Of a stretch of DNA of 64,000 nt, positions 1-64,000 are shown piece after piece. This DNA comes from Clostridium ljungdahlii DSM 13528 (GTDB lineage: Bacteria > Bacillota > Clostridia > Clostridiales > Clostridiaceae). The notes beneath the pieces were generated by a model, which was not told the origin of the DNA, made no database searches, and saw nothing but the letters and a program-made list of their open reading frames with translations. The DNA lies in the NCBI RefSeq assembly GCF_000143685.1, contig NC_014328.1:1488001-1552000 (forward strand), written 5' to 3'. Numbering within the stretch: the stretch's first letter is position 1; every line of letters begins with the position of its first letter. The translations under genes were made by a program, and so were the position numbers.

Positions 1-1275
1 AAAGGTTCCAGAAACTACTATAGTACTTAAAAATAATGATACAAGGCCTGCTTTTGGACTGAACTTTTTAAGCACAAATGCAGCAAGTACAGGTACGAAT
101 ACACATCCTGACAGATAAGCATAGGCCATATCCAGTGCTGTAAGTACATCTTGAATCAAAAATGCTATTATCATAACTCCAATTCCAATTAAACAAGCAA
201 AAAGTCTATTAATTACAATTGATTTCTTTTCATCAGGATTTTTATTAATAAAACGAGTATACACATCATTGTAAAGTATAGTAGAAGATGCAAGGATAGA
301 ACCACTGGCAACTGACATTGTAGCAGCCATAGCAGCAGCTATAACAAAACCTTTAAGTCCAATTGGCAGGAATAAAGAAACTCCTGAAACAAAGGCGTTT
401 TGAGGATCTTTTAATGATGGTAAAGCTATGTATACACACATACCTAGTAAAATAGCAGCAGCTCCATATATCATACTGTAAAATCCAGCTAAAATAGTTC
501 CTCTTTTAGCAATTTTTCCATTTCTTGCTGTAAAAATACGCTGCCATATATCCTGTCCAATTATTAAACCAGGGATATACATTAGAAGATACATTACAAT
601 ACTATCATATCCTATACCTGTTATACTAAGGTGTGATTGAGGCACTGATGTTAAGATGTGGTGAATACCGCCCATTTTTACTATAGCAAATATAGGGATT
701 AATATAACAATACCAAGAGTTTTTATGACAAATTGGATGATATCTGTCATGGAAACAGACCACATTCCTCCTATAAAGGTATAAAATATTACAATTCCAC
801 CGCCAACTAGCATAGAAATTTGTGTATTCCAGCCCATTATACCGCTTATTATTGCTCCAACAGATACAACTTGTACAACACTCATCATCATTGTATATAC
901 GAATGTAAGTAATGAACTAAATATTCTTGCAGATTTACCATAGTTATTTTCTATAACTTCATTAATACTAAGTGCTTTCATTTTTGAAAGCTTGGAGGAA
1001 ACTAAAAATCCAAGGGCTATTAAGCCTAAGCCTAAACTTCCTGCTAACCAAATACCAGATACACCAAACGTATATCCTAATTTTGCACCTCCTACTGTTG
1101 CTGCACCGCCTATTGCAAGGGCAGCCATGCATCCAAAAAACATTGGAAATCCTAGTCTTCTACCAGCTACTAGATAATCTTCCTTTGTTTTTGTAAATTT
1201 TGTTGAAATGATACCAATACTTATCATTACAATAAAGTATAAAATAATAATACCGTAATCAAATGTAGTTAACAT
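1..1275 (-). CDS. Sodium:solute symporter family transporter (3' end outside the window)
   Basis: The gene begins at an ATG preceded by AAAGGAGG and stays open for 425 codons to the left edge, so the C-terminus is missing. Translation gives a strongly hydrophobic protein with about eleven visible membrane segments. The family-typical stretch DYLVAGRRL follows the first segment, and a Gly/Ala-rich second helix comes next. This fits the SSS (SLC5-like) sodium/solute symporter family, which uses the sodium gradient to import small organic solutes. It is transcribed divergently from the etf/2-hydroxyacid dehydrogenase operon, so import of that operon's substrate is an attractive inference, but substrate cannot be read from sequence. 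Confidence 0.85.
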   Translation of the reverse strand, partial: MLTTFDYGIIILYFIVMISIGIISTKFTKTKEDYLVAGRRLGFPMFFGCMAALAIGGAATVGGAKLGYTFGVSGIWLAGSLGLGLIALGFLVSSKLSKMKALSINEVIENNYGKSARIFSSLLTFVYTMMMSVVQVVSVGAIISGIMGWNTQISMLVGGGIVIFYTFIGGMWSVSMTDIIQFVIKTLGIVILIPIFAIVKMGGIHHILTSVPQSHLSITGIGYDSIVMYLLMYIPGLIIGQDIWQRIFTARNGKIAKRGTILAGFYSMIYGAAAILLGMCVYIALPSLKDPQNAFVSGVSLFLPIGLKGFVIAAAMAATMSVASGSILASSTILYNDVYTRFINKNPDEKKSIVINRLFACLIGIGVMIIAFLIQDVLTALDMAYAYLSGCVFVPVLAAFVLKKFSPKAGLVSLFLSTIVVSGTF

Positions 1276-1561
1276 TTAATAACCTCCTTTAAGTTTATCT
1301 ATACTTAACAGATTTTTAAATATAATTTTTGAATATTTATTAAAAAAGTTTATAATCTGTTAGTATTAAATTTTTCATGTACATAATCATTTAATATTAA
1401 TATCAAATTTAGTGATCTTGAGAATATGTCGCTATTTGAAATATAAAATAACATTATTTGAAACGACGTTTCTTGATATAATATTATCACTTATAAAATT
1501 AAAATCAATATAAATATACAAATTTTTATTATTTTTTTTGCATAATAATTCATACTTAATA

Positions 1562-1590
1562 TTGACTTAGTGATCTCTTAATGATAATCT
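1562..1590 (+). promoter_or_regulatory. Sigma-A promoter of the etfBA-oxidase operon
   Basis: TTGACT (1562-1567), a 17-bp spacer and TAATCT (1585-1590) form a good vegetative promoter upstream of etfB. The sequence TTAGTGATCT overlaps its spacer and recurs at 1409-1418. The region 1276-1561 also holds a GAAACGaCGTTTC inverted repeat at 1460-1472 and otherwise only AT-rich DNA. Confidence 0.6.
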
Positions 1591-1592
1591 AC

Positions 1593-1605
1593 GTGGTAAG
1601 ACCAC
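1593..1605 (+). promoter_or_regulatory. GntR/FadR-type operator overlapping the start of the etf transcript
   Basis: GTGGTaagACCAC is a perfect 5-bp inverted repeat whose core TGGTnnnACCA matches the operator consensus of FadR/PdhR/LldR-type GntR repressors (TNGTNNNACNA). It lies between the -10 box and the ribosome site AGGAGG (1607-1612), where a bound repressor would block transcription. The likely ligand-responsive regulator is encoded by the GntR gene at the operon's far end. Confidence 0.6.
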
Positions 1606-1619
1606 TAGGAGGAGTATTT

Positions 1620-2417
1620 ATGAAGATAATTGTACTTATAAAAGAAGTTCCAGATATGGAAAAAGTAAGATTTGACAGTGAAAAAGGTGTTGTGGACAGG
1701 TCGTCTGCTGAAGCTGAAATCAACCCCTTTGATCTAAATGCCCTGCAGGAGGCAGTTAATTTAAAAAACAAATTTGGAGGAGAGATAACTGTTATTACTA
1801 TGGGGCTTCCAAGATCAGAAAAATCACTAAGAGATGCCTATGCTAGAGGTGCAGACAGGGGAATTCTTTTAACGGATAGAAAATTTGGTGGAGCTGATAC
1901 ATGGGCAACAGCCAATACCATTGCCGCTGAAATTAGAAAAATAAAAGATTATGATCTTATTATTTGCGGTGAGAAATCTGTTGATGGGGATACAGCTCAA
2001 GTTGGGGCAGAAGTAGCTGAATTTTTAAATATACCCCATGCTTATTATGTTGAAAAAGTTAATGCTGTTTCAAGAAGTGAAATTGAAGTAACCATTGAAA
2101 ATATTTGTGGAAAAAAACAAAATAGAAAAATGAAAATACCAGCACTAATAAGTGTAACTAAGAATATCAATTATCCTGAGTTACCTTTATTAGAAAGGAA
2201 ACTTGAATCATTAAAAATTGAAATAGAAAAATGTTCTTTAGAAAACCTTTATGGTTATATAAAAGAGGAAGAAGCAGGTTTTAACGGTTCTAAGACTAAA
2301 GTTGTTAAAATAGCGGTACCAAAGGAAGTAAAGCGCGAAAGTAAAATTTATAAAGGCAATTTAAATTGTTATATGAAAGATGTAATTCATATGATGAAAG
2401 ACAAAAATATAATATGA
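1620..2417 (+). CDS. etfB: Electron transfer flavoprotein beta subunit
   Basis: The 265-residue protein has the ETF beta fold signature: N-terminal MKIIVLIKEVPD and the central GEKSVDGDTAQVG nucleotide-binding segment near residues 120-132. EtfB pairs with EtfA to carry electrons between a flavin dehydrogenase and other carriers, and in many anaerobes it binds NAD(H) and a bifurcating FAD. ATG 1620 is chosen because AGGAGG ends 7 bases before it; the frame extends upstream to 1581, but there it would run through the promoter and operator. It is the first gene of an operon with etfA (12-nt gap) and an FAD oxidase, the same arrangement as the lactate dehydrogenase/Etf complex of Acetobacterium woodii. 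Confidence 0.93.
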   Translation: MKIIVLIKEVPDMEKVRFDSEKGVVDRSSAEAEINPFDLNALQEAVNLKNKFGGEITVITMGLPRSEKSLRDAYARGADRGILLTDRKFGGADTWATANTIAAEIRKIKDYDLIICGEKSVDGDTAQVGAEVAEFLNIPHAYYVEKVNAVSRSEIEVTIENICGKKQNRKMKIPALISVTKNINYPELPLLERKLESLKIEIEKCSLENLYGYIKEEEAGFNGSKTKVVKIAVPKEVKRESKIYKGNLNCYMKDVIHMMKDKNII

Positions 2418-2429
2418 GGTGGTGACAAC

Positions 2430-3407
2430 ATGAAAGATTATAAGGGTATTCTCATTTATGTGGAACAAAATGAAGGCATTATACACAAAGTAAGTTACGA
2501 ACTCATTAATAAAGCAAAGGAACTCTGCAAACAGAGTAATTCACCTCTATACTGTCTGGTTCTTGGAGATGAAGGCATAGATGTTAAAGAGCTGAATTAC
2601 TGCGGAGCAGATAAAGTATTTTACATGAAAGATGGATGTTTTGAAAATCCGGAAGAATATCTGTTTAAGGAGAACATAGTTAAATTTGTGAAAGAATACA
2701 AACCAGAAACAATATTAATAGGCGCTACTAATTTTGGACGTTCTCTTGCACCTAGAATTGCAGCAGCTTTGAAAATAGGGCTTACGGCAGATTGTACGGA
2801 TTTAAAAATGGATGAAGATGGAAAAGTTATACAAGTTAGGCCAGCCTTTAGTAATAATATCTTTGCTCATATAAAATCCAAAGGTTTTCCCCAAATGGCT
2901 ACAGTGAGGTACAAAGAATTTAATGAGGCAGAGAGAAATGAAAAAAAGGACATAAATGTTTCAGTAATAGAACCTTATGTTAGGTCATATGACAAAGTAA
3001 GCTGGATACAGAAGTTTAAGGAAGAAAATTTTGATATTACAGAAGCAGAAGTTGTAGTTGCTGCTGGCAGGGGAATTAAAAAAGCAGAAGATTTACATAT
3101 GCTTCATAAACTTGCTTCATTACTTGGCGGCGAAATTGGAGCATCAAGGGCTCTTGTAGATACAGGAATGATTGGAAGTACCCATCAAATAGGTTACAGT
3201 GGAAACAGGGTAAAACCAAAGCTTTACATAGCCTGTGGTATATCCGGTGCTCCACAGCATATAGCAGGTATGAAGGAATCAGAAGTTATTGTTGCCATTA
3301 ACAGTGATCCTTCTGCACCCATATTTAATATTGCAGACTACGGATATGTAGGAGATTTATATGAAGTTATTCCGAAAATGATTGAAAAAATAAACTCAAG
3401 TAAATAA
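2430..3407 (+). CDS. etfA: Electron transfer flavoprotein alpha subunit
   Basis: The 325-residue protein shows the ETF alpha N-domain and a C-terminal FAD domain with VVAAGRGI, GISGAPQHIAGM and NSDPSAPIFNIADYGYVGD. It binds FAD and completes the heterodimer with EtfB. A GAGGTGGTG ribosome site precedes the ATG. The N-terminus starts directly with the ETF fold: the ferredoxin-like CxxCxxC extension found on the A. woodii lactate and caffeyl-CoA EtfA subunits is absent. Electron bifurcation to ferredoxin, if it occurs, would therefore use a simpler architecture like the butyryl-CoA dehydrogenase Etf. A 13-nt gap separates it from the oxidase. Confidence 0.93.
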   Translation: MKDYKGILIYVEQNEGIIHKVSYELINKAKELCKQSNSPLYCLVLGDEGIDVKELNYCGADKVFYMKDGCFENPEEYLFKENIVKFVKEYKPETILIGATNFGRSLAPRIAAALKIGLTADCTDLKMDEDGKVIQVRPAFSNNIFAHIKSKGFPQMATVRYKEFNEAERNEKKDINVSVIEPYVRSYDKVSWIQKFKEENFDITEAEVVVAAGRGIKKAEDLHMLHKLASLLGGEIGASRALVDTGMIGSTHQIGYSGNRVKPKLYIACGISGAPQHIAGMKESEVIVAINSDPSAPIFNIADYGYVGDLYEVIPKMIEKINSSK

Positions 3408-3420
3408 AGGAGGCTTGGTG

Positions 3421-4806
3421 ATGGAACAAGGAACAATTGATTATTTAATAAATACTGTTGGCAGCGACTTTGTAATAACAAATCCTGAGCAAAAGTTATC
3501 TTATATGTATGATGAAATAGAACATAATGTAAGACCTAAGGTAAATATGGACTCGATAGTTGTAAAGCCGCTTAATTCAAAGGAAATATCTGAAATTGTA
3601 AAATATGCAGGTGAAAACAAAATTCCTATTGTAGTACACGGTGGTGGGACAGGACTCTGTGGAGGTGCTAGTCCAATAAAAGAAAGTATTGTAATTTCAA
3701 TGGAAAGAATGAATAAAATCGTTGAAATAGATGAGAAAAATATGATGGCAGTAGTTGAAGCAGGTGTTACACTGGCTCAGCTGATTGAAGAATTGGAAAA
3801 GCACAGCGGAATATGTTTTCCTGTGCACCCTGGAGACGAGGGAGCACAAATGGGAGGTATGGTTGCAACCAATGCAGGCGGAGCAAGAGCTGTAAAGCAC
3901 GGTATTATGAGAAATCATATAAAAGGTATTGAAGTAGTTCTCCCAAATGGTGAAATACTAAACCTTGGAGGGAAATTACTTAAGGATAATACAGGATATA
4001 ACCTTTTACAATTGATTATGGGAAGTGAAGGAACTCTTGCCATTATAACAAAGATTACTTTTAGATTGTATCCTGAAGATAAGTTCACGGCTTCCATAGT
4101 GCTAGCTTTCGAAAATATAAGTGATGCCTCAAATGCAGTTCTCGAAATTATGAAAAATGGAGTTGCTCCACTTGCAGTAGAATATCAGGACAGATATTTA
4201 AATGTAAAATCTGCCGAAATACTTGGACTTCACTGGCCTCTTGATAAGGGCATGGCTGATCTTCTTATTATTTTATCAGAGAAAAGTGAGGAAGCACTAT
4301 ACGCTTCCTGCCAAATAATTAATAATGTATGCAAGAAATATAATGCAAGTAAAGCTGTATTTGCAGGTACTAAAAAGGAGCAGGCTGAAATGCTTGCCAT
4401 AAGAAGCGGCAGTTATGAAGTAATAAAGGAGAATATTGCCTATTCCTTTGATATGGCAGTTCCGGCAGGATATATGCCTGATTTTTTAAATGATTTGTGG
4501 AAGCTTGTGGATTCCTACGGTACAAAGTCTTATATAACAGCACATTTGGCTGATGGAAATGTACATAATGATATTTATATGGTGGATGGTAAAAATCCTG
4601 AATATCTAGAAGAACTTAAAATGAAAATGTACAAACTCTGCTTTAAATATGGCGGTACTTTAACCGGCGAGCACGGCATAGGAAAGTTAAGAATAAGGGA
4701 TTTAACTTTTCAGAAGTCGAAAGCAGAAATTGAGCTTATGAAAAGCATAAAAAGGGTATTTGACCCGAATAATATTCTCAATCCAGGTACAGTGCTGGAA
4801 ATGTAA
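3421..4806 (+). CDS. FAD-binding 2-hydroxyacid (lactate/glycolate-type) dehydrogenase, GlcD/LctD family
   Basis: The 461-residue protein has an N-terminal PCMH FAD-binding domain with the phosphate loop VVHGGGTGLCGGASP near residue 75. Its C-terminal FAD-oxidase domain carries HLADGNVHND (375-384) and GEHGIG (416-421), the family's metal and substrate site. Such enzymes oxidise D-lactate, glycolate or related 2-hydroxyacids and pass electrons to a partner, here most likely EtfAB encoded just upstream. ATG 3421 is preferred over in-frame TTG 3415 and GTG 3418 because AAAGGAGG (3406-3413) is spaced 7 nt from it. D-lactate is the best guess by analogy with A. woodii LctD; 2-hydroxyglutarate and glycolate are alternatives. 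Confidence 0.88.
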   Translation: MEQGTIDYLINTVGSDFVITNPEQKLSYMYDEIEHNVRPKVNMDSIVVKPLNSKEISEIVKYAGENKIPIVVHGGGTGLCGGASPIKESIVISMERMNKIVEIDEKNMMAVVEAGVTLAQLIEELEKHSGICFPVHPGDEGAQMGGMVATNAGGARAVKHGIMRNHIKGIEVVLPNGEILNLGGKLLKDNTGYNLLQLIMGSEGTLAIITKITFRLYPEDKFTASIVLAFENISDASNAVLEIMKNGVAPLAVEYQDRYLNVKSAEILGLHWPLDKGMADLLIILSEKSEEALYASCQIINNVCKKYNASKAVFAGTKKEQAEMLAIRSGSYEVIKENIAYSFDMAVPAGYMPDFLNDLWKLVDSYGTKSYITAHLADGNVHNDIYMVDGKNPEYLEELKMKMYKLCFKYGGTLTGEHGIGKLRIRDLTFQKSKAEIELMKSIKRVFDPNNILNPGTVLEM

Positions 4807-4884
4807 CTGTAAAATTATAGAGTTTCTAATTTAAAGTTAGATTTATATACATTAATAGATTATTAGTAATTGAAAATTATGTTT

Positions 4885-4985
4885 AAGTTAAGAATTAATA
4901 ATGAAAAATTAATAGTGAAGGATGATTTTTAGCCGTCGCAAAAAATCTATATTAACTATTAATTCATAACTATTAATTCTTAATT
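4885..4985. repeat. Long imperfect inverted repeat (small interspersed element) at the gntR 3' end
   Basis: Arms 4885-4915 and 4955-4985, made of AGAATTAAT/ATTAATTCT-type blocks, are largely complementary. They enclose GATTTTTaGCCGTCGCaAAAAATC, itself a small hairpin. The right arm supplies the last codons and stop of the GntR gene. The shape is that of a miniature inverted-repeat element or a fold-back terminator; no coding capacity is seen in 4807-4979. Confidence 0.5.
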
Positions 4986-5681
4986 CATTTTCTTAAGCAA
5001 TTCCATATCTATTTTTTTAAGATGATTCTTTAAAGCCTCTTCGGCACCATTGGGGTTGTGGCTTTCTATAGCTTTAAGGATGCATAAGTGTTCTTCGTAT
5101 ATATTATGTATAGATTTTTCTTCGTATATTGAAATATTCACGGTTTTGTCAATAAAAATATCCATTAAGTAGGAAAGACTGTTCCATGTAGTGATAAATA
5201 ATTCATTACCTGACAATTTAATGATTTCATAGTGGAATTCTTTATCAAATTCTGCTTTTTTACTTTCATCATTTTCATTTATCATGTTTTTATATATTTT
5301 ATACAATTTTTTTATGTCTTGTTTTGAGGCATTTTTGGCAGTAGCTTTTACAGAGGAAGATTCCAGGACTTCTCTAAGATCAAATAAGTCTTGAATACTC
5401 CCATTGCTCAATTTAAAGGATATGGACAGCGGCTTATAGTAACTGTCATTAATATTGTTAGATATAAAGTTTCCCTGACCATGCTTCCTTTCGATTAAGC
5501 CAATTATCTCGAGAGCTTTTAAAGCTTCTCTTAAAGCTGGACGTCCAACCTTCCATATTTCTGTTAGTTGTCTTTCAGGCGGTAATTTATCGCCAATTTT
5601 CAATTCATCATGTAATATCATATTTTGTATTTTTTCAATAATAGATTGAACTACATTTTTATTTTCAGTGCTTTCAGACAT
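4980..5681 (-). CDS. GntR-family transcriptional regulator, FadR/FCD subfamily
   Basis: The 233-residue protein has an N-terminal winged helix (about residues 12-80; PPERQLTEIWKVGRPALREAL). A helical FCD effector domain (about 95-225) includes FDKEFHYEIIKLSGN and the distal EEHLCILKAI...NHL residues that coordinate a metal in this family. FCD regulators typically sense small carboxylates such as lactate, glycolate or pyruvate. It lies convergently downstream of the etf/oxidase operon, whose promoter contains a canonical GntR operator, so it probably represses that operon until the hydroxyacid is present. The ATG has an AAAGGAG site. Confidence 0.88.
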   Translation of the reverse strand: MSESTENKNVVQSIIEKIQNMILHDELKIGDKLPPERQLTEIWKVGRPALREALKALEIIGLIERKHGQGNFISNNINDSYYKPLSISFKLSNGSIQDLFDLREVLESSSVKATAKNASKQDIKKLYKIYKNMINENDESKKAEFDKEFHYEIIKLSGNELFITTWNSLSYLMDIFIDKTVNISIYEEKSIHNIYEEHLCILKAIESHNPNGAEEALKNHLKKIDMELLKKMN

Positions 5682-5705
5682 AGTAACTCCTTTGCATATT
5701 TAAGT

Positions 5706-5807
5706 CTATATAATGTTATCATAACTGGGTCAGAAATTGAAGTGTATGCTGAAGATGTATGTGATGAGAAGTTTAAAGTTAGGGCAATTTCAAATGAAAT
5801 TGAATAA
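5706..5807 (+). pseudogene. Short coding-like remnant of unknown origin
   Basis: A frame ending at 5807 reads YNVIITGSEIEVYAEDV and onward for about 33 residues with protein-like composition, but no plausible start or ribosome site exists because its upstream part is antisense to gntR. It contains a 19-base string (5755-5773) identical to one inside uvsE (62524-62542), read in the same frame. It may be the tail of a lost gene; I do not recognise it. Confidence 0.25.
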
Positions 5808-5820
5808 GAATCCTGTTAAT

Positions 5821-5856
5821 AAACATCAGGTGGAGTTTAAAACTCCGCCTGATGTT
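5821..5856. terminator. 36-nt palindrome after the DUF6143-like gene pair
   Basis: Two 18-nt arms (5821-5838, 5839-5856) pair with one G-T wobble and lie three bases past the stop of the leftward DUF6143-like gene, so a transcript-end hairpin is likely although no long U-run follows. The core CATCAGGTGGAGT is shared exactly with the hairpin at 28733-28764. Confidence 0.5.
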
Positions 5857-5858
5857 TA

Positions 5859-6428
5859 CTAACATATTATTTTTTCTTCCCACCATGTATAATCTACAGT
5901 TGCTGCAGCAGACTGATTAGGAGTTTCAGGGTTTGATAAGAAAATTAGAAATGATCCTCCAGGAGGAAATATAAACTTTCCCACTTCCTCATCACCAACT
6001 GTAACGTCTGGAAGAGCTCTTCTAACGAAAGCTTTTTTACCTCCAAGGGGCTCATTAATTACATTAATTGCCTCAAATAATCCTATTTTGGGTTTAGGCG
6101 GTGGACAAAGAGCTGTATTGCCAGGAATTACTGTTGTAACTCTTATTGCATTTCCTGATGGCTGACTATTAAACCATATTTGGGCTCTTATTGCTGATTT
6201 TCCTGTATTTGAAACCTGCCAAGAATAAACATGTAAGTTAACACCTGAATTATTAGGATTGAATAAACCTGCCCATGCACTTTTACCATTCCCAAATTCT
6301 AGTTCATCTGTAGCCCCAACAAAATATTTTCCTTGAAGTGATAGATACAAAGCATATGGCATACTGGCTACTTGAGTTATTGGATTTGCTAAAAGAACTG
6401 ATTTTTTGTTGTTATTGCAGCTTCCCAT
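5859..6428 (-). CDS. DUF6143-like protein, copy 1
   Basis: The 189-residue protein has no signal peptide or membrane segment. The region after PYALYLSLQGKYFVG and the block VGKFIFPPGGSFLIFLSN match what I recall of the Firmicute family DUF6143, whose function is unknown. The body looks beta-rich (alternating hydrophobic strands, many Asn, Pro and Gly), and it ends TWWEEKIIC. AGGAGG sits 11 nt before the ATG. It is the second gene of a leftward pair, 22 nt after its paralogue, and is followed by a strong palindrome. A broken third copy lies at 62.13-62.32 kb. No role is assigned. Confidence 0.7.
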   Translation of the reverse strand: MGSCNNNKKSVLLANPITQVASMPYALYLSLQGKYFVGATDELEFGNGKSAWAGLFNPNNSGVNLHVYSWQVSNTGKSAIRAQIWFNSQPSGNAIRVTTVIPGNTALCPPPKPKIGLFEAINVINEPLGGKKAFVRRALPDVTVGDEEVGKFIFPPGGSFLIFLSNPETPNQSAAATVDYTWWEEKIIC

Positions 6429-6450
6429 TTGAGATAATGCCTCCTATTCT

Positions 6451-7017
6451 CTATTTGATTTCTTGAATTTTTTCTTCCGACCATCCAAAAGCGACTCGAC
6501 CTTCTCCAATTTCATTTGATTCTTCTAAATTTGACAAGGAAATAATAAATGATCCTCCTGGTGGAAATATAAATTTACCAACTTCTTCACTTGCAATTGT
6601 AACTTCCGGAGTAACTTTCCTTGTAAATACATTGTCTCCATCATAGGGCTCATTAAGTGCATTATTTGCTTGAAGTAAATTTACTCTTGGTATTGGTAAT
6701 GTCTTAAAAGCAGTGTTGGAAGGTGTCACCAATTCTGATTTAACAGGCTCACCAGATGGTTCTGCATTAAACCATATCCGCGCTGTTAATGGCGACTTTC
6801 CCACATTTGTAACAGTCCAAACATATATATGAAGATTTACTCTAGAATTAACTGGATTTACTAATCCTGCCCAGGCTATATTTTTATCTTGAAATTTCAT
6901 ATCATCTGCATATCCTACAAAGTACTTTCCTTGAAGTGATAAATATAAGGCATAAGGCATATCAGCCACTTGAGTTATTGGATTGGGCAAAAGAATTGAA
7001 TTTTTATAATTTTCCAC
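6451..7017 (-). CDS. DUF6143-like protein, copy 2
   Basis: The 188-residue paralogue of the downstream gene shares PNPITQVADMPYALYLSLQ near the N-terminus and GKFIFPPGGSFI near the C-terminus. They are clearly homologous but diverged, so the duplication is old. I place the start at GTG 7017 (MENYKN...) because AGGAG then lies 11 nt upstream, exactly as in copy 1; an alternative GTG at 7026 would leave only 2 nt. The upstream region 7027-7292 contains no other gene. Function is unknown; coexpression of both copies is implied by the 22-nt gap. Confidence 0.68.
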   Translation of the reverse strand: MENYKNSILLPNPITQVADMPYALYLSLQGKYFVGYADDMKFQDKNIAWAGLVNPVNSRVNLHIYVWTVTNVGKSPLTARIWFNAEPSGEPVKSELVTPSNTAFKTLPIPRVNLLQANNALNEPYDGDNVFTRKVTPEVTIASEEVGKFIFPPGGSFIISLSNLEESNEIGEGRVAFGWSEEKIQEIK

Positions 7018-7292
7018 TTTTATCACGTCTCCTATTAAGGTATTTTCTTATGAAAAATACACTTCTTAGTCATATAATATTTGTACTATATAAGTTTTGT
7101 GAGAGCACGTCCAATAAAAACATTATAAATAATTTGTTATCGTTGATCATAAATAGCATCACTATTGCAAGTTAAAAGCCATTTTAATTTATTTAATAAA
7201 CAAATCTTTTTATTTATAAAAATTTAAAAGTGCATTTTTGACATCAATTATGCTATAATTATGATTGTAAAATATAAAAGGAGGTACATATA

Positions 7293-9215
7293 ATGAATAA
7301 AAAGTTATCTAAAGATGCATATGGCGGCGTAGCTGGTAAAGACTATGTTCCTTACATATCCGATGGCTCTAAATCTGGTGGAAATGTTGCTGTATTAACA
7401 ATCGGTATTATTCTAGCTGTACTATTTGCAGCATCTACTGCCTATTCAGGTATGAAATCAGGGCTTACAGTTGCTGCTGGTATACCTGGATCTATAATAG
7501 GATCTGTATTTATAGCTATATTTGCTAAAAAGAAAGGTATCCTTGGCAAAAATTTGGTCCAAGGTATGTCAAGTGGTGGAGAATCAATTGCTAGTGGTAT
7601 GATATTTGTTTTACCTGCAATAATTTTAATAGGTTCAAAATTTTCTTTCTTGGAAGGCTTTGTTGTTGGTGTAGGAGGAGTTTTATTTGGAATAGGAATA
7701 GCTTCTCTTGTTTACAATTATTTAATAATTGAAGAACATGGTAAATTAATGTACCCTGAGTCAATGGCCATATCTGAAACACTTGTTGCTTCAGAAGGTG
7801 CTAAAGAATCAGTAAAGTATATGGGAATAGGCTTTGGAATAGGTGGTATTATAACTGTTTTTACTAGTTCATTCTTAAATGTAGCTAATGATGTTATAAG
7901 CTATGTAAACGAGTCTTTTTATAAGTGGAAATTTGAAGTTGAAGCTAACCCTCTATTATTAGGTATAGGATTTATAGTTGGCATAGATGTTTCCTTAACT
8001 ATGTTTGCTGGTTCTATATTATCTAACTTTGCTGTTACACCTTTAATAGGTTATTTCGTTTCTCTTGGAAAAGGCGGTGCAACTGTATGGAATAATTCAC
8101 ATGTTGCTTTAAGTGCCATGCAAGTTAAGGATATAACAGGCAGTTATGTAAAATATATCGGAGCAGGTATGATGCTTTCTGGCGGTTTTATAGGTGCTAT
8201 AAAACTTATACCAACTATAGTATCTTCTGTAAAGGAAACTCTTGGTGCCAAGTCTTCAAAGGGTTCTGGTAGTTCATCTGCTGAAAATTTAATATTATTT
8301 GGTGGTATAATAATAGGATTCGTAGGTGGCTTCATGATATCTGGTGGTAATATACTAATGGCAATAATAGCTTCTATTTTATCACTGTTGTTGTCAATGC
8401 TATTTGTTATAGTTTCTGGTCGTTTAACTGGTACTATAGGAACTTCAAATCTTCCTGTATCCGGTATGACTATAGCTTCTATAGTTATTGTAACATTATT
8501 ATTTGTTACAATGGGATGGAAAAGTTCTGTAAATAACAGATCTTTACTTTTATTTGGTACATTTATAGTTACCGCTATATCTGCAGCTGGTGGTTACTGT
8601 CAATCACAAAAAGTTACTTTCCTAATTGGTGGTGACAAAAATGAAATGCAAAAATACTTTACTATAGCTGGTATAGTTGGTGCTGCAGTAGTTACTGGTG
8701 TTATACTATTACTTTCAAGTCAACTTGCAATGACTGGTGATAACGTACCATTTGCATTACCTCAAGCTAATCTAATGTCAACATTAACGGGTGGTATAAT
8801 GTCAGGTAGTTTGCCTTGGGTTATGATAATTGTTGGTATTGTTATGGGAGTTACTTTATTCTTATTAAAACTTCCTGTAATGACAATTGCAATAGGATTC
8901 TATTTGCCAATATCTACAAATGCCATAATATTAATAGGCGCATTTGTTCGTCTATTTGTAGAAAAGACTTCTAAAAGTGAAAAACAAAAAGAAGCCAGAG
9001 TTTCTAATGGTATAAGTTTATCTTCTGGACTCGTTGCTGGTGGTTCCATAATAGGACTTGTAGGCATAATACTTATAAATGTATTAAAAGTTGTAAAAGT
9101 AGGTGAACCGAGTGGATTTGCTGCTTCTAATGGAATGGGATATGTAGTATTAGCAGCGTTAATAATAGCTTCCATAATACCTATAATGAAGAGTAAGGAA
9201 AAAAATGCCGAATAA
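7293..9215 (+). CDS. OPT family oligopeptide/metal-chelate transporter
   Basis: The 640-residue polytopic membrane protein has at least fourteen hydrophobic segments and the OPT features near the N-terminus (TAYSGMKSGLTVAAGIPGSI), MYPESMAISETL and GGYCQSQKV. OPT proteins import small peptides or metal-siderophore complexes with protons. The ATG is preceded by AAAGGAGGT. The stop codon overlaps the start of a PqqD-like gene by 11 nt, so the two are translationally coupled, and a strong terminator follows the pair. A Gly/Ser-rich cytoplasmic loop (about residues 315-330) splits the two halves. Confidence 0.88.
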   Translation: MNKKLSKDAYGGVAGKDYVPYISDGSKSGGNVAVLTIGIILAVLFAASTAYSGMKSGLTVAAGIPGSIIGSVFIAIFAKKKGILGKNLVQGMSSGGESIASGMIFVLPAIILIGSKFSFLEGFVVGVGGVLFGIGIASLVYNYLIIEEHGKLMYPESMAISETLVASEGAKESVKYMGIGFGIGGIITVFTSSFLNVANDVISYVNESFYKWKFEVEANPLLLGIGFIVGIDVSLTMFAGSILSNFAVTPLIGYFVSLGKGGATVWNNSHVALSAMQVKDITGSYVKYIGAGMMLSGGFIGAIKLIPTIVSSVKETLGAKSSKGSGSSSAENLILFGGIIIGFVGGFMISGGNILMAIIASILSLLLSMLFVIVSGRLTGTIGTSNLPVSGMTIASIVIVTLLFVTMGWKSSVNNRSLLLFGTFIVTAISAAGGYCQSQKVTFLIGGDKNEMQKYFTIAGIVGAAVVTGVILLLSSQLAMTGDNVPFALPQANLMSTLTGGIMSGSLPWVMIIVGIVMGVTLFLLKLPVMTIAIGFYLPISTNAIILIGAFVRLFVEKTSKSEKQKEARVSNGISLSSGLVAGGSIIGLVGIILINVLKVVKVGEPSGFAASNGMGYVVLAALIIASIIPIMKSKEKNAE

Positions 9216-9555
9216 CAACGAAGAGGTATTAAATATAATATTTAAAATCTCTGATAATTTAGAATATGAGGTAGATGAAGACAGCATTGTGACTATACTT
9301 GAAAAACAAGATCATAAGATTCAAAAGTTCTTTAGAAAAATTAAATTTAGAATTCCAGAATACAAAAAAATTACTCTGGACGAATATTCAAGTTATGTGT
9401 TTTTACAGATAGATGGAAAGAAAACTGTAAAAGCTATTGGAGAAAATTTAGAAGCAAAGTATGGTGATAAAGTTAATCCGCTTTATGAAAGATTGTTGTT
9501 ATTCTTAAACCATATAGATGTTAATTGTCACTATATAGAAAAAACAAATTCATAA
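9205..9555 (+). CDS. PqqD-like (RiPP recognition element fold) small protein
   Basis: The 116-residue soluble protein's C-terminal two thirds (FRIPEYKKITLDEYSSYVFLQIDGKKTVKAIGENL...) match the PqqD winged-helix pattern: a three-strand hairpin followed by a D/G turn and the helix TVKAIGENLEAKYG. PqqD-type domains bind precursor peptides for radical SAM or other modifying enzymes. Here there is no nearby peptide maturase and the gene overlaps an OPT transporter gene, so it may act as a cytoplasmic peptide-binding partner of that transporter. That role is inference. Confidence 0.72.
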   Translation: MPNNNEEVLNIIFKISDNLEYEVDEDSIVTILEKQDHKIQKFFRKIKFRIPEYKKITLDEYSSYVFLQIDGKKTVKAIGENLEAKYGDKVNPLYERLLLFLNHIDVNCHYIEKTNS

Positions 9556-9597
9556 AAATAAAGATGGCGCTATGTGGTAGCTGCCATCTTTATTTTT
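9554..9597 (+). terminator. Intrinsic terminator after the OPT-PqqD operon
   Basis: A 15-bp stem (AAAAATAAAGATGGC / GCCATCTTTATTTTT) with a 14-nt loop ends in a U-rich tract directly after the stop codon. Confidence 0.85.
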
Positions 9598-9644
9598 ATG
9601 AATTTTTACAAACTTCAAATAGAATATATAAAGCAAATATGCTA

Positions 9645-9707
9645 TTGACATATTTAGAAGTAAGTACTAATATATATAATATAATTGATTATGATTATCA
9701 ATATCAA
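9645..9707 (+). promoter_or_regulatory. Promoter and Fur box of the feo operon
   Basis: TTGACA (9645-9650), a 17-bp spacer and TAATAT (9668-9673) form a near-consensus promoter. Immediately downstream, 9685-9707 reads TTGATTATGATTATCA followed by ATATCAA, a good match to the 19-bp Fur box (GATAATGATAATCATTATC type). Ferrous iron repression of feoAAB through Fur is the expected control. Confidence 0.75.
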
Positions 9708-9756
9708 TTGCAAATATTGTACATAAAAATTGTACTATTTTTAGGAGAGTGATATT

Positions 9757-9993
9757 ATGGCCAATAGTATAGGACTTAATGAAGTCAAAATTAAATCAAG
9801 AGTTAAGGTAGTTCAAATATTACCTGAAAGTAAAGTAAGAAAAAAAATTATGGACATGGGTATTGTAAGAGGGACTGAAATTGTTGTAGCAGGAAAAGCA
9901 CCCATGGGTGATCCAATAGAACTTCAGGTTAGAGGATACAGCTTAAGTTTAAGAAAAAATGAAGCAAAAGATATTTTAGTAGAGCTAGTATAA
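9757..9993 (+). CDS. feoA: FeoA family protein, first copy
   Basis: The 78-residue SH3-like FeoA domain protein has the typical order: a start strand, KVRKKIMDMGIVRGTEI, APMGDPIELQVRGYSLSLRKNEA. FeoA is a small cytoplasmic partner needed for FeoB-driven ferrous iron uptake. The ATG has GGAGAG upstream. It is the first gene of the Fur-controlled operon and is followed 24 nt later by a second feoA. The two copies are clearly different in sequence, a common arrangement in clostridia that may give a heteromeric regulator. Confidence 0.92.
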   Translation: MANSIGLNEVKIKSRVKVVQILPESKVRKKIMDMGIVRGTEIVVAGKAPMGDPIELQVRGYSLSLRKNEAKDILVELV

Positions 9994-10017
9994 AAAATTT
10001 GTTAGGAGGTGATTCAT

Positions 10018-10251
10018 ATGATTGAAAGCAATATGCCGTTAAATGCTGTTTCAATGGGGAGAAGCGCCGAAATAAAAGATGTAGTTGGCAGTGAAATTAT
10101 GTGCAAGAAGCTTATGGAAATGGGACTTAGTAAAGGAACTATAATTAAAATAATGAATAATGACATAGGACATTTGGTAGTAAAACTTGGTGAAACCAGG
10201 CTTGTACTTGGGCGTTCAATGGCACAAAAAGTTATGGTTAGAGAAGTTTAA
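10018..10251 (+). CDS. feoA: FeoA family protein, second copy
   Basis: The 77-residue protein has the same SH3-like domain (CKKLMEMGLSKGTIIKIMNN, GETRLVLGRSMAQKVMV). ATG 10018 is preferred over an in-frame GTG at 10009 because AGGAGG (10004-10009) is then 8 nt away. It precedes feoB by 24 nt and is expected to be cotranscribed with it. Confidence 0.9.
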   Translation: MIESNMPLNAVSMGRSAEIKDVVGSEIMCKKLMEMGLSKGTIIKIMNNDIGHLVVKLGETRLVLGRSMAQKVMVREV

Positions 10252-10275
10252 AGTTAATATATTGGAGGCTTGATG

Positions 10276-12318
10276 ATGAATAAAAATTTGGTTATTGCTT
10301 TAGCGGGCAATCCTAACTGCGGTAAAACTAGTTTATTTAATGAACTTACAGGCTCAAGACAGCATGTAGGGAATTGGCCGGGTGTTACAGTTGAGAAAAA
10401 AGAGGGAAAATTAAAATTTCAAGGTAGAGATATAACAGTAGTTGATTTGCCAGGAACGTATAGTTTAGGGGCATATTCAGAGGATGAAGTTGTAGCTCGT
10501 GATTTTATACTTAAAGAAAAACCTGATGTGGTTATTAATGTAGTAGATTCCTGTAATCTTGAAAGAAATTTATATCTTACGATGCAGATTCTTGAAACTG
10601 GAGCTAAAGTAGTTTTAGCACTTAATATGATGGATGAAGCTAAAAATAAAGATATAAAAATCGATGCGAAAAAATTATCCAGTGCTATTGGAATACCAGC
10701 AGTTCCAACAGTAGCAACTAAAGGTCAGGGAATAAATGGGTTAATAAGTGAAGCTGTTAAGCTTGGAGATTTAAAAGAGTATAATTTATATAAAATTGAT
10801 TATGGTGCTGAAGTAGAAAGAGAAACAGGAAAAATAGAACTTGCTTTTTCAGAAGCAGCTGCAGCTCTTGAATATCCATCTTTCTGGACGGCATTAAAGC
10901 TTATAGAAAATGATGAATATATAAATAAATATGTGGGTGAGAAAGTAAAAACAAATGCAATAAAGAAACAGGTTCAAAATAGTATAGAAAAAATTACTAA
11001 GTCTATTGGCTATGAGCCGGATGCTTTTATAATTGACAAAAGGTATGAAAAGATAAGCAGTGTTGTTAAAGATAGTGTAAAGAAAAATACAGTTGTTAAA
11101 GAAACTGTTTCGGATAAAATAGATAAAGTAATTACCAATAAATGGCTTGGAATACCTATATTTGCACTTATAATGTTTGGTGTTTATCAGATTTCAATAG
11201 GTCTTGGTAATGGCCCACTTGCTGATTTAGTAAATGACTGGATAGGTAAGCTTGGAGCTAGCGTGGATTTTGGACTTCAACATATAGGGGCACCTGGACT
11301 TTTGGGCGATTTTGTTAGAGATGGTATTTTTGGTGGTGTTGGTTCAGTACTTGGATTTATGCCTATGATTTTGATAATGTTTTTCTTAATATCCCTTCTG
11401 GAAGACAGCGGATATATGGCAAGAGCTGCTTATGTAATGGACAGGCTCATGCATGCAGTTGGGCTCCATGGTAAAACAGCAGTATCACTTATAATTGGAT
11501 CAGGTTGTAATGTTGCAGGAATAATGTCGGCAAGAACTCTTGAAAACAAGAAGGATAGAATGATAGCTATTTTAATAAGTCCTTTCATTTCATGTCCGGC
11601 AAGGCTTGAAATTTATGGATTATTTATTGGAGCATTCTTTGCAAACAAAACAGTAGGTATATTTAGTGAAGGCGGACTTATTGTATTTATACTCTATGCT
11701 TTAGGTATTGCAGTTGCAATATTGATGGGGAAATTTTTTAGTTCAAAAGTATTTAAAGGTGAAAATTCATATTTTGTTATGGAATTACCTCCATATCGTA
11801 TACCAACTCTTAAAGGAATTTTAATTCATATGTGGGAAAAATCAAGTCACTTTTTAAAGAAGGCAGGAACCGTTATTTTAGTTGTATGTATAGTTGTTTG
11901 GATTCTTACTAATTTACCAGCAGGTGCACCACAAGACAAAACTATATTAGCAAGATTAGGATCATTAATAGCTCCTATATTTAAACCGGCAGGTTTTGGA
12001 ACATGGCAGGCAGGAGTTGCACTTATTACAGGATTTGCAGCTAAAGAAGCCGTTGTTGGTACTTTTGGAACAATTTATGGAGTAGAGGAAGGAGTACATC
12101 TCTTCCATGCAATACAAAATACTTTTACACCGCTTACAGCAATGTCATTTATGGTAATGTGCCTTTTATATGTACCATGTGTTGCAACTATAGGAGCAGT
12201 AAAAAGTGAAACAAATTCAAGTAAATGGACATGGGCAGCAGTAGGGTATACTTGTGCAATTGGATGGATATGTGCAGTAATAGTATACCAGGTAGGAAGA
12301 TTGATGGGATTTGTTTAA
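10276..12318 (+). CDS. feoB: Ferrous iron transport protein B
   Basis: The 680-residue protein has an N-terminal G-protein domain with G1 GNPNCGKTS (11-19), G3 DLPGTY and G4 NMMD. A helical GDI-like insert follows, then a membrane domain from about residue 290 with the gate motifs GSGCNVAGI and YVPCVATIG. It transports Fe2+ across the cytoplasmic membrane, driven or gated by nucleotide hydrolysis. ATG 10276 is chosen (GGAGG 7 nt upstream) over ATG 10273. Two feoA genes lie upstream and a FeoC-like gene downstream. Confidence 0.96.
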   Translation: MNKNLVIALAGNPNCGKTSLFNELTGSRQHVGNWPGVTVEKKEGKLKFQGRDITVVDLPGTYSLGAYSEDEVVARDFILKEKPDVVINVVDSCNLERNLYLTMQILETGAKVVLALNMMDEAKNKDIKIDAKKLSSAIGIPAVPTVATKGQGINGLISEAVKLGDLKEYNLYKIDYGAEVERETGKIELAFSEAAAALEYPSFWTALKLIENDEYINKYVGEKVKTNAIKKQVQNSIEKITKSIGYEPDAFIIDKRYEKISSVVKDSVKKNTVVKETVSDKIDKVITNKWLGIPIFALIMFGVYQISIGLGNGPLADLVNDWIGKLGASVDFGLQHIGAPGLLGDFVRDGIFGGVGSVLGFMPMILIMFFLISLLEDSGYMARAAYVMDRLMHAVGLHGKTAVSLIIGSGCNVAGIMSARTLENKKDRMIAILISPFISCPARLEIYGLFIGAFFANKTVGIFSEGGLIVFILYALGIAVAILMGKFFSSKVFKGENSYFVMELPPYRIPTLKGILIHMWEKSSHFLKKAGTVILVVCIVVWILTNLPAGAPQDKTILARLGSLIAPIFKPAGFGTWQAGVALITGFAAKEAVVGTFGTIYGVEEGVHLFHAIQNTFTPLTAMSFMVMCLLYVPCVATIGAVKSETNSSKWTWAAVGYTCAIGWICAVIVYQVGRLMGFV

Positions 12319-12331
12319 ATTACACTTTTAA

Positions 12332-12353
12332 TGAGAATGAATATTAATATCAT
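12332..12353. promoter_or_regulatory. Candidate internal Fur box before the FeoC-like gene
   Basis: TGAGAATGAATATTAATATCAT resembles a Fur box (alternating AAT/ATT hexamers, 14 nt after the feoB stop). It would allow separate iron control of the downstream genes. Confidence 0.4.
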
Positions 12354-12381
12354 TAAAAAGAAATACGAAAGGATGATTTTT

Positions 12382-12660
12382 ATGATTATGAAAATTTTGA
12401 AGAGACTTTCAAAAGGAGGACTGTATTCAAATAAAATTATGGCTAAAGAACTTGGAATAGATGAAGGCCTGGTTGAGCAAATGATATCGCAGCTTGAAAG
12501 ACTTGGATATATAAAGCGAGATAATATGAATGCTTCATCAGGTTGTGATTGTGGATGCTGCGATTCAAAAAAGAAAAAAAGTTGCTGCAGTGGTAAAGAC
12601 AATATAAGCATAGATTTGTGGAAGCTTACGGAGAAGGGAAAAGCAGTAGTTGCTGGATAA
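12382..12660 (+). CDS. FeoC-like winged-helix protein with Cys-rich segment
   Basis: The 92-residue protein has an N-terminal winged helix (about 1-55: LKRLSKGGLYSNKIMAKELGIDEGLVEQ). A cluster of seven cysteines follows (SGCDCGCCDSKKKKSCCSG) with a short tail. FeoC proteins modulate FeoB and can hold an iron-sulfur cluster through a Cys loop, and the position directly after feoB supports that. ATG 12382 is preferred to 12331 because GAAAGGA is 8 nt upstream and the longer form would be read through the Fur-like site. An iron-sulfur sensory role is inference. Confidence 0.75.
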   Translation: MIMKILKRLSKGGLYSNKIMAKELGIDEGLVEQMISQLERLGYIKRDNMNASSGCDCGCCDSKKKKSCCSGKDNISIDLWKLTEKGKAVVAG

Positions 12661-12674
12661 AAATTGCTTTTATA

Positions 12675-12691
12675 TTGATAATGATAGTCAA
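12675..12691. promoter_or_regulatory. Candidate Fur box before the flavodoxin gene
   Basis: TTGATAATGATAGTCAA is close to the Fur consensus core GATAATGATA and sits 33 nt before the flavodoxin start, consistent with flavodoxin replacing ferredoxin under iron limitation. Confidence 0.55.
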
Positions 12692-12723
12692 CAAATAAAA
12701 CTGATTATAAGGAGGATTAAGTT

Positions 12724-13152
12724 ATGAAAAAAATATCAATTATTTATTGGAGTGGTACAGGAAATACTGAGACTATGGCAAAAGCAATACGAGAAGGAGC
12801 CAAAAGTGAAAATGTAGATGTTAAACTTGTTGGTGTAGGCGAAGCAAGTGTAGAAGATGTGTCAGGTGCAGATATTGTTGCCTTTGGATGCCCTGCAATG
12901 GGTGATGAACAGCTTGAAGAAAATGAAATGGAACCATTTATAAAATCTATTTTACATGATATTAAAGATAAAGATATTGTTCTATTTGGTTCATATGGTT
13001 GGGGTAGCGGAGATTGGATGACTAACTGGGAAGATCAGATGAAGGAGTACGGAGCAAATCTCGTAGAAGAAAGCCTTATAATAAATGAAGAACCGGATGA
13101 TGATGGACTAGAAAAATGTGAAAAACTAGGCGAGGCATTAGCAGAAAAATAA
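12724..13152 (+). CDS. Flavodoxin
   Basis: The 142-residue short-chain flavodoxin has the FMN phosphate loop IIYWSGTGNTETMA at the N-terminus, ADIVAFGCPAMGDEQLEE and FGSYGWGSGDWM for the isoalloxazine loops. It is a soluble low-potential one-electron carrier that replaces ferredoxin when iron is scarce. It has its own candidate Fur box and a GGAGG site, and lies between the feo operon and a DUF3793 gene, so it belongs to the iron-starvation group. Confidence 0.93.
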   Translation: MKKISIIYWSGTGNTETMAKAIREGAKSENVDVKLVGVGEASVEDVSGADIVAFGCPAMGDEQLEENEMEPFIKSILHDIKDKDIVLFGSYGWGSGDWMTNWEDQMKEYGANLVEESLIINEEPDDDGLEKCEKLGEALAEK

Positions 13153-13180
13153 AAATTTTTAAATATAGGGGAGGTTATTT

Positions 13181-13788
13181 ATGAGTAGAGAACAGGTAAA
13201 TAAATTTTTTAATATAATTAATGAGTATAATGATTTTGAATACTTATTGTATGTGATAATATGCCATTGTGCTCCAACTTTAAAAAGACAAAAAATAGCC
13301 TCCCTTATTATATTTAGTGATAATGGAAGAAAGCTAAATTTAATATGGGAAAAATATAAGGATAGAATAAAAGAAAATTTAAGGATTAGTTTTTTTGAAT
13401 TGAGAAGGAATAAAAAAATATAACAGTATTATTCTATAACGATAAAATGTTGGAGACAAGTATAAAGTGTCAAAAAAATATAGATTTTCTAAATAGATTT
13501 GGATATACAAATGAAATGGATCTTAACCAATGTTTATGCCATTTAAGTAAAAGGTTTCAGAAAATATGTCCACACGAGATAGGCGTATTTCTAGGATATC
13601 CTATAGAAGATGTAATAACGTTTGTAGATTGTCCTAGTATAAAATGTAAAATGATAGGCTATTGGAAGGTTTACCATGATGTAGAAAATGCTAAAGTGAT
13701 TTTTAATAGATATGATTTAATAAAGAAAAAAATAAGGCGGCTAATTCTTAAAGGATATAAACCTACTCAATTGATACTAAATGTATAA
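13181..13788 (+). pseudogene. DUF3793 family protein split by a frameshift
   Basis: Codons from 13181 encode the N-terminal part (CHCAPTLKRQKIASLI, typical of DUF3793) and stop at 13421. The continuation lies in the -1 frame: ITVLFYNDKMLETSIKC...CPHEIGVFLGYPIEDVI...GYWKVYHDVENA, ending at 13788. The switch maps to the A7 run at 13412-13418. Joined across it, the product is about 202 residues, the normal family size. Either a one-base deletion inactivated the gene, or it is a sequencing error or slippage. DUF3793 genes commonly neighbour flavodoxin and iron genes in clostridia; function is unknown. Confidence 0.8.
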
Positions 13789-13833
13789 ATTTATTGTCTA
13801 AGATGATGATTGCAAAATATGTTATAGAAAAAT

Positions 13834-13874
13834 AATGGGTATAGATTTGGTTCTTTCACAAATCTATACCCATT
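13834..13874. terminator. Bidirectional hairpin between convergent DUF3793 gene and MFS remnant
   Basis: A perfect 16-bp stem AATGGGTATAGATTTG / CAAATCTATACCCATT with a 9-nt loop lies 45 nt after the DUF3793 stop. Confidence 0.75.
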
Positions 13875-13886
13875 CCTCTAGAAACC

Positions 13887-14515
13887 CTATATTTGAACTT
13901 TTAATGCATTTGGTTCATATACTTTGGGCACTGCTCTTGCCATAAAAATTAAAGTTGCAATCAAAAATATTGTAACTACAATAAAAAGTACATATTGGTA
14001 AGCAAATTTGCTTAAAACAAATCTGCAAATTAATGATCCAAATGGAACAGCTCCCAGGCAGAAAACCCCTATTATGGAAAAGAACCGTGTCCTCATTTCA
14101 ATTGGAACCATCCTTTGAAGGTTGACATTCATAGGTTATATTCTTATAAGTTATGAGAAATGAACAAATTGCAGATATTATAAGTGACAGTCCATTTAAA
14201 TAAAATACTGTTTGAATTCCAAAGAGTTCGGCATATTATACCTCCGATAGAAGGTCCTATAATCATTGAAATTGTATCACTTCCACCTCTGATGGATGTA
14301 GGCTCTCATAAGTTTTTCTTCACCCGCCAGTTCTGGAAGGATTGCTGTAGATGATGCTAGGAAAATGCTGTCCATAATAGAAATAAATATTTGAAGAAGG
14401 AATAGTATATATATATTTAAATTGTTAGATAAGGCTAAAATCCCTAAACAAATTATTAAAATTGCCATGCCTGTATCGGTTACTAATATGATTGACGTCC
14501 TTTGACTGAACGCCT
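13887..14515 (-). pseudogene. Decayed MFS transporter (N-terminus lost, several frameshifts)
   Basis: Three frames on the minus strand carry consecutive pieces of one MFS permease. QRTSIILVTDTGMAILII...SSTAILPELAGEEKLMRAYI comes first (to about 14277), then ISMIIGPSIGGII and FGIQTVFYLNGLSLIISAICS, then NVNLQRMVPIEMRTRFFSIIGVFCLGAVPFGSLI to the C-terminus at 13887. At least three indels separate them and the first transmembrane helices are missing; similarity stops at about 14515, where an unrelated frame joins. The gene is dead. It resembled the MFS_3/multidrug type. Confidence 0.8.
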
Positions 14516-14905
14516 ACAATCTTTAAATCTTTGTACTCATTTAAAATATCAATGCAACTTGAAAGATTTTTAAGCATATCTGCATTTACATATTTTTTAT
14601 CTTTTCGGGAATATACCTTTGCACAAATGGAGTCTTTACAATTGAAAGTCCAAATTTTAAAAATATATTTTGCATTTTGTGGTATAGAAATTTTTCCTAT
14701 AGTTTTAAACATGGTCTTTATGAATTTAATTGTAGTTTCAGAAGTAAAATAGAATGTAGGAATTGTACCTCTAAATCTAAATTTATATAAAACATTTTTG
14801 TATAAATCAGAACTGCTCCTATTTACTGTAAAATAATTGATGTGTAGTTTAGTTATCTCAAATACAACAATAAATACATAGCGGAAATCAATAAGTTTTT
14901 ATTGA
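14515..14905 (-). pseudogene. Unrecognised coding remnant without start
   Basis: A minus-strand frame is open for about 130 codons from near 14905 to the MFS junction (RYVFIVVFEITKLHINYFTV...SETTIKFIKTMFKTIGKIS...ADMLKNLSSCIDILNEYKD), too long for chance in this AT-rich DNA. There is no ribosome site, and the frame then runs on antisense into the MFS fragment. It appears to be the middle of a gene fused to the MFS remnant by deletion. I do not recognise the family. Confidence 0.4.
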
Positions 14906-14961
14906 AAAACAATAAAAAGCATGTTATCTTATACACAAGAATTAAAAGTGAGGTGCTTTTT

Positions 14962-15414
14962 ATGAAACTAGAATCAACAATTTTTTTAAAGATAGCTGTT
15001 ATTTTTATTGGAAGTCCAGTTCTTGCTTTGTGCATATTTTGGTTACCTGGATTTGTAAATTATTTGTCTTATCCCATTTTAGCAGGTGTGTATACCACAG
15101 CAATATCGTTTTTCTTTGCTCTGTATCAGGCATTAAAACTTTTAAGCTATATTGACAAGAACAAAGCTTTCTCAGAGTTATCTGTAAATGCTTTAAAGTA
15201 TATAAAATATTGTGCAATTACAATTAGTATTTTGTATGCAGCACTAATACCACTCTTATTTCCCATAGCAGATGCAGATGATGCACCAGGTCTTGTAGCA
15301 TTTCCAATTATTTTTACTTTTGCATCCATTGTGATTGCAGTTTTTGCTGCCGTTCTTCAAAAGCTTTTAAAAGAAGCTATAAATATAAAATCAGAAAATG
15401 ACTTAACAGTTTGA
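14962..15414 (+). CDS. DUF2975 membrane protein
   Basis: The 150-residue protein has four hydrophobic segments and a charged linker YIDKNKAFSELSVNALKYIKYC between helices 2 and 3, the hallmark of DUF2975. ATG 14962 follows AGTGAGGTG, and a promoter-like TTGAAA-17-TATCTT lies just upstream. It overlaps nothing and is followed after 8 nt by a small XRE regulator, the standard partner of DUF2975 proteins in Firmicutes. The family's biochemical role is unknown; the pair is thought to act as a membrane sensor with its regulator. Confidence 0.85.
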   Translation: MKLESTIFLKIAVIFIGSPVLALCIFWLPGFVNYLSYPILAGVYTTAISFFFALYQALKLLSYIDKNKAFSELSVNALKYIKYCAITISILYAALIPLLFPIADADDAPGLVAFPIIFTFASIVIAVFAAVLQKLLKEAINIKSENDLTV

Positions 15415-15422
15415 GGTGATAT

Positions 15423-15632
15423 ATGGCCATTATAATTAATGTAGATGTGATGTTAGCTAAAAGAAAAATGAGCGTAACTGAACTTTCAGAGAAAGTTGGA
15501 ATAACTATGGCAAATCTCTCTATACTAAAGAATGGAAAGGCAAAAGCTATTCGATTTTCAACTTTAGAAGGAATATGTAAAGCTTTGGGATGCCAACCAG
15601 GTGATATTTTAGAATACAGAAATGATGGATAA
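15423..15632 (+). CDS. Small XRE/Cro-type helix-turn-helix regulator (YozG-like)
   Basis: The 69-residue, single-domain protein has LAKRKMSVTELSEKVGITMANLSILKNGKAKAIRF as the five-helix DNA-binding fold and a C-terminal LGCQPGDILEY that is typical of the YozG group. GAGGTG precedes the ATG. It is cotranscribed with the DUF2975 gene and probably regulates the pair. Confidence 0.88.
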   Translation: MAIIINVDVMLAKRKMSVTELSEKVGITMANLSILKNGKAKAIRFSTLEGICKALGCQPGDILEYRNDG

Positions 15633-15699
15633 ATGGAATGCTCTGTACTGCAAGTAGATTAGTTAAATATTGAATAAAATTTGTTTAAGGAGATAATGT

Positions 15700-17046
15700 A
15701 TGAAGATTAAATTAATTCAACCGAAAATGCTGCCAAGGCCTATGGATACAAAGTTAAAAACTAGGATGGCTCCTTCATTAGCATTACTTACAATAGCAAA
15801 TCTCACTCCAAAAGAGCATGAAGTTATTATTGAGAATGAAAATGTTGAAAAGATAGATTTTGATGAACCTGTAGATTTAGTAGCAATAACTGTTACTGTA
15901 GATGTTATGAATAGGGCAGTGGAAATTTCAAAGAAGTTTCAAAATCGCAATGTTACAGTAATTGCAGGTGGCATACATATTACAGCAGATCCAGAGAGTG
16001 TTATTAATAGTTTTGATGCAATATCTGTAGGAATGGCTGAGAGAGTTTGGGTAAAAATCCTTGAAGATAAAGAAAATAATTCACTTAAGAAGATATATTA
16101 TGATATGGAAAACATTGCTGGGAAAGAAATAGTATCACCTGACTATTCCAGTATTGATAATAAAAAGTATTTATATACTAATATAATTAGTACAAGCAGA
16201 GGATGTCCTTTTGAATGTGATTTCTGCTATAATAGTTGCAAAAGTGTACTTAAAACTTATATTAATAGACCTATAGATGATGTAATTAGAGATATAAATG
16301 CATTAAAAACAAGGCATATAATGTTTATTGATGATAATTTTATTGGAAATCCTAAATGGACAAAAAAATTATTGAAGGAAATAAAACCACTTAAGCTAAA
16401 GTGGAACGCAGCGGTTACTTCCAATATAGTAGACATGACTGAATTATTAGATGAAATGAAGGCAGCTGGTTGTCAAAGTCTATTTATAGGTTTTGAAAGC
16501 ATAAATAGTAAGTCAATAGATAGTGTTCACAAGGTACAAAATAGTGTAAAGCGATATGAGAAGCTCGTAGAGGAAATCCATAAAAGGGGAATAATGATAA
16601 ATGCAAGTTTTGTTTTCGGATTAGATGAAGATGATGTTTCTGTATTTAAGAATACATTGGAATGGATAGTTAAAAATAAGATAGAAACTGTGACTTCACA
16701 TATACTTACCCCATATCCTGGTACAAAGTTATATTCATCATTAATGGAGGAAAATAGAATTGTAGATTTTAATTTGTCAAATTATAATACTGCACATGTG
16801 GTATATAAACCTAAGAATATGACAGCAGAAGAATTATACAAGGGCTATTTATGGATATATAAAGAGGTGTATACGTTTAAAAATATAGTGAAAAGATTAC
16901 CAAAGTCTAAAAAGCAGTGGATTCCATTTCTAGCATTTAATTTGTTTTATAGGAAGTTTGGTAAGCTGACAGAATTATTGTGTAATATAGTTTCTTTTAA
17001 AAATATAGGAGAATTTTTCAGATGGGTGGCTTATTGTACAAAGTAG
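15700..17046 (+). CDS. B12-binding-domain radical SAM protein
   Basis: The 448-residue protein has an N-terminal cobalamin-binding-like Rossmann domain (about 1-135; LVAITVTVDVMNRAVEIS, VIAGGIHITADPES). The radical SAM core begins with CPFECDFC (Cys169, Cys173, Cys176), followed by FIDDNFIGNPKW, GCQSLFIGFESI and HILTPYPGT. It lacks the DxHxxG motif of classical base-off cobalamin, so B12 binding is uncertain. Class B-like enzymes methylate or rearrange unreactive carbons of natural products and lipids. AAGGAG precedes the ATG. Its 3' end abuts a truncated ABC exporter at 17040, so it may be the survivor of a larger cluster. Confidence 0.85.
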   Translation: MKIKLIQPKMLPRPMDTKLKTRMAPSLALLTIANLTPKEHEVIIENENVEKIDFDEPVDLVAITVTVDVMNRAVEISKKFQNRNVTVIAGGIHITADPESVINSFDAISVGMAERVWVKILEDKENNSLKKIYYDMENIAGKEIVSPDYSSIDNKKYLYTNIISTSRGCPFECDFCYNSCKSVLKTYINRPIDDVIRDINALKTRHIMFIDDNFIGNPKWTKKLLKEIKPLKLKWNAAVTSNIVDMTELLDEMKAAGCQSLFIGFESINSKSIDSVHKVQNSVKRYEKLVEEIHKRGIMINASFVFGLDEDDVSVFKNTLEWIVKNKIETVTSHILTPYPGTKLYSSLMEENRIVDFNLSNYNTAHVVYKPKNMTAEELYKGYLWIYKEVYTFKNIVKRLPKSKKQWIPFLAFNLFYRKFGKLTELLCNIVSFKNIGEFFRWVAYCTK

Positions 17047-17498
17047 GTGATAATTGTTTTTCTCCAATTGGCTATCGCATTGGACGAAAAAATGCAACAG
17101 ATGAAGAAGTTATACAGGCTGCAAAATTTGCACATTGTGATGAATTCGTAGGAAAGCTGACAGAAGGCTGGAATACAATGATTGGTGAAAATGGTTCTGA
17201 ACTTTCTGGTGGTGAACGACAAAGGATATTTATTGCTAGAGCATTTCTAAAGGATGCACCAATTATATTGTTAGATGAAGCAACAGCTTCACTGGATGTT
17301 GAAAATGAAACTATGATACAGGAAGCACTGTCAAGGCTTATTCAAAATAAGACAGTACTTATTATTGCACATAGAATGAGAACAGTAGCAGGTGCCCACA
17401 AAATTGTAGTATTGAAGGATGGCATTGTTGCTGAACAGGGGAAACCTAGTAAATTAGTTAAAAAAGGTAAGATATATAAGCATATGGCTGAAGTGTAA
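17022..17498 (+). pseudogene. C-terminal half of an ABC exporter ATPase domain
   Basis: From about 17070 the frame encodes RIGRKNATDEEVIQAAKFAH, the signature SGGERQRIFIARAFL, Walker B IILLDEATASLD and the H-loop IIAHR, i.e. the distal half of an exporter nucleotide-binding domain. Walker A, Q-loop and the whole membrane domain are absent. The first 18 codons overlap the radical SAM gene and are unrelated. It cannot hydrolyse ATP and is best read as a deletion remnant of a peptide or lipid exporter. Confidence 0.82.
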
Positions 17499-17557
17499 TT
17501 AAGATCTGCTTCCTGGCAATTTTAAAATTTATGTGATGTTTTGACTCAGTTTTATGA

Positions 17558-17640
17558 AGGCTGCTGAAAAAATGATTTTTATAGCAAAATTGCAGCGCAA
17601 TTATACGTCTTATAAGATGTGATTTTTGAAAAAGCAGCCT
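17558..17640. repeat. Palindromic intergenic element between convergent genes
   Basis: AGGCTGCT (17558-17565) and AGCAGCCT (17633-17640) bound an AT-rich stretch containing a nested AATTGC/GCAATT hairpin and the palindrome TCTTATAAGA. It has the look of a small mobile palindrome that also serves as a transcription end. Confidence 0.4.
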
Positions 17641-17657
17641 CGTTTGATAATATGAAT

Positions 17658-18884
17658 TTAATAATTTAATATAAAATCTGCAGCTTTAGCTGCACCTCCC
17701 AAGCTTTTTATTTTATCTGAATATATTTTAAGATTTTGTTTAAATGTATTATCTTTAATAATTTTTGTACACATTTTTAAAAGAAATTCTTTATTGAAAT
17801 TATATATACCAGGATTTAATGCACAACCTATTTCAGAAGCCTTCTCAGCATTAAAGTAGCGTTCAAAATGTTTCCCAGGAAAAATAATTGCAGGTACTTC
17901 ATTTTCAATGCATTGTACTGTTGTATTTTGACCACCATGATGAATAGCAATATTTGCTATTTTTAGGACTTTGTCTGATGGAACCATATTCATAAAGTGT
18001 ACATTTCCAGTATTAGAGTTTATACTATCCTTAAATCTAGGGTTTCCTCCTGCTGTAACTATAACATCGAATTCTGAACCTAGGAAAGTATCTAAAATTA
18101 TTTTTTGGTACATATCTGGAGTTATTGCTCCTGCACTTAAATACACATATATTAATGGACGCTTTTTTTCAAAATTGAAGTTGGATTTTATAAAATTTTT
18201 AGGTATTATTGAGCCTAAAAATATATATTTTGAACTGTCTTTTAAATCCTCAAGCTCAGGTATGCTTGGAACAAAAATTTTATTGGAATTATAATCTTGA
18301 TTAAGCTCACATATATTTTTGATAGTTTTTAAATTTAAAGTTTTTAGAAGCTCATTATAATATTCAGCATATATTTCATCAGCTTTATTAGAAAATCCAA
18401 AATAACAGAAATCTGTTTTACCTGGAGTACCGCCAGTACAAAAATATGGTATGTCCATTTTCTTTGCAACTATAGGCATCACAGTTTCAAATTCTCCGAA
18501 TATTAGATCTGGCTTAAAATTTTGCACTAGTGTCATTTCTTCTTTAAAGGTATTTTGTACATATTCCTTGGAAATAAGGCCTTTAAATCTTATTACATCA
18601 CATAAGCTGCTAATAGAAAATTTATGTGCGTGTGAACTTTCTTTAACAGTATTATAATTTTTTTGCTGCCATAATTTTGGTATAGGTGGCTTATATCCTT
18701 GTATAACCTTATATCCGCAGGCTGCGGCATAGTCCGCTTCTCTTCCTGCAGCTCTAAATAGTATGCTGCAGTCTTGCTGCTTTTTTTTAATTTCGTCTGC
18801 TATAGCAATTAATCTGGTTATACTACCCAAAGCTTCAATAGAGGCTATTCCTGGTGTAAACAATATTTTTTTCAAATTAAACAT
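17658..18884 (-). CDS. MGT/UGT-like glycosyltransferase (GT1 family)
   Basis: The 408-residue two-domain GT-B protein has an N-terminal acceptor domain, FTPGIASIEALGSITRLIAIAD with the Gly-rich start typical of GT1 enzymes. Its C-terminal nucleotide-sugar site has PLIYVYLSAGA and IHHGGQNTTVQCIENEVP followed by GKHFERYFNAEKASEIGCAL. Relatives glycosylate macrolides, lipids or other small hydrophobic acceptors. Some inactivate antibiotics, which fits the TetR gene immediately upstream (7-nt gap) and the drug-defence neighbourhood. Acceptor and sugar are not predictable. Confidence 0.85.
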   Translation of the reverse strand: MFNLKKILFTPGIASIEALGSITRLIAIADEIKKKQQDCSILFRAAGREADYAAACGYKVIQGYKPPIPKLWQQKNYNTVKESSHAHKFSISSLCDVIRFKGLISKEYVQNTFKEEMTLVQNFKPDLIFGEFETVMPIVAKKMDIPYFCTGGTPGKTDFCYFGFSNKADEIYAEYYNELLKTLNLKTIKNICELNQDYNSNKIFVPSIPELEDLKDSSKYIFLGSIIPKNFIKSNFNFEKKRPLIYVYLSAGAITPDMYQKIILDTFLGSEFDVIVTAGGNPRFKDSINSNTGNVHFMNMVPSDKVLKIANIAIHHGGQNTTVQCIENEVPAIIFPGKHFERYFNAEKASEIGCALNPGIYNFNKEFLLKMCTKIIKDNTFKQNLKIYSDKIKSLGGAAKAADFILNY

Positions 18885-18891
18885 CTCCTAA

Positions 18892-19503
18892 TTAAATTTT
18901 ATTTATTCCATTTATGAAAAGGTCTATAAACGTACTAATTTTACACTTTAGTTCCTCATCAGAAAGTTTTTCTCTTAAAAAGAGTTCATGAAAAAAAACA
19001 AAATTGAAAAAAGCACTATATATGAATTCTGCTGCAGATTCTGTATTAACTTTTCTGAAGTAACCTTTATTTATACCTGAAATTATATAGTTTTCTAGAG
19101 GACCATTTAAATTTGGAGCTGATTTTTCAAGTAGAGAAAGATCTGGTCTGTTTCCGGATTTATCCATAGCATAGAGATAATGAAACTCTAACATGTTTCT
19201 TTCGGTAACATTTTTATAGAAGAATATAAAATAATCTATGAGTTCATTTCGATAATTTTCACTTGCTTCTTTGGGAATTCCTAAAATTTCTACTGAAGTG
19301 AAAATTTTAGAATATATAGCTTCAATTATTTTCTTCTTATTAGGGAAAATGCAGTATATCATAGTTTCACTAATTCCAATAGCATTTGCAATATCTTTGG
19401 CGGTAAAACTATAGCCCTTTTTTAACATAAGTTCTTTTCCAATGCTTACAATTTGTTCTGCTCTTTCTTCACGGCTCATCCTTGATTTTGAATTACTTTT
19501 CAA
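18892..19503 (-). CDS. TetR family regulator of the glycosyltransferase gene
   Basis: The 203-residue protein has an N-terminal TetR helix-turn-helix (GYSFTAKDIANAIGISETMIYCIFPNKKKI) and an alpha-helical ligand domain. I choose the TTG at 19503 because AGGAGG lies 6 nt upstream; ATG at MSREERA is a shorter alternative, and the longer open frame upstream would run through the operator. A 24-bp perfect palindrome 30 nt upstream is the evident autoregulatory operator, so TetR and glycosyltransferase form one ligand-induced unit. Confidence 0.87.
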   Translation of the reverse strand: MKSNSKSRMSREERAEQIVSIGKELMLKKGYSFTAKDIANAIGISETMIYCIFPNKKKIIEAIYSKIFTSVEILGIPKEASENYRNELIDYFIFFYKNVTERNMLEFHYLYAMDKSGNRPDLSLLEKSAPNLNGPLENYIISGINKGYFRKVNTESAAEFIYSAFFNFVFFHELFLREKLSDEELKCKISTFIDLFINGINKI

Positions 19504-19532
19504 TTTTATCCTCCTGTAATCTAAATGTTTAT

Positions 19533-19556
19533 TACTTAGTAAGTACTTACTAAGTA
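19533..19556. promoter_or_regulatory. TetR operator, 24-bp perfect palindrome
   Basis: The sequence from 19533 to 19556 is a perfect palindrome built on TTAGTAAGTACTTACTAA, located in the promoter region of the leftward tetR-glycosyltransferase operon. Confidence 0.75.
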
Positions 19557-19726
19557 TAGAGCAGCTATTTTTTATTGTCAAGTAAGGGGAGTTATATTGA
19601 CTTGTTGATTTTATTATATTAAATGAAGCGGTGAACTTAAAAATGAATTGATATAAAGAATATATTGACTGCATATAGTAAAAGAAAATTTTGGTTAAGA
19701 ATCATTGAAATATTATAAAAAGAGGT

Positions 19727-19781
19727 ATATAATAACGTTATACTGATAATGATATTCATTATCAGTATAACGTTATTATAT
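19727..19781. promoter_or_regulatory. 55-bp palindrome centred on a Fur box, before the chemoreceptor gene
   Basis: Arms 19727-19752 and 19756-19781 are perfectly complementary over 26 bp around a 3-nt centre. The central 19 bp (19745-19763, GATAATGATATTCATTATC) differ from the canonical Fur consensus GATAATGATAATCATTATC at one position. The element ends 27 nt before the chemoreceptor start, so Fur repression is likely. The length of the arms also allows an RNA hairpin or cruciform. Confidence 0.75.
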
Positions 19782-19808
19782 CAATTTATATGTGAAAGAG
19801 GTGTTGAC

Positions 19809-21593
19809 ATGAAAAAAATAAGACATAAAATTTTACTAACATTTTTGATTACTTCTTCATTATTTATTATACTTGCTGGAGTATATAATATAAATAATCT
19901 TATCCAAGTGGATAAAAGTGAAATATCAACTCTACGCACCACATTGTTTGATGACTATAATAAAATGATAAAAAATGAAGTAGAAACAGCTGAGAGTGTT
20001 TTGAATACATATTATGATTTATATAAAGAAGGAAAATTAAGTCAAGAAGAAGCACAAGAAGAAGCAAAAAAAGCTATTAAGAATTTGAGATACAATAAAA
20101 ATGGATATTTTTGGATTGATGATACAAATGGAATACTTGTGGCACATCCTATGCAGCCCAAAGAAGAAGGAACAAATCGAATTAATGTTAAAGATTCAAA
20201 TGGTACTGAATTGATGAAAGAAATTATAAGTGCAGCAAGAGATGATAAAAATTCCGGATATACAAATTTTATGTGGAATAAGCCGCAGAAAACTGGAACT
20301 AATAAATTGGTTCCTAAAAGAGTATATTCCAAATTGTTTAAGCCTTGGAATTGGATTATAAGCACTGGAAATTATGTTGATGATATTAATTCAGTTATTG
20401 ATTCAAAAAATGAAGAACTTAGAAATAATTTATATAGGAATATTAATACTGCAGTAGCTTTTATCGTTGTTTCATTACTTATGGTTTTCTTAATTTCCGT
20501 AGTTCTAAGCAAAAAAATATCTGATCCTATTGTTAAATTGGTAAAAGCTTTTAAAAAAGATAAAAATGGACAAATTAATATGCAGGAAATTAAATTGAAT
20601 TCCAGGGATGAAATTGGTTTGTTGGCGGATACGTTAAATGAAATGTCGTCACAAGTTAAAAGTTTTGTGAGAGGAGTTGTTTTAGAAGCTAAGAAGGTTC
20701 ATGGTAGTACTGATGCTGTAAATGAAGATTTATATTCTTTGAATTTAAAAATACAAGAAATATCTAAAATAATTGGGGAGTTATCTGCAGATGTTGAAGA
20801 AACAGCATCATCAACGGAAGAAATAAATATTGTTTCAGGAGAAATAGAAAGATCAGTAGAAAATATAGCTGATAAAGCAGAGGATGGAGCTGTGTCAGCT
20901 GGCAAGATAAGTACTAAAGCAGTTACTTTGAAAGAAAATTCTATTAAGCTTAAAAATGAAGCAAATGAAACATGCTTAAAAATTAGAAACATGATGAGTG
21001 AAGCATTGGAGAAAATAAAAGAGACTGAAAAAATTAAAACATTAACTGGTGTAATTTCAGATATATCTTCTCAAACTAATTTGTTGGCTTTAAATGCGAG
21101 TATAGAATCTGCAAGGGCAGGAGAAGCAGGAAAAGGTTTTGCTGTTGTAGCTGAAGAAATAAGAAAACTAGCAGAAAATTCAAAAATGACTGTAAATGAG
21201 ATACAGAATGCGATTGATAGAACATCTGAAGCTGTAAATAATCTTGTGAATATTTCTACAAAAACATTGATATATATTGAGACAAAGGTCTTAAGTAGTT
21301 ATGATGACACAGTTATAGTTGGAGAAAATTATGATAAGGATGCAGTATATGTTAACAATCTAGTATCAGATCTAAGTTCAACTTCAAAGCAACTTTTAAC
21401 ATCAATGAAAACTGTATCAGAGTCAATAAATGAAATAGCAGAAATAACTAATGAAGGTGCAGTAGTAACAAGTGAAGTTGTAGATAAGATATCAAAAATA
21501 GAAAATAACGCCAATAATGTGAAAAACGAAATGGATAATTTAGAAGAGAGTGTTGGGCATTTAAACAATCTTATATTAAAGTTTAAAATATAA
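19809..21593 (+). CDS. Methyl-accepting chemotaxis protein with extracellular sCache domain
   Basis: The 594-residue protein has TM1 at about 8-30, a periplasmic-side single Cache domain (about 35-205; [33 protein letters not shown]), TM2 at about 213-235, HAMP, and a cytoplasmic signalling coiled coil with the conserved tip [17 protein letters not shown]. It senses a small ligand outside and controls CheA. ATG 19809 (AAAGAGGTG upstream) is chosen because an upstream in-frame ATG at 19749 falls inside the palindrome. The Fur-box palindrome implies induction in iron starvation, so iron-related chemotaxis is a reasonable inference. Confidence 0.93.
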
Positions 21594-21690
21594 TTGAATT
21601 GTTTAAAGGTTCAATTATATTTTAAGTTAAAAAGCTAAACTCTGAAAGCAGGATAAATAAGATTATAGAAATAAAGTTATAATGGTTGGC

Positions 21691-21710
21691 GATGGTGTAA
21701 ATTCACCATC
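21691..21710. repeat. Small hairpin downstream of the chemoreceptor gene
   Basis: GATGGTG taaatt CACCATC forms a 7-bp stem about 100 nt after the stop; no U-run follows. Confidence 0.35.
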
Positions 21711-21781
21711 TCTTGCTGCATAATCTTTGAACTATGGAAATAAGTGTAATTAGAATGAAACCTTGTTTAAAGGGCTAAAAT

Positions 21782-21819
21782 AATGGGCATAGGATATTTC
21801 TGTATATCCCATACCCATT
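21782..21819. terminator. Hairpin between convergent chemoreceptor and MerR genes
   Basis: A 16-nt arm AATGGGCATAGGATAT pairs, with two wobbles, with ATATCCCATACCCATT eleven bases before the end of the leftward MerR gene. It probably terminates both transcripts. Confidence 0.55.
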
Positions 21820-21830
21820 TGATAAATTCA

Positions 21831-22991
21831 CTACTTACTATTTTCACAATAAAATTTTAGGGCCTCTCCAATAAATTTAGAGGAACCACTTTTGTGTTTC
21901 TCATCAAAGACTTTGATATATGCAGGCTTTGAATAAAGATCAGCCATAGTTCCCAAAAAGTTATCTCCCACATCTACGTTTAAAGCTTTATGCTGTTTTT
22001 TGTATGTATCTGCAATTTCAGAAACAATTTTTTGAATCTCGTTTGAAGAAGGATCTTTGCTTAAATCAGATGCAAGCTTTTCATATAGTTTCTCCAGTTT
22101 AGGTTGATAATCTTTTAAATAAAATTTTAGAGCTTCTCCAATGAATTTGCACGCACCACTGCCATATTTTTTATCGAAGTCTTCTATCCACTCAGGATTT
22201 AGTAAATAACTCTTTGACATATAGTACCACCGATCGTTTCCCTTATCACCTTTAAAAATTTCATAATCTTTCTTAGCTGTATTTGTTATTTCTTCAGCAA
22301 TTTGCTGGATTTCCTTTGAAGAAGGAGCTTTGCTTAGGTCAGATACAAGCTTTTTATATAGTTCTTCTAATTTTGGGTGCTTCTTTTCCAAGCAGTCTTT
22401 TTTAAATTTATCATATTGTTCTGCTATATTCTGCATAACACTATTGTTGAGATTTTTCTTTGCAGCCTCAACATATCTTTCAATACTTCCATATTGCTTT
22501 ATAGCGCTTTTAGCAATTTCAGCTTCATTAGCTTTCATTGTTTCAATCATTTCATCAAATTTATCTATACTACCCCAGTTTTTAATTACTCTATCTTTAT
22601 TTTCTTTCTTGAATTCTTCTAATACATTATAATATTCACTCATATCAAATTCTTTAAAACTCATTGTATTCGCTCCTTTTAAGGTTTTATTTATAAGCTC
22701 TATCAAACCATTTAATCTATCTCGTTTTAAAATGATTAGTTTCTTATGATTTTTTAGAGCTTCCATCTTATCGAAGTGAGGACTTGTTATGATTTCTCTA
22801 ATTTCCTTTAGTGGTAAATCAAGTTCCTTAAAAAATAAAATCTGCTGCAGAGTTTCAAGAGCTTCATCGTCATAAAGCCTATAACCTGCTTCTGTCAATT
22901 TAGTTGGTTTTAATAATCCAATTTTATCGTAGTGGTGCAGCATACGCACACTTATTCCTGTTAAATTAGAAACCTGTTTTACTGTTCTCAT
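21831..22991 (-). CDS. MerR family regulator with duplicated TipAS-type drug-binding region
   Basis: The 386-residue protein has an N-terminal MerR winged helix (VKQVSNLTGISVRMLHHYDKIGLL), a dimerisation coiled coil to about 120, then TipAS-like helical sequence. The final stretch occurs twice: PKLEELYKKLVSDLSKAPSS...DKKYGSGACKFIGEALKFYL and PKLEKLYEKLASDLSKDPSS...DEKHKSGSSKFIGEALKFYC, about 93 residues each. TipAL relatives are about 250 residues, so the extra length is this internal duplication. TipAS domains bind thiopeptides and other drugs and activate transcription. GAGGTG precedes the ATG, and the promoter has the 19-bp spacer typical of MerR targets. Confidence 0.87.
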   Translation of the reverse strand: MRTVKQVSNLTGISVRMLHHYDKIGLLKPTKLTEAGYRLYDDEALETLQQILFFKELDLPLKEIREIITSPHFDKMEALKNHKKLIILKRDRLNGLIELINKTLKGANTMSFKEFDMSEYYNVLEEFKKENKDRVIKNWGSIDKFDEMIETMKANEAEIAKSAIKQYGSIERYVEAAKKNLNNSVMQNIAEQYDKFKKDCLEKKHPKLEELYKKLVSDLSKAPSSKEIQQIAEEITNTAKKDYEIFKGDKGNDRWYYMSKSYLLNPEWIEDFDKKYGSGACKFIGEALKFYLKDYQPKLEKLYEKLASDLSKDPSSNEIQKIVSEIADTYKKQHKALNVDVGDNFLGTMADLYSKPAYIKVFDEKHKSGSSKFIGEALKFYCENSK

Positions 22992-23081
22992 AACTTCACC
23001 TCAAACTTTGATTTTAGAGCTTTAATACTGCCTAATACTCTGCCGGCATGAATTTTATTAGTATTTTTAACCCTTGATTAT

Positions 23082-23112
23082 ATATTACACTATGACATAA
23101 TGTTAGGGTCAA
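23082..23112 (-). promoter_or_regulatory. MerR-type promoter with 19-bp spacer (autoregulated)
   Basis: On the minus strand TTGACC (23107-23112), a 19-bp spacer and TAATAT (23082-23087) precede the MerR-TipAS gene. The long spacer is the hallmark of promoters activated by MerR proteins twisting the DNA. The rest of 22992-23342 is AT-rich and shows no gene. Confidence 0.6.
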
Positions 23113-23279
23113 TACTTTTAAAAATATTGTGAAGCAATAAATTTTTGAGATAGGATTCTAGCACATCTTCTTTTGAAGTAAAGTTATGATAAAAAGTTTT
23201 TTTCCCCAAATCTGCGTGAGCAACTAATTTTAACAGTTAAAATGGTAAATTGCTTAAAAATAGATGGATTTGAATATTG

Positions 23280-23308
23280 TTGAAATAGAAACAAAAGTTT
23301 AATATAAT
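23280..23308 (+). promoter_or_regulatory. Promoter of the marR gene
   Basis: TTGAAA (23280-23285), 17-bp spacer, TATAAT (23303-23308), 34 nt before the marR start. Confidence 0.6.
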
Positions 23309-23342
23309 ATTGTTAATGTGTCAACAGATGGGAGGACAAACC

Positions 23343-23834
23343 ATGAACAGGAATAAAGCGGAACATATCATAAAGGGTTTTAGTGATGTATATAATAAAA
23401 TGGTTTCACTTAATAAGTTTAAGATGGAAGCTAGTCTTAAAGAATATACGTCTTCTGAAGTGCATTGTATCGAATATATTGGAGAAAATGAAGATTCTAA
23501 CGTGACAAAACTTGCTGAAGCCTTTTATATGACTAGGGGTGCTATAAGTAAAATAACCAAGAAGCTCATAAAAAAAGGGGCAATTGAAAGCTATCAGAGG
23601 CCAGATAATAAGAAGGAAATTTATTTTAGGCTTACTAAACAGGGGCAGGAAACTTATAAAGTCCATGAGGAATTGCACAAAGAGTTTCAAGAGCGAGATA
23701 AATCTGTATTTGAGCAGGTAACTGAGGAACAATTAGATATGATGCTTAACTTCATGGAAAAGTATAGTAGGCACTTGGATGCAGAAATAAAGAAACAAGG
23801 TCTAGACATAAAAGATCAAAATGATTTTCAATAG
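23343..23834 (+). CDS. MarR family regulator
   Basis: The 163-residue winged-helix protein has the MarR recognition region NVTKLAEAFYMTRGAISKITKKLIKKGAIESYQRPDNKKEIYFRLT and dimerisation helices at both ends. ATG 23343 has GGAGG 7 nt upstream. The next gene, an MFS pump, has a large inverted repeat over its -35 box that is the likely target, so this is probably a drug-sensing repressor of that pump. Confidence 0.9.
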   Translation: MNRNKAEHIIKGFSDVYNKMVSLNKFKMEASLKEYTSSEVHCIEYIGENEDSNVTKLAEAFYMTRGAISKITKKLIKKGAIESYQRPDNKKEIYFRLTKQGQETYKVHEELHKEFQERDKSVFEQVTEEQLDMMLNFMEKYSRHLDAEIKKQGLDIKDQNDFQ

Positions 23835-23865
23835 TGTGATTGTATCAAAAAATAATTTAAAGCAG

Positions 23866-23913
23866 AGCTGTATGAAAATGCTGGAATATCAGCGATTTCA
23901 TATAGCTTTATTT
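23866..23913 (+). terminator. Hairpin between marR and the MFS pump
   Basis: AGCTgTATGAAA...GCTG gaatat CAGC...TTTCATAtAGCT forms a long interrupted stem followed by TTATTTTA. The following pump promoter starts at its base. Confidence 0.6.
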
Positions 23914-23947
23914 TATTGTTGACAGGGAAACAATAAAATGATAGAAT
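23911..23947 (+). promoter_or_regulatory. MFS pump promoter with overlapping MarR-type operator
   Basis: TTTTATTGTT (23911-23920) and AACAATAAAA (23929-23938) are perfect 10-bp arms around 8 nt and cover the -35 box TTGACA (23919-23924). TAGAAT (23942-23947) is the -10 after 17 bp. A repressor bound here would exclude RNA polymerase. Confidence 0.65.
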
Positions 23948-23998
23948 GATTATGTTGCCAAGGAAACAAAAAATATAATTTTTGGAGGGAGAATTTAA

Positions 23999-25234
23999 AT
24001 GTCAATATTTAGATCATACAAAGAATTGAACACAGAACAGACCATAGATAAAAAGGCTTTAATATTCGGTATTATATCTATGTTTCTTTGCGGGTTAGGC
24101 TTCACTATCGCAGCACCTGTGATTCCATTCTTAGTTAAGCCTTATATAAGCAATCCTGGAGATCAAGCTATAGTTGTTACGCTGCTTACCTCTGTTTATG
24201 CAATTTGCGTATTTTTTGCAGCTCCAGTACTTGGAGCTTTCAGTGACAAATATGGTCGCCGCCCAGTGCTCTTAATATGCCTTTTGGGTTCATCAGTGGG
24301 GTACTTAGTTTTTGGTATAGGAGGAGCGTTATGGATACTATTTGCTGGACGTATAATAGATGGGGTAACAGGTGGGGACATAAGCACTATTTTAGCATAC
24401 TTTGCAGATATCATTCCTCCAGATCAGAGAACCAAATACTTTGGATGGGCCAGTGCAGTTGTAGGCGTAGGTACTGTTATTGGACCAACTTTAGGTGGAT
24501 TACTTGCTAAGTTTGGTTATTCTGTCCCAATGTATTTTGGAGCAATAATAACTATATTGAATGTTGTTTATGGATTCTTTTTTATGCCTGAGAGTCTTGA
24601 TAAGAATAATAGGCTGAAAGAGATTACCTTTGTAAGACTTAACCCATTTACACAGCTCGTAAACATACTTTCTATAAAAAACTTAAAAAGACTGCTTGTA
24701 TCAGCATTTTTACTTTGGATACCTAACGGGTCTTTACAGGCAGTTTTTTCACAATTTACAATGGATACCTTCAATTGGAAACCTGCAATAATTGGACTTA
24801 TGTTTTCAATTATGGGATTTCAAGATATCATTTCACAAAGCTTAATAATGCCAAAGCTTTTGATAAAACTCAGTGATAAACAGATAGCAGTTCTTGGAAT
24901 GGCTTCAGAGATTATAGGCTACGGTTTTATTGCAGCATCAGCTTTGTTCTCATTTTATCCTATTTTTATTGCTGGAATGTTTATATTTGGTTTCGGTGAT
25001 TCCATATTTGGTCCTTCGTTCAATGGGATGCTTTCAAAATCTGTTGCTTCTAGTGAACAAGGAAGGATTCAAGGAGGCAGCCAATCTATTCAAGCTTTAG
25101 CAAGAATGATTGGACCTATCATTGGCGGTCAAATATATGTAGCACTTGGACATGCTGCGCCTGCTCTTATGGGTATGCTGCTTACGGCAGCAGCGATACT
25201 AGTTTTATATGAAGGTATCCATGTAAATAAGTAA
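23999..25234 (+). CDS. MFS multidrug/tetracycline-type efflux transporter
   Basis: The 411-residue, twelve-helix protein has the MFS motif A between helices 2 and 3 (LGAFSDKYGRRPVLL) and motif C-like GVGTVIGPTLGGLLAKFGY in helix 5, which marks drug/H+ antiporters. It sits in the inner membrane and expels drugs. TGGAGGGAG precedes the ATG. The upstream MarR gene and operator form its control unit. Substrate unknown. Confidence 0.88.
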   Translation: MSIFRSYKELNTEQTIDKKALIFGIISMFLCGLGFTIAAPVIPFLVKPYISNPGDQAIVVTLLTSVYAICVFFAAPVLGAFSDKYGRRPVLLICLLGSSVGYLVFGIGGALWILFAGRIIDGVTGGDISTILAYFADIIPPDQRTKYFGWASAVVGVGTVIGPTLGGLLAKFGYSVPMYFGAIITILNVVYGFFFMPESLDKNNRLKEITFVRLNPFTQLVNILSIKNLKRLLVSAFLLWIPNGSLQAVFSQFTMDTFNWKPAIIGLMFSIMGFQDIISQSLIMPKLLIKLSDKQIAVLGMASEIIGYGFIAASALFSFYPIFIAGMFIFGFGDSIFGPSFNGMLSKSVASSEQGRIQGGSQSIQALARMIGPIIGGQIYVALGHAAPALMGMLLTAAAILVLYEGIHVNK

Positions 25235-25366
25235 ATATAAAGTTTTTATTATATAATTATGATTTTAGATATTCAAGAAATTTAATGCTTTATAGATTCT
25301 ATGTAAATTTTATAATTTATGCTATGCTTTAAGTAAATGAATATTTAAAAGAGGAGAGCTTTTCAC

Positions 25367-25966
25367 ATGAATAAAAGTGTAAATGATATTTTATGGATGA
25401 ATCTTTTAAAAAGTAATGGTATTTTTCTTGATGAGAAAAATATTGCTTTACTGAGGAATATTTCTAGGATTAAGGCATTAAAAAAGGATATGTTCTTTTT
25501 ACAGGAAGGTGAAAAATCTACTGAAATAGGTTTTATTATTAAAGGTGTCTTTCGTTCTTATTATATTGATAAATCAGGCAATGATGTAACAAAATATTTT
25601 TATTCAGAAGGGGATATATTATTTTCTTATGCAGCATATCTATCTCAAAAAGAATCTATGTACTGTATACAAGCACTAGAAGATAGTGAAATTCTTGTAG
25701 TCAAGATTTCTGATTTTGAAAAAATAGTAGAAGGAAATTATCAATTACTTTTATTCTACAAGAAAATGATTGATAAGGTACTTGTTATAAAAGAAGAGCA
25801 TGCAATTAGTTTTAAATTATTAGACAGTGTAAAACGTTATAAACAATTTCTTGATACATACCCTAGTTTGGAAGAACGTGTTAAGCAGTGTCATATTGCA
25901 TACTATTTAGGAATAACTCCTGTATCTCTTAGCAGAATAAGAAGAAAATTAAATATTAACAAATGA
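25367..25966 (+). CDS. Crp/Fnr-type cyclic-nucleotide-domain regulator
   Basis: The 199-residue protein has an N-terminal cNMP-binding beta roll (FFLQEGEKSTEIGFIIKGVFRSYYIDKSGN), a C-helix, and a C-terminal winged helix ending CHIAYYLGITPVSLSRIRRKL. There is no Cys cluster for an iron-sulfur centre. It resembles the YeiL/Crp-like regulators common in Firmicutes. GAGGAGAG precedes the ATG. It lies 64 nt ahead of a short-chain dehydrogenase gene and may be cotranscribed with it. Effector unknown. Confidence 0.85.
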   Translation: MNKSVNDILWMNLLKSNGIFLDEKNIALLRNISRIKALKKDMFFLQEGEKSTEIGFIIKGVFRSYYIDKSGNDVTKYFYSEGDILFSYAAYLSQKESMYCIQALEDSEILVVKISDFEKIVEGNYQLLLFYKKMIDKVLVIKEEHAISFKLLDSVKRYKQFLDTYPSLEERVKQCHIAYYLGITPVSLSRIRRKLNINK

Positions 25967-26030
25967 TAATGCAATAAATCTCCAGATGATTTATTATGTA
26001 CCTAAGTTTTATTACTGGAGGTTAATTGTT

Positions 26031-26831
26031 ATGAAAAATGAAATAGTTGTTTTAATTACTGGATGCTCTACAGGAATTGGGAGAGAGCTTTGTAATATAT
26101 TATCTCATAAAGGATGTACGGTTGTTGCAACAGCAAGAAATGTGGAAGCCTTAAAGGATTTATCTGCATTCTTAAAATTACCGCTAGATGTTACCAAAAA
26201 AGAATCTATTCACAGCACAATAAATCAAGTTATATCAAAATTTCATAAAATTGATATTCTTATAAATAACGCAGGTTATTCACTTAGAGGAGCTTTAGAA
26301 GAAATTGATGTAAATAGTTCTAAAAGTATGTTTGATGTAAATGTATTTGGTATAATTAACATGGTTCAGGAGGTTATTCCAGAAATGCGTAAAAAGCAAT
26401 CTGGTAAGATTATAAATATTGGTTCCATTTCAGGAAAATTTGTTCAATCCATCAATGGGGTTTATTGTGCATCAAAATTTGCAGTTGAGGCATTAAGTGA
26501 CACACTGCGTTTAGAATTACACAGCTATAATATTCAGACCACTGTCATTGAGCCAGGTCCCATGAAAACCCATTTTTTTAATACATTAGTGGATAATTCA
26601 GGGGATCTTATGGGAAATTCCCAATCTTGTTATTCACATTTTTATAAATCAGATGATAAATATAGAAAAAAGCAAAAACAAGCTGATCCTAAAGAAGCAG
26701 CACAAGCTATTAGTAATATAATTTTGAAAAAACGAATTAATGCTCGTTATAAAGTTACTGTTCCCTTCATATATAGTATGGTTACATATTTTCCTGATTT
26801 CCTAAGAGAATATTTTATGAAAAAGAGATAA
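26031..26831 (+). CDS. Short-chain dehydrogenase/reductase
   Basis: The 266-residue classical SDR has the Rossmann motif TGCSTGIG, NNAG, the catalytic Ser in NIGSISGK and YCASK (Tyr and Lys). An Ala-Arg pair after the first beta-alpha unit (ATARN) suggests NADP(H). ATG 26031 is preferred to an upstream in-frame ATG at 25986 because TGGAGG lies 9 nt before it. The substrate cannot be predicted; many such enzymes act on hydroxy- or keto-compounds including lipids. Confidence 0.9.
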   Translation: MKNEIVVLITGCSTGIGRELCNILSHKGCTVVATARNVEALKDLSAFLKLPLDVTKKESIHSTINQVISKFHKIDILINNAGYSLRGALEEIDVNSSKSMFDVNVFGIINMVQEVIPEMRKKQSGKIINIGSISGKFVQSINGVYCASKFAVEALSDTLRLELHSYNIQTTVIEPGPMKTHFFNTLVDNSGDLMGNSQSCYSHFYKSDDKYRKKQKQADPKEAAQAISNIILKKRINARYKVTVPFIYSMVTYFPDFLREYFMKKR

Positions 26832-26963
26832 ATAAAGTATTATTTTACTATTTATATTCATTGTCTCATAATATGATATTTAAATCAGATGAAATAATAT
26901 GAAAATAATAGAGATTTATTGTATAATAAAAAAGGAAATTTATAAAAGTACAGGGAGTAGGAT

Positions 26964-27635
26964 ATGTATAAAATTTTAATTGTTGAAGACGATATGGCAA
27001 TTGCAAAGTCAATGAAAAATTATCTCAGTGGATGGAATTATGAAACTGAATTTATAACTGATTTCAAAGACATTACTGCAGAATTCATTAAGTTTGAGCC
27101 ACATCTTGTACTTTTGGATATATCCCTACCATTCTTCAATGGATATCATTGGTGCAGTGAAATTCGCAGGATATCAAGGGTACCTATTATTTTTATCTCT
27201 TCTATGTCCGATAATATGAATATCATTATGGCCGTAAATATGGGTGGTGATGATTTTATTCCCAAACCTTTTGATTTAAATATTCTTGTGGCAAAGGTGC
27301 AGGCATTGTTAAGAAGAACATATTCTTTTGGCGGAAAGATGGATATAATTGAGCATAATGGTGTAGTGCTAAATTTAAGCAGTGCTGCTATCGAATATGA
27401 AAATAAAAAAATTGAACTTACAAAAAATGAATTTAAGATACTTCAAATTTTGCTTGAGAATGTTGAAAAAGTAGTTCCAAGAGATGTTATTATGACAAGG
27501 CTTTGGGAAAGTGACAGCTATATAGATGATAATACTTTAACTGTTAATATAACCCGTCTTAGAAAAAAACTTTCAGATGCTGGTATTTGTGACTTTATTA
27601 AGACAAAAAAAGGAATTGGATATATGGTGGAATAA
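26964..27635 (+). CDS. OmpR/BceR-like response regulator
   Basis: The 223-residue protein has a receiver domain with acidic pair ED near residues 8-9, phospho-acceptor Asp in LVLLDISLPFFNGY and Lys in FIPKPF. A C-terminal OmpR-type winged helix (PRDVIMTRLWESDSYIDDNTLTVNITRLRKKL) follows. It is one codon ahead of its kinase. The sequence closely resembles the second regulator at 53970, and both belong to the BceR class that controls peptide-antibiotic ABC transporters. Its likely target is the BceAB-type pair at 32.9-35.6 kb. Confidence 0.92.
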   Translation: MYKILIVEDDMAIAKSMKNYLSGWNYETEFITDFKDITAEFIKFEPHLVLLDISLPFFNGYHWCSEIRRISRVPIIFISSMSDNMNIIMAVNMGGDDFIPKPFDLNILVAKVQALLRRTYSFGGKMDIIEHNGVVLNLSSAAIEYENKKIELTKNEFKILQILLENVEKVVPRDVIMTRLWESDSYIDDNTLTVNITRLRKKLSDAGICDFIKTKKGIGYMVE

Positions 27636-27636
27636 T

Positions 27637-28650
27637 ATGAAAGAAAAATCTTTTTTACAGCTTTTATTATGTTATGTTAAAGGTCATAAAAAAGCAATAA
27701 TAATGTACGGCATTTTTATTGGAATCTTTGCTGTAGTATTTTCATTATATTCACTGCAGCTTGAGCCAGTTTTGTATGCCTTCTTTTTATCATCAATTGT
27801 AGCTTTCCTTTTTATTATTTACGATTTTATTAAGTGCTATAAAAAGCATAATGAACTTTGTATTATTGAGAAAAAGATAAATATAGGGTTAGATAAGTTG
27901 CCGGCAGCTAATAATTTAATTGAAGCTGACTATCAGAATGTTTTGCAGACACTTTATAGACAAAGTACGGAACTAATTTCAAAAACAGATATTAAGCAGT
28001 CGGAAATGATAGATTATTATACCCTATGGGCACATCAAATTAAAACACCTATTGCAGCAATGAGATTAATACTGCAAAGCGAATATAGTGAACAAAACAA
28101 GGAATTACTAGGGCAGGCCTTTAAAATTGAGCAGTATGTTGAAATGGTGCTGGGATACTTAAAGATTGATAGTGCCTCATCAGATCTGGTGCTTAAAAAC
28201 TATAGTTTACTTCAGATTATAAAACAAGTTATAAGAAAGTATGCACATGTATTTGTTAAGAAAAATATAGCCCTTGATTTAAAAGAAATGGATTGTACTG
28301 TGCTGACAGATGAAAAGTGGCTGGTATTTGTAATTGAACAAATACTATGGAATGCATTAAAATATACAAGCAGCGGTAAAATATCAATATATATGGAGGA
28401 AGCTTCTAGAAAGGTGCTTGTAATTGAAGATACAGGAGTAGGCATTGCAGAGGAAGATTTGCCAAGGGTATTTGAAAAAGGTTTTACTGGATATAATGGA
28501 CGTGCTGATAAAAAGGCAACGGGAATAGGGCTTTATCTTTGTAAAAAGATATTAGATAAACTTTCACACACAATAACCATTACCTCGAAGGTTGGTGTTG
28601 GAACAACGGTAAAGATAAATCTTTCTTCTGTGAAAACTATAATTGAATAA
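27637..28650 (+). CDS. BceS-like intramembrane-sensing histidine kinase
   Basis: The 337-residue protein has two membrane helices (about 20-65) with almost no extracellular loop, the BceS design in which the ABC permease is the sensor. The H box is WAHQIKTPIAAM; the ATP site has WNALKYTSSG, DTGVGIAEEDLP and TGIGLYLCKKI. ATG 27637 starts one base after the regulator stop. Normally such kinases directly precede bceAB; here the structured repeat begins two bases after the stop and the transporter is 4.2 kb away. Confidence 0.92.
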   Translation: MKEKSFLQLLLCYVKGHKKAIIMYGIFIGIFAVVFSLYSLQLEPVLYAFFLSSIVAFLFIIYDFIKCYKKHNELCIIEKKINIGLDKLPAANNLIEADYQNVLQTLYRQSTELISKTDIKQSEMIDYYTLWAHQIKTPIAAMRLILQSEYSEQNKELLGQAFKIEQYVEMVLGYLKIDSASSDLVLKNYSLLQIIKQVIRKYAHVFVKKNIALDLKEMDCTVLTDEKWLVFVIEQILWNALKYTSSGKISIYMEEASRKVLVIEDTGVGIAEEDLPRVFEKGFTGYNGRADKKATGIGLYLCKKILDKLSHTITITSKVGVGTTVKINLSSVKTIIE

Positions 28651-28652
28651 TC

Positions 28653-28784
28653 TATCCGATGACTACCTGCTCTAATGCTCCTTCTCCAAGTGGGAGCAAA
28701 GAGCAGCTACGTCCCTGGATAACGCGGTCTAAGCATCAGGTGGAGTCAAAACTCCATCTGATGCCAAGAACCCTGTTTATGTAA
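28653..28784. ncRNA. Structured repeat, unit A (candidate RNA or mobile hairpin element)
   Basis: The sequence matches, in reverse orientation, positions 38484-38600. Visible pairings: TATCC 28653-28657 with GGATA 28717-28721; GAC 28661-28663 with GTC 28711-28713; CTGCTCT 28667-28673 with AGAGCAG 28700-28706; tip stem GCTCC/GGAGC. A second 14-bp hairpin is at 28733-28764 with loop CAAA. The other copy has CCGCTCT/AGAGCGG, a compensatory change that keeps pairing, and a shortened second hairpin. No coding potential. Strand of transcription unknown. Confidence 0.6.
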
Positions 28785-28808
28785 AAAAATTAGGAAGGTG
28801 AATTAGAA

Positions 28809-30188
28809 ATGGACAATATAAATGAACTTAGAAACGGAAAAATTAATAATTTGTTGTGGAAATTCTCATGGCCAGCAGTAATCGCCATGCTGATAAATTC
28901 TCTGTATAATATTATTGACCGAATATTTGTAGGACGAGGAGTTGGTTCAATTGCAATTGCAGCTACAACTGTAGCTTTTCCGATTATGCTTATTCTTATG
29001 GCAGTATCTGTACTAATTGGTGTTGGTGCTACCTCACTTATATCTATTCGTTTGGGGGAAAAGAAGCCAGAGGAAGCTGAAAAGATTATGGGGAATGCTA
29101 TATTTTTGTTGATCTTACTGCCTCTGTGTATTAGCATTATTTATTTTCTTTTTAGTAATTCTATTTTGACTTTTTTTGGAGCTAGTGCCGAGGTTTTGCC
29201 TTATGCCAAAGAATTTACACATATTATAATGTTAGCATCATGGGTGGGTTCTCTGAGTATGGGAATGGTTAATTTTATTAGAGCTGAAGGTAATCCTAGA
29301 ATGTCCATGTATACACAAGTAATTGGAACAGCAATTAATATAGTCCTTAATTATATTTTTGTTATGAGGCTAGGCATTGGAATTAAAGGATCTGCACTGG
29401 CAACAGTTTGTGGCCAAACATTCTCAGCCATTTGGGTCTTAAGTTATTTTCAATCGAAAGCTAGTTTCCTCAAAATACGAATAAAAAATCTCAAATTGCA
29501 GAAAAACTTGGTCATTAGTATTATGTGTATTGGTTTTGCACCTTTTTCAATGCAATTGGCTAACAGTCTTCAAAACGTTATTTTAAATAAATCATTAATG
29601 ACTTATGGTGGAGACATAGCACTATCAGCTATGGGCATTGTTGGTAGTATAGCTACTTTAATGTTTATGCCCATACTTGGTGTTAGTCAGGGAGCTCAAC
29701 CTATTATCGGTTTTAATTATGGTGCCCAGCAATTTGATAGAGTAAAAGAAACTTTGAAGAAAGCCATAATTGTAGGTATAGTAATTGCCACATTCAGTAC
29801 TGCAGTGGTACACTTATGGCCAACTCAAATTGCTGGTATGTTTTCTAACAATAATGTAAAATTGAATAAACTAACTGCCCATGCAATGTCAATGTTTTTC
29901 CTTATGTTTCCTGTAGCGGGTTTTCAAATTGTTGCTTCTCAATATTTTCAAGCAGTTGGAAAGCCAATTCAATCTACAATCCTTGGACTATCAAGACAAC
30001 TGCTGGTATTGATTCCTCTATTACTAGTATTGCCGCGCTTTTGGGGGACTGAAGGTGTATGGATGACTCCGCCTATTGCAGATATTTTATCTGCCCTTAT
30101 AACTGGAATTTTTATATTCTTAGAAATGAAACATATAAATGAAAATTGTATGCCTCAAGATACCGATTTTAAAAAAGCAAATTCTTAA
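28809..30188 (+). CDS. MATE family multidrug efflux transporter
   Basis: The 459-residue, twelve-helix protein in two six-helix halves has the MATE start FSWPAVIAMLINSLYNIIDRIFVGRGVG and the matching second-half SQGAQPIIGFNYGAQQFDRVK. It extrudes cationic drugs using Na+ or H+. A GGAAGGTG site precedes the ATG. It follows the structured repeat and precedes a cupin gene by 40 nt, so the two may share a transcript. Confidence 0.92.
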   Translation: MDNINELRNGKINNLLWKFSWPAVIAMLINSLYNIIDRIFVGRGVGSIAIAATTVAFPIMLILMAVSVLIGVGATSLISIRLGEKKPEEAEKIMGNAIFLLILLPLCISIIYFLFSNSILTFFGASAEVLPYAKEFTHIIMLASWVGSLSMGMVNFIRAEGNPRMSMYTQVIGTAINIVLNYIFVMRLGIGIKGSALATVCGQTFSAIWVLSYFQSKASFLKIRIKNLKLQKNLVISIMCIGFAPFSMQLANSLQNVILNKSLMTYGGDIALSAMGIVGSIATLMFMPILGVSQGAQPIIGFNYGAQQFDRVKETLKKAIIVGIVIATFSTAVVHLWPTQIAGMFSNNNVKLNKLTAHAMSMFFLMFPVAGFQIVASQYFQAVGKPIQSTILGLSRQLLVLIPLLLVLPRFWGTEGVWMTPPIADILSALITGIFIFLEMKHINENCMPQDTDFKKANS

Positions 30189-30228
30189 GAAATATTTTAA
30201 TACTAAAAAATTTATGGAGGATGAAAAA

Positions 30229-30573
30229 ATGATTAATAATGAAAAAAGAGAAATTATTAGACAAGACAATGTCAATGGAGGAAATGGATATATTTTAAAA
30301 GAAAGTTTATTGACTCTTGAATACTTGGGAGAACACTGTAAATTATTTTCAAAGATTACTTTGAAACCAGACTGCGAAATTGGATATCATGAGCATCATG
30401 ATGAGACTGAAACATATTACTTTTTGTCAGGAAAGGGAATGTATCAGGATAATAAAGATGAAATTCCTGTTAAGGCAGGAGATGTTACTTTTTGTGAAGA
30501 TGGCAGTGGTCATGGAGTTAAAAACACAGGAACTGAAGATATAGAGTTTGTTGCACTAATTTTAAAAAAATAA
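30229..30573 (+). CDS. Small cupin-domain protein
   Basis: The 114-residue single-domain cupin has the metal-binding motif 1 EIGYHEHHDETETYYFLSGKGMY and motif 2 GDVTFCEDGSGHGVKNTG, so His/His/Glu/His ligands are present. ATG 30229 has TGGAGG 8 nt upstream. Function is unknown; small cupins of this kind are sugar- or drug-related isomerases or simple metal sensors. It is linked to the MATE gene and ends in a terminator shared with the convergent MerR gene. Confidence 0.85.
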   Translation: MINNEKREIIRQDNVNGGNGYILKESLLTLEYLGEHCKLFSKITLKPDCEIGYHEHHDETETYYFLSGKGMYQDNKDEIPVKAGDVTFCEDGSGHGVKNTGTEDIEFVALILKK

Positions 30574-30577
30574 GTAA

Positions 30578-30606
30578 AAAAGTGAGACTTATATAGCCTC
30601 ACTTTT
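30578..30606. terminator. Bidirectional terminator between cupin and MerR genes
   Basis: AAAAGTGAG / CTCACTTTT stem with 11-nt loop; A- and T-runs on both sides serve both convergent transcripts and overlap the MerR stop codon. Confidence 0.75.
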
Positions 30607-31030
30607 CTGTATCTTTATTCAGAAATTTCATAGCCAGTTCTTCCTGTAAACCGGGAACTTCAGTAGTTCCCCTTTTCTTTGATATTCTGTAGAATTCGCA
30701 TTTATAATTGATACGGTGAAGCGCATTTTGTAAGAGTGCAATTTGCTTTTCCGTTTTTTTCTTCTGATGAAGGAATAGCTCATATCGCTGCTCAATGGTA
30801 GAATCGCCTTCTTCACACCATTCAAAAAACTGTTTGATGTCCTTAAGTGGCATCCCTGTATTCTTTAAACATGATATCATTTTCAAGCATTCAACATCTG
30901 TATCATTAAATATTCTTATATTACCAGAAGTTCTATTGACAAGTGGGAGAAGTCCTTCTTTGTCATAGTAGCGTAGAGTTGATATGGATATGTCTAGCAT
31001 TTTTGAAATATCACCAATTGAATAATTCAT
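30599..31030 (-). CDS. MerR family regulator
   Basis: The 143-residue protein has the winged helix YSIGDISKMLDISISTLRYYDKEGLLP, a second wing with RIFNDTDVECLKMISCLKNTGMPLKDIKQF, and a long dimerising coiled coil (about 80-120). It lacks the Cys pattern of mercury or copper sensors and belongs to the AdhR/redox-electrophile-like branch. GGAGG lies before its start. It is divergent from the cupin-flavodoxin chimera gene, and the intergenic region has a 19-bp-spacer promoter facing that gene. Confidence 0.88.
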   Translation of the reverse strand: MNYSIGDISKMLDISISTLRYYDKEGLLPLVNRTSGNIRIFNDTDVECLKMISCLKNTGMPLKDIKQFFEWCEEGDSTIEQRYELFLHQKKKTEKQIALLQNALHRINYKCEFYRISKKRGTTEVPGLQEELAMKFLNKDTEK

Positions 31031-31061
31031 AAATTTCCTCCAATAAAATTAAATTAAGTAT

Positions 31062-31092
31062 TGACCTAAAGTTAGATTTAGGTATTATTATA
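31062..31092 (+). promoter_or_regulatory. MerR-activated promoter, 19-bp spacer with internal palindrome
   Basis: TTGACC (31062-31067), 19-bp spacer and TATTAT (31087-31092). The palindrome ACCTAAAgttagaTTTAGGT (31065-31084) lies between the boxes, the textbook layout for a MerR activator. It drives the gene at 31167. Confidence 0.7.
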
Positions 31093-31166
31093 TACCTATC
31101 ATAAGATATAAATGAAGCTTATGCAAGACTAGAATATATTTTAATCAAAGAAGAAGGGGAAAAAAT

Positions 31167-31679
31167 ATGGATGTAAAAGAATTGGAAAAGGTATCTGATT
31201 TTACATTAGGGGAAGAAAATACTACTTATGTAAAGTATTTTACTGGAAAAAGCTATTTAAGTGTTTTAAATACTAAAGAAGTGGTTATATGCAATGTTAC
31301 ATTTGAACCAGTAAAGTCTTATACAGGTGATTATAATTCAGTAGTTGAACAAGGAAAACGGAAAGTAGACCGTGGATTTAAACCGGAAATAAAACCTCTT
31401 CTAGTAAATCTGGAAGACTATGATACGATTATTATAGGCACTCTTGTGTGGTGGTATACCTATGCCTCAGCAGTTGCAACTTTCTTATCTGAATACGATT
31501 TGTCAGGCAAGACGATAATTCCATTTGTAACGAATGGAGGATGGATTGGGCATACATTAAAGGATATTAAAAAGGTTTGTAAAAATGCCGCTGTTACAAA
31601 TGTGATTGATATTGGATTTAACACAGACAAAATGGTAATGTCTGAATCCAATCTTGAGAAATGGATTGCTAGTTTGTAA
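31167..31679 (+). CDS. Chimeric protein: cupin N-terminus joined to flavodoxin C-terminus
   Basis: The 170-residue protein's residues 1 to about 47 (FTLGEENTTYVKYFTGKSYL...NVTFEP) match the start of small cupin proteins up to the point where GCRNNWHIH would normally follow. From VKSYTGDYNSVVEQGKRK onward the sequence is a flavodoxin (DYDTIIIGTLVWWYTYASAV, FVTNGGWIGHTLKDI). The flavodoxin FMN phosphate loop (SxTGNT) and the cupin metal ligands are both missing. It looks like a deletion fusion of two adjacent MerR-regulated genes. The frame is intact and a ribosome site (AAGGGGA) exists, so a protein may be made, but neither activity is expected. Confidence 0.75.
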   Translation: MDVKELEKVSDFTLGEENTTYVKYFTGKSYLSVLNTKEVVICNVTFEPVKSYTGDYNSVVEQGKRKVDRGFKPEIKPLLVNLEDYDTIIIGTLVWWYTYASAVATFLSEYDLSGKTIIPFVTNGGWIGHTLKDIKKVCKNAAVTNVIDIGFNTDKMVMSESNLEKWIASL

Positions 31680-31764
31680 GAGTTTGTTTAAAATCAAATG
31701 TATGGAAATGTAATTTTTTAGTATGCAAATTTATCAGTTATTAAAGGTAGGTGATTTAAAGTAT

Positions 31765-32730
31765 ATGAAAAAATTAAAATTAATAGTGTTAATAATATTA
31801 TTAGTATCAATTTCCTTATCAATAATATATGTTAGAAGGGTTTTAATAGGAAATTATAGGGTTAAACAAGAAGAGTCTATGGATAAGAAAAAAACAGAGA
31901 ATAATACTTTAAAATTTGCTGTTTTAGGTGATGTACATGGGGATATTAAAAAATTACAAAATGCTATTAATGACGTACATAGTATAGATGGAAATATGGA
32001 TACTTTAATATTAAATGGTGATAATGTGGATCAAGGAGTAAAGATGCAGTACTATGCATTAGAACTTACGCTGTGGAAAAATAAGAATATTATTCCTAAA
32101 AAAATAATTAAAAATATTGGTAACCATGATTATTTTGATTATTCTAAAGGTACAAATAAGCCAAAAGATGTTCAACATTTTATAAAAATGTATTTAGATT
32201 TTGCAGGTGAAAAGTCTGTATATCATGATACCTGGATTAAAGGATACCATTTTATATCTCTGGGTTCAGAAACTGGAAATACGAAAAAGTTAGGATCGGT
32301 GGATGCTTTTTTATCACAAAATCAATTTAGTTGGCTCAAAGAAAAGTTAGGTCAAAAATATAAAAAAAATAGACCTATTTTTGTATTTTTACATCAAAAT
32401 TTGGATAGTAGTATAGGATGGAAAGGATTAAAAGAAGATCAAGAAAAAGAACTTAGAGATATTCTGTCATCATATCCAGAAGTTATTTTGTTTACTTCCC
32501 ATACTCATATCCTATTAAATATAGATAATGTAAAAACAAACTTACCCTTTACTACAGCACATACAGGGGCAGTTCGATATGCTATAAAGCCAGAAAAGGA
32601 TGGTATAAAAAGGTTTTATAATGAAAGTCAAGGTTTATATGTACAAGTAAATGGGAATAAAGTCTTAATTAAAGGAAGAGATTTTGTAAAAAAAGAATGG
32701 GTATTTTCAAAAGAAGTTGTACACTATTGA
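31765..32730 (+). CDS. Membrane-anchored calcineurin-like metallophosphoesterase
   Basis: The 321-residue protein has an N-terminal hydrophobic helix (about 4-23) without a Cys lipobox, a short linker, then the dimetal phosphoesterase motifs in order: GDVHGD, NGDNVD, GNHDYFD, HQN and SHTHI. It is expected to act on the outer face of the membrane, on a phosphodiester or phosphomonoester of unknown identity. ATG 31765 is preferred over 31723 because it gives a clean signal anchor and has AAAGGTAGGTG upstream. It ends before a terminator and has no obvious functional link to its neighbours. Confidence 0.85.
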   Translation: MKKLKLIVLIILLVSISLSIIYVRRVLIGNYRVKQEESMDKKKTENNTLKFAVLGDVHGDIKKLQNAINDVHSIDGNMDTLILNGDNVDQGVKMQYYALELTLWKNKNIIPKKIIKNIGNHDYFDYSKGTNKPKDVQHFIKMYLDFAGEKSVYHDTWIKGYHFISLGSETGNTKKLGSVDAFLSQNQFSWLKEKLGQKYKKNRPIFVFLHQNLDSSIGWKGLKEDQEKELRDILSSYPEVILFTSHTHILLNIDNVKTNLPFTTAHTGAVRYAIKPEKDGIKRFYNESQGLYVQVNGNKVLIKGRDFVKKEWVFSKEVVHY

Positions 32731-32768
32731 AAATATTAAAAAATACAGTAAAAAAGTATCTTACAAAC

Positions 32769-32795
32769 ATGTAAGGTTAGAAGGAGAAATGTAAG
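32769..32795. promoter_or_regulatory. Direct repeat, 20-bp period, upstream of the first bceAB pair
   Basis: ATGTAAG occurs at 32769-32775 and 32789-32795, exactly two helical turns apart. It could be the binding site of the BceR-like regulator. The second copy also forms part of a terminator stem, so this is tentative. Confidence 0.3.
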
Positions 32796-32828
32796 CCAAA
32801 GTTATGGCTCTGCATTTCTCTTTTTTTT
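32784..32828 (+). terminator. Intrinsic terminator after the phosphoesterase gene
   Basis: GAGAAATG...GCC / GGC...CATTTCTC forms the stem, followed by eight T residues. A TATAAT (32828-32833) right after it is a candidate -10 for bceA. Confidence 0.75.
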
Positions 32829-32868
32829 ATAATTATAGTATAGTCAAAGTGAACAGGGGAGGAAGAAA

Positions 32869-33636
32869 ATGAAGTTATTAGAAGTAAATAATTTAAAGAA
32901 AATATATTCATCAAGATTTGGAGGAAACCAGGTTCAAGCGTTAAGTGACGTAACCTTTTCAGTGGAAAAAGGAGAATATGTAGCAATTATGGGAGAGTCA
33001 GGTTCAGGAAAAACCACATTACTTAACATACTAGCATCTTTAGATAAGCCAACTAGCGGTGAGATTTTACTGCAGGGTAAGAATATTGTAGCAATTAAAG
33101 AAAGTGAAATCACTGCATTTCGTAGAGAAAATTTAGGCTTTGTATTTCAGGATTTTAACTTACTTGATACCTTTTCTTTAAAAGATAATATTTTTTTGCC
33201 ACTTGTTTTATCAAGAAAATCCTATGGAGAAATGGCAAAAAAATTGAGGCCTATTGCAGAAAAATTGGGAATAGAGCAAATACTGGAGAAATTCCCTTAT
33301 GAGGTATCAGGAGGTCAAAAGCAGAGAGCGGCTGTTGCCAGGGCTTTAATTACAGATCCACAGCTTATTTTAGCAGATGAGCCCACAGGAGCTCTTGATT
33401 CAAAATCAACAGATCAGCTTTTAAAATTATTTTCAGAGATTAATAATGAAGGGCAGACAATTGTTATGGTTACCCACAGTACCAAGGCAGCAAGTCATGC
33501 AGGAAGGGTACTTTTTATAAAAGATGGAGAAGTGTTTCATCAGCTTTATAGGGGTTCCATGTCAAAAGAAGAGATGTTTGAAAAAATCTCCAATACACTT
33601 ACGGTGATTACTACTGGAGGTGCGGGAAATGAATAA
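32869..33636 (+). CDS. BceA-like ABC transporter ATP-binding protein
   Basis: The 255-residue ATPase has Walker A GESGSGKTT, Q-loop VFQDFNLLD, signature VSGGQKQRAAVARAL, Walker B LILADEPTGALD and H-loop VTHS. With the following FtsX-type permease it forms a Bce-type transporter that frees lipid II-cycle targets from peptide antibiotics and signals to a BceS kinase. GGGGAGG precedes the ATG. Its kinase and regulator are probably those at 26.96-28.65 kb. Confidence 0.93.
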   Translation: MKLLEVNNLKKIYSSRFGGNQVQALSDVTFSVEKGEYVAIMGESGSGKTTLLNILASLDKPTSGEILLQGKNIVAIKESEITAFRRENLGFVFQDFNLLDTFSLKDNIFLPLVLSRKSYGEMAKKLRPIAEKLGIEQILEKFPYEVSGGQKQRAAVARALITDPQLILADEPTGALDSKSTDQLLKLFSEINNEGQTIVMVTHSTKAASHAGRVLFIKDGEVFHQLYRGSMSKEEMFEKISNTLTVITTGGAGNE

Positions 33637-35572
33637 GCTGTTTTATCCGAGACTTGCAGTAATAAACATTAAAAAGAATAGTAAAACATATTTTCCATTT
33701 ATACTCACTTGTATATGTACAATTATGATGTTTTACATAATGCATGCAATTTCAATAAACAAAGGATTGGATGGAGCAAGTGGATCTGAGAGCCTAAAAA
33801 CGCTTCTTTTTTTGGGAACAATAGTAATAGGAATTTTTTCAGCTATATTTCTTTTTTATACAAATAGTTTTCTTATTAAAAGACGAAAAAAAGAAATTGG
33901 ACTGTATAATGTGCTGGGTCTTGAAAAAAAGCATATTGCAAAAATATTATTTTTTGAGTGCATTTTTACTTCCGTTATCAGTTTAACGGCTGGACTTATT
34001 GGTGGAATTATTTTAAATAAGCTTATGTTTCTTTTGCTCATAAAGATGCTCAATTTTAAAGTATCCTTTGGATTTTCTATTTCGGTGCCGTCTATCATAA
34101 AAACCTTAATTGTTTTTTGCAGCATTTTTTTTGTAACATTATTATCAAATTTATTTCAGATTAAAATATTAAAGCCTATTGAACTTTTAAAAGGGTCAGA
34201 GCAGGGGGAAAAAGAGCCAAAAACAAAATGGATTATGACTATTATAGGATTGGCAGCTCTTTGCGGCGGATATGGAATAGCTTTAAATGTCAAATCACCT
34301 CTTGCTGCACTTAACCTATTCTTTGGCGCAGTTATTCTAGTTATGATAGGAACTTATGCACTCTTTACAGCAGGAAGTATTGCAGTATTAAAGTTTCTCA
34401 GGAAACAGAAGAACTTTTACTATAAGACAGGTCATTTTATATCTGTTTCTGGTATGATGTACAGAATGAAACAAAATGCAGTTGGACTTGCAAATATTTG
34501 TATATTGAGTACTGCTGTACTTGTGATGCTCTCAACTACTATTTCTTTATATGCAGGTATGGAAGATATTCTAAAGCTTCGTTACCCAAGAGATATAGTT
34601 GTAACTGCTAAAGAAACTAATAAAAGTCAAATACAAAAGCTGGATGAAACTTTAAATTCAGAATTAAAAAACGGTAAAATAGATATGAAAGGTAAGCTTT
34701 ACTATTTTGACAATAGCTTGGAAGTTGTAAAAAAAGATGGCAAATTTTTATCTATCAAAAAAGATCCTGGCAGGGCAAATATTTCTATAATAGAGGCTAT
34801 TCCTATTTCAGATTATAATAGATTGGAAGGAAAAAATATTACTCTTCATGATAATGAAGCAATTTTTTTCTCGAAAGTAAAGAATTATACTGATGACACA
34901 ATTAATATTGATAATAAGAGCTTTAAAATTAAACAAAGATTGGATAAACCTGTAGGTGGTTTAAATAATTCCATGATAGATTTGGTAGATACTTATATAA
35001 TACTTGTAAATAATATAGACTCTGTAGGAAAAAATGGCTTTAAGGAATATACAACTGCCTTTAATATTAATGGTACAAATAAAGAAATACTATCAATATC
35101 CGATAAGTTAAATAAAAAATTTACAGAGAATAAAATTAAAGCTAATGCCGAAAGTGCTGCAAGTGGCAGGGAACAATTTCTTTCTTTATATGGCGGTTTG
35201 TTCTTCTTAGGAATATTTTTAGGTATATTATTCTTAATGGCAACGGTACTTATTATTTACTATAAGCAGATATCAGAGGGATATGAGGATAAGGAACGTT
35301 TTGAAATCATGCAGAAAGTGGGAATGGATAAAAAAGAAATAAAGAAAACTATAAGAAGTCAGGTATTAATGGTATTTTTCTTGCCTCTTGTTTTCACAGT
35401 AATCCATATTGCCTTTGCATTTCCAATGATCACAAAGATGCTTGCTGTTTTAGGACTAAAAAATGTAAATTTATTTATACTTTCAACCGCAGGAACGATA
35501 GTTGTTTTTGCAGCAATTTATACAATTGTATTTTCTTTGACAGCCAGGGTATATTACAAAATTGTTGAATAA
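33629..35572 (+). CDS. BceB-like FtsX-family permease
   Basis: The 647-residue protein has ten predicted membrane helices and an extracellular domain of about 200 residues (about 325-525) between helices 7 and 8, the BceB architecture. FtsX segments frame both halves (YTNSFLIKRRKKEIGLYNVLGL; QKVGMDKKEIKKTIRSQ). ATG 33629 overlaps the ATPase stop by 8 nt; GGAGG is 8 nt upstream. The large loop is what normally recognises the antibiotic and determines specificity; the sequence does not reveal which one. Confidence 0.9.
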   Translation: MNKLFYPRLAVINIKKNSKTYFPFILTCICTIMMFYIMHAISINKGLDGASGSESLKTLLFLGTIVIGIFSAIFLFYTNSFLIKRRKKEIGLYNVLGLEKKHIAKILFFECIFTSVISLTAGLIGGIILNKLMFLLLIKMLNFKVSFGFSISVPSIIKTLIVFCSIFFVTLLSNLFQIKILKPIELLKGSEQGEKEPKTKWIMTIIGLAALCGGYGIALNVKSPLAALNLFFGAVILVMIGTYALFTAGSIAVLKFLRKQKNFYYKTGHFISVSGMMYRMKQNAVGLANICILSTAVLVMLSTTISLYAGMEDILKLRYPRDIVVTAKETNKSQIQKLDETLNSELKNGKIDMKGKLYYFDNSLEVVKKDGKFLSIKKDPGRANISIIEAIPISDYNRLEGKNITLHDNEAIFFSKVKNYTDDTINIDNKSFKIKQRLDKPVGGLNNSMIDLVDTYIILVNNIDSVGKNGFKEYTTAFNINGTNKEILSISDKLNKKFTENKIKANAESAASGREQFLSLYGGLFFLGIFLGILFLMATVLIIYYKQISEGYEDKERFEIMQKVGMDKKEIKKTIRSQVLMVFFLPLVFTVIHIAFAFPMITKMLAVLGLKNVNLFILSTAGTIVVFAAIYTIVFSLTARVYYKIVE

Positions 35573-35584
35573 TATGAAGTGTGA

Positions 35585-35630
35585 CCACCAATTGGCAATA
35601 TATTGAGCCAGCTGGTGGCTTTTTATTTTA
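35585..35630 (+). terminator. Intrinsic terminator after bceB
   Basis: CCACCA..GGC / GCC..TGGTGG stem followed by CTTTTTATTTTA. Confidence 0.8.
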
Positions 35631-35632
35631 CT

Positions 35633-36835
35633 TTAGAAATACGAAGAGCAAGTCTTTTTATTGTATATTGCATAAGCAAAAATTCCACACAGTAATGCTA
35701 AGGCACTAAAATTAAACAACCATACATAGCCCAATGAGGAAGCTATAGTTCCTCCTAGCAAAGGGCCTAGGCCCTGACCCAGGTTAGCACCAATAAAAAA
35801 AGTACTTGAAGCTAGTCCCTTTTTTTGACTTCCCAATTTATGAAAACACTCTGCTTGTAGAGCAGGTTGTGCAGTTCCCTGTCCAAATGCTTTAAAAATA
35901 GCTGCCAGAAGTATCATCCAAAGTGCACTTGCATGAGCTATTAGCAGTGCTTCTGTGATGCTGAACAATAATGCCGGATACATAACAGTTGAAAGTCCCT
36001 TTTTATCATACAGTTTTCCAGACATTGGTCTTGTGAAAATAAGAAACAATGCATTTACTGTGAAATACATTCCAATTCCATTTATCTTACGTTCTTCACC
36101 CAGTAAAACTAAAAATGAAGTGGCAAGTCCATTTCCCATAAAAAATAAGCCGCCAATTAAAGATAGTGGCAATATTTTAAATGCAATAATATCTTTTAAA
36201 TGAATGGCATGTTTTTTGTCTACTGTATTTTTTATAGATATCTGATTTTTGTTTGGCAAAAAATTCATACACACTGCAGCTATTATAATTAGTACTGCTG
36301 ATACTATAAAGGTTTTGGACATTCCGAATCGATTAGAAGCTTCTATTCCTATTTCGGGACCAAAGGCAGTTGCAATAATTTGACTGATTCCAAGATAACC
36401 TATACCTTCTCCCATTTTATTTTTTGGTATGAAATCCGTTGCCCAAGCGATACTTGTTGCACTAGTTATACTGAAACTAGCACCATGTATTATTCGGAAA
36501 AAAATTATAAATGTAATATTAGGTGACAAGCCATAACCTAGTGTTGCAATTCCATTTATAAAAGTACCAATTATCATTACATATTTTTTGCTAGTTCTAT
36601 CTGTGAGTATTCCACCAAATGGTCCAATAAGCAATGCTGTAAATGAAAATAAACCTACAATTATGCCTGCAGTGCTTAGAGAGGCACCTAAATTGGAAGT
36701 GTACTTTGCTAAAAGTGGAAAAACAAGATAAAATGCCATGAAGGTAAGGGTATTAATCGCTAATAGGGAAATAAAATTGAAATTCCACAGTTTCATATCT
36801 TTTTTTGTTTCTAAATTTGATTTTGTTTCTGTCAT
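35633..36835 (-). CDS. MFS efflux transporter, paralogue 1
   Basis: The 400-residue, twelve-helix MFS protein has motif A GPFGGILTDRTSKKYVMI and a repeat-like motif GPLLGGTIASSLGYVW in the C-terminal half. It is close to the neighbouring gene product (both start LWNF, share the helix 1-2 pattern TAGIIVGLFS and end with a GLGPxxGGTIA motif), so the two arose by tandem duplication. A drug exporter of the YwfA/bcr-like group is the best guess. An operator-like triple repeat lies just upstream. Confidence 0.85.
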   Translation of the reverse strand: MTETKSNLETKKDMKLWNFNFISLLAINTLTFMAFYLVFPLLAKYTSNLGASLSTAGIIVGLFSFTALLIGPFGGILTDRTSKKYVMIIGTFINGIATLGYGLSPNITFIIFFRIIHGASFSITSATSIAWATDFIPKNKMGEGIGYLGISQIIATAFGPEIGIEASNRFGMSKTFIVSAVLIIIAAVCMNFLPNKNQISIKNTVDKKHAIHLKDIIAFKILPLSLIGGLFFMGNGLATSFLVLLGEERKINGIGMYFTVNALFLIFTRPMSGKLYDKKGLSTVMYPALLFSITEALLIAHASALWMILLAAIFKAFGQGTAQPALQAECFHKLGSQKKGLASSTFFIGANLGQGLGPLLGGTIASSLGYVWLFNFSALALLCGIFAYAIYNKKTCSSYF

Positions 36836-36869
36836 ATATAAATTCTTTCACCTCTAATATAATTAAATA

Positions 36870-36900
36870 TGTTAGAAATCTAACAATTTGGTTTCTAACA
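36870..36900. promoter_or_regulatory. Operator-like repeats upstream of MFS paralogue 1
   Basis: TGTTAGAaaTCTAACA is an inverted repeat with 7-bp arms (36870-36885), and a third half-site TTTCTAACA follows at 36892-36900. The pattern suits a MarR or TetR dimer. No regulator gene is adjacent. Confidence 0.5.
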
Positions 36901-36946
36901 TTTATATTATACCTTACTAAAACCCATGTCAACTAAGGATAAGTTT

Positions 36947-38155
36947 TTAATTATTATTTAAATTTTCACTAACAATTTTGGATTTTGCTTTTTTTGCATT
37001 TAATGTATGCAAATAGTATATAACTATTCCAGAAAACAATAGTGCAGCACAAATATAAAAAACAGAAGTTAAACCAAATTTACCGGCTATGGTTCCTCCT
37101 ATAATTGGCCCCAGTCCTTGTCCGGCATCATATCCAATAAAATAAGTACTTGTGGCAATACCTACTTTACTAGGACCTAGCTTTTTAACACAAGTAGCTT
37201 GCAGTGCTGGTGAAAGTGAACTTTGTCCTATTCCGTAGAGAACTGCCACTGCTAATATCATCCAAAGAGATGAAGAAATTACTAATAATAATGATGCCAT
37301 CATAGCCATGATAAAAGCAGGAAATGCTATAATTGACAAACCTTTATTATCAAGAAGTTTACCTGAAAGTGGCCTGATAATAAGAATTACAATGGCATTT
37401 ACCGTAAAATAATAACCGATATTTGATATATGTCTCTCATCGCCTAGCAAAGCTAAAAAGCTTCCGATAACTCCATTCATAAACGTAAATAAACAAGCAA
37501 GAACAGCAAAAACAATCAGTTCCTTGGCAAAAAAATCACTAATTTTAATATGAAGCTTACTTACATTTAAATTTTCTCTATTTACTGGATTATATGGAAT
37601 CATGGTCATAAGAGCTGCAGCAATCATAACAATAATACAAGATAGATAAAATACATATTTAAATCCAAATTGTGATGAAATCTCCAGTCCAAGATTTGGA
37701 CTTATTGCAGTTGCCAAAATATACCCAAGGCCCATGAAACCTATTCCCTCACCTATTCTTTCTTTAGGCATATATGTTGTAGACAGAGCATTAATTACTG
37801 TAACACTTACTGAAAATGATATGCCCTGAACAATTCTAAAGAAAAAAAGAGTATATATATTGTACGAAATTTTTAAACCTAATGCGGAAACCGCCAGAAA
37901 TATGGTTGAAACAACTAATAAATGTTTCTTGTTAAATCTGTCAGTTGAAAATCCAGCAAACGGACGAATAATAATAGATGTAATTGCAAAAATACCAGCA
38001 ACTAAACCTGCTATGGACATTGTTGCACCTAAACTAATTGTATACTTAGGTAGTATTGGTGTCATCATAGTGAAACCAATAAAGACGAGAGCATTTATTA
38101 TTAGCATTAGAATAAATGAAAAGTTCCATAGATTTTCTATTTTTGATTGTTCCAT
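36947..38155 (-). CDS. MFS efflux transporter, paralogue 2
   Basis: The 402-residue, twelve-helix protein has motif A RPFAGFSTDRFNKKHLLV and GLGPIIGGTIAGKFGL. ATG 38155 (MEQSKIENLWNF) is chosen because GGGGGAT lies 5 nt upstream; an upstream TTG at 38170 would include the ribosome site. It lies upstream of paralogue 1 in the same direction with 111 nt between, each having its own regulatory region. Substrate unknown. Confidence 0.85.
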   Translation of the reverse strand: MEQSKIENLWNFSFILMLIINALVFIGFTMMTPILPKYTISLGATMSIAGLVAGIFAITSIIIRPFAGFSTDRFNKKHLLVVSTIFLAVSALGLKISYNIYTLFFFRIVQGISFSVSVTVINALSTTYMPKERIGEGIGFMGLGYILATAISPNLGLEISSQFGFKYVFYLSCIIVMIAAALMTMIPYNPVNRENLNVSKLHIKISDFFAKELIVFAVLACLFTFMNGVIGSFLALLGDERHISNIGYYFTVNAIVILIIRPLSGKLLDNKGLSIIAFPAFIMAMMASLLLVISSSLWMILAVAVLYGIGQSSLSPALQATCVKKLGPSKVGIATSTYFIGYDAGQGLGPIIGGTIAGKFGLTSVFYICAALLFSGIVIYYLHTLNAKKAKSKIVSENLNNN

Positions 38156-38367
38156 AAAATCATCCCCCAAGGTTATTTTAATAATATAGTTGTAGATGAA
38201 GCATCGTACGAATACGGCCTAACTTTTATTATACTATAAATTGCAAAGTACAAGGATGAATTATGTAAAAATAGGGGAAATAATTAAAAAGTGAAAATAG
38301 AAGCTTTAGATGCAGAAATGAAGTGCCAAAGTATGGAGGAGCTGAGTATAATAATCCTATAGACAAT

Positions 38368-38656
38368 AGACATTTAAGGGATTTTCAAAGAAATAACCAG
38401 TCAGTATGCTAGCCTATTTTTTATCATACTGCGTCGGTAGAACCCTTAGATAGGATTCACTATCTGCGGAACCTACCTCCTTGTCTGATAAACAAAGTTC
38501 TTGGCATCTGATGCTTAGAAATTGTTATCCAGGGACATAGCCGCTCTTTACTCACACTTGGGAAAGTGTGAGTATTAGAGCGGGTTAGTCATCGGATAAA
38601 AAATATACGTCGCATCTTTGACTTGTTATTTTCTTTCAAATCCCTAAGTCATTTCT
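38368..38656. mobile_element. Non-coding TIR element containing structured repeat unit B
   Basis: The ends form imperfect terminal inverted repeats of about 30 bp: AAGGGATTTTCAAAGAAATA at the left and, reversed, TTAGGGATTTGAAAGAAAAT at the right, both continuing into AAC-AGTCA. Inside are four hairpins: CAGTATG/CATACTG (38402-38431); a GGTAG/CTACC stem with AGATAG/CTATCT (38436-38476); GCATCTGATGC (38504-38514); and the branched unit TTATCC..GGATAA (38525-38599) with CCGCTCT/AGAGCGG. There is no coding capacity. It fills most of the gap between the MFS gene and dapL; the remaining 38156-38367 is AT-rich with no gene. Confidence 0.6.
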
Positions 38657-38692
38657 TTAGAACGAGAAGAAAAAGACAGCAAGGAGGATATT

Positions 38693-39907
38693 ATGTGTAA
38701 ATTAAATGATAATTATTTAAAATTGCAAGGAAGATATTTGTTTGCAAGTATAGCAAAAAAGGTAACTAATTTTAAAAAAAGTAATCCGCATAAGAAAATT
38801 ATTTCACTTGGTATTGGTGATGTAACTCAGCCATTAGCACCAGTTATTATAGAGGCACTGCATAGTTCAGTTGATGAAATGGGACATAAGGATACTTTTA
38901 AAGGATATGCACCGGAATTTGGTTATGAATTTTTAAAAAATGCAATTATAAAAGGTGATTATAACTCCCGTGGTGTGGACATTTCAATAGATGAAGTGTT
39001 TATAAATGATGGAATAAATGCTGATGCTGGTAATATTCAAGAACTATTTAGTGTAGATAATAAGATTGCAGTTTGTGACCCTGTATATCCTGTATATGTA
39101 GATTCAAATGTAATGGCTGGAAGGACAGGAACATATGATAAGGATGCACAAAGGTGGAGTGAAGTTATATATATGTCCTGTACTCCGGATAATAATTTTG
39201 TGCCGGATATTCCAGAAGAAAACCCAGATATTATATATCTATGTTTTCCAAATAATCCAACAGGGACAACGGTTACAAAAGATCAGCTTCAACTTTTGGT
39301 TGATTATGCAAATAAAGTGGAAGCTGTTATTGTATATGATGGTGCTTATGAAGCATACATTTCAGAAGATAATGTATGTCATACAATTTATGAATGTGAT
39401 GGTGCAAAAAATTGTGCTGTTGAGCTTAAAAGTTTTTCAAAGAAGGCTGGATTTACAGGATTAAGGCTTGGATATACAATTGTTCCGAAGGAACTAAAAT
39501 GTTCTGGAGTTTCTTTGAATAGACTTTGGGCAAGACGTTATGGAACCAAATACAATGGTACACCATATATAGTTCAGAGGGCAGGAGAAGCTGTTTATTC
39601 TGAGACTGGAAAAGAGCAGATAAAAAAGCAAATTGACTATTATAAAAATAATGCCAAAATCATTTTGGAAGGATTAAAATCAGCAGGCTACTCTGTGTAT
39701 GGAGGAGTGAATGCACCATATGTATGGCTAAAGACACCGAACAATATGACTTCATGGGATTTCTTTTATTACTTATTAGAAAGAGCAAATATTGTAGGTA
39801 CGCCTGGAAGTGGCTTTGGACCGATGGGAGAAGGGTATTTTAGGCTTACAGCCTTTGGAACTTACCAAAATACATTAGAGGCTGTTGAGAGAATTAAGAA
39901 AATCTAA
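38693..39907 (+). CDS. dapL: LL-diaminopimelate aminotransferase
   Basis: The 404-residue class I/II aminotransferase has FPNNPTGT, VYDGAYEAYIS, the PLP lysine in SFSKKAGFTGLRLGYT and the C-terminal arginine region GEGYFRLTAFG. DapL converts tetrahydrodipicolinate with glutamate directly to LL-2,6-diaminopimelate for lysine and peptidoglycan synthesis. AAGGAGG precedes the ATG. It is a single-gene transcript whose upstream DNA is the TIR element, so its promoter may lie inside that element; a strong terminator follows. Confidence 0.92.
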   Translation: MCKLNDNYLKLQGRYLFASIAKKVTNFKKSNPHKKIISLGIGDVTQPLAPVIIEALHSSVDEMGHKDTFKGYAPEFGYEFLKNAIIKGDYNSRGVDISIDEVFINDGINADAGNIQELFSVDNKIAVCDPVYPVYVDSNVMAGRTGTYDKDAQRWSEVIYMSCTPDNNFVPDIPEENPDIIYLCFPNNPTGTTVTKDQLQLLVDYANKVEAVIVYDGAYEAYISEDNVCHTIYECDGAKNCAVELKSFSKKAGFTGLRLGYTIVPKELKCSGVSLNRLWARRYGTKYNGTPYIVQRAGEAVYSETGKEQIKKQIDYYKNNAKIILEGLKSAGYSVYGGVNAPYVWLKTPNNMTSWDFFYYLLERANIVGTPGSGFGPMGEGYFRLTAFGTYQNTLEAVERIKKI

Positions 39908-39953
39908 TAAATTAAATGATAGCTGTTGTAATAATAAGTAATGAAACTAGTAA

Positions 39954-40000
39954 AACTTCTTATAGGTGGAATAAAAGTTTTGCCTATAAGAAGTTGTTTT
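39954..40000 (+). terminator. Intrinsic terminator after dapL
   Basis: AACTTCTTATAGG / CCTATAAGAAGTT, 13-bp stem with GTTTTTG tail; also positioned to stop the convergent permease transcript. Confidence 0.8.
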
Positions 40001-40019
40001 TGATATTAAGAGGCTTTGC

Positions 40020-42263
40020 TTATTCTATTCGGGATTTTAGAGCTTCGGACATAGAAATTTTATTTATTTTTTTCCTGCTTAATAGCTTTGAAAATTCATA
40101 GGTCAAGTATATGATAATAAAACCGACTATAACATAAATGTAATTTATAGTTACTGGAAAGGATACATTCATGTCTTTAGTCATTGACTTAAATAGAGCA
40201 CGCATGGAGGCAAGAAGCAAAGGGACTCCAAGAATATATCCCAGCACAACTATAAAGGAGGAGCTGTTTAAAATTAGAGAATAAACCTCCTTATTTCTGT
40301 AGCCTAGAACTTTCATAAGAGATATATTTTCTTTATTTTCTTCTATTGTAAGAGCGGTAACAACATATATTACTATAAGTCCAATTATAAAGGACATAAA
40401 AGCTATACCACCTACAATAGCCTGAAGTGGCTTTGTAATTGTGTTAAAGGCATTTCTCATATCATCAACTGTTACAAAAGCTAGCAGTTTGCTCTCTGGA
40501 ATGGACAATCTTTCTGTACTCCAAAGTCCAGTGTAGCTGTAAGGAGGAAACTTAAGCATGGCATTAAGTTTATTAAGAGGTATATAAATATAGCTGCCAA
40601 CATAGGTTTCAGCAATATCCCCAACAGTTATACTGTATTCTTTTGAATCAAGCTTATTAACAGCTTTAATAGTATCACTTGGATTTATATTAAGCTTATC
40701 AGCTAGAGGTCTTGTTATAATAATTTTATCTGATTTTAGCAGATTTCCTGCTTTGTTTTTAAATGAAATATACTTAGAATCAGGACTTACTCCATACACT
40801 GTAAAAGTTAGATTATTATCTGATTTAAGTGAAAAGGGTATTTCAGAGAAGGCTTCACCTTTTTCTGGTTTGCCATTTTGGACGGAATTAAACACATACT
40901 GATAGTTGTATTTAAAGGCTTCACTAAAAGAATCCTTCATAAGATAATCCAAAGAACTTTTTGCTGAAAAACCCATTAAAAGCAGCATAGTTGCCATAAT
41001 AACTCCAAGCATAAGAAATACACTTCTAGGTATGCTTCTAAGTAATTCTCTTATTTGAAACTTAGTATTAAAATTTAATTTATCAAGTTTTATATTTTTT
41101 TCTATAAAGCCAACCTTATTATTTTGCCTTCCACCTCTCATAAGTTCAACAGGTGAAGCTTTAAGTGATTTATTTACAATAAAATAGCTGCAGACAATCA
41201 AAAAGACTATAGGAAGCAGAATGCTCATTATCAAATAATTTATATTAAAGCTTAAAGAGCTTACAGGTATATTAAAGTAGGATACATAATAGGAAATCAT
41301 AGGTTTTAAGGTTATTATCCCAAGCGTAGTTCCAAGAATACCGCCTAATAATGAAACAGCTAAAGGATACATGAGATAATGTTTCATAATTTCTCTTTTT
41401 CTATAACCTAGTGCATAAAGAGTCCCTATAACAGCAGCTTCTCTTCTTAACATTCTCAGCATTACTATACCAGTTAGAATGCAGGTAAGGATTAGGATAC
41501 TCATGGGCATAGAGGAACTCATCTTATCAATTCCAGAAAGCTTTGCAGTCATATAAGTTACTCTTGGATTATCAGTTACATTCATCCAGCTCAAAATAAT
41601 AATATTTTTGCTTCTTAAATAACCCTTGAGTTCGGATATTCTTTCACCTAAATTGTTTCTATCGCCATTAAATCTTACGGCATAAAAGCTATTTCCTCTG
41701 TTTATATTATTAAAATCATTTTTATTAATTACTGCAATGCCAAAGTCGTTTGGATCGTTTATAATATCTGATTCTGATTTTAGAGGATATATATAATTTG
41801 GCATAGACATAAAACCGGAAATGGTAAAATTCTGATTATATAGTTTTATACTGTCACCAATATTTAACTTATTAGCTTTTGCATAAGAGGGGTCAATAAG
41901 GATATCGCCATTGCTCAAATTTTTACCTTCAATTATTGCAGGTATGTTAACCTTGGTATTTTCCCTAAAGATCCTTAAAGTTTTATTTCCTGATATAGAA
42001 TAATCAAAGGATTTTGTTTCCTCCAAGCTCATATTAAATTTTGCTTCTAAGGACTCTGGATTATTTAGTTTTTTACTTGTCATAAAGGTTGCATCTTCCT
42101 GCTTATAGTCTCTTTCAAAAGAAGATAATAATCTTGATAAATTTATAGAAACCAAATTAAACATTGTAAAAAGCAGACAGCTAAAAATAATAAGCAGCAA
42201 GGAACCAAGGTATTGAGATTTACTTTCCAGCATGGTTCTCTTAATTTTTTTATTTATAATCAT
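40020..42263 (-). CDS. FtsX/MacB-like ABC transporter permease
   Basis: The 747-residue protein has an N-terminal helix, a large extracellular domain (about 45-245), an FtsX core of three helices, a second helix near 415 with another extracellular region (about 440-600), and a second FtsX core at the C-terminus. The ATG at 42263 overlaps the ATPase stop in TAATG, so the genes are translationally coupled. FtsX cores contain LGYRKREIMKHYLMYPLA and MKVLGYRNKEVYSLI. This two-FtsX form exports or extracts lipids, peptides or drugs; it is not of the Bce type. Substrate unknown. Confidence 0.87.
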   Translation of the reverse strand: MIINKKIKRTMLESKSQYLGSLLLIIFSCLLFTMFNLVSINLSRLLSSFERDYKQEDATFMTSKKLNNPESLEAKFNMSLEETKSFDYSISGNKTLRIFRENTKVNIPAIIEGKNLSNGDILIDPSYAKANKLNIGDSIKLYNQNFTISGFMSMPNYIYPLKSESDIINDPNDFGIAVINKNDFNNINRGNSFYAVRFNGDRNNLGERISELKGYLRSKNIIILSWMNVTDNPRVTYMTAKLSGIDKMSSSMPMSILILTCILTGIVMLRMLRREAAVIGTLYALGYRKREIMKHYLMYPLAVSLLGGILGTTLGIITLKPMISYYVSYFNIPVSSLSFNINYLIMSILLPIVFLIVCSYFIVNKSLKASPVELMRGGRQNNKVGFIEKNIKLDKLNFNTKFQIRELLRSIPRSVFLMLGVIMATMLLLMGFSAKSSLDYLMKDSFSEAFKYNYQYVFNSVQNGKPEKGEAFSEIPFSLKSDNNLTFTVYGVSPDSKYISFKNKAGNLLKSDKIIITRPLADKLNINPSDTIKAVNKLDSKEYSITVGDIAETYVGSYIYIPLNKLNAMLKFPPYSYTGLWSTERLSIPESKLLAFVTVDDMRNAFNTITKPLQAIVGGIAFMSFIIGLIVIYVVTALTIEENKENISLMKVLGYRNKEVYSLILNSSSFIVVLGYILGVPLLLASMRALFKSMTKDMNVSFPVTINYIYVIVGFIIIYLTYEFSKLLSRKKINKISMSEALKSRIE

Positions 42264-42961
42264 TACCACTCAATCCTTTCTGCAGGAATAATCTCTTTAT
42301 TGACTTCACTATCTACAATTTCTCCACTTCGTACCCTATAGACCCTGTTTGCCATAGAACTGATTGCATTATTATGTGTTATCATAAGTATGGTTGAACC
42401 AAAGTCCTTGTTAATTCTCTGAAGAAGTTTTAATATCTCCCTGGAGGTTGAAAAATCAAGTGCACCAGTTGGTTCATCGCATAATAAAAGCTTTGGATTT
42501 TTAACTATTGCTCTTGCAATGGAGATTCTTTGCTGCTCACCACCGCTTAATTCCCTTGGAAATCTATATTTTTTATCAAGCATACCTACAGCTTTTAAAA
42601 CCTCATCAGTATTAAGAGGAGAACTACTTATGTTTGAAACAACCTCAATATTTTCCCCAGCAGTTAGGTTAGGTATTAAGTTGTAAAATTGAAATATAAA
42701 ACCTATATTTTTTCTTCTATAGTCAGTAAGTTCAGTATCATTTAGTTTAGTAATTTCAAGGTTATCTACTAAAACAGTACCAAAGTCACATTTATCAATT
42801 CCACCTATAATATTGATGAGAGTTGATTTGCCAGAACCAGAAGGACCAAGTATAACTCCAATTTCACCCTTATCTAAATCCATTTGTATACCATTTAAAA
42901 CAGTGGTAGTTATATCAGTTGTTTTATAGCTTTTCTTTAAATTTTTTACTATTAAGAACAT
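42263..42961 (-). CDS. LolD/MacB-type ABC transporter ATP-binding protein
   Basis: The 232-residue ATPase has Walker A GPSGSGKST, FIFQFYNLIP, signature LSGGEQQRISIARAI, Walker B LLLCDEPTGALD and H-loop ITHN. It energises the overlapping FtsX-family permease. The start codon has a weak upstream GGAAT-type site. There is no dedicated regulator next to the pair. Confidence 0.92.
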   Translation of the reverse strand: MFLIVKNLKKSYKTTDITTTVLNGIQMDLDKGEIGVILGPSGSGKSTLINIIGGIDKCDFGTVLVDNLEITKLNDTELTDYRRKNIGFIFQFYNLIPNLTAGENIEVVSNISSSPLNTDEVLKAVGMLDKKYRFPRELSGGEQQRISIARAIVKNPKLLLCDEPTGALDFSTSREILKLLQRINKDFGSTILMITHNNAISSMANRVYRVRSGEIVDSEVNKEIIPAERIEW

Positions 42962-43031
42962 CTATTTTATTCCTTTCACTATTTTTATTGTTATTAGTTT
43001 GGGCATAGGAGGGAGTTTTATTCTACATTTA

Positions 43032-45266
43032 TTAATCATGCAATAATGGAGTACAGTTGCCTGAATAATATATGCGCAAAACATGAAGAGCTCTGGTACA
43101 AGCAGTATAAAGCAGAAGCCTTTCCTCCTCACAGCAATAATTTTCATCTCCTGCATTATATATAAGCACTACATCAAATTCTAACCCTTTAGCAAGATAT
43201 GCTGGGATTACCAAGGTATCACTTACATATTCGTCATCATCCTTCAAGATAGCTTTGACATGAACCTTTTCTTTTAAAAAATTGTATATTTCATTTGCTT
43301 CTTTTACAGTCCTTGTTATAATACCAATGGATTTATAACCTTTCTCCTTATGGACTTTTATATCCTCAAGAAATTTTTCTTTTATAGCTTTTTCATCTGA
43401 AAAACCAAGGATTAAAGGTTCAGCTCCACTTCTTTCTACACATCCATCAGTAATCTCCTTGCCAAGTAGCCTTCTGGAGAACTTAGTAATTTCCATGGTT
43501 GACCTGTAACTTTTGGTTAAATTTATTATGCAAGTATTATCTTTAGGAAATATATGAGAGATGTTGTTATAATCTCCTACATTCATAAATGGATTGATGG
43601 ATTGATTAAGGTCGCCTAGTATAGTCATATTAGCATGCTTAAAAAGTTGATAAAAAATTTCATATTGCAATGGTGTATAATCTTGTGCTTCGTCAATAAT
43701 AACATATTTGATTTCTGAGGTTTTAGGAATTCCTTCTAGTGCTCCTTTAAGATATAGAAGAGGAGGTTGATCCTCATAATTAAGCTTCCCAGCCTTTAAA
43801 TTTTCCAAAGTATAGCTTTTTATTTCAGCAATTTCTTTCTCGCTGTATCCAGTATTACAATTTGCAGAAAAACATTCCAATTTCATAAAAAGCTTTTTAT
43901 AAATATCTATTAAATCAAACTCTGTCATTTTATTGATTTTAGAATATATATCCTTCATTTCATTTTTTACAATAGCTATACTACGATTCCTAATTTCTAT
44001 TTTATCTATATAAGAATCTGACTCCTTAAGTTCACTGGCTGCTTTTTTAACCCAATCTTTTTCATAAGGTTCCATAAGAAATAATATTCTTTCTCTTATC
44101 TTTTGAAGTCTCCTTTTTAGTGGAAGCTGTATATAATCTTTAAAAAACAGCTCCTGCAAATCCTTAGAGGAGATTATTAACTTGTCTCTTATAATAATAT
44201 CTTTAAAATTTCTATCTTCTTTTTCAGTATAATCTACATATTTTTTTAATATATCTATAAATTGCATGGAAGATTTATATTTTATACTCATTATTCTTTT
44301 TGGATACATTGGATCTTCCTTAGCTGCAAGAATAGTTTCCATCATTTCACTGTAATCTTCCTTTTTAAAAGCAGATTCTAAGACCTTTTGCATATATTCT
44401 TTAAATGTAGTTTGACATATATTGTCTTCGCCAAGCTGAGGTAATACATTGGAAATATACTCATTAAAAATTTCATTTGGAGAAAATATTATTATATTTT
44501 TTGATGCTATTTTATCTCTATGCTTATATAGGATGTATGCAATTCTATGAAGAGCAATGGAAGTTTTTCCACTTCCAGCAGGCCCCTGAACAATCAAATT
44601 TTTATAATCCTCATTACGAATTATTTTATTTTGCTCTCTTTGAATAGTTGTCACTATATTCTTCATCTTACTATCAGTGCTTTTGCTCAAGATACCTTGA
44701 AGTATTTCATCGTCAATATTTAGATTGCTGTCAAACATATACTCAATTTTGCCATTATTGATTTTGTACTGTCTTTTTAAAGCAATTTCACCATGAATTT
44801 TTCCTTCAGGGCATATATAATTAGCTTTCCCGATTTCATAATCATAGTACATGCTGGAAATGGGTGCTCTCCAATCATATACTAGAAAATCAAAATTGTC
44901 ATTGATAAGATTAAAGCTTCCAATATAACACTTTTGAGTTTTCTCATCTCCTCTTTCAAGAAAATCCATCCTCCCAAAGTAGGGGGATAAAAGTATTTTT
45001 TTATATTTTTCTTCAAGTTTTCTCACAAATTCATGTCTTTTTTTCTGTATCTTCATAGTTGTGATGAATTCCATAAAGTCTACAACCTGCTCCAATCCAT
45101 TAGCTATGGATAAAGGCCCTACATCCTCCCAAAGCTGCTTTTGTGTTTCAATAGAATCCTTTCTAAATTTTTCTTTAAAAGCATGTTTTTCATTAAATTG
45201 TTTTCGAGCTTCTTTGAGCACTTCCTGCAGCCATTGATTTTCCAGTTTCCATTCAAAGTTGTTCAA
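43032..45266 (-). CDS. helD: RNA polymerase recycling helicase-like motor HelD
   Basis: The 744-residue protein has an N-terminal coiled-coil arm (about 1-90), then an SF1 helicase core: Walker A GPAGSGKTSIALHR, Walker B YVIIDEAQDYTPLQY, NLTKSYRST, KGLEFDVVLIYN and YTACTRALHVL. HelD removes RNA polymerase from DNA and can protect it from inhibitors such as rifampicin. AAAGGATGGGAT precedes the ATG. A rifampicin phosphotransferase-like gene lies 2 kb away, which is suggestive. Confidence 0.87.
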   Translation of the reverse strand: MNNFEWKLENQWLQEVLKEARKQFNEKHAFKEKFRKDSIETQKQLWEDVGPLSIANGLEQVVDFMEFITTMKIQKKRHEFVRKLEEKYKKILLSPYFGRMDFLERGDEKTQKCYIGSFNLINDNFDFLVYDWRAPISSMYYDYEIGKANYICPEGKIHGEIALKRQYKINNGKIEYMFDSNLNIDDEILQGILSKSTDSKMKNIVTTIQREQNKIIRNEDYKNLIVQGPAGSGKTSIALHRIAYILYKHRDKIASKNIIIFSPNEIFNEYISNVLPQLGEDNICQTTFKEYMQKVLESAFKKEDYSEMMETILAAKEDPMYPKRIMSIKYKSSMQFIDILKKYVDYTEKEDRNFKDIIIRDKLIISSKDLQELFFKDYIQLPLKRRLQKIRERILFLMEPYEKDWVKKAASELKESDSYIDKIEIRNRSIAIVKNEMKDIYSKINKMTEFDLIDIYKKLFMKLECFSANCNTGYSEKEIAEIKSYTLENLKAGKLNYEDQPPLLYLKGALEGIPKTSEIKYVIIDEAQDYTPLQYEIFYQLFKHANMTILGDLNQSINPFMNVGDYNNISHIFPKDNTCIINLTKSYRSTMEITKFSRRLLGKEITDGCVERSGAEPLILGFSDEKAIKEKFLEDIKVHKEKGYKSIGIITRTVKEANEIYNFLKEKVHVKAILKDDDEYVSDTLVIPAYLAKGLEFDVVLIYNAGDENYCCEEERLLLYTACTRALHVLRIYYSGNCTPLLHD

Positions 45267-45323
45267 TTAATCCCATCCTTTCCTCAATAACAAATAATTC
45301 AGTAAGGTTACCATAAAAAAACA

Positions 45324-45352
45324 TTGACATTGCTTTAAGAAAATAGTATAAT
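45324..45352 (+). promoter_or_regulatory. Consensus sigma-A promoter with no gene downstream
   Basis: TTGACA (45324-45329), 17-bp spacer, TATAAT (45347-45352): a perfect match. It points right, away from helD, into a stretch with no recognisable gene. Position 45441 begins a C followed by seven T residues after a weak GGTG/CGCC hairpin, so a transcript of about 85-90 nt is conceivable. Confidence 0.5.
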
Positions 45353-45534
45353 ATAATAGAGAAAGTATATTATACATAGATATGTGACATCAGTAAATTC
45401 ATATTATCATTTTTGTTTTGGGGTGTCAATGATTATGCGCCTTTTTTTATTGACTTTAAGTATCTACATATTAACAATTATGACTTTCATTTCCAACACA
45501 ATGGCAATGTAATTTATTAAGTATTTCTTTCGTT

Positions 45535-45692
45535 GATTATTATGTGCTCTATTCATAGAACAACTATAAGTGGATTTGCAACAAATCTGTTTATAGTTCT
45601 TTTTATGTGAATATTTGTTTAAACAGGCAGAATTGTAGGATATAATAAAGTAAGAAATTGTTTTTTATGTTTTAAAACATCATTGAGTTTTA
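45535..45692. repeat. Interspersed repeat, copy 1 (also at 53784-53893)
   Basis: The run from GATTATTATGTGCTCTATT to TTTTTTATGTTTTAAAACATC is shared with 53784-53893 at about 90 percent identity. Copy 1 additionally holds a hairpin insert (AGAACaACTATAA ... TTTATAGTtCT) absent from copy 2. Both contain GGATATAATAAAGTAAG, a promoter-like -10. In copy 2 it lies just upstream of a two-component operon; in copy 1 only a 29-residue coding scrap (45728-45817, ending KKV) follows. The rest of 45267-45826 is AT-rich. Confidence 0.55.
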
Positions 45693-45810
45693 GATTTAAC
45701 GACAAATTTGGATTTATAGAAGAGGAAATGAAAGAGCTTATAGAATATTATAATTTAAAATATAGCGTAAAAGAAATTTCAGTAAATTTATATACGGAGT
45801 TTATAAAAAA

Positions 45811-45833
45811 GGTATAGCGTTTTTTACTATACC
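45811..45833 (-). terminator. Intrinsic terminator of the NUDIX gene
   Basis: On the minus strand GGTATAG taaaaaacg CTATACC is followed by TTTTTTATAAA; the stem includes the stop codon. Confidence 0.75.
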
Positions 45834-46225
45834 CTTTCTGATATTAACTTTTTAGCTGTAGGAATATCTGCTGGAGCCCATTTTAAAGAAGAGAGGTTGT
45901 CTCTTTTTAACCATATCAGTTTAGAATGTTCATTGGCTGTAGGGGTACCTGATACTAATTTGCACTTTATAGTAATCAGATTTACTATAAAAGCATCATA
46001 TTCATGAGTATTGTCATTAAATACATCCAAGTATTCTACAGTGCATTTTAACTCCTCTTTTATTTCTCTTTCTATAGCTTGTTTGAAATTTTCACCTTTC
46101 TCAACTTTCCCACCTGGAAATTCCCATTTGTTTGGCAGGGACATTTTTGGAGAACGAAGGGCACATAGTATTTCATTATTTTCATTTTCTATAACAGCCC
46201 CAACTACTTTTAATGTTTTCTTCAT
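45827..46225 (-). CDS. MutT-like NUDIX hydrolase
   Basis: The 132-residue protein has a complete NUDIX box: GGKVEKGENFKQAIEREIKEEL (Gly, then E-x7-RE-x2-EE). The start KKTLKVVGAVIENENNEILCALRS, the PNKWEFPGGK approach and the tail WLKRDNLSSLKWAPADIP match (d)CTP/8-oxo-dGTP pyrophosphatases that clean the nucleotide pool. ATG 46225 is preferred to GTG 46234 because AAAGG is then 10 rather than 1 nt away. Monocistronic with its own terminator. Confidence 0.88.
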   Translation of the reverse strand: MKKTLKVVGAVIENENNEILCALRSPKMSLPNKWEFPGGKVEKGENFKQAIEREIKEELKCTVEYLDVFNDNTHEYDAFIVNLITIKCKLVSGTPTANEHSKLIWLKRDNLSSLKWAPADIPTAKKLISERV

Positions 46226-46269
46226 TTTAGTCACACCTTTCTCTAGACAAGTTTAGCACATATGGACGC

Positions 46270-46405
46270 TTAAATTTGATTCTGCTTATATAATCTAAAT
46301 CCAGTTATAATCAATTTATTCCAATCAGTTTTTTCATTATTAATCCAACTGTGTTCAATATTAAGTTCTTTTAACCAAGCATTAAGTCTATTACTTACAT
46401 TTTCT
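46270..46405 (-). pseudogene. Coding-like C-terminal scrap of unknown protein
   Basis: A minus-strand frame reads VSNRLNAWLKELNIEHSWIN...TDWNKLIITGFRLYKQ and stops at 46270. It looks like the end of a real protein, but there is no start or ribosome site, and stop codons occur before it. Not recognised. The remainder of 46226-46617 holds the promoter and operator of the tetR-phosphotransferase operon. Confidence 0.3.
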
Positions 46406-46499
46406 ATTTATACATTGTTTAACGACAATAGGTAATTATATCATAAAACTATTTATCATACAAAAACAATTTCCATTCTTATTTATATTATTTTGGATC

Positions 46500-46555
46500 T
46501 TGACAAAGGAAACTATGAGGAATACAATTAAAACAACTTTTACACATTGTGTAAA
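46500..46555 (+). promoter_or_regulatory. Promoter and TetR operator of the phosphotransferase operon
   Basis: TTGACA (46500-46505), 17-bp spacer, TACAAT (46523-46528). The perfect inverted repeat TTTACACAtTGTGTAAA (46539-46555) covers the expected transcription start, the right place for autorepression by the TetR protein encoded next. Confidence 0.7.
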
Positions 46556-46617
46556 GTTATACTATGTATAAAATAATAAATATATGTTGATATAGAATGT
46601 ATACAAGGAGGTATAAA

Positions 46618-47283
46618 ATGGATACCAGAGAAATGATGGCTGAAAGCAGAATAGAGAGAAAGAAAAGGGAGACCAGGCAGAAAATTGTCAAGATTGCTAT
46701 GGATTTATTCCACAGTCAGGGGTTTGACAATACAACAATGGAGCAGATAGCAGAAAAAACAGATATTGCTAGAAAAACTTTATATAACTACTTTCCAGTA
46801 AAAGAGGCTATAGTTGATGAATATGTAAGAGGGGTTTCACAGGAGTTAGCTAAAGAAAATTTTAAAACTATACAAGATCTTGCAGATACCAAATCTCGTC
46901 TGCTGGCTGCTCTTAATCATTCTTATGATTGGGTTGAAAAAAATCCTGAAATTACAGCAATATGCATTAATTACCGTCTAGGAAGCATGGGTAAGGAACC
47001 AGGATTTCAAAGTGCTGAAACAGGAACTCAGAGTATATTGAAAAAAGTTATAAAATTGGGACAAGAGGAAGGTGAAATAAAGCCTGATGTCTCAATTGAA
47101 CTATTGGTAAGACATATAGATCTTCTTAGAAGTACAATGACTTTTGAATGGCTTAATGATCCCTCAAAGTTTGAACTCCATGAAGAAATATCCAAATTGG
47201 TAGATTTATTTCTATATGGTGCGGCCAGCAAGGTAGATAGTTCTAAAAAATCTGATATAAGTAAGGGAGGCTGCTTAAGATGA
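46618..47283 (+). CDS. TetR family regulator
   Basis: The 221-residue protein has an N-terminal TetR DNA-binding domain (GFDNTTMEQIAEKTDIARKTLYNYFPVKEAI) preceded by a charged helix, and a helical ligand domain. ATG 46618 has AAGGAGG 7 nt upstream; an in-frame ATG at 46597 is less likely. Its stop overlaps the following start in ATGA, so the regulator and the phosphotransferase-like enzyme are made together, and a palindromic operator upstream suggests drug-induced derepression. Confidence 0.9.
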   Translation: MDTREMMAESRIERKKRETRQKIVKIAMDLFHSQGFDNTTMEQIAEKTDIARKTLYNYFPVKEAIVDEYVRGVSQELAKENFKTIQDLADTKSRLLAALNHSYDWVEKNPEITAICINYRLGSMGKEPGFQSAETGTQSILKKVIKLGQEEGEIKPDVSIELLVRHIDLLRSTMTFEWLNDPSKFELHEEISKLVDLFLYGAASKVDSSKKSDISKGGCLR

Positions 47284-49949
47284 AGTATCTTTTGAATTGG
47301 AAGGAAGCTTTTGAGTCAGGTGTATCAATGGTTGGAGGTAAAGGTTGGAATTTAGGAAGGTTAGATCAATATGGTTTCAATATTCCTCAAGGAGGAGTAT
47401 TGACTGCCAAGGCTTATAATGAGTACATCAAGTACAATGAATTACAAAAAATAATTGATGAAGTTGTTTCAGCCACTACTCTGGACAATTTAGATGAAGT
47501 TCATGTTAAAGATAAATTGAATCAGTTAAACAAAAAAATAATAAGTGGCTCAATACCACCAGCTATTATTCAGGAGTTATCTACATATATTAACAGCTGT
47601 GGGAAACTAAAAAAATTCTGGGCTGTGAGATCCTCTGCGGTTGCGGAAGATTCTGAAAAGGCATCTTTTGCTGGCATACATGATTCATTTTTGAATGTTT
47701 GCAGTTTAGAGGACATACTGTCAGCAGTGAAAGGATGTTATGCTTCCCTGTGGTCTCCTAGAGCTGTGTCATATCGCAAAAAGATGAATATAAGTGATGA
47801 TGATGTAAAAGCAGCAGTAGTGATCATGGAGATGGTGGAAGCTAAAGCTGCTGGAGTAGGTTTTACTTGTGATCTTTTATCAGGACGCCAGGATGTTATA
47901 GTGATTAACGCTAATTTTGGGTTGGGTGAGTCAGTGGTATCTGGTACAGTAGAGCCAGATACATATTATTTAGAAGCTGAAGCTGTAAATGCAAGTCCAC
48001 ATTTAATATCGAGAAAAATTGGACACAAGCAAGGGATGGTTGTCAGAAGTGAAAATGGTGGAACTCAATTTATTAAGTCAGAGGAAATGTCTTTACAGCA
48101 GGTACTGCAGGATAAGGAAATTGAAAAGCTTGGCAGGCTTTTGCTGAGAGTATTTGACGCCTTAGGTAATGGCGATCAGCATCAGGATGTGGAGTGGGTT
48201 TATGATGGACATGATTTTGTTTTGGTTCAAGCACGGCCAATAACCACTATTCCACGAAAAACATTTCCTGCTTTGAAGAACCAACCGGATATTTGGTCTA
48301 ATGGCAATTATAGAGATGCTGTACCCATGGTTCAGTCACCTTTAAATCGGCGCTTAATGAAAAATATCATTGATACTATGCATCAGGGATTTTTTACTGG
48401 GGTAGATTATGATTTTCCTGAAGGATTGCAATTTTCTAGGTTTTTCAATGGAAGGCTTTATTGCAATATATCAGTTCAGCAGTGGGGGAATTATGATGCA
48501 ATGGGGGCCTTGCCTCAAGGTTTTGGCGTCTTTTGGGGTGGTCACCAGAAGGATATGAAAATAGATGACCCTGATCCCTATGGTGGAGTAATTGGATTAA
48601 AGAGGAAAGAACGTGTAGCTAAGAACATGGATTTGGTTAAACAAGGCAAGGAAAACTCTGCCCGAATTTGGAGCAAGATCACGGCTTCAGTAAAGTCAAT
48701 AACCAGTGAAAAACTTAGTAAGTGGACAGATCAAGATTTTATTAACAAGTATAATGAATTAGGCAGCATCGTCAAAGGTATGGCTAAAGAGTTCATGTTT
48801 TTAAGTGCAGCAGGCAGCATGCCAGTTATGTATTTATTAAACATCCTCACTGAGTATTTTTCAGATAAAGCTCTAGTGGTGATAAATGCATTAATGGTTG
48901 GAGGAACAGCAGATATAACCAGTGCTGATCAAGGCTATAGGTTGGTTGAAATGGCTGAACTGGCTCGTAAGGATTCTTATGCTGTTAAATATTTTAATGA
49001 TGCTAACTTTGATCCTATGAAATGGGAAGTAAAGCTGCCTGAAAGCTCTCTCTTTAAGAAAGCCTTTCATGAGTTTATACAAGAATATGGTCATCGGGCA
49101 GTTTATGAGCTGGATATTATAAATCCTAGGTGGAGAGAAGATCCATCTTATTTGCTTGGAATTATACGTAGTACTATAAATACTGCTGACATTGGGAGGC
49201 TTAAGAAGGAACAAAAAGAAAAATTGGAACAAGTCTGGGGTGAAATCAAAGAAAAAGTGCCTACTATTAAGCATTCTGAAATAAGAAAGCTTGTTAAAGA
49301 ATGCCAGGATGGAGCGGCAGTTAGGGAGAAGAATAAATCTGTGCTGGCATTGATTATGGATGCATACCGAATAATTGCCAGAGAATTAGGACATCGCTTT
49401 TATGAAAGGAGTATAATTAAAGAACCAGATGATGTGTTTTTTTGTACATGGCCAGAACTTTTTTCAGTATTGAGCGGTGAATGGGATGGCAGAGGGCTCC
49501 AGTTTCTCATTGCTGCGAGGAAAGAATGGAAGAAAAAAATGGAATTGCTTGCTCCACCAGATGTAATTTACGGAGAAACTCCAAAGTTTACAGAACCAGT
49601 TATAGAGAGTTCTAACAATTACCTCACTGGAATACCAGTTGCTGCTGGAAAAGCTGCTGGATTAGTTAGGAGGATAATCAATCCAAATGATGGAGGACGA
49701 CTTCAGCCAGGAGAGGTCATGGTAGCACCATCCACTGACCCAGGGTGGACACCATTGTTTTTAAAAGCAGGAGCTGTTGTTATGGAAACAGGAGGTTTTT
49801 TATCCCATGGAGCCATTGTAGCCAGAGAATATGGAATTCCAGCAGTGGTGAATGTACCAGGAGTAATGGGTATGCTTAAAGACGGACAGAAAATAGTAGT
49901 GGATGGAGACAAGGGTAAAATATTTCTTGTGGATGAAGGTATTGAGTAG
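47280..49949 (+). CDS. Rifampicin phosphotransferase-like / PEP synthase-like enzyme
   Basis: The 889-residue protein has an N-terminal PPDK-type ATP-grasp domain (about 1-325; GGKGWNLGRLDQYGFNIP, VRSSAVAEDSEKASFAGIHD, VQARPITT), a large central domain (about 330-780), and a C-terminal swivelling phosphohistidine domain with GGFLSHGAIVAREYGIPAVV. There is no C-terminal TIM barrel, so it is not a true PEP synthase. The same domain order occurs in rifampicin phosphotransferase (Rph), which moves the ATP beta-phosphate onto rifamycins. The coupled TetR gene supports an inducible drug-inactivation role; a housekeeping dikinase is less likely. Confidence 0.78.
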   Translation: MKYLLNWKEAFESGVSMVGGKGWNLGRLDQYGFNIPQGGVLTAKAYNEYIKYNELQKIIDEVVSATTLDNLDEVHVKDKLNQLNKKIISGSIPPAIIQELSTYINSCGKLKKFWAVRSSAVAEDSEKASFAGIHDSFLNVCSLEDILSAVKGCYASLWSPRAVSYRKKMNISDDDVKAAVVIMEMVEAKAAGVGFTCDLLSGRQDVIVINANFGLGESVVSGTVEPDTYYLEAEAVNASPHLISRKIGHKQGMVVRSENGGTQFIKSEEMSLQQVLQDKEIEKLGRLLLRVFDALGNGDQHQDVEWVYDGHDFVLVQARPITTIPRKTFPALKNQPDIWSNGNYRDAVPMVQSPLNRRLMKNIIDTMHQGFFTGVDYDFPEGLQFSRFFNGRLYCNISVQQWGNYDAMGALPQGFGVFWGGHQKDMKIDDPDPYGGVIGLKRKERVAKNMDLVKQGKENSARIWSKITASVKSITSEKLSKWTDQDFINKYNELGSIVKGMAKEFMFLSAAGSMPVMYLLNILTEYFSDKALVVINALMVGGTADITSADQGYRLVEMAELARKDSYAVKYFNDANFDPMKWEVKLPESSLFKKAFHEFIQEYGHRAVYELDIINPRWREDPSYLLGIIRSTINTADIGRLKKEQKEKLEQVWGEIKEKVPTIKHSEIRKLVKECQDGAAVREKNKSVLALIMDAYRIIARELGHRFYERSIIKEPDDVFFCTWPELFSVLSGEWDGRGLQFLIAARKEWKKKMELLAPPDVIYGETPKFTEPVIESSNNYLTGIPVAAGKAAGLVRRIINPNDGGRLQPGEVMVAPSTDPGWTPLFLKAGAVVMETGGFLSHGAIVAREYGIPAVVNVPGVMGMLKDGQKIVVDGDKGKIFLVDEGIE

Positions 49950-49972
49950 AAGTTAACATTATTCAATAAATA

Positions 49973-50004
49973 AAAGCCAATGCTAAAAACTAAGCATTGG
50001 CTTT
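49973..50004. terminator. Terminator between the phosphotransferase and vanZ genes
   Basis: AAAGCCAATGCT / AGCATTGGCTTT, 12-bp stem, between two convergent genes. Confidence 0.75.
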
Positions 50005-50030
50005 AAATTCCTAATATGTAATAAATATAT

Positions 50031-50555
50031 TTAGAATTTCATTCTCACCACAAATAAATAATATAATATACGAGGTAACCCGATAGCAGATATTATTGTC
50101 ACTGCAGTATATACTTTTTTCTGATCTCGTAATATAAACAATAAAAACTTATAACCTAAAATACCAATCAATCCACCCAAACAATTTAGAATTATATCAT
50201 CAATGTCTGATGCTCCAATACTTAAAAGCCCCTGAATGACTTCCACAAATAAACTTACTGTAAATATAAACAGCAAATTGGTTAGTACTCTTTTATTATT
50301 TTTGAATAATAACAAATATGTACCAAGAGGAATAAAAATAACTATATTGCCAACCACATTACCAAAAGCAAATGCTTTTATATTTGCAGATCTGCTAGAT
50401 ATATATTCCATTATACTATAAAAAGGAATGAGATTGATTGACCTATGCTCCAAATGCGAAACTCTTGATAAGAACAATATTTTAATTAACAAAAGTATGT
50501 AACAAATGAAAACACCATATAAAAAGATTGTTTTAATTCTTTCTCGTTTATTCAT
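50031..50555 (-). CDS. vanZ: VanZ-like membrane protein
   Basis: The 174-residue protein has four to five membrane helices. VanZ-family blocks are NLIPFYSIMEYI, GNVVGNIVIFIPLGTYL, VSLFVEVIQGLLSIGASDIDDIILNCLGGLIGILGY. VanZ raises resistance to teicoplanin by an unknown route. ATG 50555 is used because GGAGG is 5 nt upstream; an earlier in-frame ATG at 50573 would include the ribosome site. It is the last gene of the vanRSYZ cluster, 29 nt after vanY. Confidence 0.85.
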   Translation of the reverse strand: MNKRERIKTIFLYGVFICYILLLIKILFLSRVSHLEHRSINLIPFYSIMEYISSRSANIKAFAFGNVVGNIVIFIPLGTYLLLFKNNKRVLTNLLFIFTVSLFVEVIQGLLSIGASDIDDIILNCLGGLIGILGYKFLLFILRDQKKVYTAVTIISAIGLPRILYYLFVVRMKF

Positions 50556-50584
50556 AATACCTCCATTTTTCATTTCATCTCTGC

Positions 50585-51562
50585 TTATTTTCCTATACTG
50601 TTGTATACAGCTAATGCATCGGTAATATTATACTGTTCCGAATTGTGATCACCTTTGGCACCAGCTGAAATTAGAATGTAATCTTGTTTACCAACTTTGG
50701 CAAGACTCGCAAGACATAGACCAGCCTCATTGGTATATCCAGTTTTTCCTCCTAAAATTTCCCCGCCAATAATGTTTTGATTGTTTAGTCCTTTAAACAT
50801 TGTACTGTAAAAGGTTATACCGCCAGGGTGTTTATTTGTAGGTTGTGTTGAATGACGGGACGAAGTAAAAATTTCCCTGAAAGTATCATTTTGCAAAGCA
50901 TAGCTTAAAAGGATGGCTAGATCTTTAACTGTTGTATAATGGTTTTCATTCTGAAGTCCAGTGGTATTTTCAAAATGGGTGTTTCTCATACCTAGCTCAG
51001 CTGCCTTTTGATTCATCATTTTTACAAAATTCTGTTCTGACCCCGCAATTTGCTCAGCAAGGCCAATACAGCATTCCGCACCGCTTGGCAGCAGTATCCC
51101 ATATAATAGATCCAATGCCGTTACCTGTTCATTCGGTTGAAAACCTGCCATTGATGCATCTTCTCCGTGCAGCTCATGAAACGCAGAATTAGTCAGTTTG
51201 ACTTCTTCATTGAGATTAGGCAAATTTTCTATGGCAACAATGGCTGTCATCATTTTAGTCAAAGAAGCAGGATAGATTTTTTCTTCGCTATTTTTTTGCA
51301 TTAAAGTGGTTTGATCTTTTAAACGGATCAGAATGGCATTATGGCTTTTAAGCTTACCAAAAGATTTAGAAAAAGAGGGAACCGATGTTGTTTTATCTTC
51401 AGAAGAATATAACGAGATTATATCATGATATTGTTTTTGTAATATATGTTGGTTTCTTGGAGTAATGATGTAGTTGCAACCCAAAGTAACAATGCTCGCT
51501 ATCAACAAAAGTATTACAAATATGTGTGTTTTTGATTTTTCCTTTTTTACTTTTCGTACCAT
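50585..51562 (-). CDS. D-alanyl-D-alanine carboxypeptidase (VanY / S11 type)
   Basis: The 325-residue protein has an N-terminal membrane anchor (about 10-30) and a penicilloyl serine peptidase domain with SxxK in PASLTKMMTA, the SGA variant of SxN in LPSGAECCIGLAEQ, and KTG in GGKTGYTNEAG. It removes the terminal D-Ala from peptidoglycan precursors outside the membrane. The PBP-type VanY of VanD operons is the closest functional parallel. Its ribosome site lies within a 17-bp inverted repeat. The distance from vanS is 93 nt. Confidence 0.87.
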   Translation of the reverse strand: MVRKVKKEKSKTHIFVILLLIASIVTLGCNYIITPRNQHILQKQYHDIISLYSSEDKTTSVPSFSKSFGKLKSHNAILIRLKDQTTLMQKNSEEKIYPASLTKMMTAIVAIENLPNLNEEVKLTNSAFHELHGEDASMAGFQPNEQVTALDLLYGILLPSGAECCIGLAEQIAGSEQNFVKMMNQKAAELGMRNTHFENTTGLQNENHYTTVKDLAILLSYALQNDTFREIFTSSRHSTQPTNKHPGGITFYSTMFKGLNNQNIIGGEILGGKTGYTNEAGLCLASLAKVGKQDYILISAGAKGDHNSEQYNITDALAVYNSIGK

Positions 51563-51568
51563 AATAAA

Positions 51569-51619
51569 ATAGCTCCTTATTCTGTAATAATATTATTTAA
51601 ACACAGAATAAGGAGCTAT
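51569..51619 (-). promoter_or_regulatory. 17-bp inverted repeat that includes the vanY ribosome site
   Basis: TAGCTCCTTATTCTGT (51570-51585) and its exact complement (51603-51618), extended by one pair each side, form a 17-bp perfect stem with a 17-nt loop. In the leftward transcript the second arm contains AAGGAGC, the vanY Shine-Dalgarno 10 nt before its ATG, so the hairpin would occlude translation. It may instead be a DNA operator. Confidence 0.6.
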
Positions 51620-51655
51620 ATTGGAAATTTATCTTATGAACGTCTTAAGATTTTA

Positions 51656-52798
51656 TTAAGACGGAAGCTTTACTGTAAATGTAGTATTTTCTGAGTTGCT
51701 TTCCACAGAGATTGTTCCATTATGAGCTGTAACAATTTCTTGTGCTATTGCCAAACCTAGCCCTGCTCCACCAGTGTTTGTGGAACGTGCAGAATCTAAT
51801 CTATAAAACTTTTCAAAAATAGTTTCAAGTTTTTCCTTCGGAATAGGATTCCCCTGGTTAGTAAAAGTTATTATAGTATTTTTGTCTTGCTGTTTAGCAG
51901 AAATATTAATGATGCTGTTTTCATAGCTATAGGCTATCGCATTTTTTAGAATGTTGTTGAACACACGAGCCAGTTTGTCTGCATCTCCACACAGAGTGAG
52001 ATCGTCAGGCACATTGACGGACACCTGCTTTTCCTGTGGAGTCAGCATTGGATAAAATTCATCTGCCATCTGCTGGAGCATGAAAAGTAAATTGATTTTT
52101 TCTTTGTTTAGAACAATAGTTTGAAGATTAAATCTTGTGATCTCAAAAAACTCATTTATAAGCTGTTCTAATCGATAAGCTTTTTCCAAAGTGACACCCA
52201 CATATTTTGCCTTCTGTTTAAGAGGCATATCAGGAGCTTCATCTAGAAGACTTAAGTACCCTATAACGGAAGTCAAAGGTGTCTTTATATCATGAGCTAA
52301 GTAAACTACCAAATCATTTTTTCGCTGCTCAGCATTAAGTGCAGCTTTCTTTTGTTTTTCCAAGTTGTTTTTTATCTGATTTATCTTATTTTCCATAAAA
52401 TCCAATTCCGGTGATAATGTAATTTTCGCATTAGATTCCTCAGTAAGTTTATCCATTCCAGCGCTGATTTCATCAAAATATTTTGTGAACCAAAAAACAG
52501 AAAATCTAAAGAGGATAACTAATAAAAATATTAGGATTACAACAAAAAGGATCATTTCTATATTATTGCGAATCACCAACTGATAGATTTCTTGTGCGTC
52601 CGAATTTTTAAACTGAAAGGCTTTGACTAAATATCCAACGATACGATCTCCAATATGTCCACGCAGTATATGGCGCAATAGATAAACAGCCACAGCAGCG
52701 GCAACTGTAATCAAAAACATTTGAAAAAATACTTTGCTTTTTAATTTTGTATAATCATTCCTTATTTTATCTCTTTTAATTTTCAATTTTATAGCCAA
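51656..52798 (-). CDS. vanS: VanS-like sensor histidine kinase
   Basis: The 380-residue protein has two N-terminal membrane helices (about 22-45 and 85-105) with a short outer loop, a HAMP-like linker, H box YLAHDIKTPLTSVIGYLSLLDE, and N/G boxes NNILKNAIAYS and GGAGLGLAIAQEI. Large parts, for example AEQRKNDLVVYLAHDIKTPL and DKLARVFNNILKNA, are nearly identical to the enterococcal VanS proteins as I remember them. It starts at TTG 52798, overlapping vanR by 23 nt. It senses glycopeptide directly or through cell-wall damage. Confidence 0.9.
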   Translation of the reverse strand: MAIKLKIKRDKIRNDYTKLKSKVFFQMFLITVAAAVAVYLLRHILRGHIGDRIVGYLVKAFQFKNSDAQEIYQLVIRNNIEMILFVVILIFLLVILFRFSVFWFTKYFDEISAGMDKLTEESNAKITLSPELDFMENKINQIKNNLEKQKKAALNAEQRKNDLVVYLAHDIKTPLTSVIGYLSLLDEAPDMPLKQKAKYVGVTLEKAYRLEQLINEFFEITRFNLQTIVLNKEKINLLFMLQQMADEFYPMLTPQEKQVSVNVPDDLTLCGDADKLARVFNNILKNAIAYSYENSIINISAKQQDKNTIITFTNQGNPIPKEKLETIFEKFYRLDSARSTNTGGAGLGLAIAQEIVTAHNGTISVESNSENTTFTVKLPS

Positions 52799-53474
52799 TC
52801 CCCCATACCGTTTTTATATATTTAGGATGTTCCGCACTGTCGTGCAATTTTTCCCTTAAATGCCGAATATGAACCATTACCGTATTATTGCTATTGGTGA
52901 AATACTTGTCTCCCCATACCTCATGGAACAATTCTTCTGAGCTTATAACTCGTCCGCGATTGGAACAAAGAACCCAAAGAATTGAAAACTCTGTAGGAGT
53001 GAGAGATAGCTTTTTCTCATTCAAAGTACATTCATGGGTATTCATGTCCAATACCAAGCCGGAAAAGGCAATCAACTGTTCTTCTTGGTTCGGTTCTCCA
53101 GAATTATATTTGGTAAATCTCCGGAGCTGTGCCTTTACACGGGCAACAAGTTCCAAAGGGCGAAATGGTTTAGTGATATAGTCGTCCGCACCTAATGTTA
53201 GTCCGGTAATCTTATCAATTTCTTCTTCTTTAGCTGTCAGCATGATAACCGGAAAATTATGTTTTTCCCTAATTTTCTGGCAGATAGTAAAGCCATCAAT
53301 ATCTGGCAGCATGACATCAAGTATCGCAAGCTCTAACTGTTCCGACTCAACACACCGAAGCGCGTCTTGACCGTTATAAAATTTGTATATTGTAAAACCC
53401 TCATTTTTTAAATAAACTTCAATTAGGTCAGCTATGGACTGCTCATCGTCTACAACCAAAATATTGATACTCAT
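52776..53474 (-). CDS. vanR: VanR-like response regulator
   Basis: The 232-residue protein has a receiver domain with DDE near the N-terminus, phospho-Asp in LAILDVMLPDIDGFTI, Lys in ITKPFRPLE, then an OmpR winged helix (SSEELFHEVWGDKYFTNSNN, IRHLREKL, VWGIGYKIEN). ATG 53474 follows GAAGGGA; an earlier in-frame ATG is unsupported. As VanR it would activate vanRS and vanYZ when phosphorylated by VanS. The segment 53475-53670 upstream holds its promoter, and no gene is seen there. Confidence 0.9.
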   Translation of the reverse strand: MSINILVVDDEQSIADLIEVYLKNEGFTIYKFYNGQDALRCVESEQLELAILDVMLPDIDGFTICQKIREKHNFPVIMLTAKEEEIDKITGLTLGADDYITKPFRPLELVARVKAQLRRFTKYNSGEPNQEEQLIAFSGLVLDMNTHECTLNEKKLSLTPTEFSILWVLCSNRGRVISSEELFHEVWGDKYFTNSNNTVMVHIRHLREKLHDSAEHPKYIKTVWGIGYKIEN

Positions 53475-53670
53475 AAATTCTATCCCTTCTTTCTGATTAA
53501 GCCAAGCAGTATTATAGCACTGCAAAAGAAAAATTTATATTATAATAATTTTATTATGAAAATATAGTTATTTTAACAATTAGTCTGAACATAAATATGG
53601 ATTCAAATTGCGCTATAGCAGAATTATACCATATAACTAGTTAAAAATATCTGATGAACTAAAACTTCTT

Positions 53671-53775
53671 TTACTCTACATCACAACTTGTAATGGTTTC
53701 ATCTGAAAAAATTCTCTTGTGTGCTTTTGATGTTTCTGGCTCAATGCTTATTCCATTATTAATCAGGCAGTAATG
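53671..53775 (-). pseudogene. Coding-like scrap upstream of vanR
   Basis: A minus-strand frame of 34 codons (HYCLINNGISIEPETSKAHKR...ITSCDVE) has protein-like composition and stops at 53671, with no start or ribosome site. It adjoins the interspersed repeat copy 2. Not recognised. Confidence 0.25.
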
Positions 53776-53783
53776 TGTAACTT

Positions 53784-53893
53784 AGATTATTATGTGCTCT
53801 ATTTATAGTTCTTTTTATGTGAGTATTTGTTTAAATAGGCTGAGTTGTAGGATATAATAAAGTAAGAAATTGTTTTTTATGTTTTAAAGCATC
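53784..53893. repeat. Interspersed repeat, copy 2 (also at 45535-45692)
   Basis: This copy matches copy 1 except for a missing internal hairpin and scattered changes. It contains GGATATAATAAAGTAAG about 90 nt upstream of the second BceRS-like operon and may act as its promoter. Confidence 0.55.
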
Positions 53894-53969
53894 TTTGTAA
53901 AGAAGGAAGTAATGATTTCTGAGGCGTAGGAAATGGAAAATACAATATTTATAACATTGAGGTGAAAGC

Positions 53970-54644
53970 ATGTATAAAATAATGACAGTAGAGGATGATT
54001 TAAAACTTTGCAAAGAAATACAAGAAGCTCTTTTAAAGTGGGGCTTTAATCCTGTTAAAGTTAAAAACTTTGAAGATATACTTAATGAATTTGTACAAAA
54101 TAAACCTGAACTAGTCATTATGGATATAAACTTACCTTGCTTTGATGGATTTTACTGGTGTCAAAAAATAAGAGAAATATCAAAGGTACCAATCATATTT
54201 TTATCCTCAAGAAACACAAATATGGATATAATAATGGCAGTACAAATGGGTGGAGATGATTTTGTTACAAAACCATTTTCTATAGATATATTGGTGACTA
54301 AGCTTCACGCCATGCTTAGGCGAACATATTCTTATGGAGAAAATTTAGGAGATGTACTTGAGTGTAGGGGGGTTATTTTAAATATAAATGACAGTACCTT
54401 ATCTTATAATGAAAACAAAATAGAATTGACAAAAAATGAATTAAAAATACTGCTTCTTTTGATGAAAAATATAGGAAAGATAATATCAAGAGATAGGATT
54501 ATGAGAATTTTGTGGGATGATGATACTTTTATTAATGATAATACATTAACTGTAAATGTAAATAGGCTTAGAAAAAGGCTTGAAGACATAGGCATTAAGG
54601 ATTTTATAGAAACTAAAAAAGGACAAGGATATGTAATATTATGA
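53970..54644 (+). CDS. BceR-like response regulator of the second Bce module
   Basis: The 224-residue protein has a receiver domain with phospho-Asp in LVIMDINLPCFDGFYW and Lys in FVTKPF, and an OmpR winged helix with SRDRIMRILWDDDTFINDNTLTVNVNRLRKRL. It is a paralogue of the regulator at 26964. A GAGGTGAAAG site precedes the ATG, and the stop overlaps the kinase start by 4 nt (ATGA). It is expected to activate the peptidase and transporter genes downstream. Confidence 0.93.
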   Translation: MYKIMTVEDDLKLCKEIQEALLKWGFNPVKVKNFEDILNEFVQNKPELVIMDINLPCFDGFYWCQKIREISKVPIIFLSSRNTNMDIIMAVQMGGDDFVTKPFSIDILVTKLHAMLRRTYSYGENLGDVLECRGVILNINDSTLSYNENKIELTKNELKILLLLMKNIGKIISRDRIMRILWDDDTFINDNTLTVNVNRLRKRLEDIGIKDFIETKKGQGYVIL

Positions 54645-55669
54645 GTTTAAAAGTATATTTGAAAAAGTCTATATGGGCAATTATACATTTCATTATTATA
54701 ATCACAATAGTTAATTTAGTATTAATAGGAACCACAGAATTTTCAAAGATTATGTATGATGTTATATACATGAATATTTTAGTTTTTTGTGTTTCTATAT
54801 TCTTTTTAATATTTAGATATAAAAAGTGGAAAGAACGCTATAAAGATTTTTATGAAGGGTTGATGCAGGGGAAAAGTGTAGACTTATTAATTGCTAAAGA
54901 TGATGTTTTTGAAGCAAAGCTTATTAAAGATACAATAAAATTAAAAAACAAGGAACTTTATGAAAATGTAAATGAGTTAAAAGAAGAACTTGATGAGTTA
55001 AATGAATATATAACAAAATGGGTTCATGAAATAAAAATCCCTATTTCAGTATGTGAATTAATATTGGACAAGCTAGAAGATACTGTTGATACAAATAGTG
55101 ATATTCCTGAAAGTTTAAGAGGTGAACTTGCAAGAATAAAGTTTTTAGTTGAGCAGGTACTTTATGCAGGCAGAGCATCTAGTTACTCACAGGATCTTCT
55201 AATAAATGAAGTAAATATAAAGCAAGTAGTAAATGAGGCTGTTAAAAAGAATGCATTTTTTTTCATTTCCAAAAAGATAGATTTAAGATTAAAGAAATTA
55301 GAATTTAACGTGTTAACAGATAAAAAGTGGCTTTCTTATATATTAGAGCAAGTTTTAAATAATGCTTGCAAATATGTGGGTGAAAATGGAATAGTGGAAA
55401 TTTATTGTGAAGAAGATGAAAAAACTATAAGATTATGTGTAAGAGATAATGGAATAGGAATATTGCCTAAAGACATATCCAGGGTATTTGATAAAGGCTA
55501 TACAGGAAGTAACGGAAGAAAAAATGGAAAATCAACAGGAATGGGATTATACTTTTCTAAAAAAATGGCTGAAAAGCTAAATCATGATATAAAAGCTGTT
55601 TCACAAGCTGGAAACTATACAGAATTTATTATAACTTTTTATAAATTATCTGATTATTTTAAGGTATGA
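54641..55669 (+). CDS. BceS-like intramembrane-sensing histidine kinase
   Basis: The 342-residue protein has two membrane helices (about 13-33 and 40-60) and a minimal outer loop. The H box is KWVHEIKIPISVCELI, the ATP site NNACKYVGENG, DNGIGILPKDISR and STGMGLYFSKKM. Such kinases read flux through the partner BceAB transporter instead of binding the drug. It is directly coupled to its regulator, and a terminator follows. Confidence 0.93.
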   Translation: MSLKVYLKKSIWAIIHFIIIITIVNLVLIGTTEFSKIMYDVIYMNILVFCVSIFFLIFRYKKWKERYKDFYEGLMQGKSVDLLIAKDDVFEAKLIKDTIKLKNKELYENVNELKEELDELNEYITKWVHEIKIPISVCELILDKLEDTVDTNSDIPESLRGELARIKFLVEQVLYAGRASSYSQDLLINEVNIKQVVNEAVKKNAFFFISKKIDLRLKKLEFNVLTDKKWLSYILEQVLNNACKYVGENGIVEIYCEEDEKTIRLCVRDNGIGILPKDISRVFDKGYTGSNGRKNGKSTGMGLYFSKKMAEKLNHDIKAVSQAGNYTEFIITFYKLSDYFKV

Positions 55670-55690
55670 GCTTAATGCTCATGCTTTTTT
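55666..55690 (+). terminator. Intrinsic terminator after the kinase gene
   Basis: ATGAGC ttaat GCTCAT followed by GCTTTTTTTTC; it overlaps the kinase stop codon and separates the regulatory genes from the effector genes. Confidence 0.75.
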
Positions 55691-55720
55691 TTCTTGCTTA
55701 AAAATACTTAAGGTTACGAA

Positions 55721-55750
55721 AATGTCACATAACACTTTAAAATGTCATGT
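55721..55750 (+). promoter_or_regulatory. Candidate response-regulator site, 20-bp-spaced direct repeat
   Basis: AATGTCAcaT (55721-55730) and AATGTCATgT (55741-55750) are exactly 20 bp apart, as expected for two OmpR-type monomers on one DNA face. They lie about 94 nt upstream of the S41 peptidase gene, the first effector of the module. Confidence 0.5.
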
Positions 55751-55843
55751 AATGTGATGGAGAAGAAAAAATAAAAAGATTAAAATTAATATATAGGATT
55801 AAGGAGGCCCCTTAAAGTATATTACAAGGAGGAAAATAAGCTT

Positions 55844-57109
55844 ATGCTTAAAATAAAAAGAAAAATAGCAGCTGTATTAATGATAAGTATAATGTTTGCT
55901 TTTTCAGGATGTGATAACAGCAGCAAGTATGTTTGTAAAAGTGGTGATAGGGTAGAAGCCTGGCAGAAGGATTTGGATTATCTTAAAGAGGAGCTTCCTA
56001 AAAAACATAAGAATTTATTCTTTAAATTAAGTAAGGAGCAGTTCAACAGTGAAATTGAAGGTTTAAAGAAGTCTCTAAATAAAATGAATGACGATCAAAT
56101 TCAAATGGGTATAAACAAAATAATGACTTCTATTGGTGATGGTCATACGGGTACTAACATAAGTTCAGAAAAAATGTTCCCTTTGGATTTGTATTGGTTT
56201 AATGATGGTGGGCTTTATGTTATTAATACAACAGATGAGTACAGTCAAATCAAGTACAATAAGCTGGTAAAAATTAATGATAAACCTATAGAAGAGGTAA
56301 TTAAAAGTGTTTCACAAGTAATTTCTCATGATAACGAACAGGGTATAAAAAGCCAGATAGGTTATTATATTGCAATGCCCTCAGTACTTCATGGACTTAA
56401 TATCATAGAAAATATGGACAGCTGTAAATTTACTTTTGAAGACAGTAACGGGAAAGCATCAGATGTGAATTTAAAACCATTAAGTGGGGATACAGTATTT
56501 AATGCTGTAATTGGTAAAGGAAAAGAAGGAGAGAAGACTCCTTTGTACATGAAAAATCAAGATAAAGCTTATTGGTATGAATATTTAAAAGACAGTAAAG
56601 TAATTTATTTTAGTTATAATCAATGCTCTGAGATGCAGCAAAAAAGCTTTAAACAATTTTCTAAAGAACTTATGGATGTAATTAATAAAGAAGATGTGCA
56701 AAAGCTTGTTATAGATTTGAGAAATAATGGAGGAGGGGTTTCAACAATATTAAATGATTTCATTAAGAAAATATCAAAAAGCAAGATGAATCAAAATGGA
56801 AAGATTTATGTCATTATAGGTAGAAAGACTTTTTCATCTGCAGTATTAAATGTTATAGATTTAAAGAAAAATACTAAAGCAATTTTTGTTGGTGAACCTA
56901 CATCAGGAAAACCTAACCATTATGGTGAAGTTAAAAAATTTAAGCTTCCAAATTCGGGATTAACTATAAAGTATTCAACAAAGCACTTTAATAATTATGA
57001 TAATGACGATTCTGAATTTATTCCAGATAAAGAAATAACAGCATCTATAAAGGATTATATAAATAATGTTGATCCTGTAATGGATTATATAATTAAAGGG
57101 GGTAGATAA
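55844..57109 (+). CDS. S41 family peptidase, secreted lipoprotein
   Basis: The 421-residue protein has a signal peptide with lipobox FAFSGC (lipidated Cys23), so it is anchored on the outer face of the membrane. The S41 (C-terminal processing peptidase-like) core has VIDLRNNGGGVSTIL and the catalytic Ser in IGRKTFSSAVLN, followed by VGEPTSGKP. The PDZ domain of Ctp proteases is not obvious. AAGGAGG precedes the ATG. It sits two bases before the bceA-like gene, so it belongs to the same induced operon and may cut a peptide antibiotic or a surface target. Confidence 0.85.
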   Translation: MLKIKRKIAAVLMISIMFAFSGCDNSSKYVCKSGDRVEAWQKDLDYLKEELPKKHKNLFFKLSKEQFNSEIEGLKKSLNKMNDDQIQMGINKIMTSIGDGHTGTNISSEKMFPLDLYWFNDGGLYVINTTDEYSQIKYNKLVKINDKPIEEVIKSVSQVISHDNEQGIKSQIGYYIAMPSVLHGLNIIENMDSCKFTFEDSNGKASDVNLKPLSGDTVFNAVIGKGKEGEKTPLYMKNQDKAYWYEYLKDSKVIYFSYNQCSEMQQKSFKQFSKELMDVINKEDVQKLVIDLRNNGGGVSTILNDFIKKISKSKMNQNGKIYVIIGRKTFSSAVLNVIDLKKNTKAIFVGEPTSGKPNHYGEVKKFKLPNSGLTIKYSTKHFNNYDNDDSEFIPDKEITASIKDYINNVDPVMDYIIKGGR

Positions 57110-57110
57110 A

Positions 57111-57875
57111 ATGAGTACAGTAATAGAAACTAAGGATTTAGGAAAAATATATGGTTCAAAAGCAGTGGCTTTTACAGCACTTCATGGTATTAATCTTAAG
57201 GTAGAGGAAGGTGAATTCTTAGGGATTATGGGCCCTTCTGGAGCAGGTAAAACTACTTTGTTAAATTTGCTTTCAACTATAGATGTGCCAACCACGGGAA
57301 ATATTATATTTAATGGTAAGGATATAACCCAATTAAAAAATAAAGAACTGTCATTATTTAGACGGGATAAGATAGGTTTTATTTTTCAAGATTTTAATTT
57401 GCTGGACACTATGACTGTAGAAGACAATATAGCACTGCCTTTAGCATTATCCAAGGTAAATCATAAGAAAATACAAAATAAGGTGAAACAATTAAGTGAG
57501 TTTTTTGGAATTGATACACACTTGAAAAATTATCCATATGAGCTTTCAGGAGGACAAAAGCAGAGAACAGCAGCAGCAAGGGCTTTGATAACAGAGCCTT
57601 CCGTAATATTTGCAGATGAGCCTACAGGAGCTTTAGACTCCAAATCTTCTGCAGAACTGCTTCAATGCTTGAGCAGTATGAATGAAAAATTAAATAAAAC
57701 AGTGATAATGGTAACTCATGATGCTTTTGCAGCAAGTTACTGCAAGAGAATATTATTTATAAAAGATGGAAAAATTCATGCCAGAATTGATAAAAATGAA
57801 TCAAGAAAGGAATTTTTCCAAAGAATAATTGAAATGCTGGCCGCTTTGGGAGGTGCAGTTAATGAACTCCTTTAG
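57111..57875 (+). CDS. BceA-like ABC transporter ATP-binding protein
   Basis: The 254-residue ATPase has Walker A GPSGAGKTT, FIFQDFNLLD, LSGGQKQRTAAARAL, Walker B VIFADEPTGALD and VTHD. It is a paralogue of the ATPase at 32869. With the overlapping permease it forms the detoxification and sensing transporter of the second Bce module. Confidence 0.93.
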   Translation: MSTVIETKDLGKIYGSKAVAFTALHGINLKVEEGEFLGIMGPSGAGKTTLLNLLSTIDVPTTGNIIFNGKDITQLKNKELSLFRRDKIGFIFQDFNLLDTMTVEDNIALPLALSKVNHKKIQNKVKQLSEFFGIDTHLKNYPYELSGGQKQRTAAARALITEPSVIFADEPTGALDSKSSAELLQCLSSMNEKLNKTVIMVTHDAFAASYCKRILFIKDGKIHARIDKNESRKEFFQRIIEMLAALGGAVNELL

Positions 57876-59748
57876 TATAGCCTACAATAATTTTAAACAT
57901 AATATAAAAACTTATGCCTTAAACCTTATGGCAATGATTTTTTCTGTGGCAGTTTATTATAATTTTATAGCTTTAAATGATAATCCACAAATTGTTCAAA
58001 TTAATGAAATTATGAATATTGTTAGATCTGCATCAACTTCAACAGCAGTGTTACTTCTTGTATTTTTAGTATTTTTCATTTGGTATTCAAATTCCTTTTT
58101 TCTAAAGCAAAAGAAAAAGGAAATAGGAATTTATGCTTTTATGGGCATTGATAATTATAAAATAGGATTAATTTATGCCTTAGAAGGATTTTTGCAAGGA
58201 CTTCTATCTATAGTCATTGGCAGTTTTGTTGGAATATTATTTTCAAAACTATTTATAATGATTTTATGCAAAGTTGCTTTTTTAGATGTGAAAATAAACT
58301 TTTTTATATCAGTACATGCGTTGATTGAAACAATTATTACATTTTTAATTATATTTTTTATAATTTCAGTTTTAGGTTATTTTAATATAGTAAGAAGTAA
58401 ATTAATAGATTTATTTAATGCTTCAAGAAAGCAGGAAGGGCTTCCTAAGTTAAGTAAATTTAAAGCAGCAGCTTCAATCATAATAATTTTAATAGCATAT
58501 GGTATGTGCATAAGCTTGCCCAAATTAGCGGTAATTGGCAGCGTTCCTATTATAACTATAATGATTATTTTTGCAACTTACTGGCTTTTTGGTTCTTTTT
58601 TTTCAATGATAATGAGATATATTTTAGATAAAAAACAAATTTTATATAATGGTACAAACATTGTAAGCATATCCAATATTGTTTTTAGAATTAAAGAAAA
58701 TTACAAGACCCTTGCAACTATTGCTATTTTGATTGCATCAGCAATTACAGCCTTAGGGACAGCAGCTTCAATTAAATATAATACCAATATAGAATTAGAT
58801 CTTCCTTATTCTTTTACTTATATATTAGATGGCAACACAGGAGATGAAATTGAACCTAAAGTTAATAAGTATATTACTTCAGCAAATCACAATATTTTAT
58901 TAAAGGAAAAAGTAAATTTTATTTTTGTAAATAAGTCCAAAACTGATGAGAATTTTTCAGAAGATGAATTTATGGTAGTTAAAGCTTCTGACTTTAAAAA
59001 GATAACAAAAGATTTAAAGGTTAAAGATGCAGAAGGAATTTTACAAAAATCAGAACTTAAAAGCGGTGAGGTAATTTATGTACAAAGACCTAAAACCCTT
59101 GTACAAGCAAGTAAAATAAAAAACATTGAGATTAACAATTTAAAATATAATGTGAAAATGGATTTAAAAACACCCTTATTTGGTGGAATAATAAATGATC
59201 CTTGTTTAGTAGTAAATGATAAAGATTATGAAGCTATGAAGGGGAATTTTAAGGAAAGCAAATTTTACGGAATTATAGTAAATGATCAGAAAAATACATT
59301 AGATTTGTCTGCAAAGTTAAGAACTATAAGAGTTTTAGACAATAATTTATATTCTTATGCTCAAAAATATAGATCTGGGTATGAAGCTTATGGAGTTATT
59401 TTCTTTATGGGATGTTTTTTAGCATTGGTTTTTGTAGTAGCTACAGGAAGTATTATTCACTTTAAAATTTTAAGTGAAGCTTATATGGACAAGGAAAAAT
59501 ATAAGATTTTATTAAAAATTGGAATGACAGAAAGAGAACTGAAAAGCACCATTTCAAAACAAACAGCAGTATATTTCATCTTGCCTTTGCTTGTAGGTGT
59601 AATTCACAGTTCATTTGGTATAGTGATATTAAGCAGGTTAATGGATTGCAATTTACTATTGACTACAGCTATAAGTGTTGTAACTTTCATTGTAATTTAT
59701 GGGATGTTTTATATTTTTACATTAGGTAAGTTTAGAAAAGTTATTTAA
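57862..59748 (+). CDS. BceB-like FtsX-family permease
   Basis: The 628-residue protein has ten predicted helices and an extracellular domain of about 200 residues (about 310-500). FtsX segments include YSNSFFLKQKKKEIGIYAFM and LLKIGMTERELKSTISKQ. ATG 57862 overlaps the ATPase stop by 14 nt, with GGAGGTG 7 nt upstream. The outer domain differs strongly from that of the permease at 33629, so the two modules probably recognise different peptides. Confidence 0.9.
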   Translation: MNSFSIAYNNFKHNIKTYALNLMAMIFSVAVYYNFIALNDNPQIVQINEIMNIVRSASTSTAVLLLVFLVFFIWYSNSFFLKQKKKEIGIYAFMGIDNYKIGLIYALEGFLQGLLSIVIGSFVGILFSKLFIMILCKVAFLDVKINFFISVHALIETIITFLIIFFIISVLGYFNIVRSKLIDLFNASRKQEGLPKLSKFKAAASIIIILIAYGMCISLPKLAVIGSVPIITIMIIFATYWLFGSFFSMIMRYILDKKQILYNGTNIVSISNIVFRIKENYKTLATIAILIASAITALGTAASIKYNTNIELDLPYSFTYILDGNTGDEIEPKVNKYITSANHNILLKEKVNFIFVNKSKTDENFSEDEFMVVKASDFKKITKDLKVKDAEGILQKSELKSGEVIYVQRPKTLVQASKIKNIEINNLKYNVKMDLKTPLFGGIINDPCLVVNDKDYEAMKGNFKESKFYGIIVNDQKNTLDLSAKLRTIRVLDNNLYSYAQKYRSGYEAYGVIFFMGCFLALVFVVATGSIIHFKILSEAYMDKEKYKILLKIGMTERELKSTISKQTAVYFILPLLVGVIHSSFGIVILSRLMDCNLLLTTAISVVTFIVIYGMFYIFTLGKFRKVI

Positions 59749-59807
59749 GTTAGCTGAATATTCATATGGTGGACGGGGTGAATAAGTATATTTAAATTGT
59801 AAATAGT

Positions 59808-59850
59808 AAAAATTGTATAGTAATTTATGTGAAACTGCTATACAATTTTT
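59808..59850 (+). terminator. Intrinsic terminator of the second Bce operon
   Basis: AAAAATTGTATAG / CTATACAATTTTT, 13-bp stem with 17-nt loop and U-rich end, 60 nt after the permease stop. Confidence 0.8.
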
Positions 59851-59918
59851 ATATGTAGGATACTATTTTAGGTATTAATTTAGGAATTCTGAAGAAGTAA
59901 ATTTGGTGATGATTACAC

Positions 59919-60005
59919 ATGAATGATATTATAAATAAGGATAAGATTTTATATCAAAAATGGAATATATACAATAAAAGTTTTATAGAAGGGATGAGAA
60001 TATGA
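59919..60005 (+). CDS. Possible 28-residue leader peptide
   Basis: The frame MNDIINKDKILYQKWNIYNK continues to a TGA at 60003-60005 that overlaps the next start in ATGA. The ribosome site is weak (GGTGAT). If translated it would couple to the DUF3783 gene. It may also be spurious. Confidence 0.25.
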   Translation: MNDIINKDKILYQKWNIYNKSFIEGMRI

Positions 60006-60373
60006 AACCAACAATTTTATTGTTTAATTTTACAGATAAAACTCGATATAACAGTGTTATAAAGGCTATATTGCCGCTTAAGATTAAAATTAAAAAAGTA
60101 GACAGGGAGGATTACCTTCAGCCAATTGGTTACTTAGCTGGTAAGAAAGATATTGATCCTGCTGTGGAAAAGTATGAAGGACCTGAACTTGCTGATGAAA
60201 TGCTTTTGATTTCAGATCTTACAGATATGAAATTAAATCAATTACTGCTCTCTCTGAAAAAATCATCTGTAAGGATCAAGCTTAAAGCTGTTTTAACTCA
60301 AAATAATGAAAAATGGAATCCAATACAGTTATATGAAGAATTAATAAAAGAACATGAAGCATTGAATAAATAA
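60002..60373 (+). CDS. DUF3783 family protein
   Basis: The 123-residue soluble protein matches the DUF3783 pattern as I know it: TILLFNFTDKTRYNSVIKAILPLKI at the start, a middle block EMLLISDLTDMKLNQLLLSLKK, and LKAVLTQNNEKWNPIQLYEELIKEH at the end. GAAGGGATGAG precedes the ATG. The function is unknown; it is common in clostridia as a single gene. Confidence 0.75.
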   Translation: MKPTILLFNFTDKTRYNSVIKAILPLKIKIKKVDREDYLQPIGYLAGKKDIDPAVEKYEGPELADEMLLISDLTDMKLNQLLLSLKKSSVRIKLKAVLTQNNEKWNPIQLYEELIKEHEALNK

Positions 60374-60425
60374 TAACAAAAATTGTCCTCTCTGCTTCCA
60401 ATTTTTGAAAGGTAACAGACACCTT

Positions 60426-60458
60426 ACAGAGATTGGTAATGAAATGAACAATCTCTGT
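60426..60458. repeat. Hairpin between DUF3783 and DUF429 genes
   Basis: ACAGAGATTG / CAATCTCTGT, 10-bp stem with 13-nt loop, no U-run; preceded by AGGT/ACCT pairing. Confidence 0.4.
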
Positions 60459-60513
60459 TGCTAAGAGGTAGTTCGAAATGAAATGGCAAATAGGAGAATT
60501 TTAAGGAGAGAAA

Positions 60514-61584
60514 ATGAAATTTTGTGGAATAGATGTACATTTAAGAATTCTATCAATTGCAGAAATAGACGAAAATTTCAATATAAATTTATTAAAAAAT
60601 ATGACTTTAAATGAATTAAAAGAATATATAATGAGTACTCCTATAACTTTAATAGGAGTAGATGCACCATATAATCTAAATCAAGGTTTGATGAATGATG
60701 AAGTATATAGAAATAAGCTAGGTAGAAAAATTAATGGACATTATAATAAAAAAGTTTCAGAGTACGAGTTATCGAGAAGAGGTATAAATCCATTTTCTAC
60801 TCCATCGTCTATGGAAATAGTAAGAAGTAAAAACTATTTATCTTGGATGGAAACAGGATTTAAAGCGTACAATATTCTAAAAGAAAAAGGACTTGAATTA
60901 CTAAATGAAAGCAATTTAAATGAAAAGAAAGATAGAGGAATGGTTGAAGTATTTCCTCATGCTTGTTTTACAGTTCTTTCAGGAAAACTTCTATCCAATA
61001 AAAGCACTGAAAAAGGAATAAATGAGAGAATAAATGTTGTTGAGGGACAAGGCTTTACTGGAATTAGAGATTATCTTCAAAATATAAATAAGAAGTATAA
61101 GGATGATTTCCTAGATGCATTAATTGCAGCTTATACTGTATATAAAATATATAATGGCAACGGAACATTTGTTGGTGATATTGTAGAAGGACAGATTGCC
61201 TTACCAGTAGATAAAATTAAAGATTCATATAAAAGAGCAGCAGATCCAGAGTCTAATATAAATAAAAAAGAAGATTCTATAATAATTCAATTCAATAAGA
61301 TATATGAGTATAAAGTAAAACATTGTGATAGTGTATTATGGTTAAAGCATTTTAAACCAATTAACGGAGCACCAGATGTTTTAGAATTATTAAAAACCAA
61401 GCAGAATGAAGATATTAATGTAACTATAGCAGATGAAAATAATGAAATTGTAAATGTCACCTTGGTAAGTATGAAAAATAGAAGTGATGGCTTAAAAGTT
61501 TCAAATGAATATAAGAAAATACTTAAAGATTTTTGGGGAAGTAGTGGAGATGGAAGAGAATACATAATAAAAATAATATTTTAA
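60514..61584 (+). CDS. DUF429 domain protein (predicted RNase H-fold nuclease)
   Basis: The 356-residue protein's N-terminal half has the DUF429 pattern: FCGIDVHLRILSIAEID at the start (acidic residue on the first strand), IGVDAPYNLN, a central RGINPFSTPSSM block, VEVFPHACF and the distal FLDALIAAYTVY. These supply the acidic residues of an RNase H-like site. The C-terminal third (about 240-356) is a separate lysine-rich domain I do not recognise. AAGGAGAG precedes the ATG. A terminator follows. Substrate unknown. Confidence 0.78.
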   Translation: MKFCGIDVHLRILSIAEIDENFNINLLKNMTLNELKEYIMSTPITLIGVDAPYNLNQGLMNDEVYRNKLGRKINGHYNKKVSEYELSRRGINPFSTPSSMEIVRSKNYLSWMETGFKAYNILKEKGLELLNESNLNEKKDRGMVEVFPHACFTVLSGKLLSNKSTEKGINERINVVEGQGFTGIRDYLQNINKKYKDDFLDALIAAYTVYKIYNGNGTFVGDIVEGQIALPVDKIKDSYKRAADPESNINKKEDSIIIQFNKIYEYKVKHCDSVLWLKHFKPINGAPDVLELLKTKQNEDINVTIADENNEIVNVTLVSMKNRSDGLKVSNEYKKILKDFWGSSGDGREYIIKIIF

Positions 61585-61598
61585 AGGAATATATAATA

Positions 61599-61672
61599 AT
61601 GGAGATAAGTTTTAACTTTCAGAAGTTTTATAAGCTTTTGTAGAAGAGTTACTGTTTATCTCCATTTTTTTA
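61599..61672 (+). terminator. Terminator after the DUF429 gene
   Basis: ATGGAGATAA pairs with TTATCTCCAT across a 46-nt internally structured loop and is followed by TTTTTTA. Confidence 0.7.
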
Positions 61673-61690
61673 CTGTAAAAGGAGATGAAA

Positions 61691-61798
61691 ATGAAACTAT
61701 TATGGTATACAGATAACTTATTTTTTAAAGATAAAAAAGCAATTATGGAAAGAATATTGATATCTTATAATTTTGCAAAGTATATAAATATTGATTAG
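61691..61798 (+). CDS. Possible 35-residue small protein
   Basis: The frame MKLLWYTDNLFFKDKKAIME continues to a TAG at 61796-61798 and has AAAGGAG 6 nt before the ATG. It follows a terminator without a clear promoter. It may be the truncated start of a lost gene. No family recognised. Confidence 0.3.
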   Translation: MKLLWYTDNLFFKDKKAIMERILISYNFAKYINID

Positions 61799-61880
61799 TT
61801 GAAATATAAAGTAACTGCCGCTTTTCAAAAATTGAAAGTGAAACGAACAAGATTTGCTGCTATTTATCCGATGTCTACAA

Positions 61881-62089
61881 TAAGGATGGCTATGTGAACA
61901 ACTAATATAGTCATCCTTAATCCAATTTATTGTCCGTAAGTCAGCTACTGTAACACTCCCACGCACTCTGTGAAAGCGACTATCACCAAATCAAAGATTT
62001 GGGATATCTGCTTTTCTATCAAAGTGGGAGATATAAGAACTCTTGAGCTTAAGCAATTTAGAGTTCTTATGCTGTGCATAACAGTAGCT
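61881..62089. ncRNA. Candidate structured RNA with nested stems
   Basis: No protein-like frame is seen here. Outer stem AGCTACTGT 61943-61951 with ACAGTAGCT 62081-62089. Next, CTCCCAC 61956-61962 with GTGGGAG 62024-62030. Inside that, GAAAGC 61972-61977 with GCTTTTC, and TATC-CCAAATC 61981-61992 with GATTTGG-GATA 61996-62006. A side hairpin TAAGAACTCT 62034-62043 with AGAGTTCTTA 62060-62069. A flanking hairpin TAAGGATG/CATCCTTA is at 61881-61919. The order is properly nested. Strand unknown; regulatory RNA, or the guide-RNA end of a lost IS605-type element, are possibilities. Confidence 0.5.
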
Positions 62090-62125
62090 ATGCCACTAGA
62101 TAATTCATCTATATTATTATATTTA

Positions 62126-62322
62126 TTAACACATTATCTTTTCTTTCCACCATGCGTAACCAACAGTTGCTTTGGCAGACTGAGTAGGCGTTTCAGGATT
62201 TGACAAGAAAATTAAAAATCATCCCCCAGGAGGAAACATAAACTTTCCAACTTCTTCACTTGCAGTGGTAACTTCTGGATAACTTCTATTTTAAATACAT
62301 TGTCTCCGTCATAGGGTTCACA
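62126..62322 (-). pseudogene. DUF6143-like pseudogene, copy 3
   Basis: Reading leftward, EPYDGDNVFK is followed after a frameshift by PEVTTASEEVGKFMFPPGG, an in-frame TGA in place of the next Ser codon, then FLIFLSNPETPTQSAKATVG and a WWKEKIMC end. It matches the C-terminal third of the two DUF6143-like genes at 5.9-7.0 kb. Everything upstream is missing. It is a clear dead fragment and shows that this family was once also at this locus. Confidence 0.85.
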
Positions 62323-62329
62323 AAATAGC

Positions 62330-62343
62330 AGTATAATTTGAAA
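62330..62343 (+). repeat. Promoter-like repeat, copy 1 (also at 63859-63872)
   Basis: AGTATAATTTGAAA with similar flanks occurs here before uvsE and again at 63859-63872 before the gene at the right edge. TATAAT suggests a shared -10 region. Confidence 0.4.
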
Positions 62344-62453
62344 CTCTATGGTATATAAGTAATTAATATGACTAAACTAAATATATCTTGCAAGTAGGTG
62401 AAAAAATGACAAATAAAGTACTATAGTTTCAATGAGAGAGGGATGTGGATAGG

Positions 62454-63710
62454 ATGAGTATAGGGTATGCATGTTTAACTATAGGAGTTTTAAATACTAA
62501 TTTAAAAAGCTGTAATGCTAAAAATGTATGTGATGAGAAGTTATTAGATGTAATAGAACATAATTTGAAATCTCTTGAAAATATGATTGCGTATAACATA
62601 AAAAATAGTATACATCTCTTTAGAATTAGTTCTGATTTAATATCTTTTGGATCAAGTCCTTTAAATAAGCTGCATTGGTGGGATATATTCTCTAATGAAT
62701 TTTCTAAAATTGGTAGGAAGATCAGAGAGAACAATATTAGGGTTTCAATGCATCCTGGACAATATACTGTGCTTAATTCTCCAAATAAAGATGTAGTAAG
62801 CAGAGCAGTGGAAGATTTGAATTATCATTCTAAAGTTTTAGATAGCCTCGGAGTTAATGTAGAGAATAAAATAGTGCTTCATATTGGTGGAGTTTATAAT
62901 GACAAGAAGCAAGCAATAAATAGATTTATAAGCAATTATGTAAATTTGGATGATAGGGTGAAGAGAAGACTTGTTATTGAAAATGATGATAAATCCTATA
63001 ATATAAATGATGCGATTGAAATAGGAACAAAGCTAGGTATACCAGTTATTTTTGACAATTTGCATAATGAAATCAATCCATCTAATGATGATAAAAGTGA
63101 ATTGTACTGGATAAATGAATGTAAAAATACATGGAAGGATAAAGATGGATATCAGAAAATCCATTATTCACAGCAGGATATTTCAAAGAAAACGGGCTCA
63201 CATTCAAATACTATAGCAGTAGATAGATTTGTTGATTTTTATGGAAGCTTGGAAAGAGAAGATATAGATATAATGCTTGAAGTGAAAGATAAGAACCTTT
63301 CAGCAGTAAAATGTATAAATTCCATAACCAGGGATAAAAGAATTAGCAAGCTTGAAAATGAATGGAGCAAGTATAAGTATACTGTTTTAGAAAGTTCACC
63401 TAAAATTTATTTAGAAATAAGAAATTTGCTTAAGGATAAAAAGAATTACCCTGTTGTTCAATTTTATAATTATATAGATGAAGCTATGAAAGAGGAAGTT
63501 ATACCGGGTAATTCAATAAATGCTGCACTGCATGTATGGGGATATTTTAAAAATATAGTGGATAGTAGAGAAAAGGAAAGTTTTCTTAGGAGCATTGATA
63601 GGTATAAGAAAGGGGAAGTTTCTATTAATGTAGTTAAAAATAAGTTGTGGAAGATGGCAGTTAAATATGATGAAAGGTATCTTAAGGATTCGTATTATTT
63701 TATATTTTAA
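62454..63710 (+). CDS. uvsE: UV damage endonuclease UvsE with C-terminal extension
   Basis: The 418-residue protein's residues 1 to about 290 form the UVDE TIM barrel: GYACLTIGVLNTNLKSC, FRISSDLISFGS, VSMHPGQYTVLNSP, VLHIGGVYNDK, LVIENDDKSY, VIFDNLHNEI and the final metal-site strand IMLEVKDKNLSA. UvsE nicks DNA 5' to UV photoproducts. The last 90 residues (FYNYIDEAMKEEVIP...LHVWGYFKNIVDSREKESFL..YKKGEVSINVVKNKL) look like the YbgA/DUF1722 domain, often tied to photolyase. ATG 62454 is preferred over GTG 62445 by ribosome-site spacing. Confidence 0.88.
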   Translation: MSIGYACLTIGVLNTNLKSCNAKNVCDEKLLDVIEHNLKSLENMIAYNIKNSIHLFRISSDLISFGSSPLNKLHWWDIFSNEFSKIGRKIRENNIRVSMHPGQYTVLNSPNKDVVSRAVEDLNYHSKVLDSLGVNVENKIVLHIGGVYNDKKQAINRFISNYVNLDDRVKRRLVIENDDKSYNINDAIEIGTKLGIPVIFDNLHNEINPSNDDKSELYWINECKNTWKDKDGYQKIHYSQQDISKKTGSHSNTIAVDRFVDFYGSLEREDIDIMLEVKDKNLSAVKCINSITRDKRISKLENEWSKYKYTVLESSPKIYLEIRNLLKDKKNYPVVQFYNYIDEAMKEEVIPGNSINAALHVWGYFKNIVDSREKESFLRSIDRYKKGEVSINVVKNKLWKMAVKYDERYLKDSYYFIF

Positions 63711-63802
63711 AGCTAGTGATAATTTTATAGAATAATTATACGTATGTACTGGACAGTGGCTGCCATTTAAAATAGAACCTTTGAAGTAAGGAGGGATAGT
63801 AG

Positions 63803-63838
63803 ATGTATTTATCTCCATTTTTTTACTGTAAAAAATAA
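63803..63838 (+). other. Very short open frame with strong ribosome site
   Basis: AAGGAGGG precedes ATG 63803, but the frame ends after 11 codons because it runs into a 26-nt sequence (63808-63833) that duplicates 61655-61680, the right arm of the DUF429 terminator. It is probably the start of a gene truncated by the rearrangement that created the repeat. Confidence 0.4.
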
Positions 63839-63960
63839 TTAATATGTTATAAAATAATAGTATAATTTGAAATTTTATGTAAAAAGAGTAATCAATGAAG
63901 AATAATTTATAGAAAAATTTTAGTGAGTTGTTTTTATTATTATCTTAAGGAGTAGATGAA

Positions 63961-64000
63961 ATGGAAGAGAATAGTGTAGGCTTTAATATAGAATATGAAA
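63961..64000 (+). CDS. Start of an unidentified gene (3' end outside the window)
   Basis: AAGGAG lies 8 nt before ATG, and the 13 visible codons read MEENSVGFNIEYE. A TATAAT-bearing repeat is 90 nt upstream. Too little is present to name it. Confidence 0.5.
   Translation, partial: MEENSVGFNIEYE

Follow-up and report, generated by a model that had tools for sequence, protein, structure and literature searches.

Two structured repeats in the window, the 64,000-nucleotide stretch of the Clostridium ljungdahlii DSM 13528 genome (G000) analysed here, are copies of one two-hairpin unit that recurs throughout this genome and in related clostridia. The unit is read as a high-copy, non-autonomous clostridial DNA element that would be moved in trans as a folded single strand and would use an internal GGATAA as a guide to its target (probability roughly 0.55 for this statement as a whole). 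Its status as mobile DNA that inserts site-specifically is close to certain, because departures from pairing are nearly strand-symmetric and many copies have empty alleles in relatives. The HUH-like single-strand mechanism is a tentative part of the proposal.

Copy 1 gave a covariance-model match of 141.7 bits at 28651-28780 (+); its neighbours are a histidine kinase ORF (27577-28650) on the left and a MatE transporter ORF (28809-30188) on the right. The earlier note had placed two such units in the window in opposite orientation, and both are real. The paired segments that it listed (TATCC/GGATA, GAC/GTC and CTGCTCT/AGAGCAG) are all present in the lowest-energy fold, and the CCGCTCT/AGAGCGG seen in copy 2 differs by a real change on both sides. 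The computed fold consists of two hairpins in a row rather than the branched structure claimed. The start assigned to the unit, 28653, lies two bases past the kinase stop codon, as the note said, and falls inside the target pentamer. In copy 2, the middle of hairpin 2 is missing. The features of the window are collected in the table.

Table. Copies of the element and associated features in the window
Feature	Position	Strand	Basis
Element copy 1, CCGATG...CCCTGTTTAT	28656..28780	+	Limits inferred from empty alleles
Target pentamer TCTAT, left junction of copy 1	28651..28655	+	Sequence, empty-allele comparison
Hairpin 1 of copy 1; TATCC (28653-28657) closes with GGATA (28717-28721)	28653..28721	+	Folds, alignment pairs
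Conserved GGATAA of copy 1, proposed guide for the pentamer and the element's first CC	28717..28722	+	Guide role inferred
Hairpin 2 of copy 1, GCATCAG...CTGATGC	28733..28764	+	Folds, alignment
Right-end TTTAT of copy 1, belonging to the element	28776..28780	+	Empty alleles, end counts
Element copy 2, including target pentamer TTTAT (38596-38600)	38488..38600	-	Covariance-model match, 114.6 bits
Unit A, separate dispersed repeat enclosing copy 2	38375..38647		Repeated matches in G006, G008
Probable divergent relative from a sister subfamily; carries the ~50-nt module plus another hairpin insert	61930..62108	+	By eye, compared with L280, L288, L290, L295

The consensus unit, CCGATG...CTCTGTTTAT, lies directly 3' of TTTRT and is commonly 128 nt long. 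This was the most frequent insert length (59 of the 214 copies with both ends located) within a range of 107 to 278 nt, in a count that is blind to inserts much longer than 500 nt. Longer inserts cluster near 178-183 and 229-233 nt and carry one or two modules of ~50 nt in the hairpin 1 tip. Of the copies at one shared site, that of G008 (L413) contains the module, whereas those of G000 and G006 (L023, L412) lack it, and thus the module comes or goes in place. Among 80 G000 copies, the left pentamer is TTTAT in 68 and TTTGT in four, and the right end is TTTAT in 68, including all four with TTTGT on the left. TTTAT is found on the left in 79 and on the right in 79 of 91 copies from other genomes, and some copies have TTGAT or TTAAT as their end. 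In Clostridium simiarum (L175, L201 and L215), element copies stand head to tail 128-129 nt apart, which is expected if one copy inserts after the right TTTAT of another.

Gene-bearing versions were found neither among the 214 copies with both ends located, where inserts over about 500 nt are undetectable, nor in 1.2 Mb of G174, nor among 254 distinct left ends. The core was located within 300 nt of 237 of these left ends, and the other 17 appear to be truncated or to come from sister subfamilies; five of the 17 were read by eye, and no transposase gene was seen in them. The probable divergent relative in the window (CTACTGTAACACTCCC, core AGATAATTC) is missed by the covariance model. A palindrome resembling hairpin 2 at window positions 5801-5871, with an end like CCTGTTAAT, is perhaps an element remnant. 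Unit A measures ~165 bp without the element and has ends that look like inverted repeats by eye; five composite copies of unit A with the element are present in G008 (identity 94-96%).

The search for further clostridial copies proposed in the earlier note yielded many, in the same genome and in relatives. A covariance model built from 34 copies gave 148 matches in G000 among the best 150 of 2574 candidates scored. Of these, 115 scored 50 bits or more, a lower bound for the copy number because 150 of the 2574 candidates were scored. Matches below 50 bits, many of which are opposite-strand echoes of the palindromic hairpin 2, and duplicate loci were left out of the counts. The copies are divided between the plus (56) and minus (59) strands, and per-copy counts below rest on 80 distinct copies of the at least 115. 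A 21-mer core allowing up to three mismatches matched G000 67 times and its reversed control pattern 0 times, and a BLAST search of the same genome, in which 40 of 144 candidates were scored, produced at least 58 matches. Within the genus, 11 of 13 genomes gave matches, as did at least 88 of 206 family genomes, covering 24 of 46 genera; no more than 16 candidates were scored for each genome. The exact 20-mer core was found in GTDB species genomes, in at least 110 stretches; among the matches listed, most are from Clostridium, and others are from Thermincola, Desulfosporosinus, Peptococcaceae and Anaerocolumna assemblies. A distant BLAST search of plasmids and phages returned no match to copy 1, a further plasmid search gave short chance-like matches in three plasmid records, and the exact core was absent from the viral contigs searched.

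The site of copy 1 is empty in the close relatives G006 and G008, where the flanks join as AATAATTCGT to GCAAAA and AATAATTTGT to GCAAAA and the pentamer reads TTTGT in G008 and TTCGT in G006. The matching places in G011 and G002 also contain no element. Joined flanks of 30 further G000 copies were searched in G006 and G008, with sites carrying another flank copy dropped, and a match spanning the joint was found in one or the other genome for 25 sites; L010, L002:1511, L011:105, L023 and L030 had none. Clean empty alleles were resolved at the base level for 19 of the 30 sites, 17 of which show TTTRT in at least one relative. Variant pentamers are seen at the empty alleles of L020 (TTTCC) and L036 (CTTAT); L035, another of the 19, lies in the multi-copy unit A. 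The L004 site in G008 retains an element remnant. The empty alleles carry a single pentamer, the right TTTAT is the element's own, and insertion does not duplicate the target.

These alleles bear on whether the element arrives or departs. Old insertions could have been lost differentially through precise slippage deletion between TTTRT and TTTAT across the hairpins, with no recent movement. At least 7 of the 30 sites are filled in a relative. Such loss would suit the failure to find a Y1 enzyme in G000 and the site patterns of L020, L024 and L016 (filled in G008 and empty in G006) and L009 (the opposite), which require precise loss, parallel gain or lineage sorting as well. It would also suit the divergence of the G000 copies, whose nearest-neighbour identity has a median of 94% and a best value of 97% (n=80), copy 1 being at most 91% identical to any other collected copy; because near-identical copies are absent, recent amplification in G000 is not proven. 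However, G006 and G008 both lack copy 1, with no element at the corresponding places of G011 and G002 either, and both leave at least 12 of the 30 sites empty or spanned; this pattern suggests gain in this lineage. G173 and G174 yielded several equal-score matches, and of the eight copies found within a 1.2-Mb portion of G174, five agree with one copy at 131 or 133 of 135 positions, so that spread in G174 looks recent from these sequences. Differential loss as the whole explanation is accordingly judged distinctly unlikely.

At sites filled in two species, L010 and L409 agree at 127 of 128 positions, and L020 and L406 agree at 120 of 128 positions in the element and at 203 of 205 in the flanks. 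Wholesale replacement of elements at shared sites was considered and dropped, given that L010 and L409 hardly differ and rare letters are shared. Rare letters common to same-site copies suggest descent in place.

Both copies fold more stably than dinucleotide shuffles, as RNA on the element strand (z of -8.6 for copy 1 and -7.2 for copy 2) and as DNA (-6.9 and -8.9), and none of 200 shuffles of copy 1 was equally stable in either form. In alignment A1, 16 of 43 pairs are changed on both sides, compared with a mean of 3.4 in shuffles, none of 500 reaching the observed number; sliding the partners by one to three columns left two to four doubly changed pairs. The structured repeat with compensatory changes described in the earlier note is thus borne out.

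The strand on which the structure is maintained was assessed from departures from pairing. An RNA made from one strand is expected to show far more G.U than A.C at paired positions, and acceptor stems of 20 distinct tRNAs from G174, taken as a control, gave 10:1. At pairs with a Watson-Crick consensus in the element, the G.U to A.C ratio was 34:23 in A1, which was not fitted to the covariance model, and 82:66 (p 0.22) in A3 and 112:103 (p 0.59) in A2, both of which were fitted and have pair counts that lean to the model. The near-equal numbers favour an element that folds as DNA. The consensus includes two plus-strand G.U pairs, and with both counted the ratios become 87:26 (A1), 183:79 (A3) and 194:103 (A2); more pairs lean to G.U than to A.C (15 against 11 and 22 against 12). 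Given the two consensus G.U pairs and this excess, a constraint on the plus strand, either as RNA or as single-stranded DNA, may still act, and a mover acting on single-stranded DNA would also impose one.

Selection need not account for all matched arms. Transversion-type double changes make up 88 of 197 and 143 of 245 double changes, and L020 and L406 differ by several compensated changes although their flanks barely differ. Both observations fit hairpin arms that are matched partly by template switching, and some double changes may therefore come from template switching in hairpins and not from selection. Compensatory changes in a repeat need not imply a functional RNA.

Most G000 copies are intergenic. 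ORFs flank 73 of the 80 copies on both sides, and many of these copies stand only a few bases from where an ORF ends. One copy (L012:1500-1633) lies inside an ORF, where 43 codons are added in frame to a 412-residue aminotransferase-domain protein; this insertion is missing from G006 and G008. The 80 copies follow no clear orientation rule relative to neighbouring ORFs (19 same, 33 opposite, 11 convergent, 10 divergent, one inside and six with one side unknown). Terminator-like hairpins are enriched upstream, at 14 of 80 sites compared with 20 of 600 control TTTRT motifs, the control including coding DNA.

A structured regulatory RNA, the lead of the earlier note, would account for the stable fold, the covariation, the proximity of many copies to ORF ends and the plus-strand G.U pairs of the consensus, with the G.U excess that appears once these are counted. 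It is hard to reconcile with a G.U to A.C ratio near 1 at Watson-Crick consensus pairs, the even division of copies between the strands, the empty alleles and the variety of gene contexts, none of which is common to the 80 copies. Rfam gave no match at the gathering score in the window, in agreement with the note's remark that no named RNA was known, and sub-threshold matches near copy 1 were the only ones seen. A regulatory RNA is thus improbable. The note is right about the structured repeat and its compensatory changes; selection as RNA is less supported, given the near strand symmetry and the empty alleles. Overall, its interpretation is partly supported.

The preferred reading, an element moved as a folded single strand, would operate as follows. 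The hairpins would work as DNA and be recognised on single-stranded DNA by an enzyme acting in trans, which would make its cuts 3' of the left TTTRT and 3' of the right TTTAT. Target choice would be aided by base pairing of the internal GGATAA with TTRT plus the first CC of the element, and joining would restore the donor and place the element after a new TTTRT. GGATAA can indeed pair with TTAT followed by that CC, and its T can pair with either base, A or G, at the fourth position of the target. Joint changes of target and guide were not seen, and copies with TTTAC or TCTAT keep GGATAA.

Insertion 3' of a T-rich pentamer with no duplication, hairpins near both ends and possible guide pairing are shared with IS200/IS605 elements as described in the available parts of two sources (PMC4227781, PMC6006769). 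Insertion of IS200/IS605 favours the lagging-strand template, according to the accessible text of the second (PMC6006769). The clostridial element differs in that neither a matching Y1 gene nor a gene-bearing copy was found and the 115 G000 copies show no replication-strand bias: 54 are on one replication strand with the terminus at 2.3 Mb (p 0.58), near which GC skew flips, and 57 with the terminus at 2.1 or 2.5 Mb. A search for the Y1 transposase family found none in G000, G004 or G010, the last two of which also have element matches. The IS200s of the genus were rejected as movers, the ends compared in G011 and in G006/G008 being different. Group A IStrons insert after TTGAT, ATTAT or TTTAT, as far as the available text goes (PMC4227781); the target resembles that of the clostridial element, which at ~128 nt has neither a group I intron nor a transposase gene. 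Classical MITEs with terminal inverted repeats are likewise small, gene-less and dispersed, but the ends of the clostridial element are not mutual inverted repeats and no target copy is made.

The element could instead be the cognate repeat of a RAYT, a REP-associated Y1 enzyme. REP/BIME repeats of RAYTs are also mostly intergenic hairpin repeats, and RAYT genes are more frequent in genomes with element matches (53 of 88) than in those without (50 of 118; odds ratio 2.1, p 0.016, uncorrected for phylogeny). A RAYT gene adjoins the element in G005, G173 and G017, that is, at 3 of 52 RAYT genes scanned. The clostridial element is, however, larger than REP/BIME units and has defined ends, and RAYT is absent (E 1e-10) from 35 of the 88 match-bearing genomes, including G000, G004 and G011. 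G000 contains a mere fragment (G000:C1:519809-519962) of a gene that is intact in G006, and the repeats that flank the G006 RAYT are of another kind, GGTGCCTGTCACC, so that this RAYT of the genus has repeats of its own. RAYT was therefore set aside as the mover, and a cognate relationship is given a very small probability.

Another possible origin is the omega RNA scaffold of a TnpB nuclease, in which TTTRT would be the adjacent motif and the right flank the guide. TTTRT stands where such a motif would, G000 encodes one TnpB, and in G011 an element lies close to one TnpB (L500). Against this, an element lies near 1 of 10 TnpB loci scanned, pair departures are nearly strand-symmetric, and no TnpB match was obtained in three genomes with element matches, G005 (10), G010 (1) and G012 (1). 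TnpB was rejected as the mover, and this origin is the least probable of those considered. The single TnpB-like gene of G000 (G000:C1:48233-48448, L504; 495 aa) has no element in the 3.2 kb of local sequence examined.

A tyrosine or serine recombinase could move the unit as a tiny site-specific cassette with TTTRT and TTTAT as crossover sites. The clean exchange at a five-base motif and the lack of replication-strand bias would fit such an enzyme. A five-base site and one-sided hairpins are unusual for these recombinases, however, and this route is considered unlikely. TTTAT reportedly stands at each end of the bcr repeats, as Okstad is said to have described in 2004. Judged by description, the bcr1 repeats appear to be the nearest known kind. 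The accessible portions of three sources present bcr1-bcr3 as dispersed, high-copy, non-coding, structured, MITE-like and TTTAT-associated, with a recombination-like mechanism of the cassette type suggested as possible (PMC6542083, PMC3446304, PMC2267715). The clostridial element is likewise high-copy, structured and TTTAT-bounded. It is found in clostridia, whereas bcr repeats are stated, in the available part of one source, to be absent outside the Bacillus cereus group (PMC6542083); a Bacillus arachidis plasmid scanned with R1 gave no match. Stem-loop families of C. perfringens and C. tetani appear in the accessible part of another source and are known here by that listing alone (PMC2267715).

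The Y1, RAYT, IS200 and TnpB candidates examined yielded no mover for the folded single strand. It may be a Y1 enzyme lost from the lineage or supplied by a visitor, or a recombinase of another kind. A wider reading, in which a gene-less hairpin DNA family extends over Clostridia and includes bcr1, with an unrecognised non-Y1 enzyme as the mover, GGATAA as the address and arms partly matched by template switching, is regarded as doubtful.

A literature search, with most subscription papers outside its scope, returned no description of the clostridial family, which is apparently undescribed. In gas-fermenting clostridia and their relatives, the element ranks with the more numerous of the dispersed elements. 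Its turnover among close relatives of a genome with no detectable Y1 enzyme makes the mover of TTTAT-bounded repeats testable in tractable strains.
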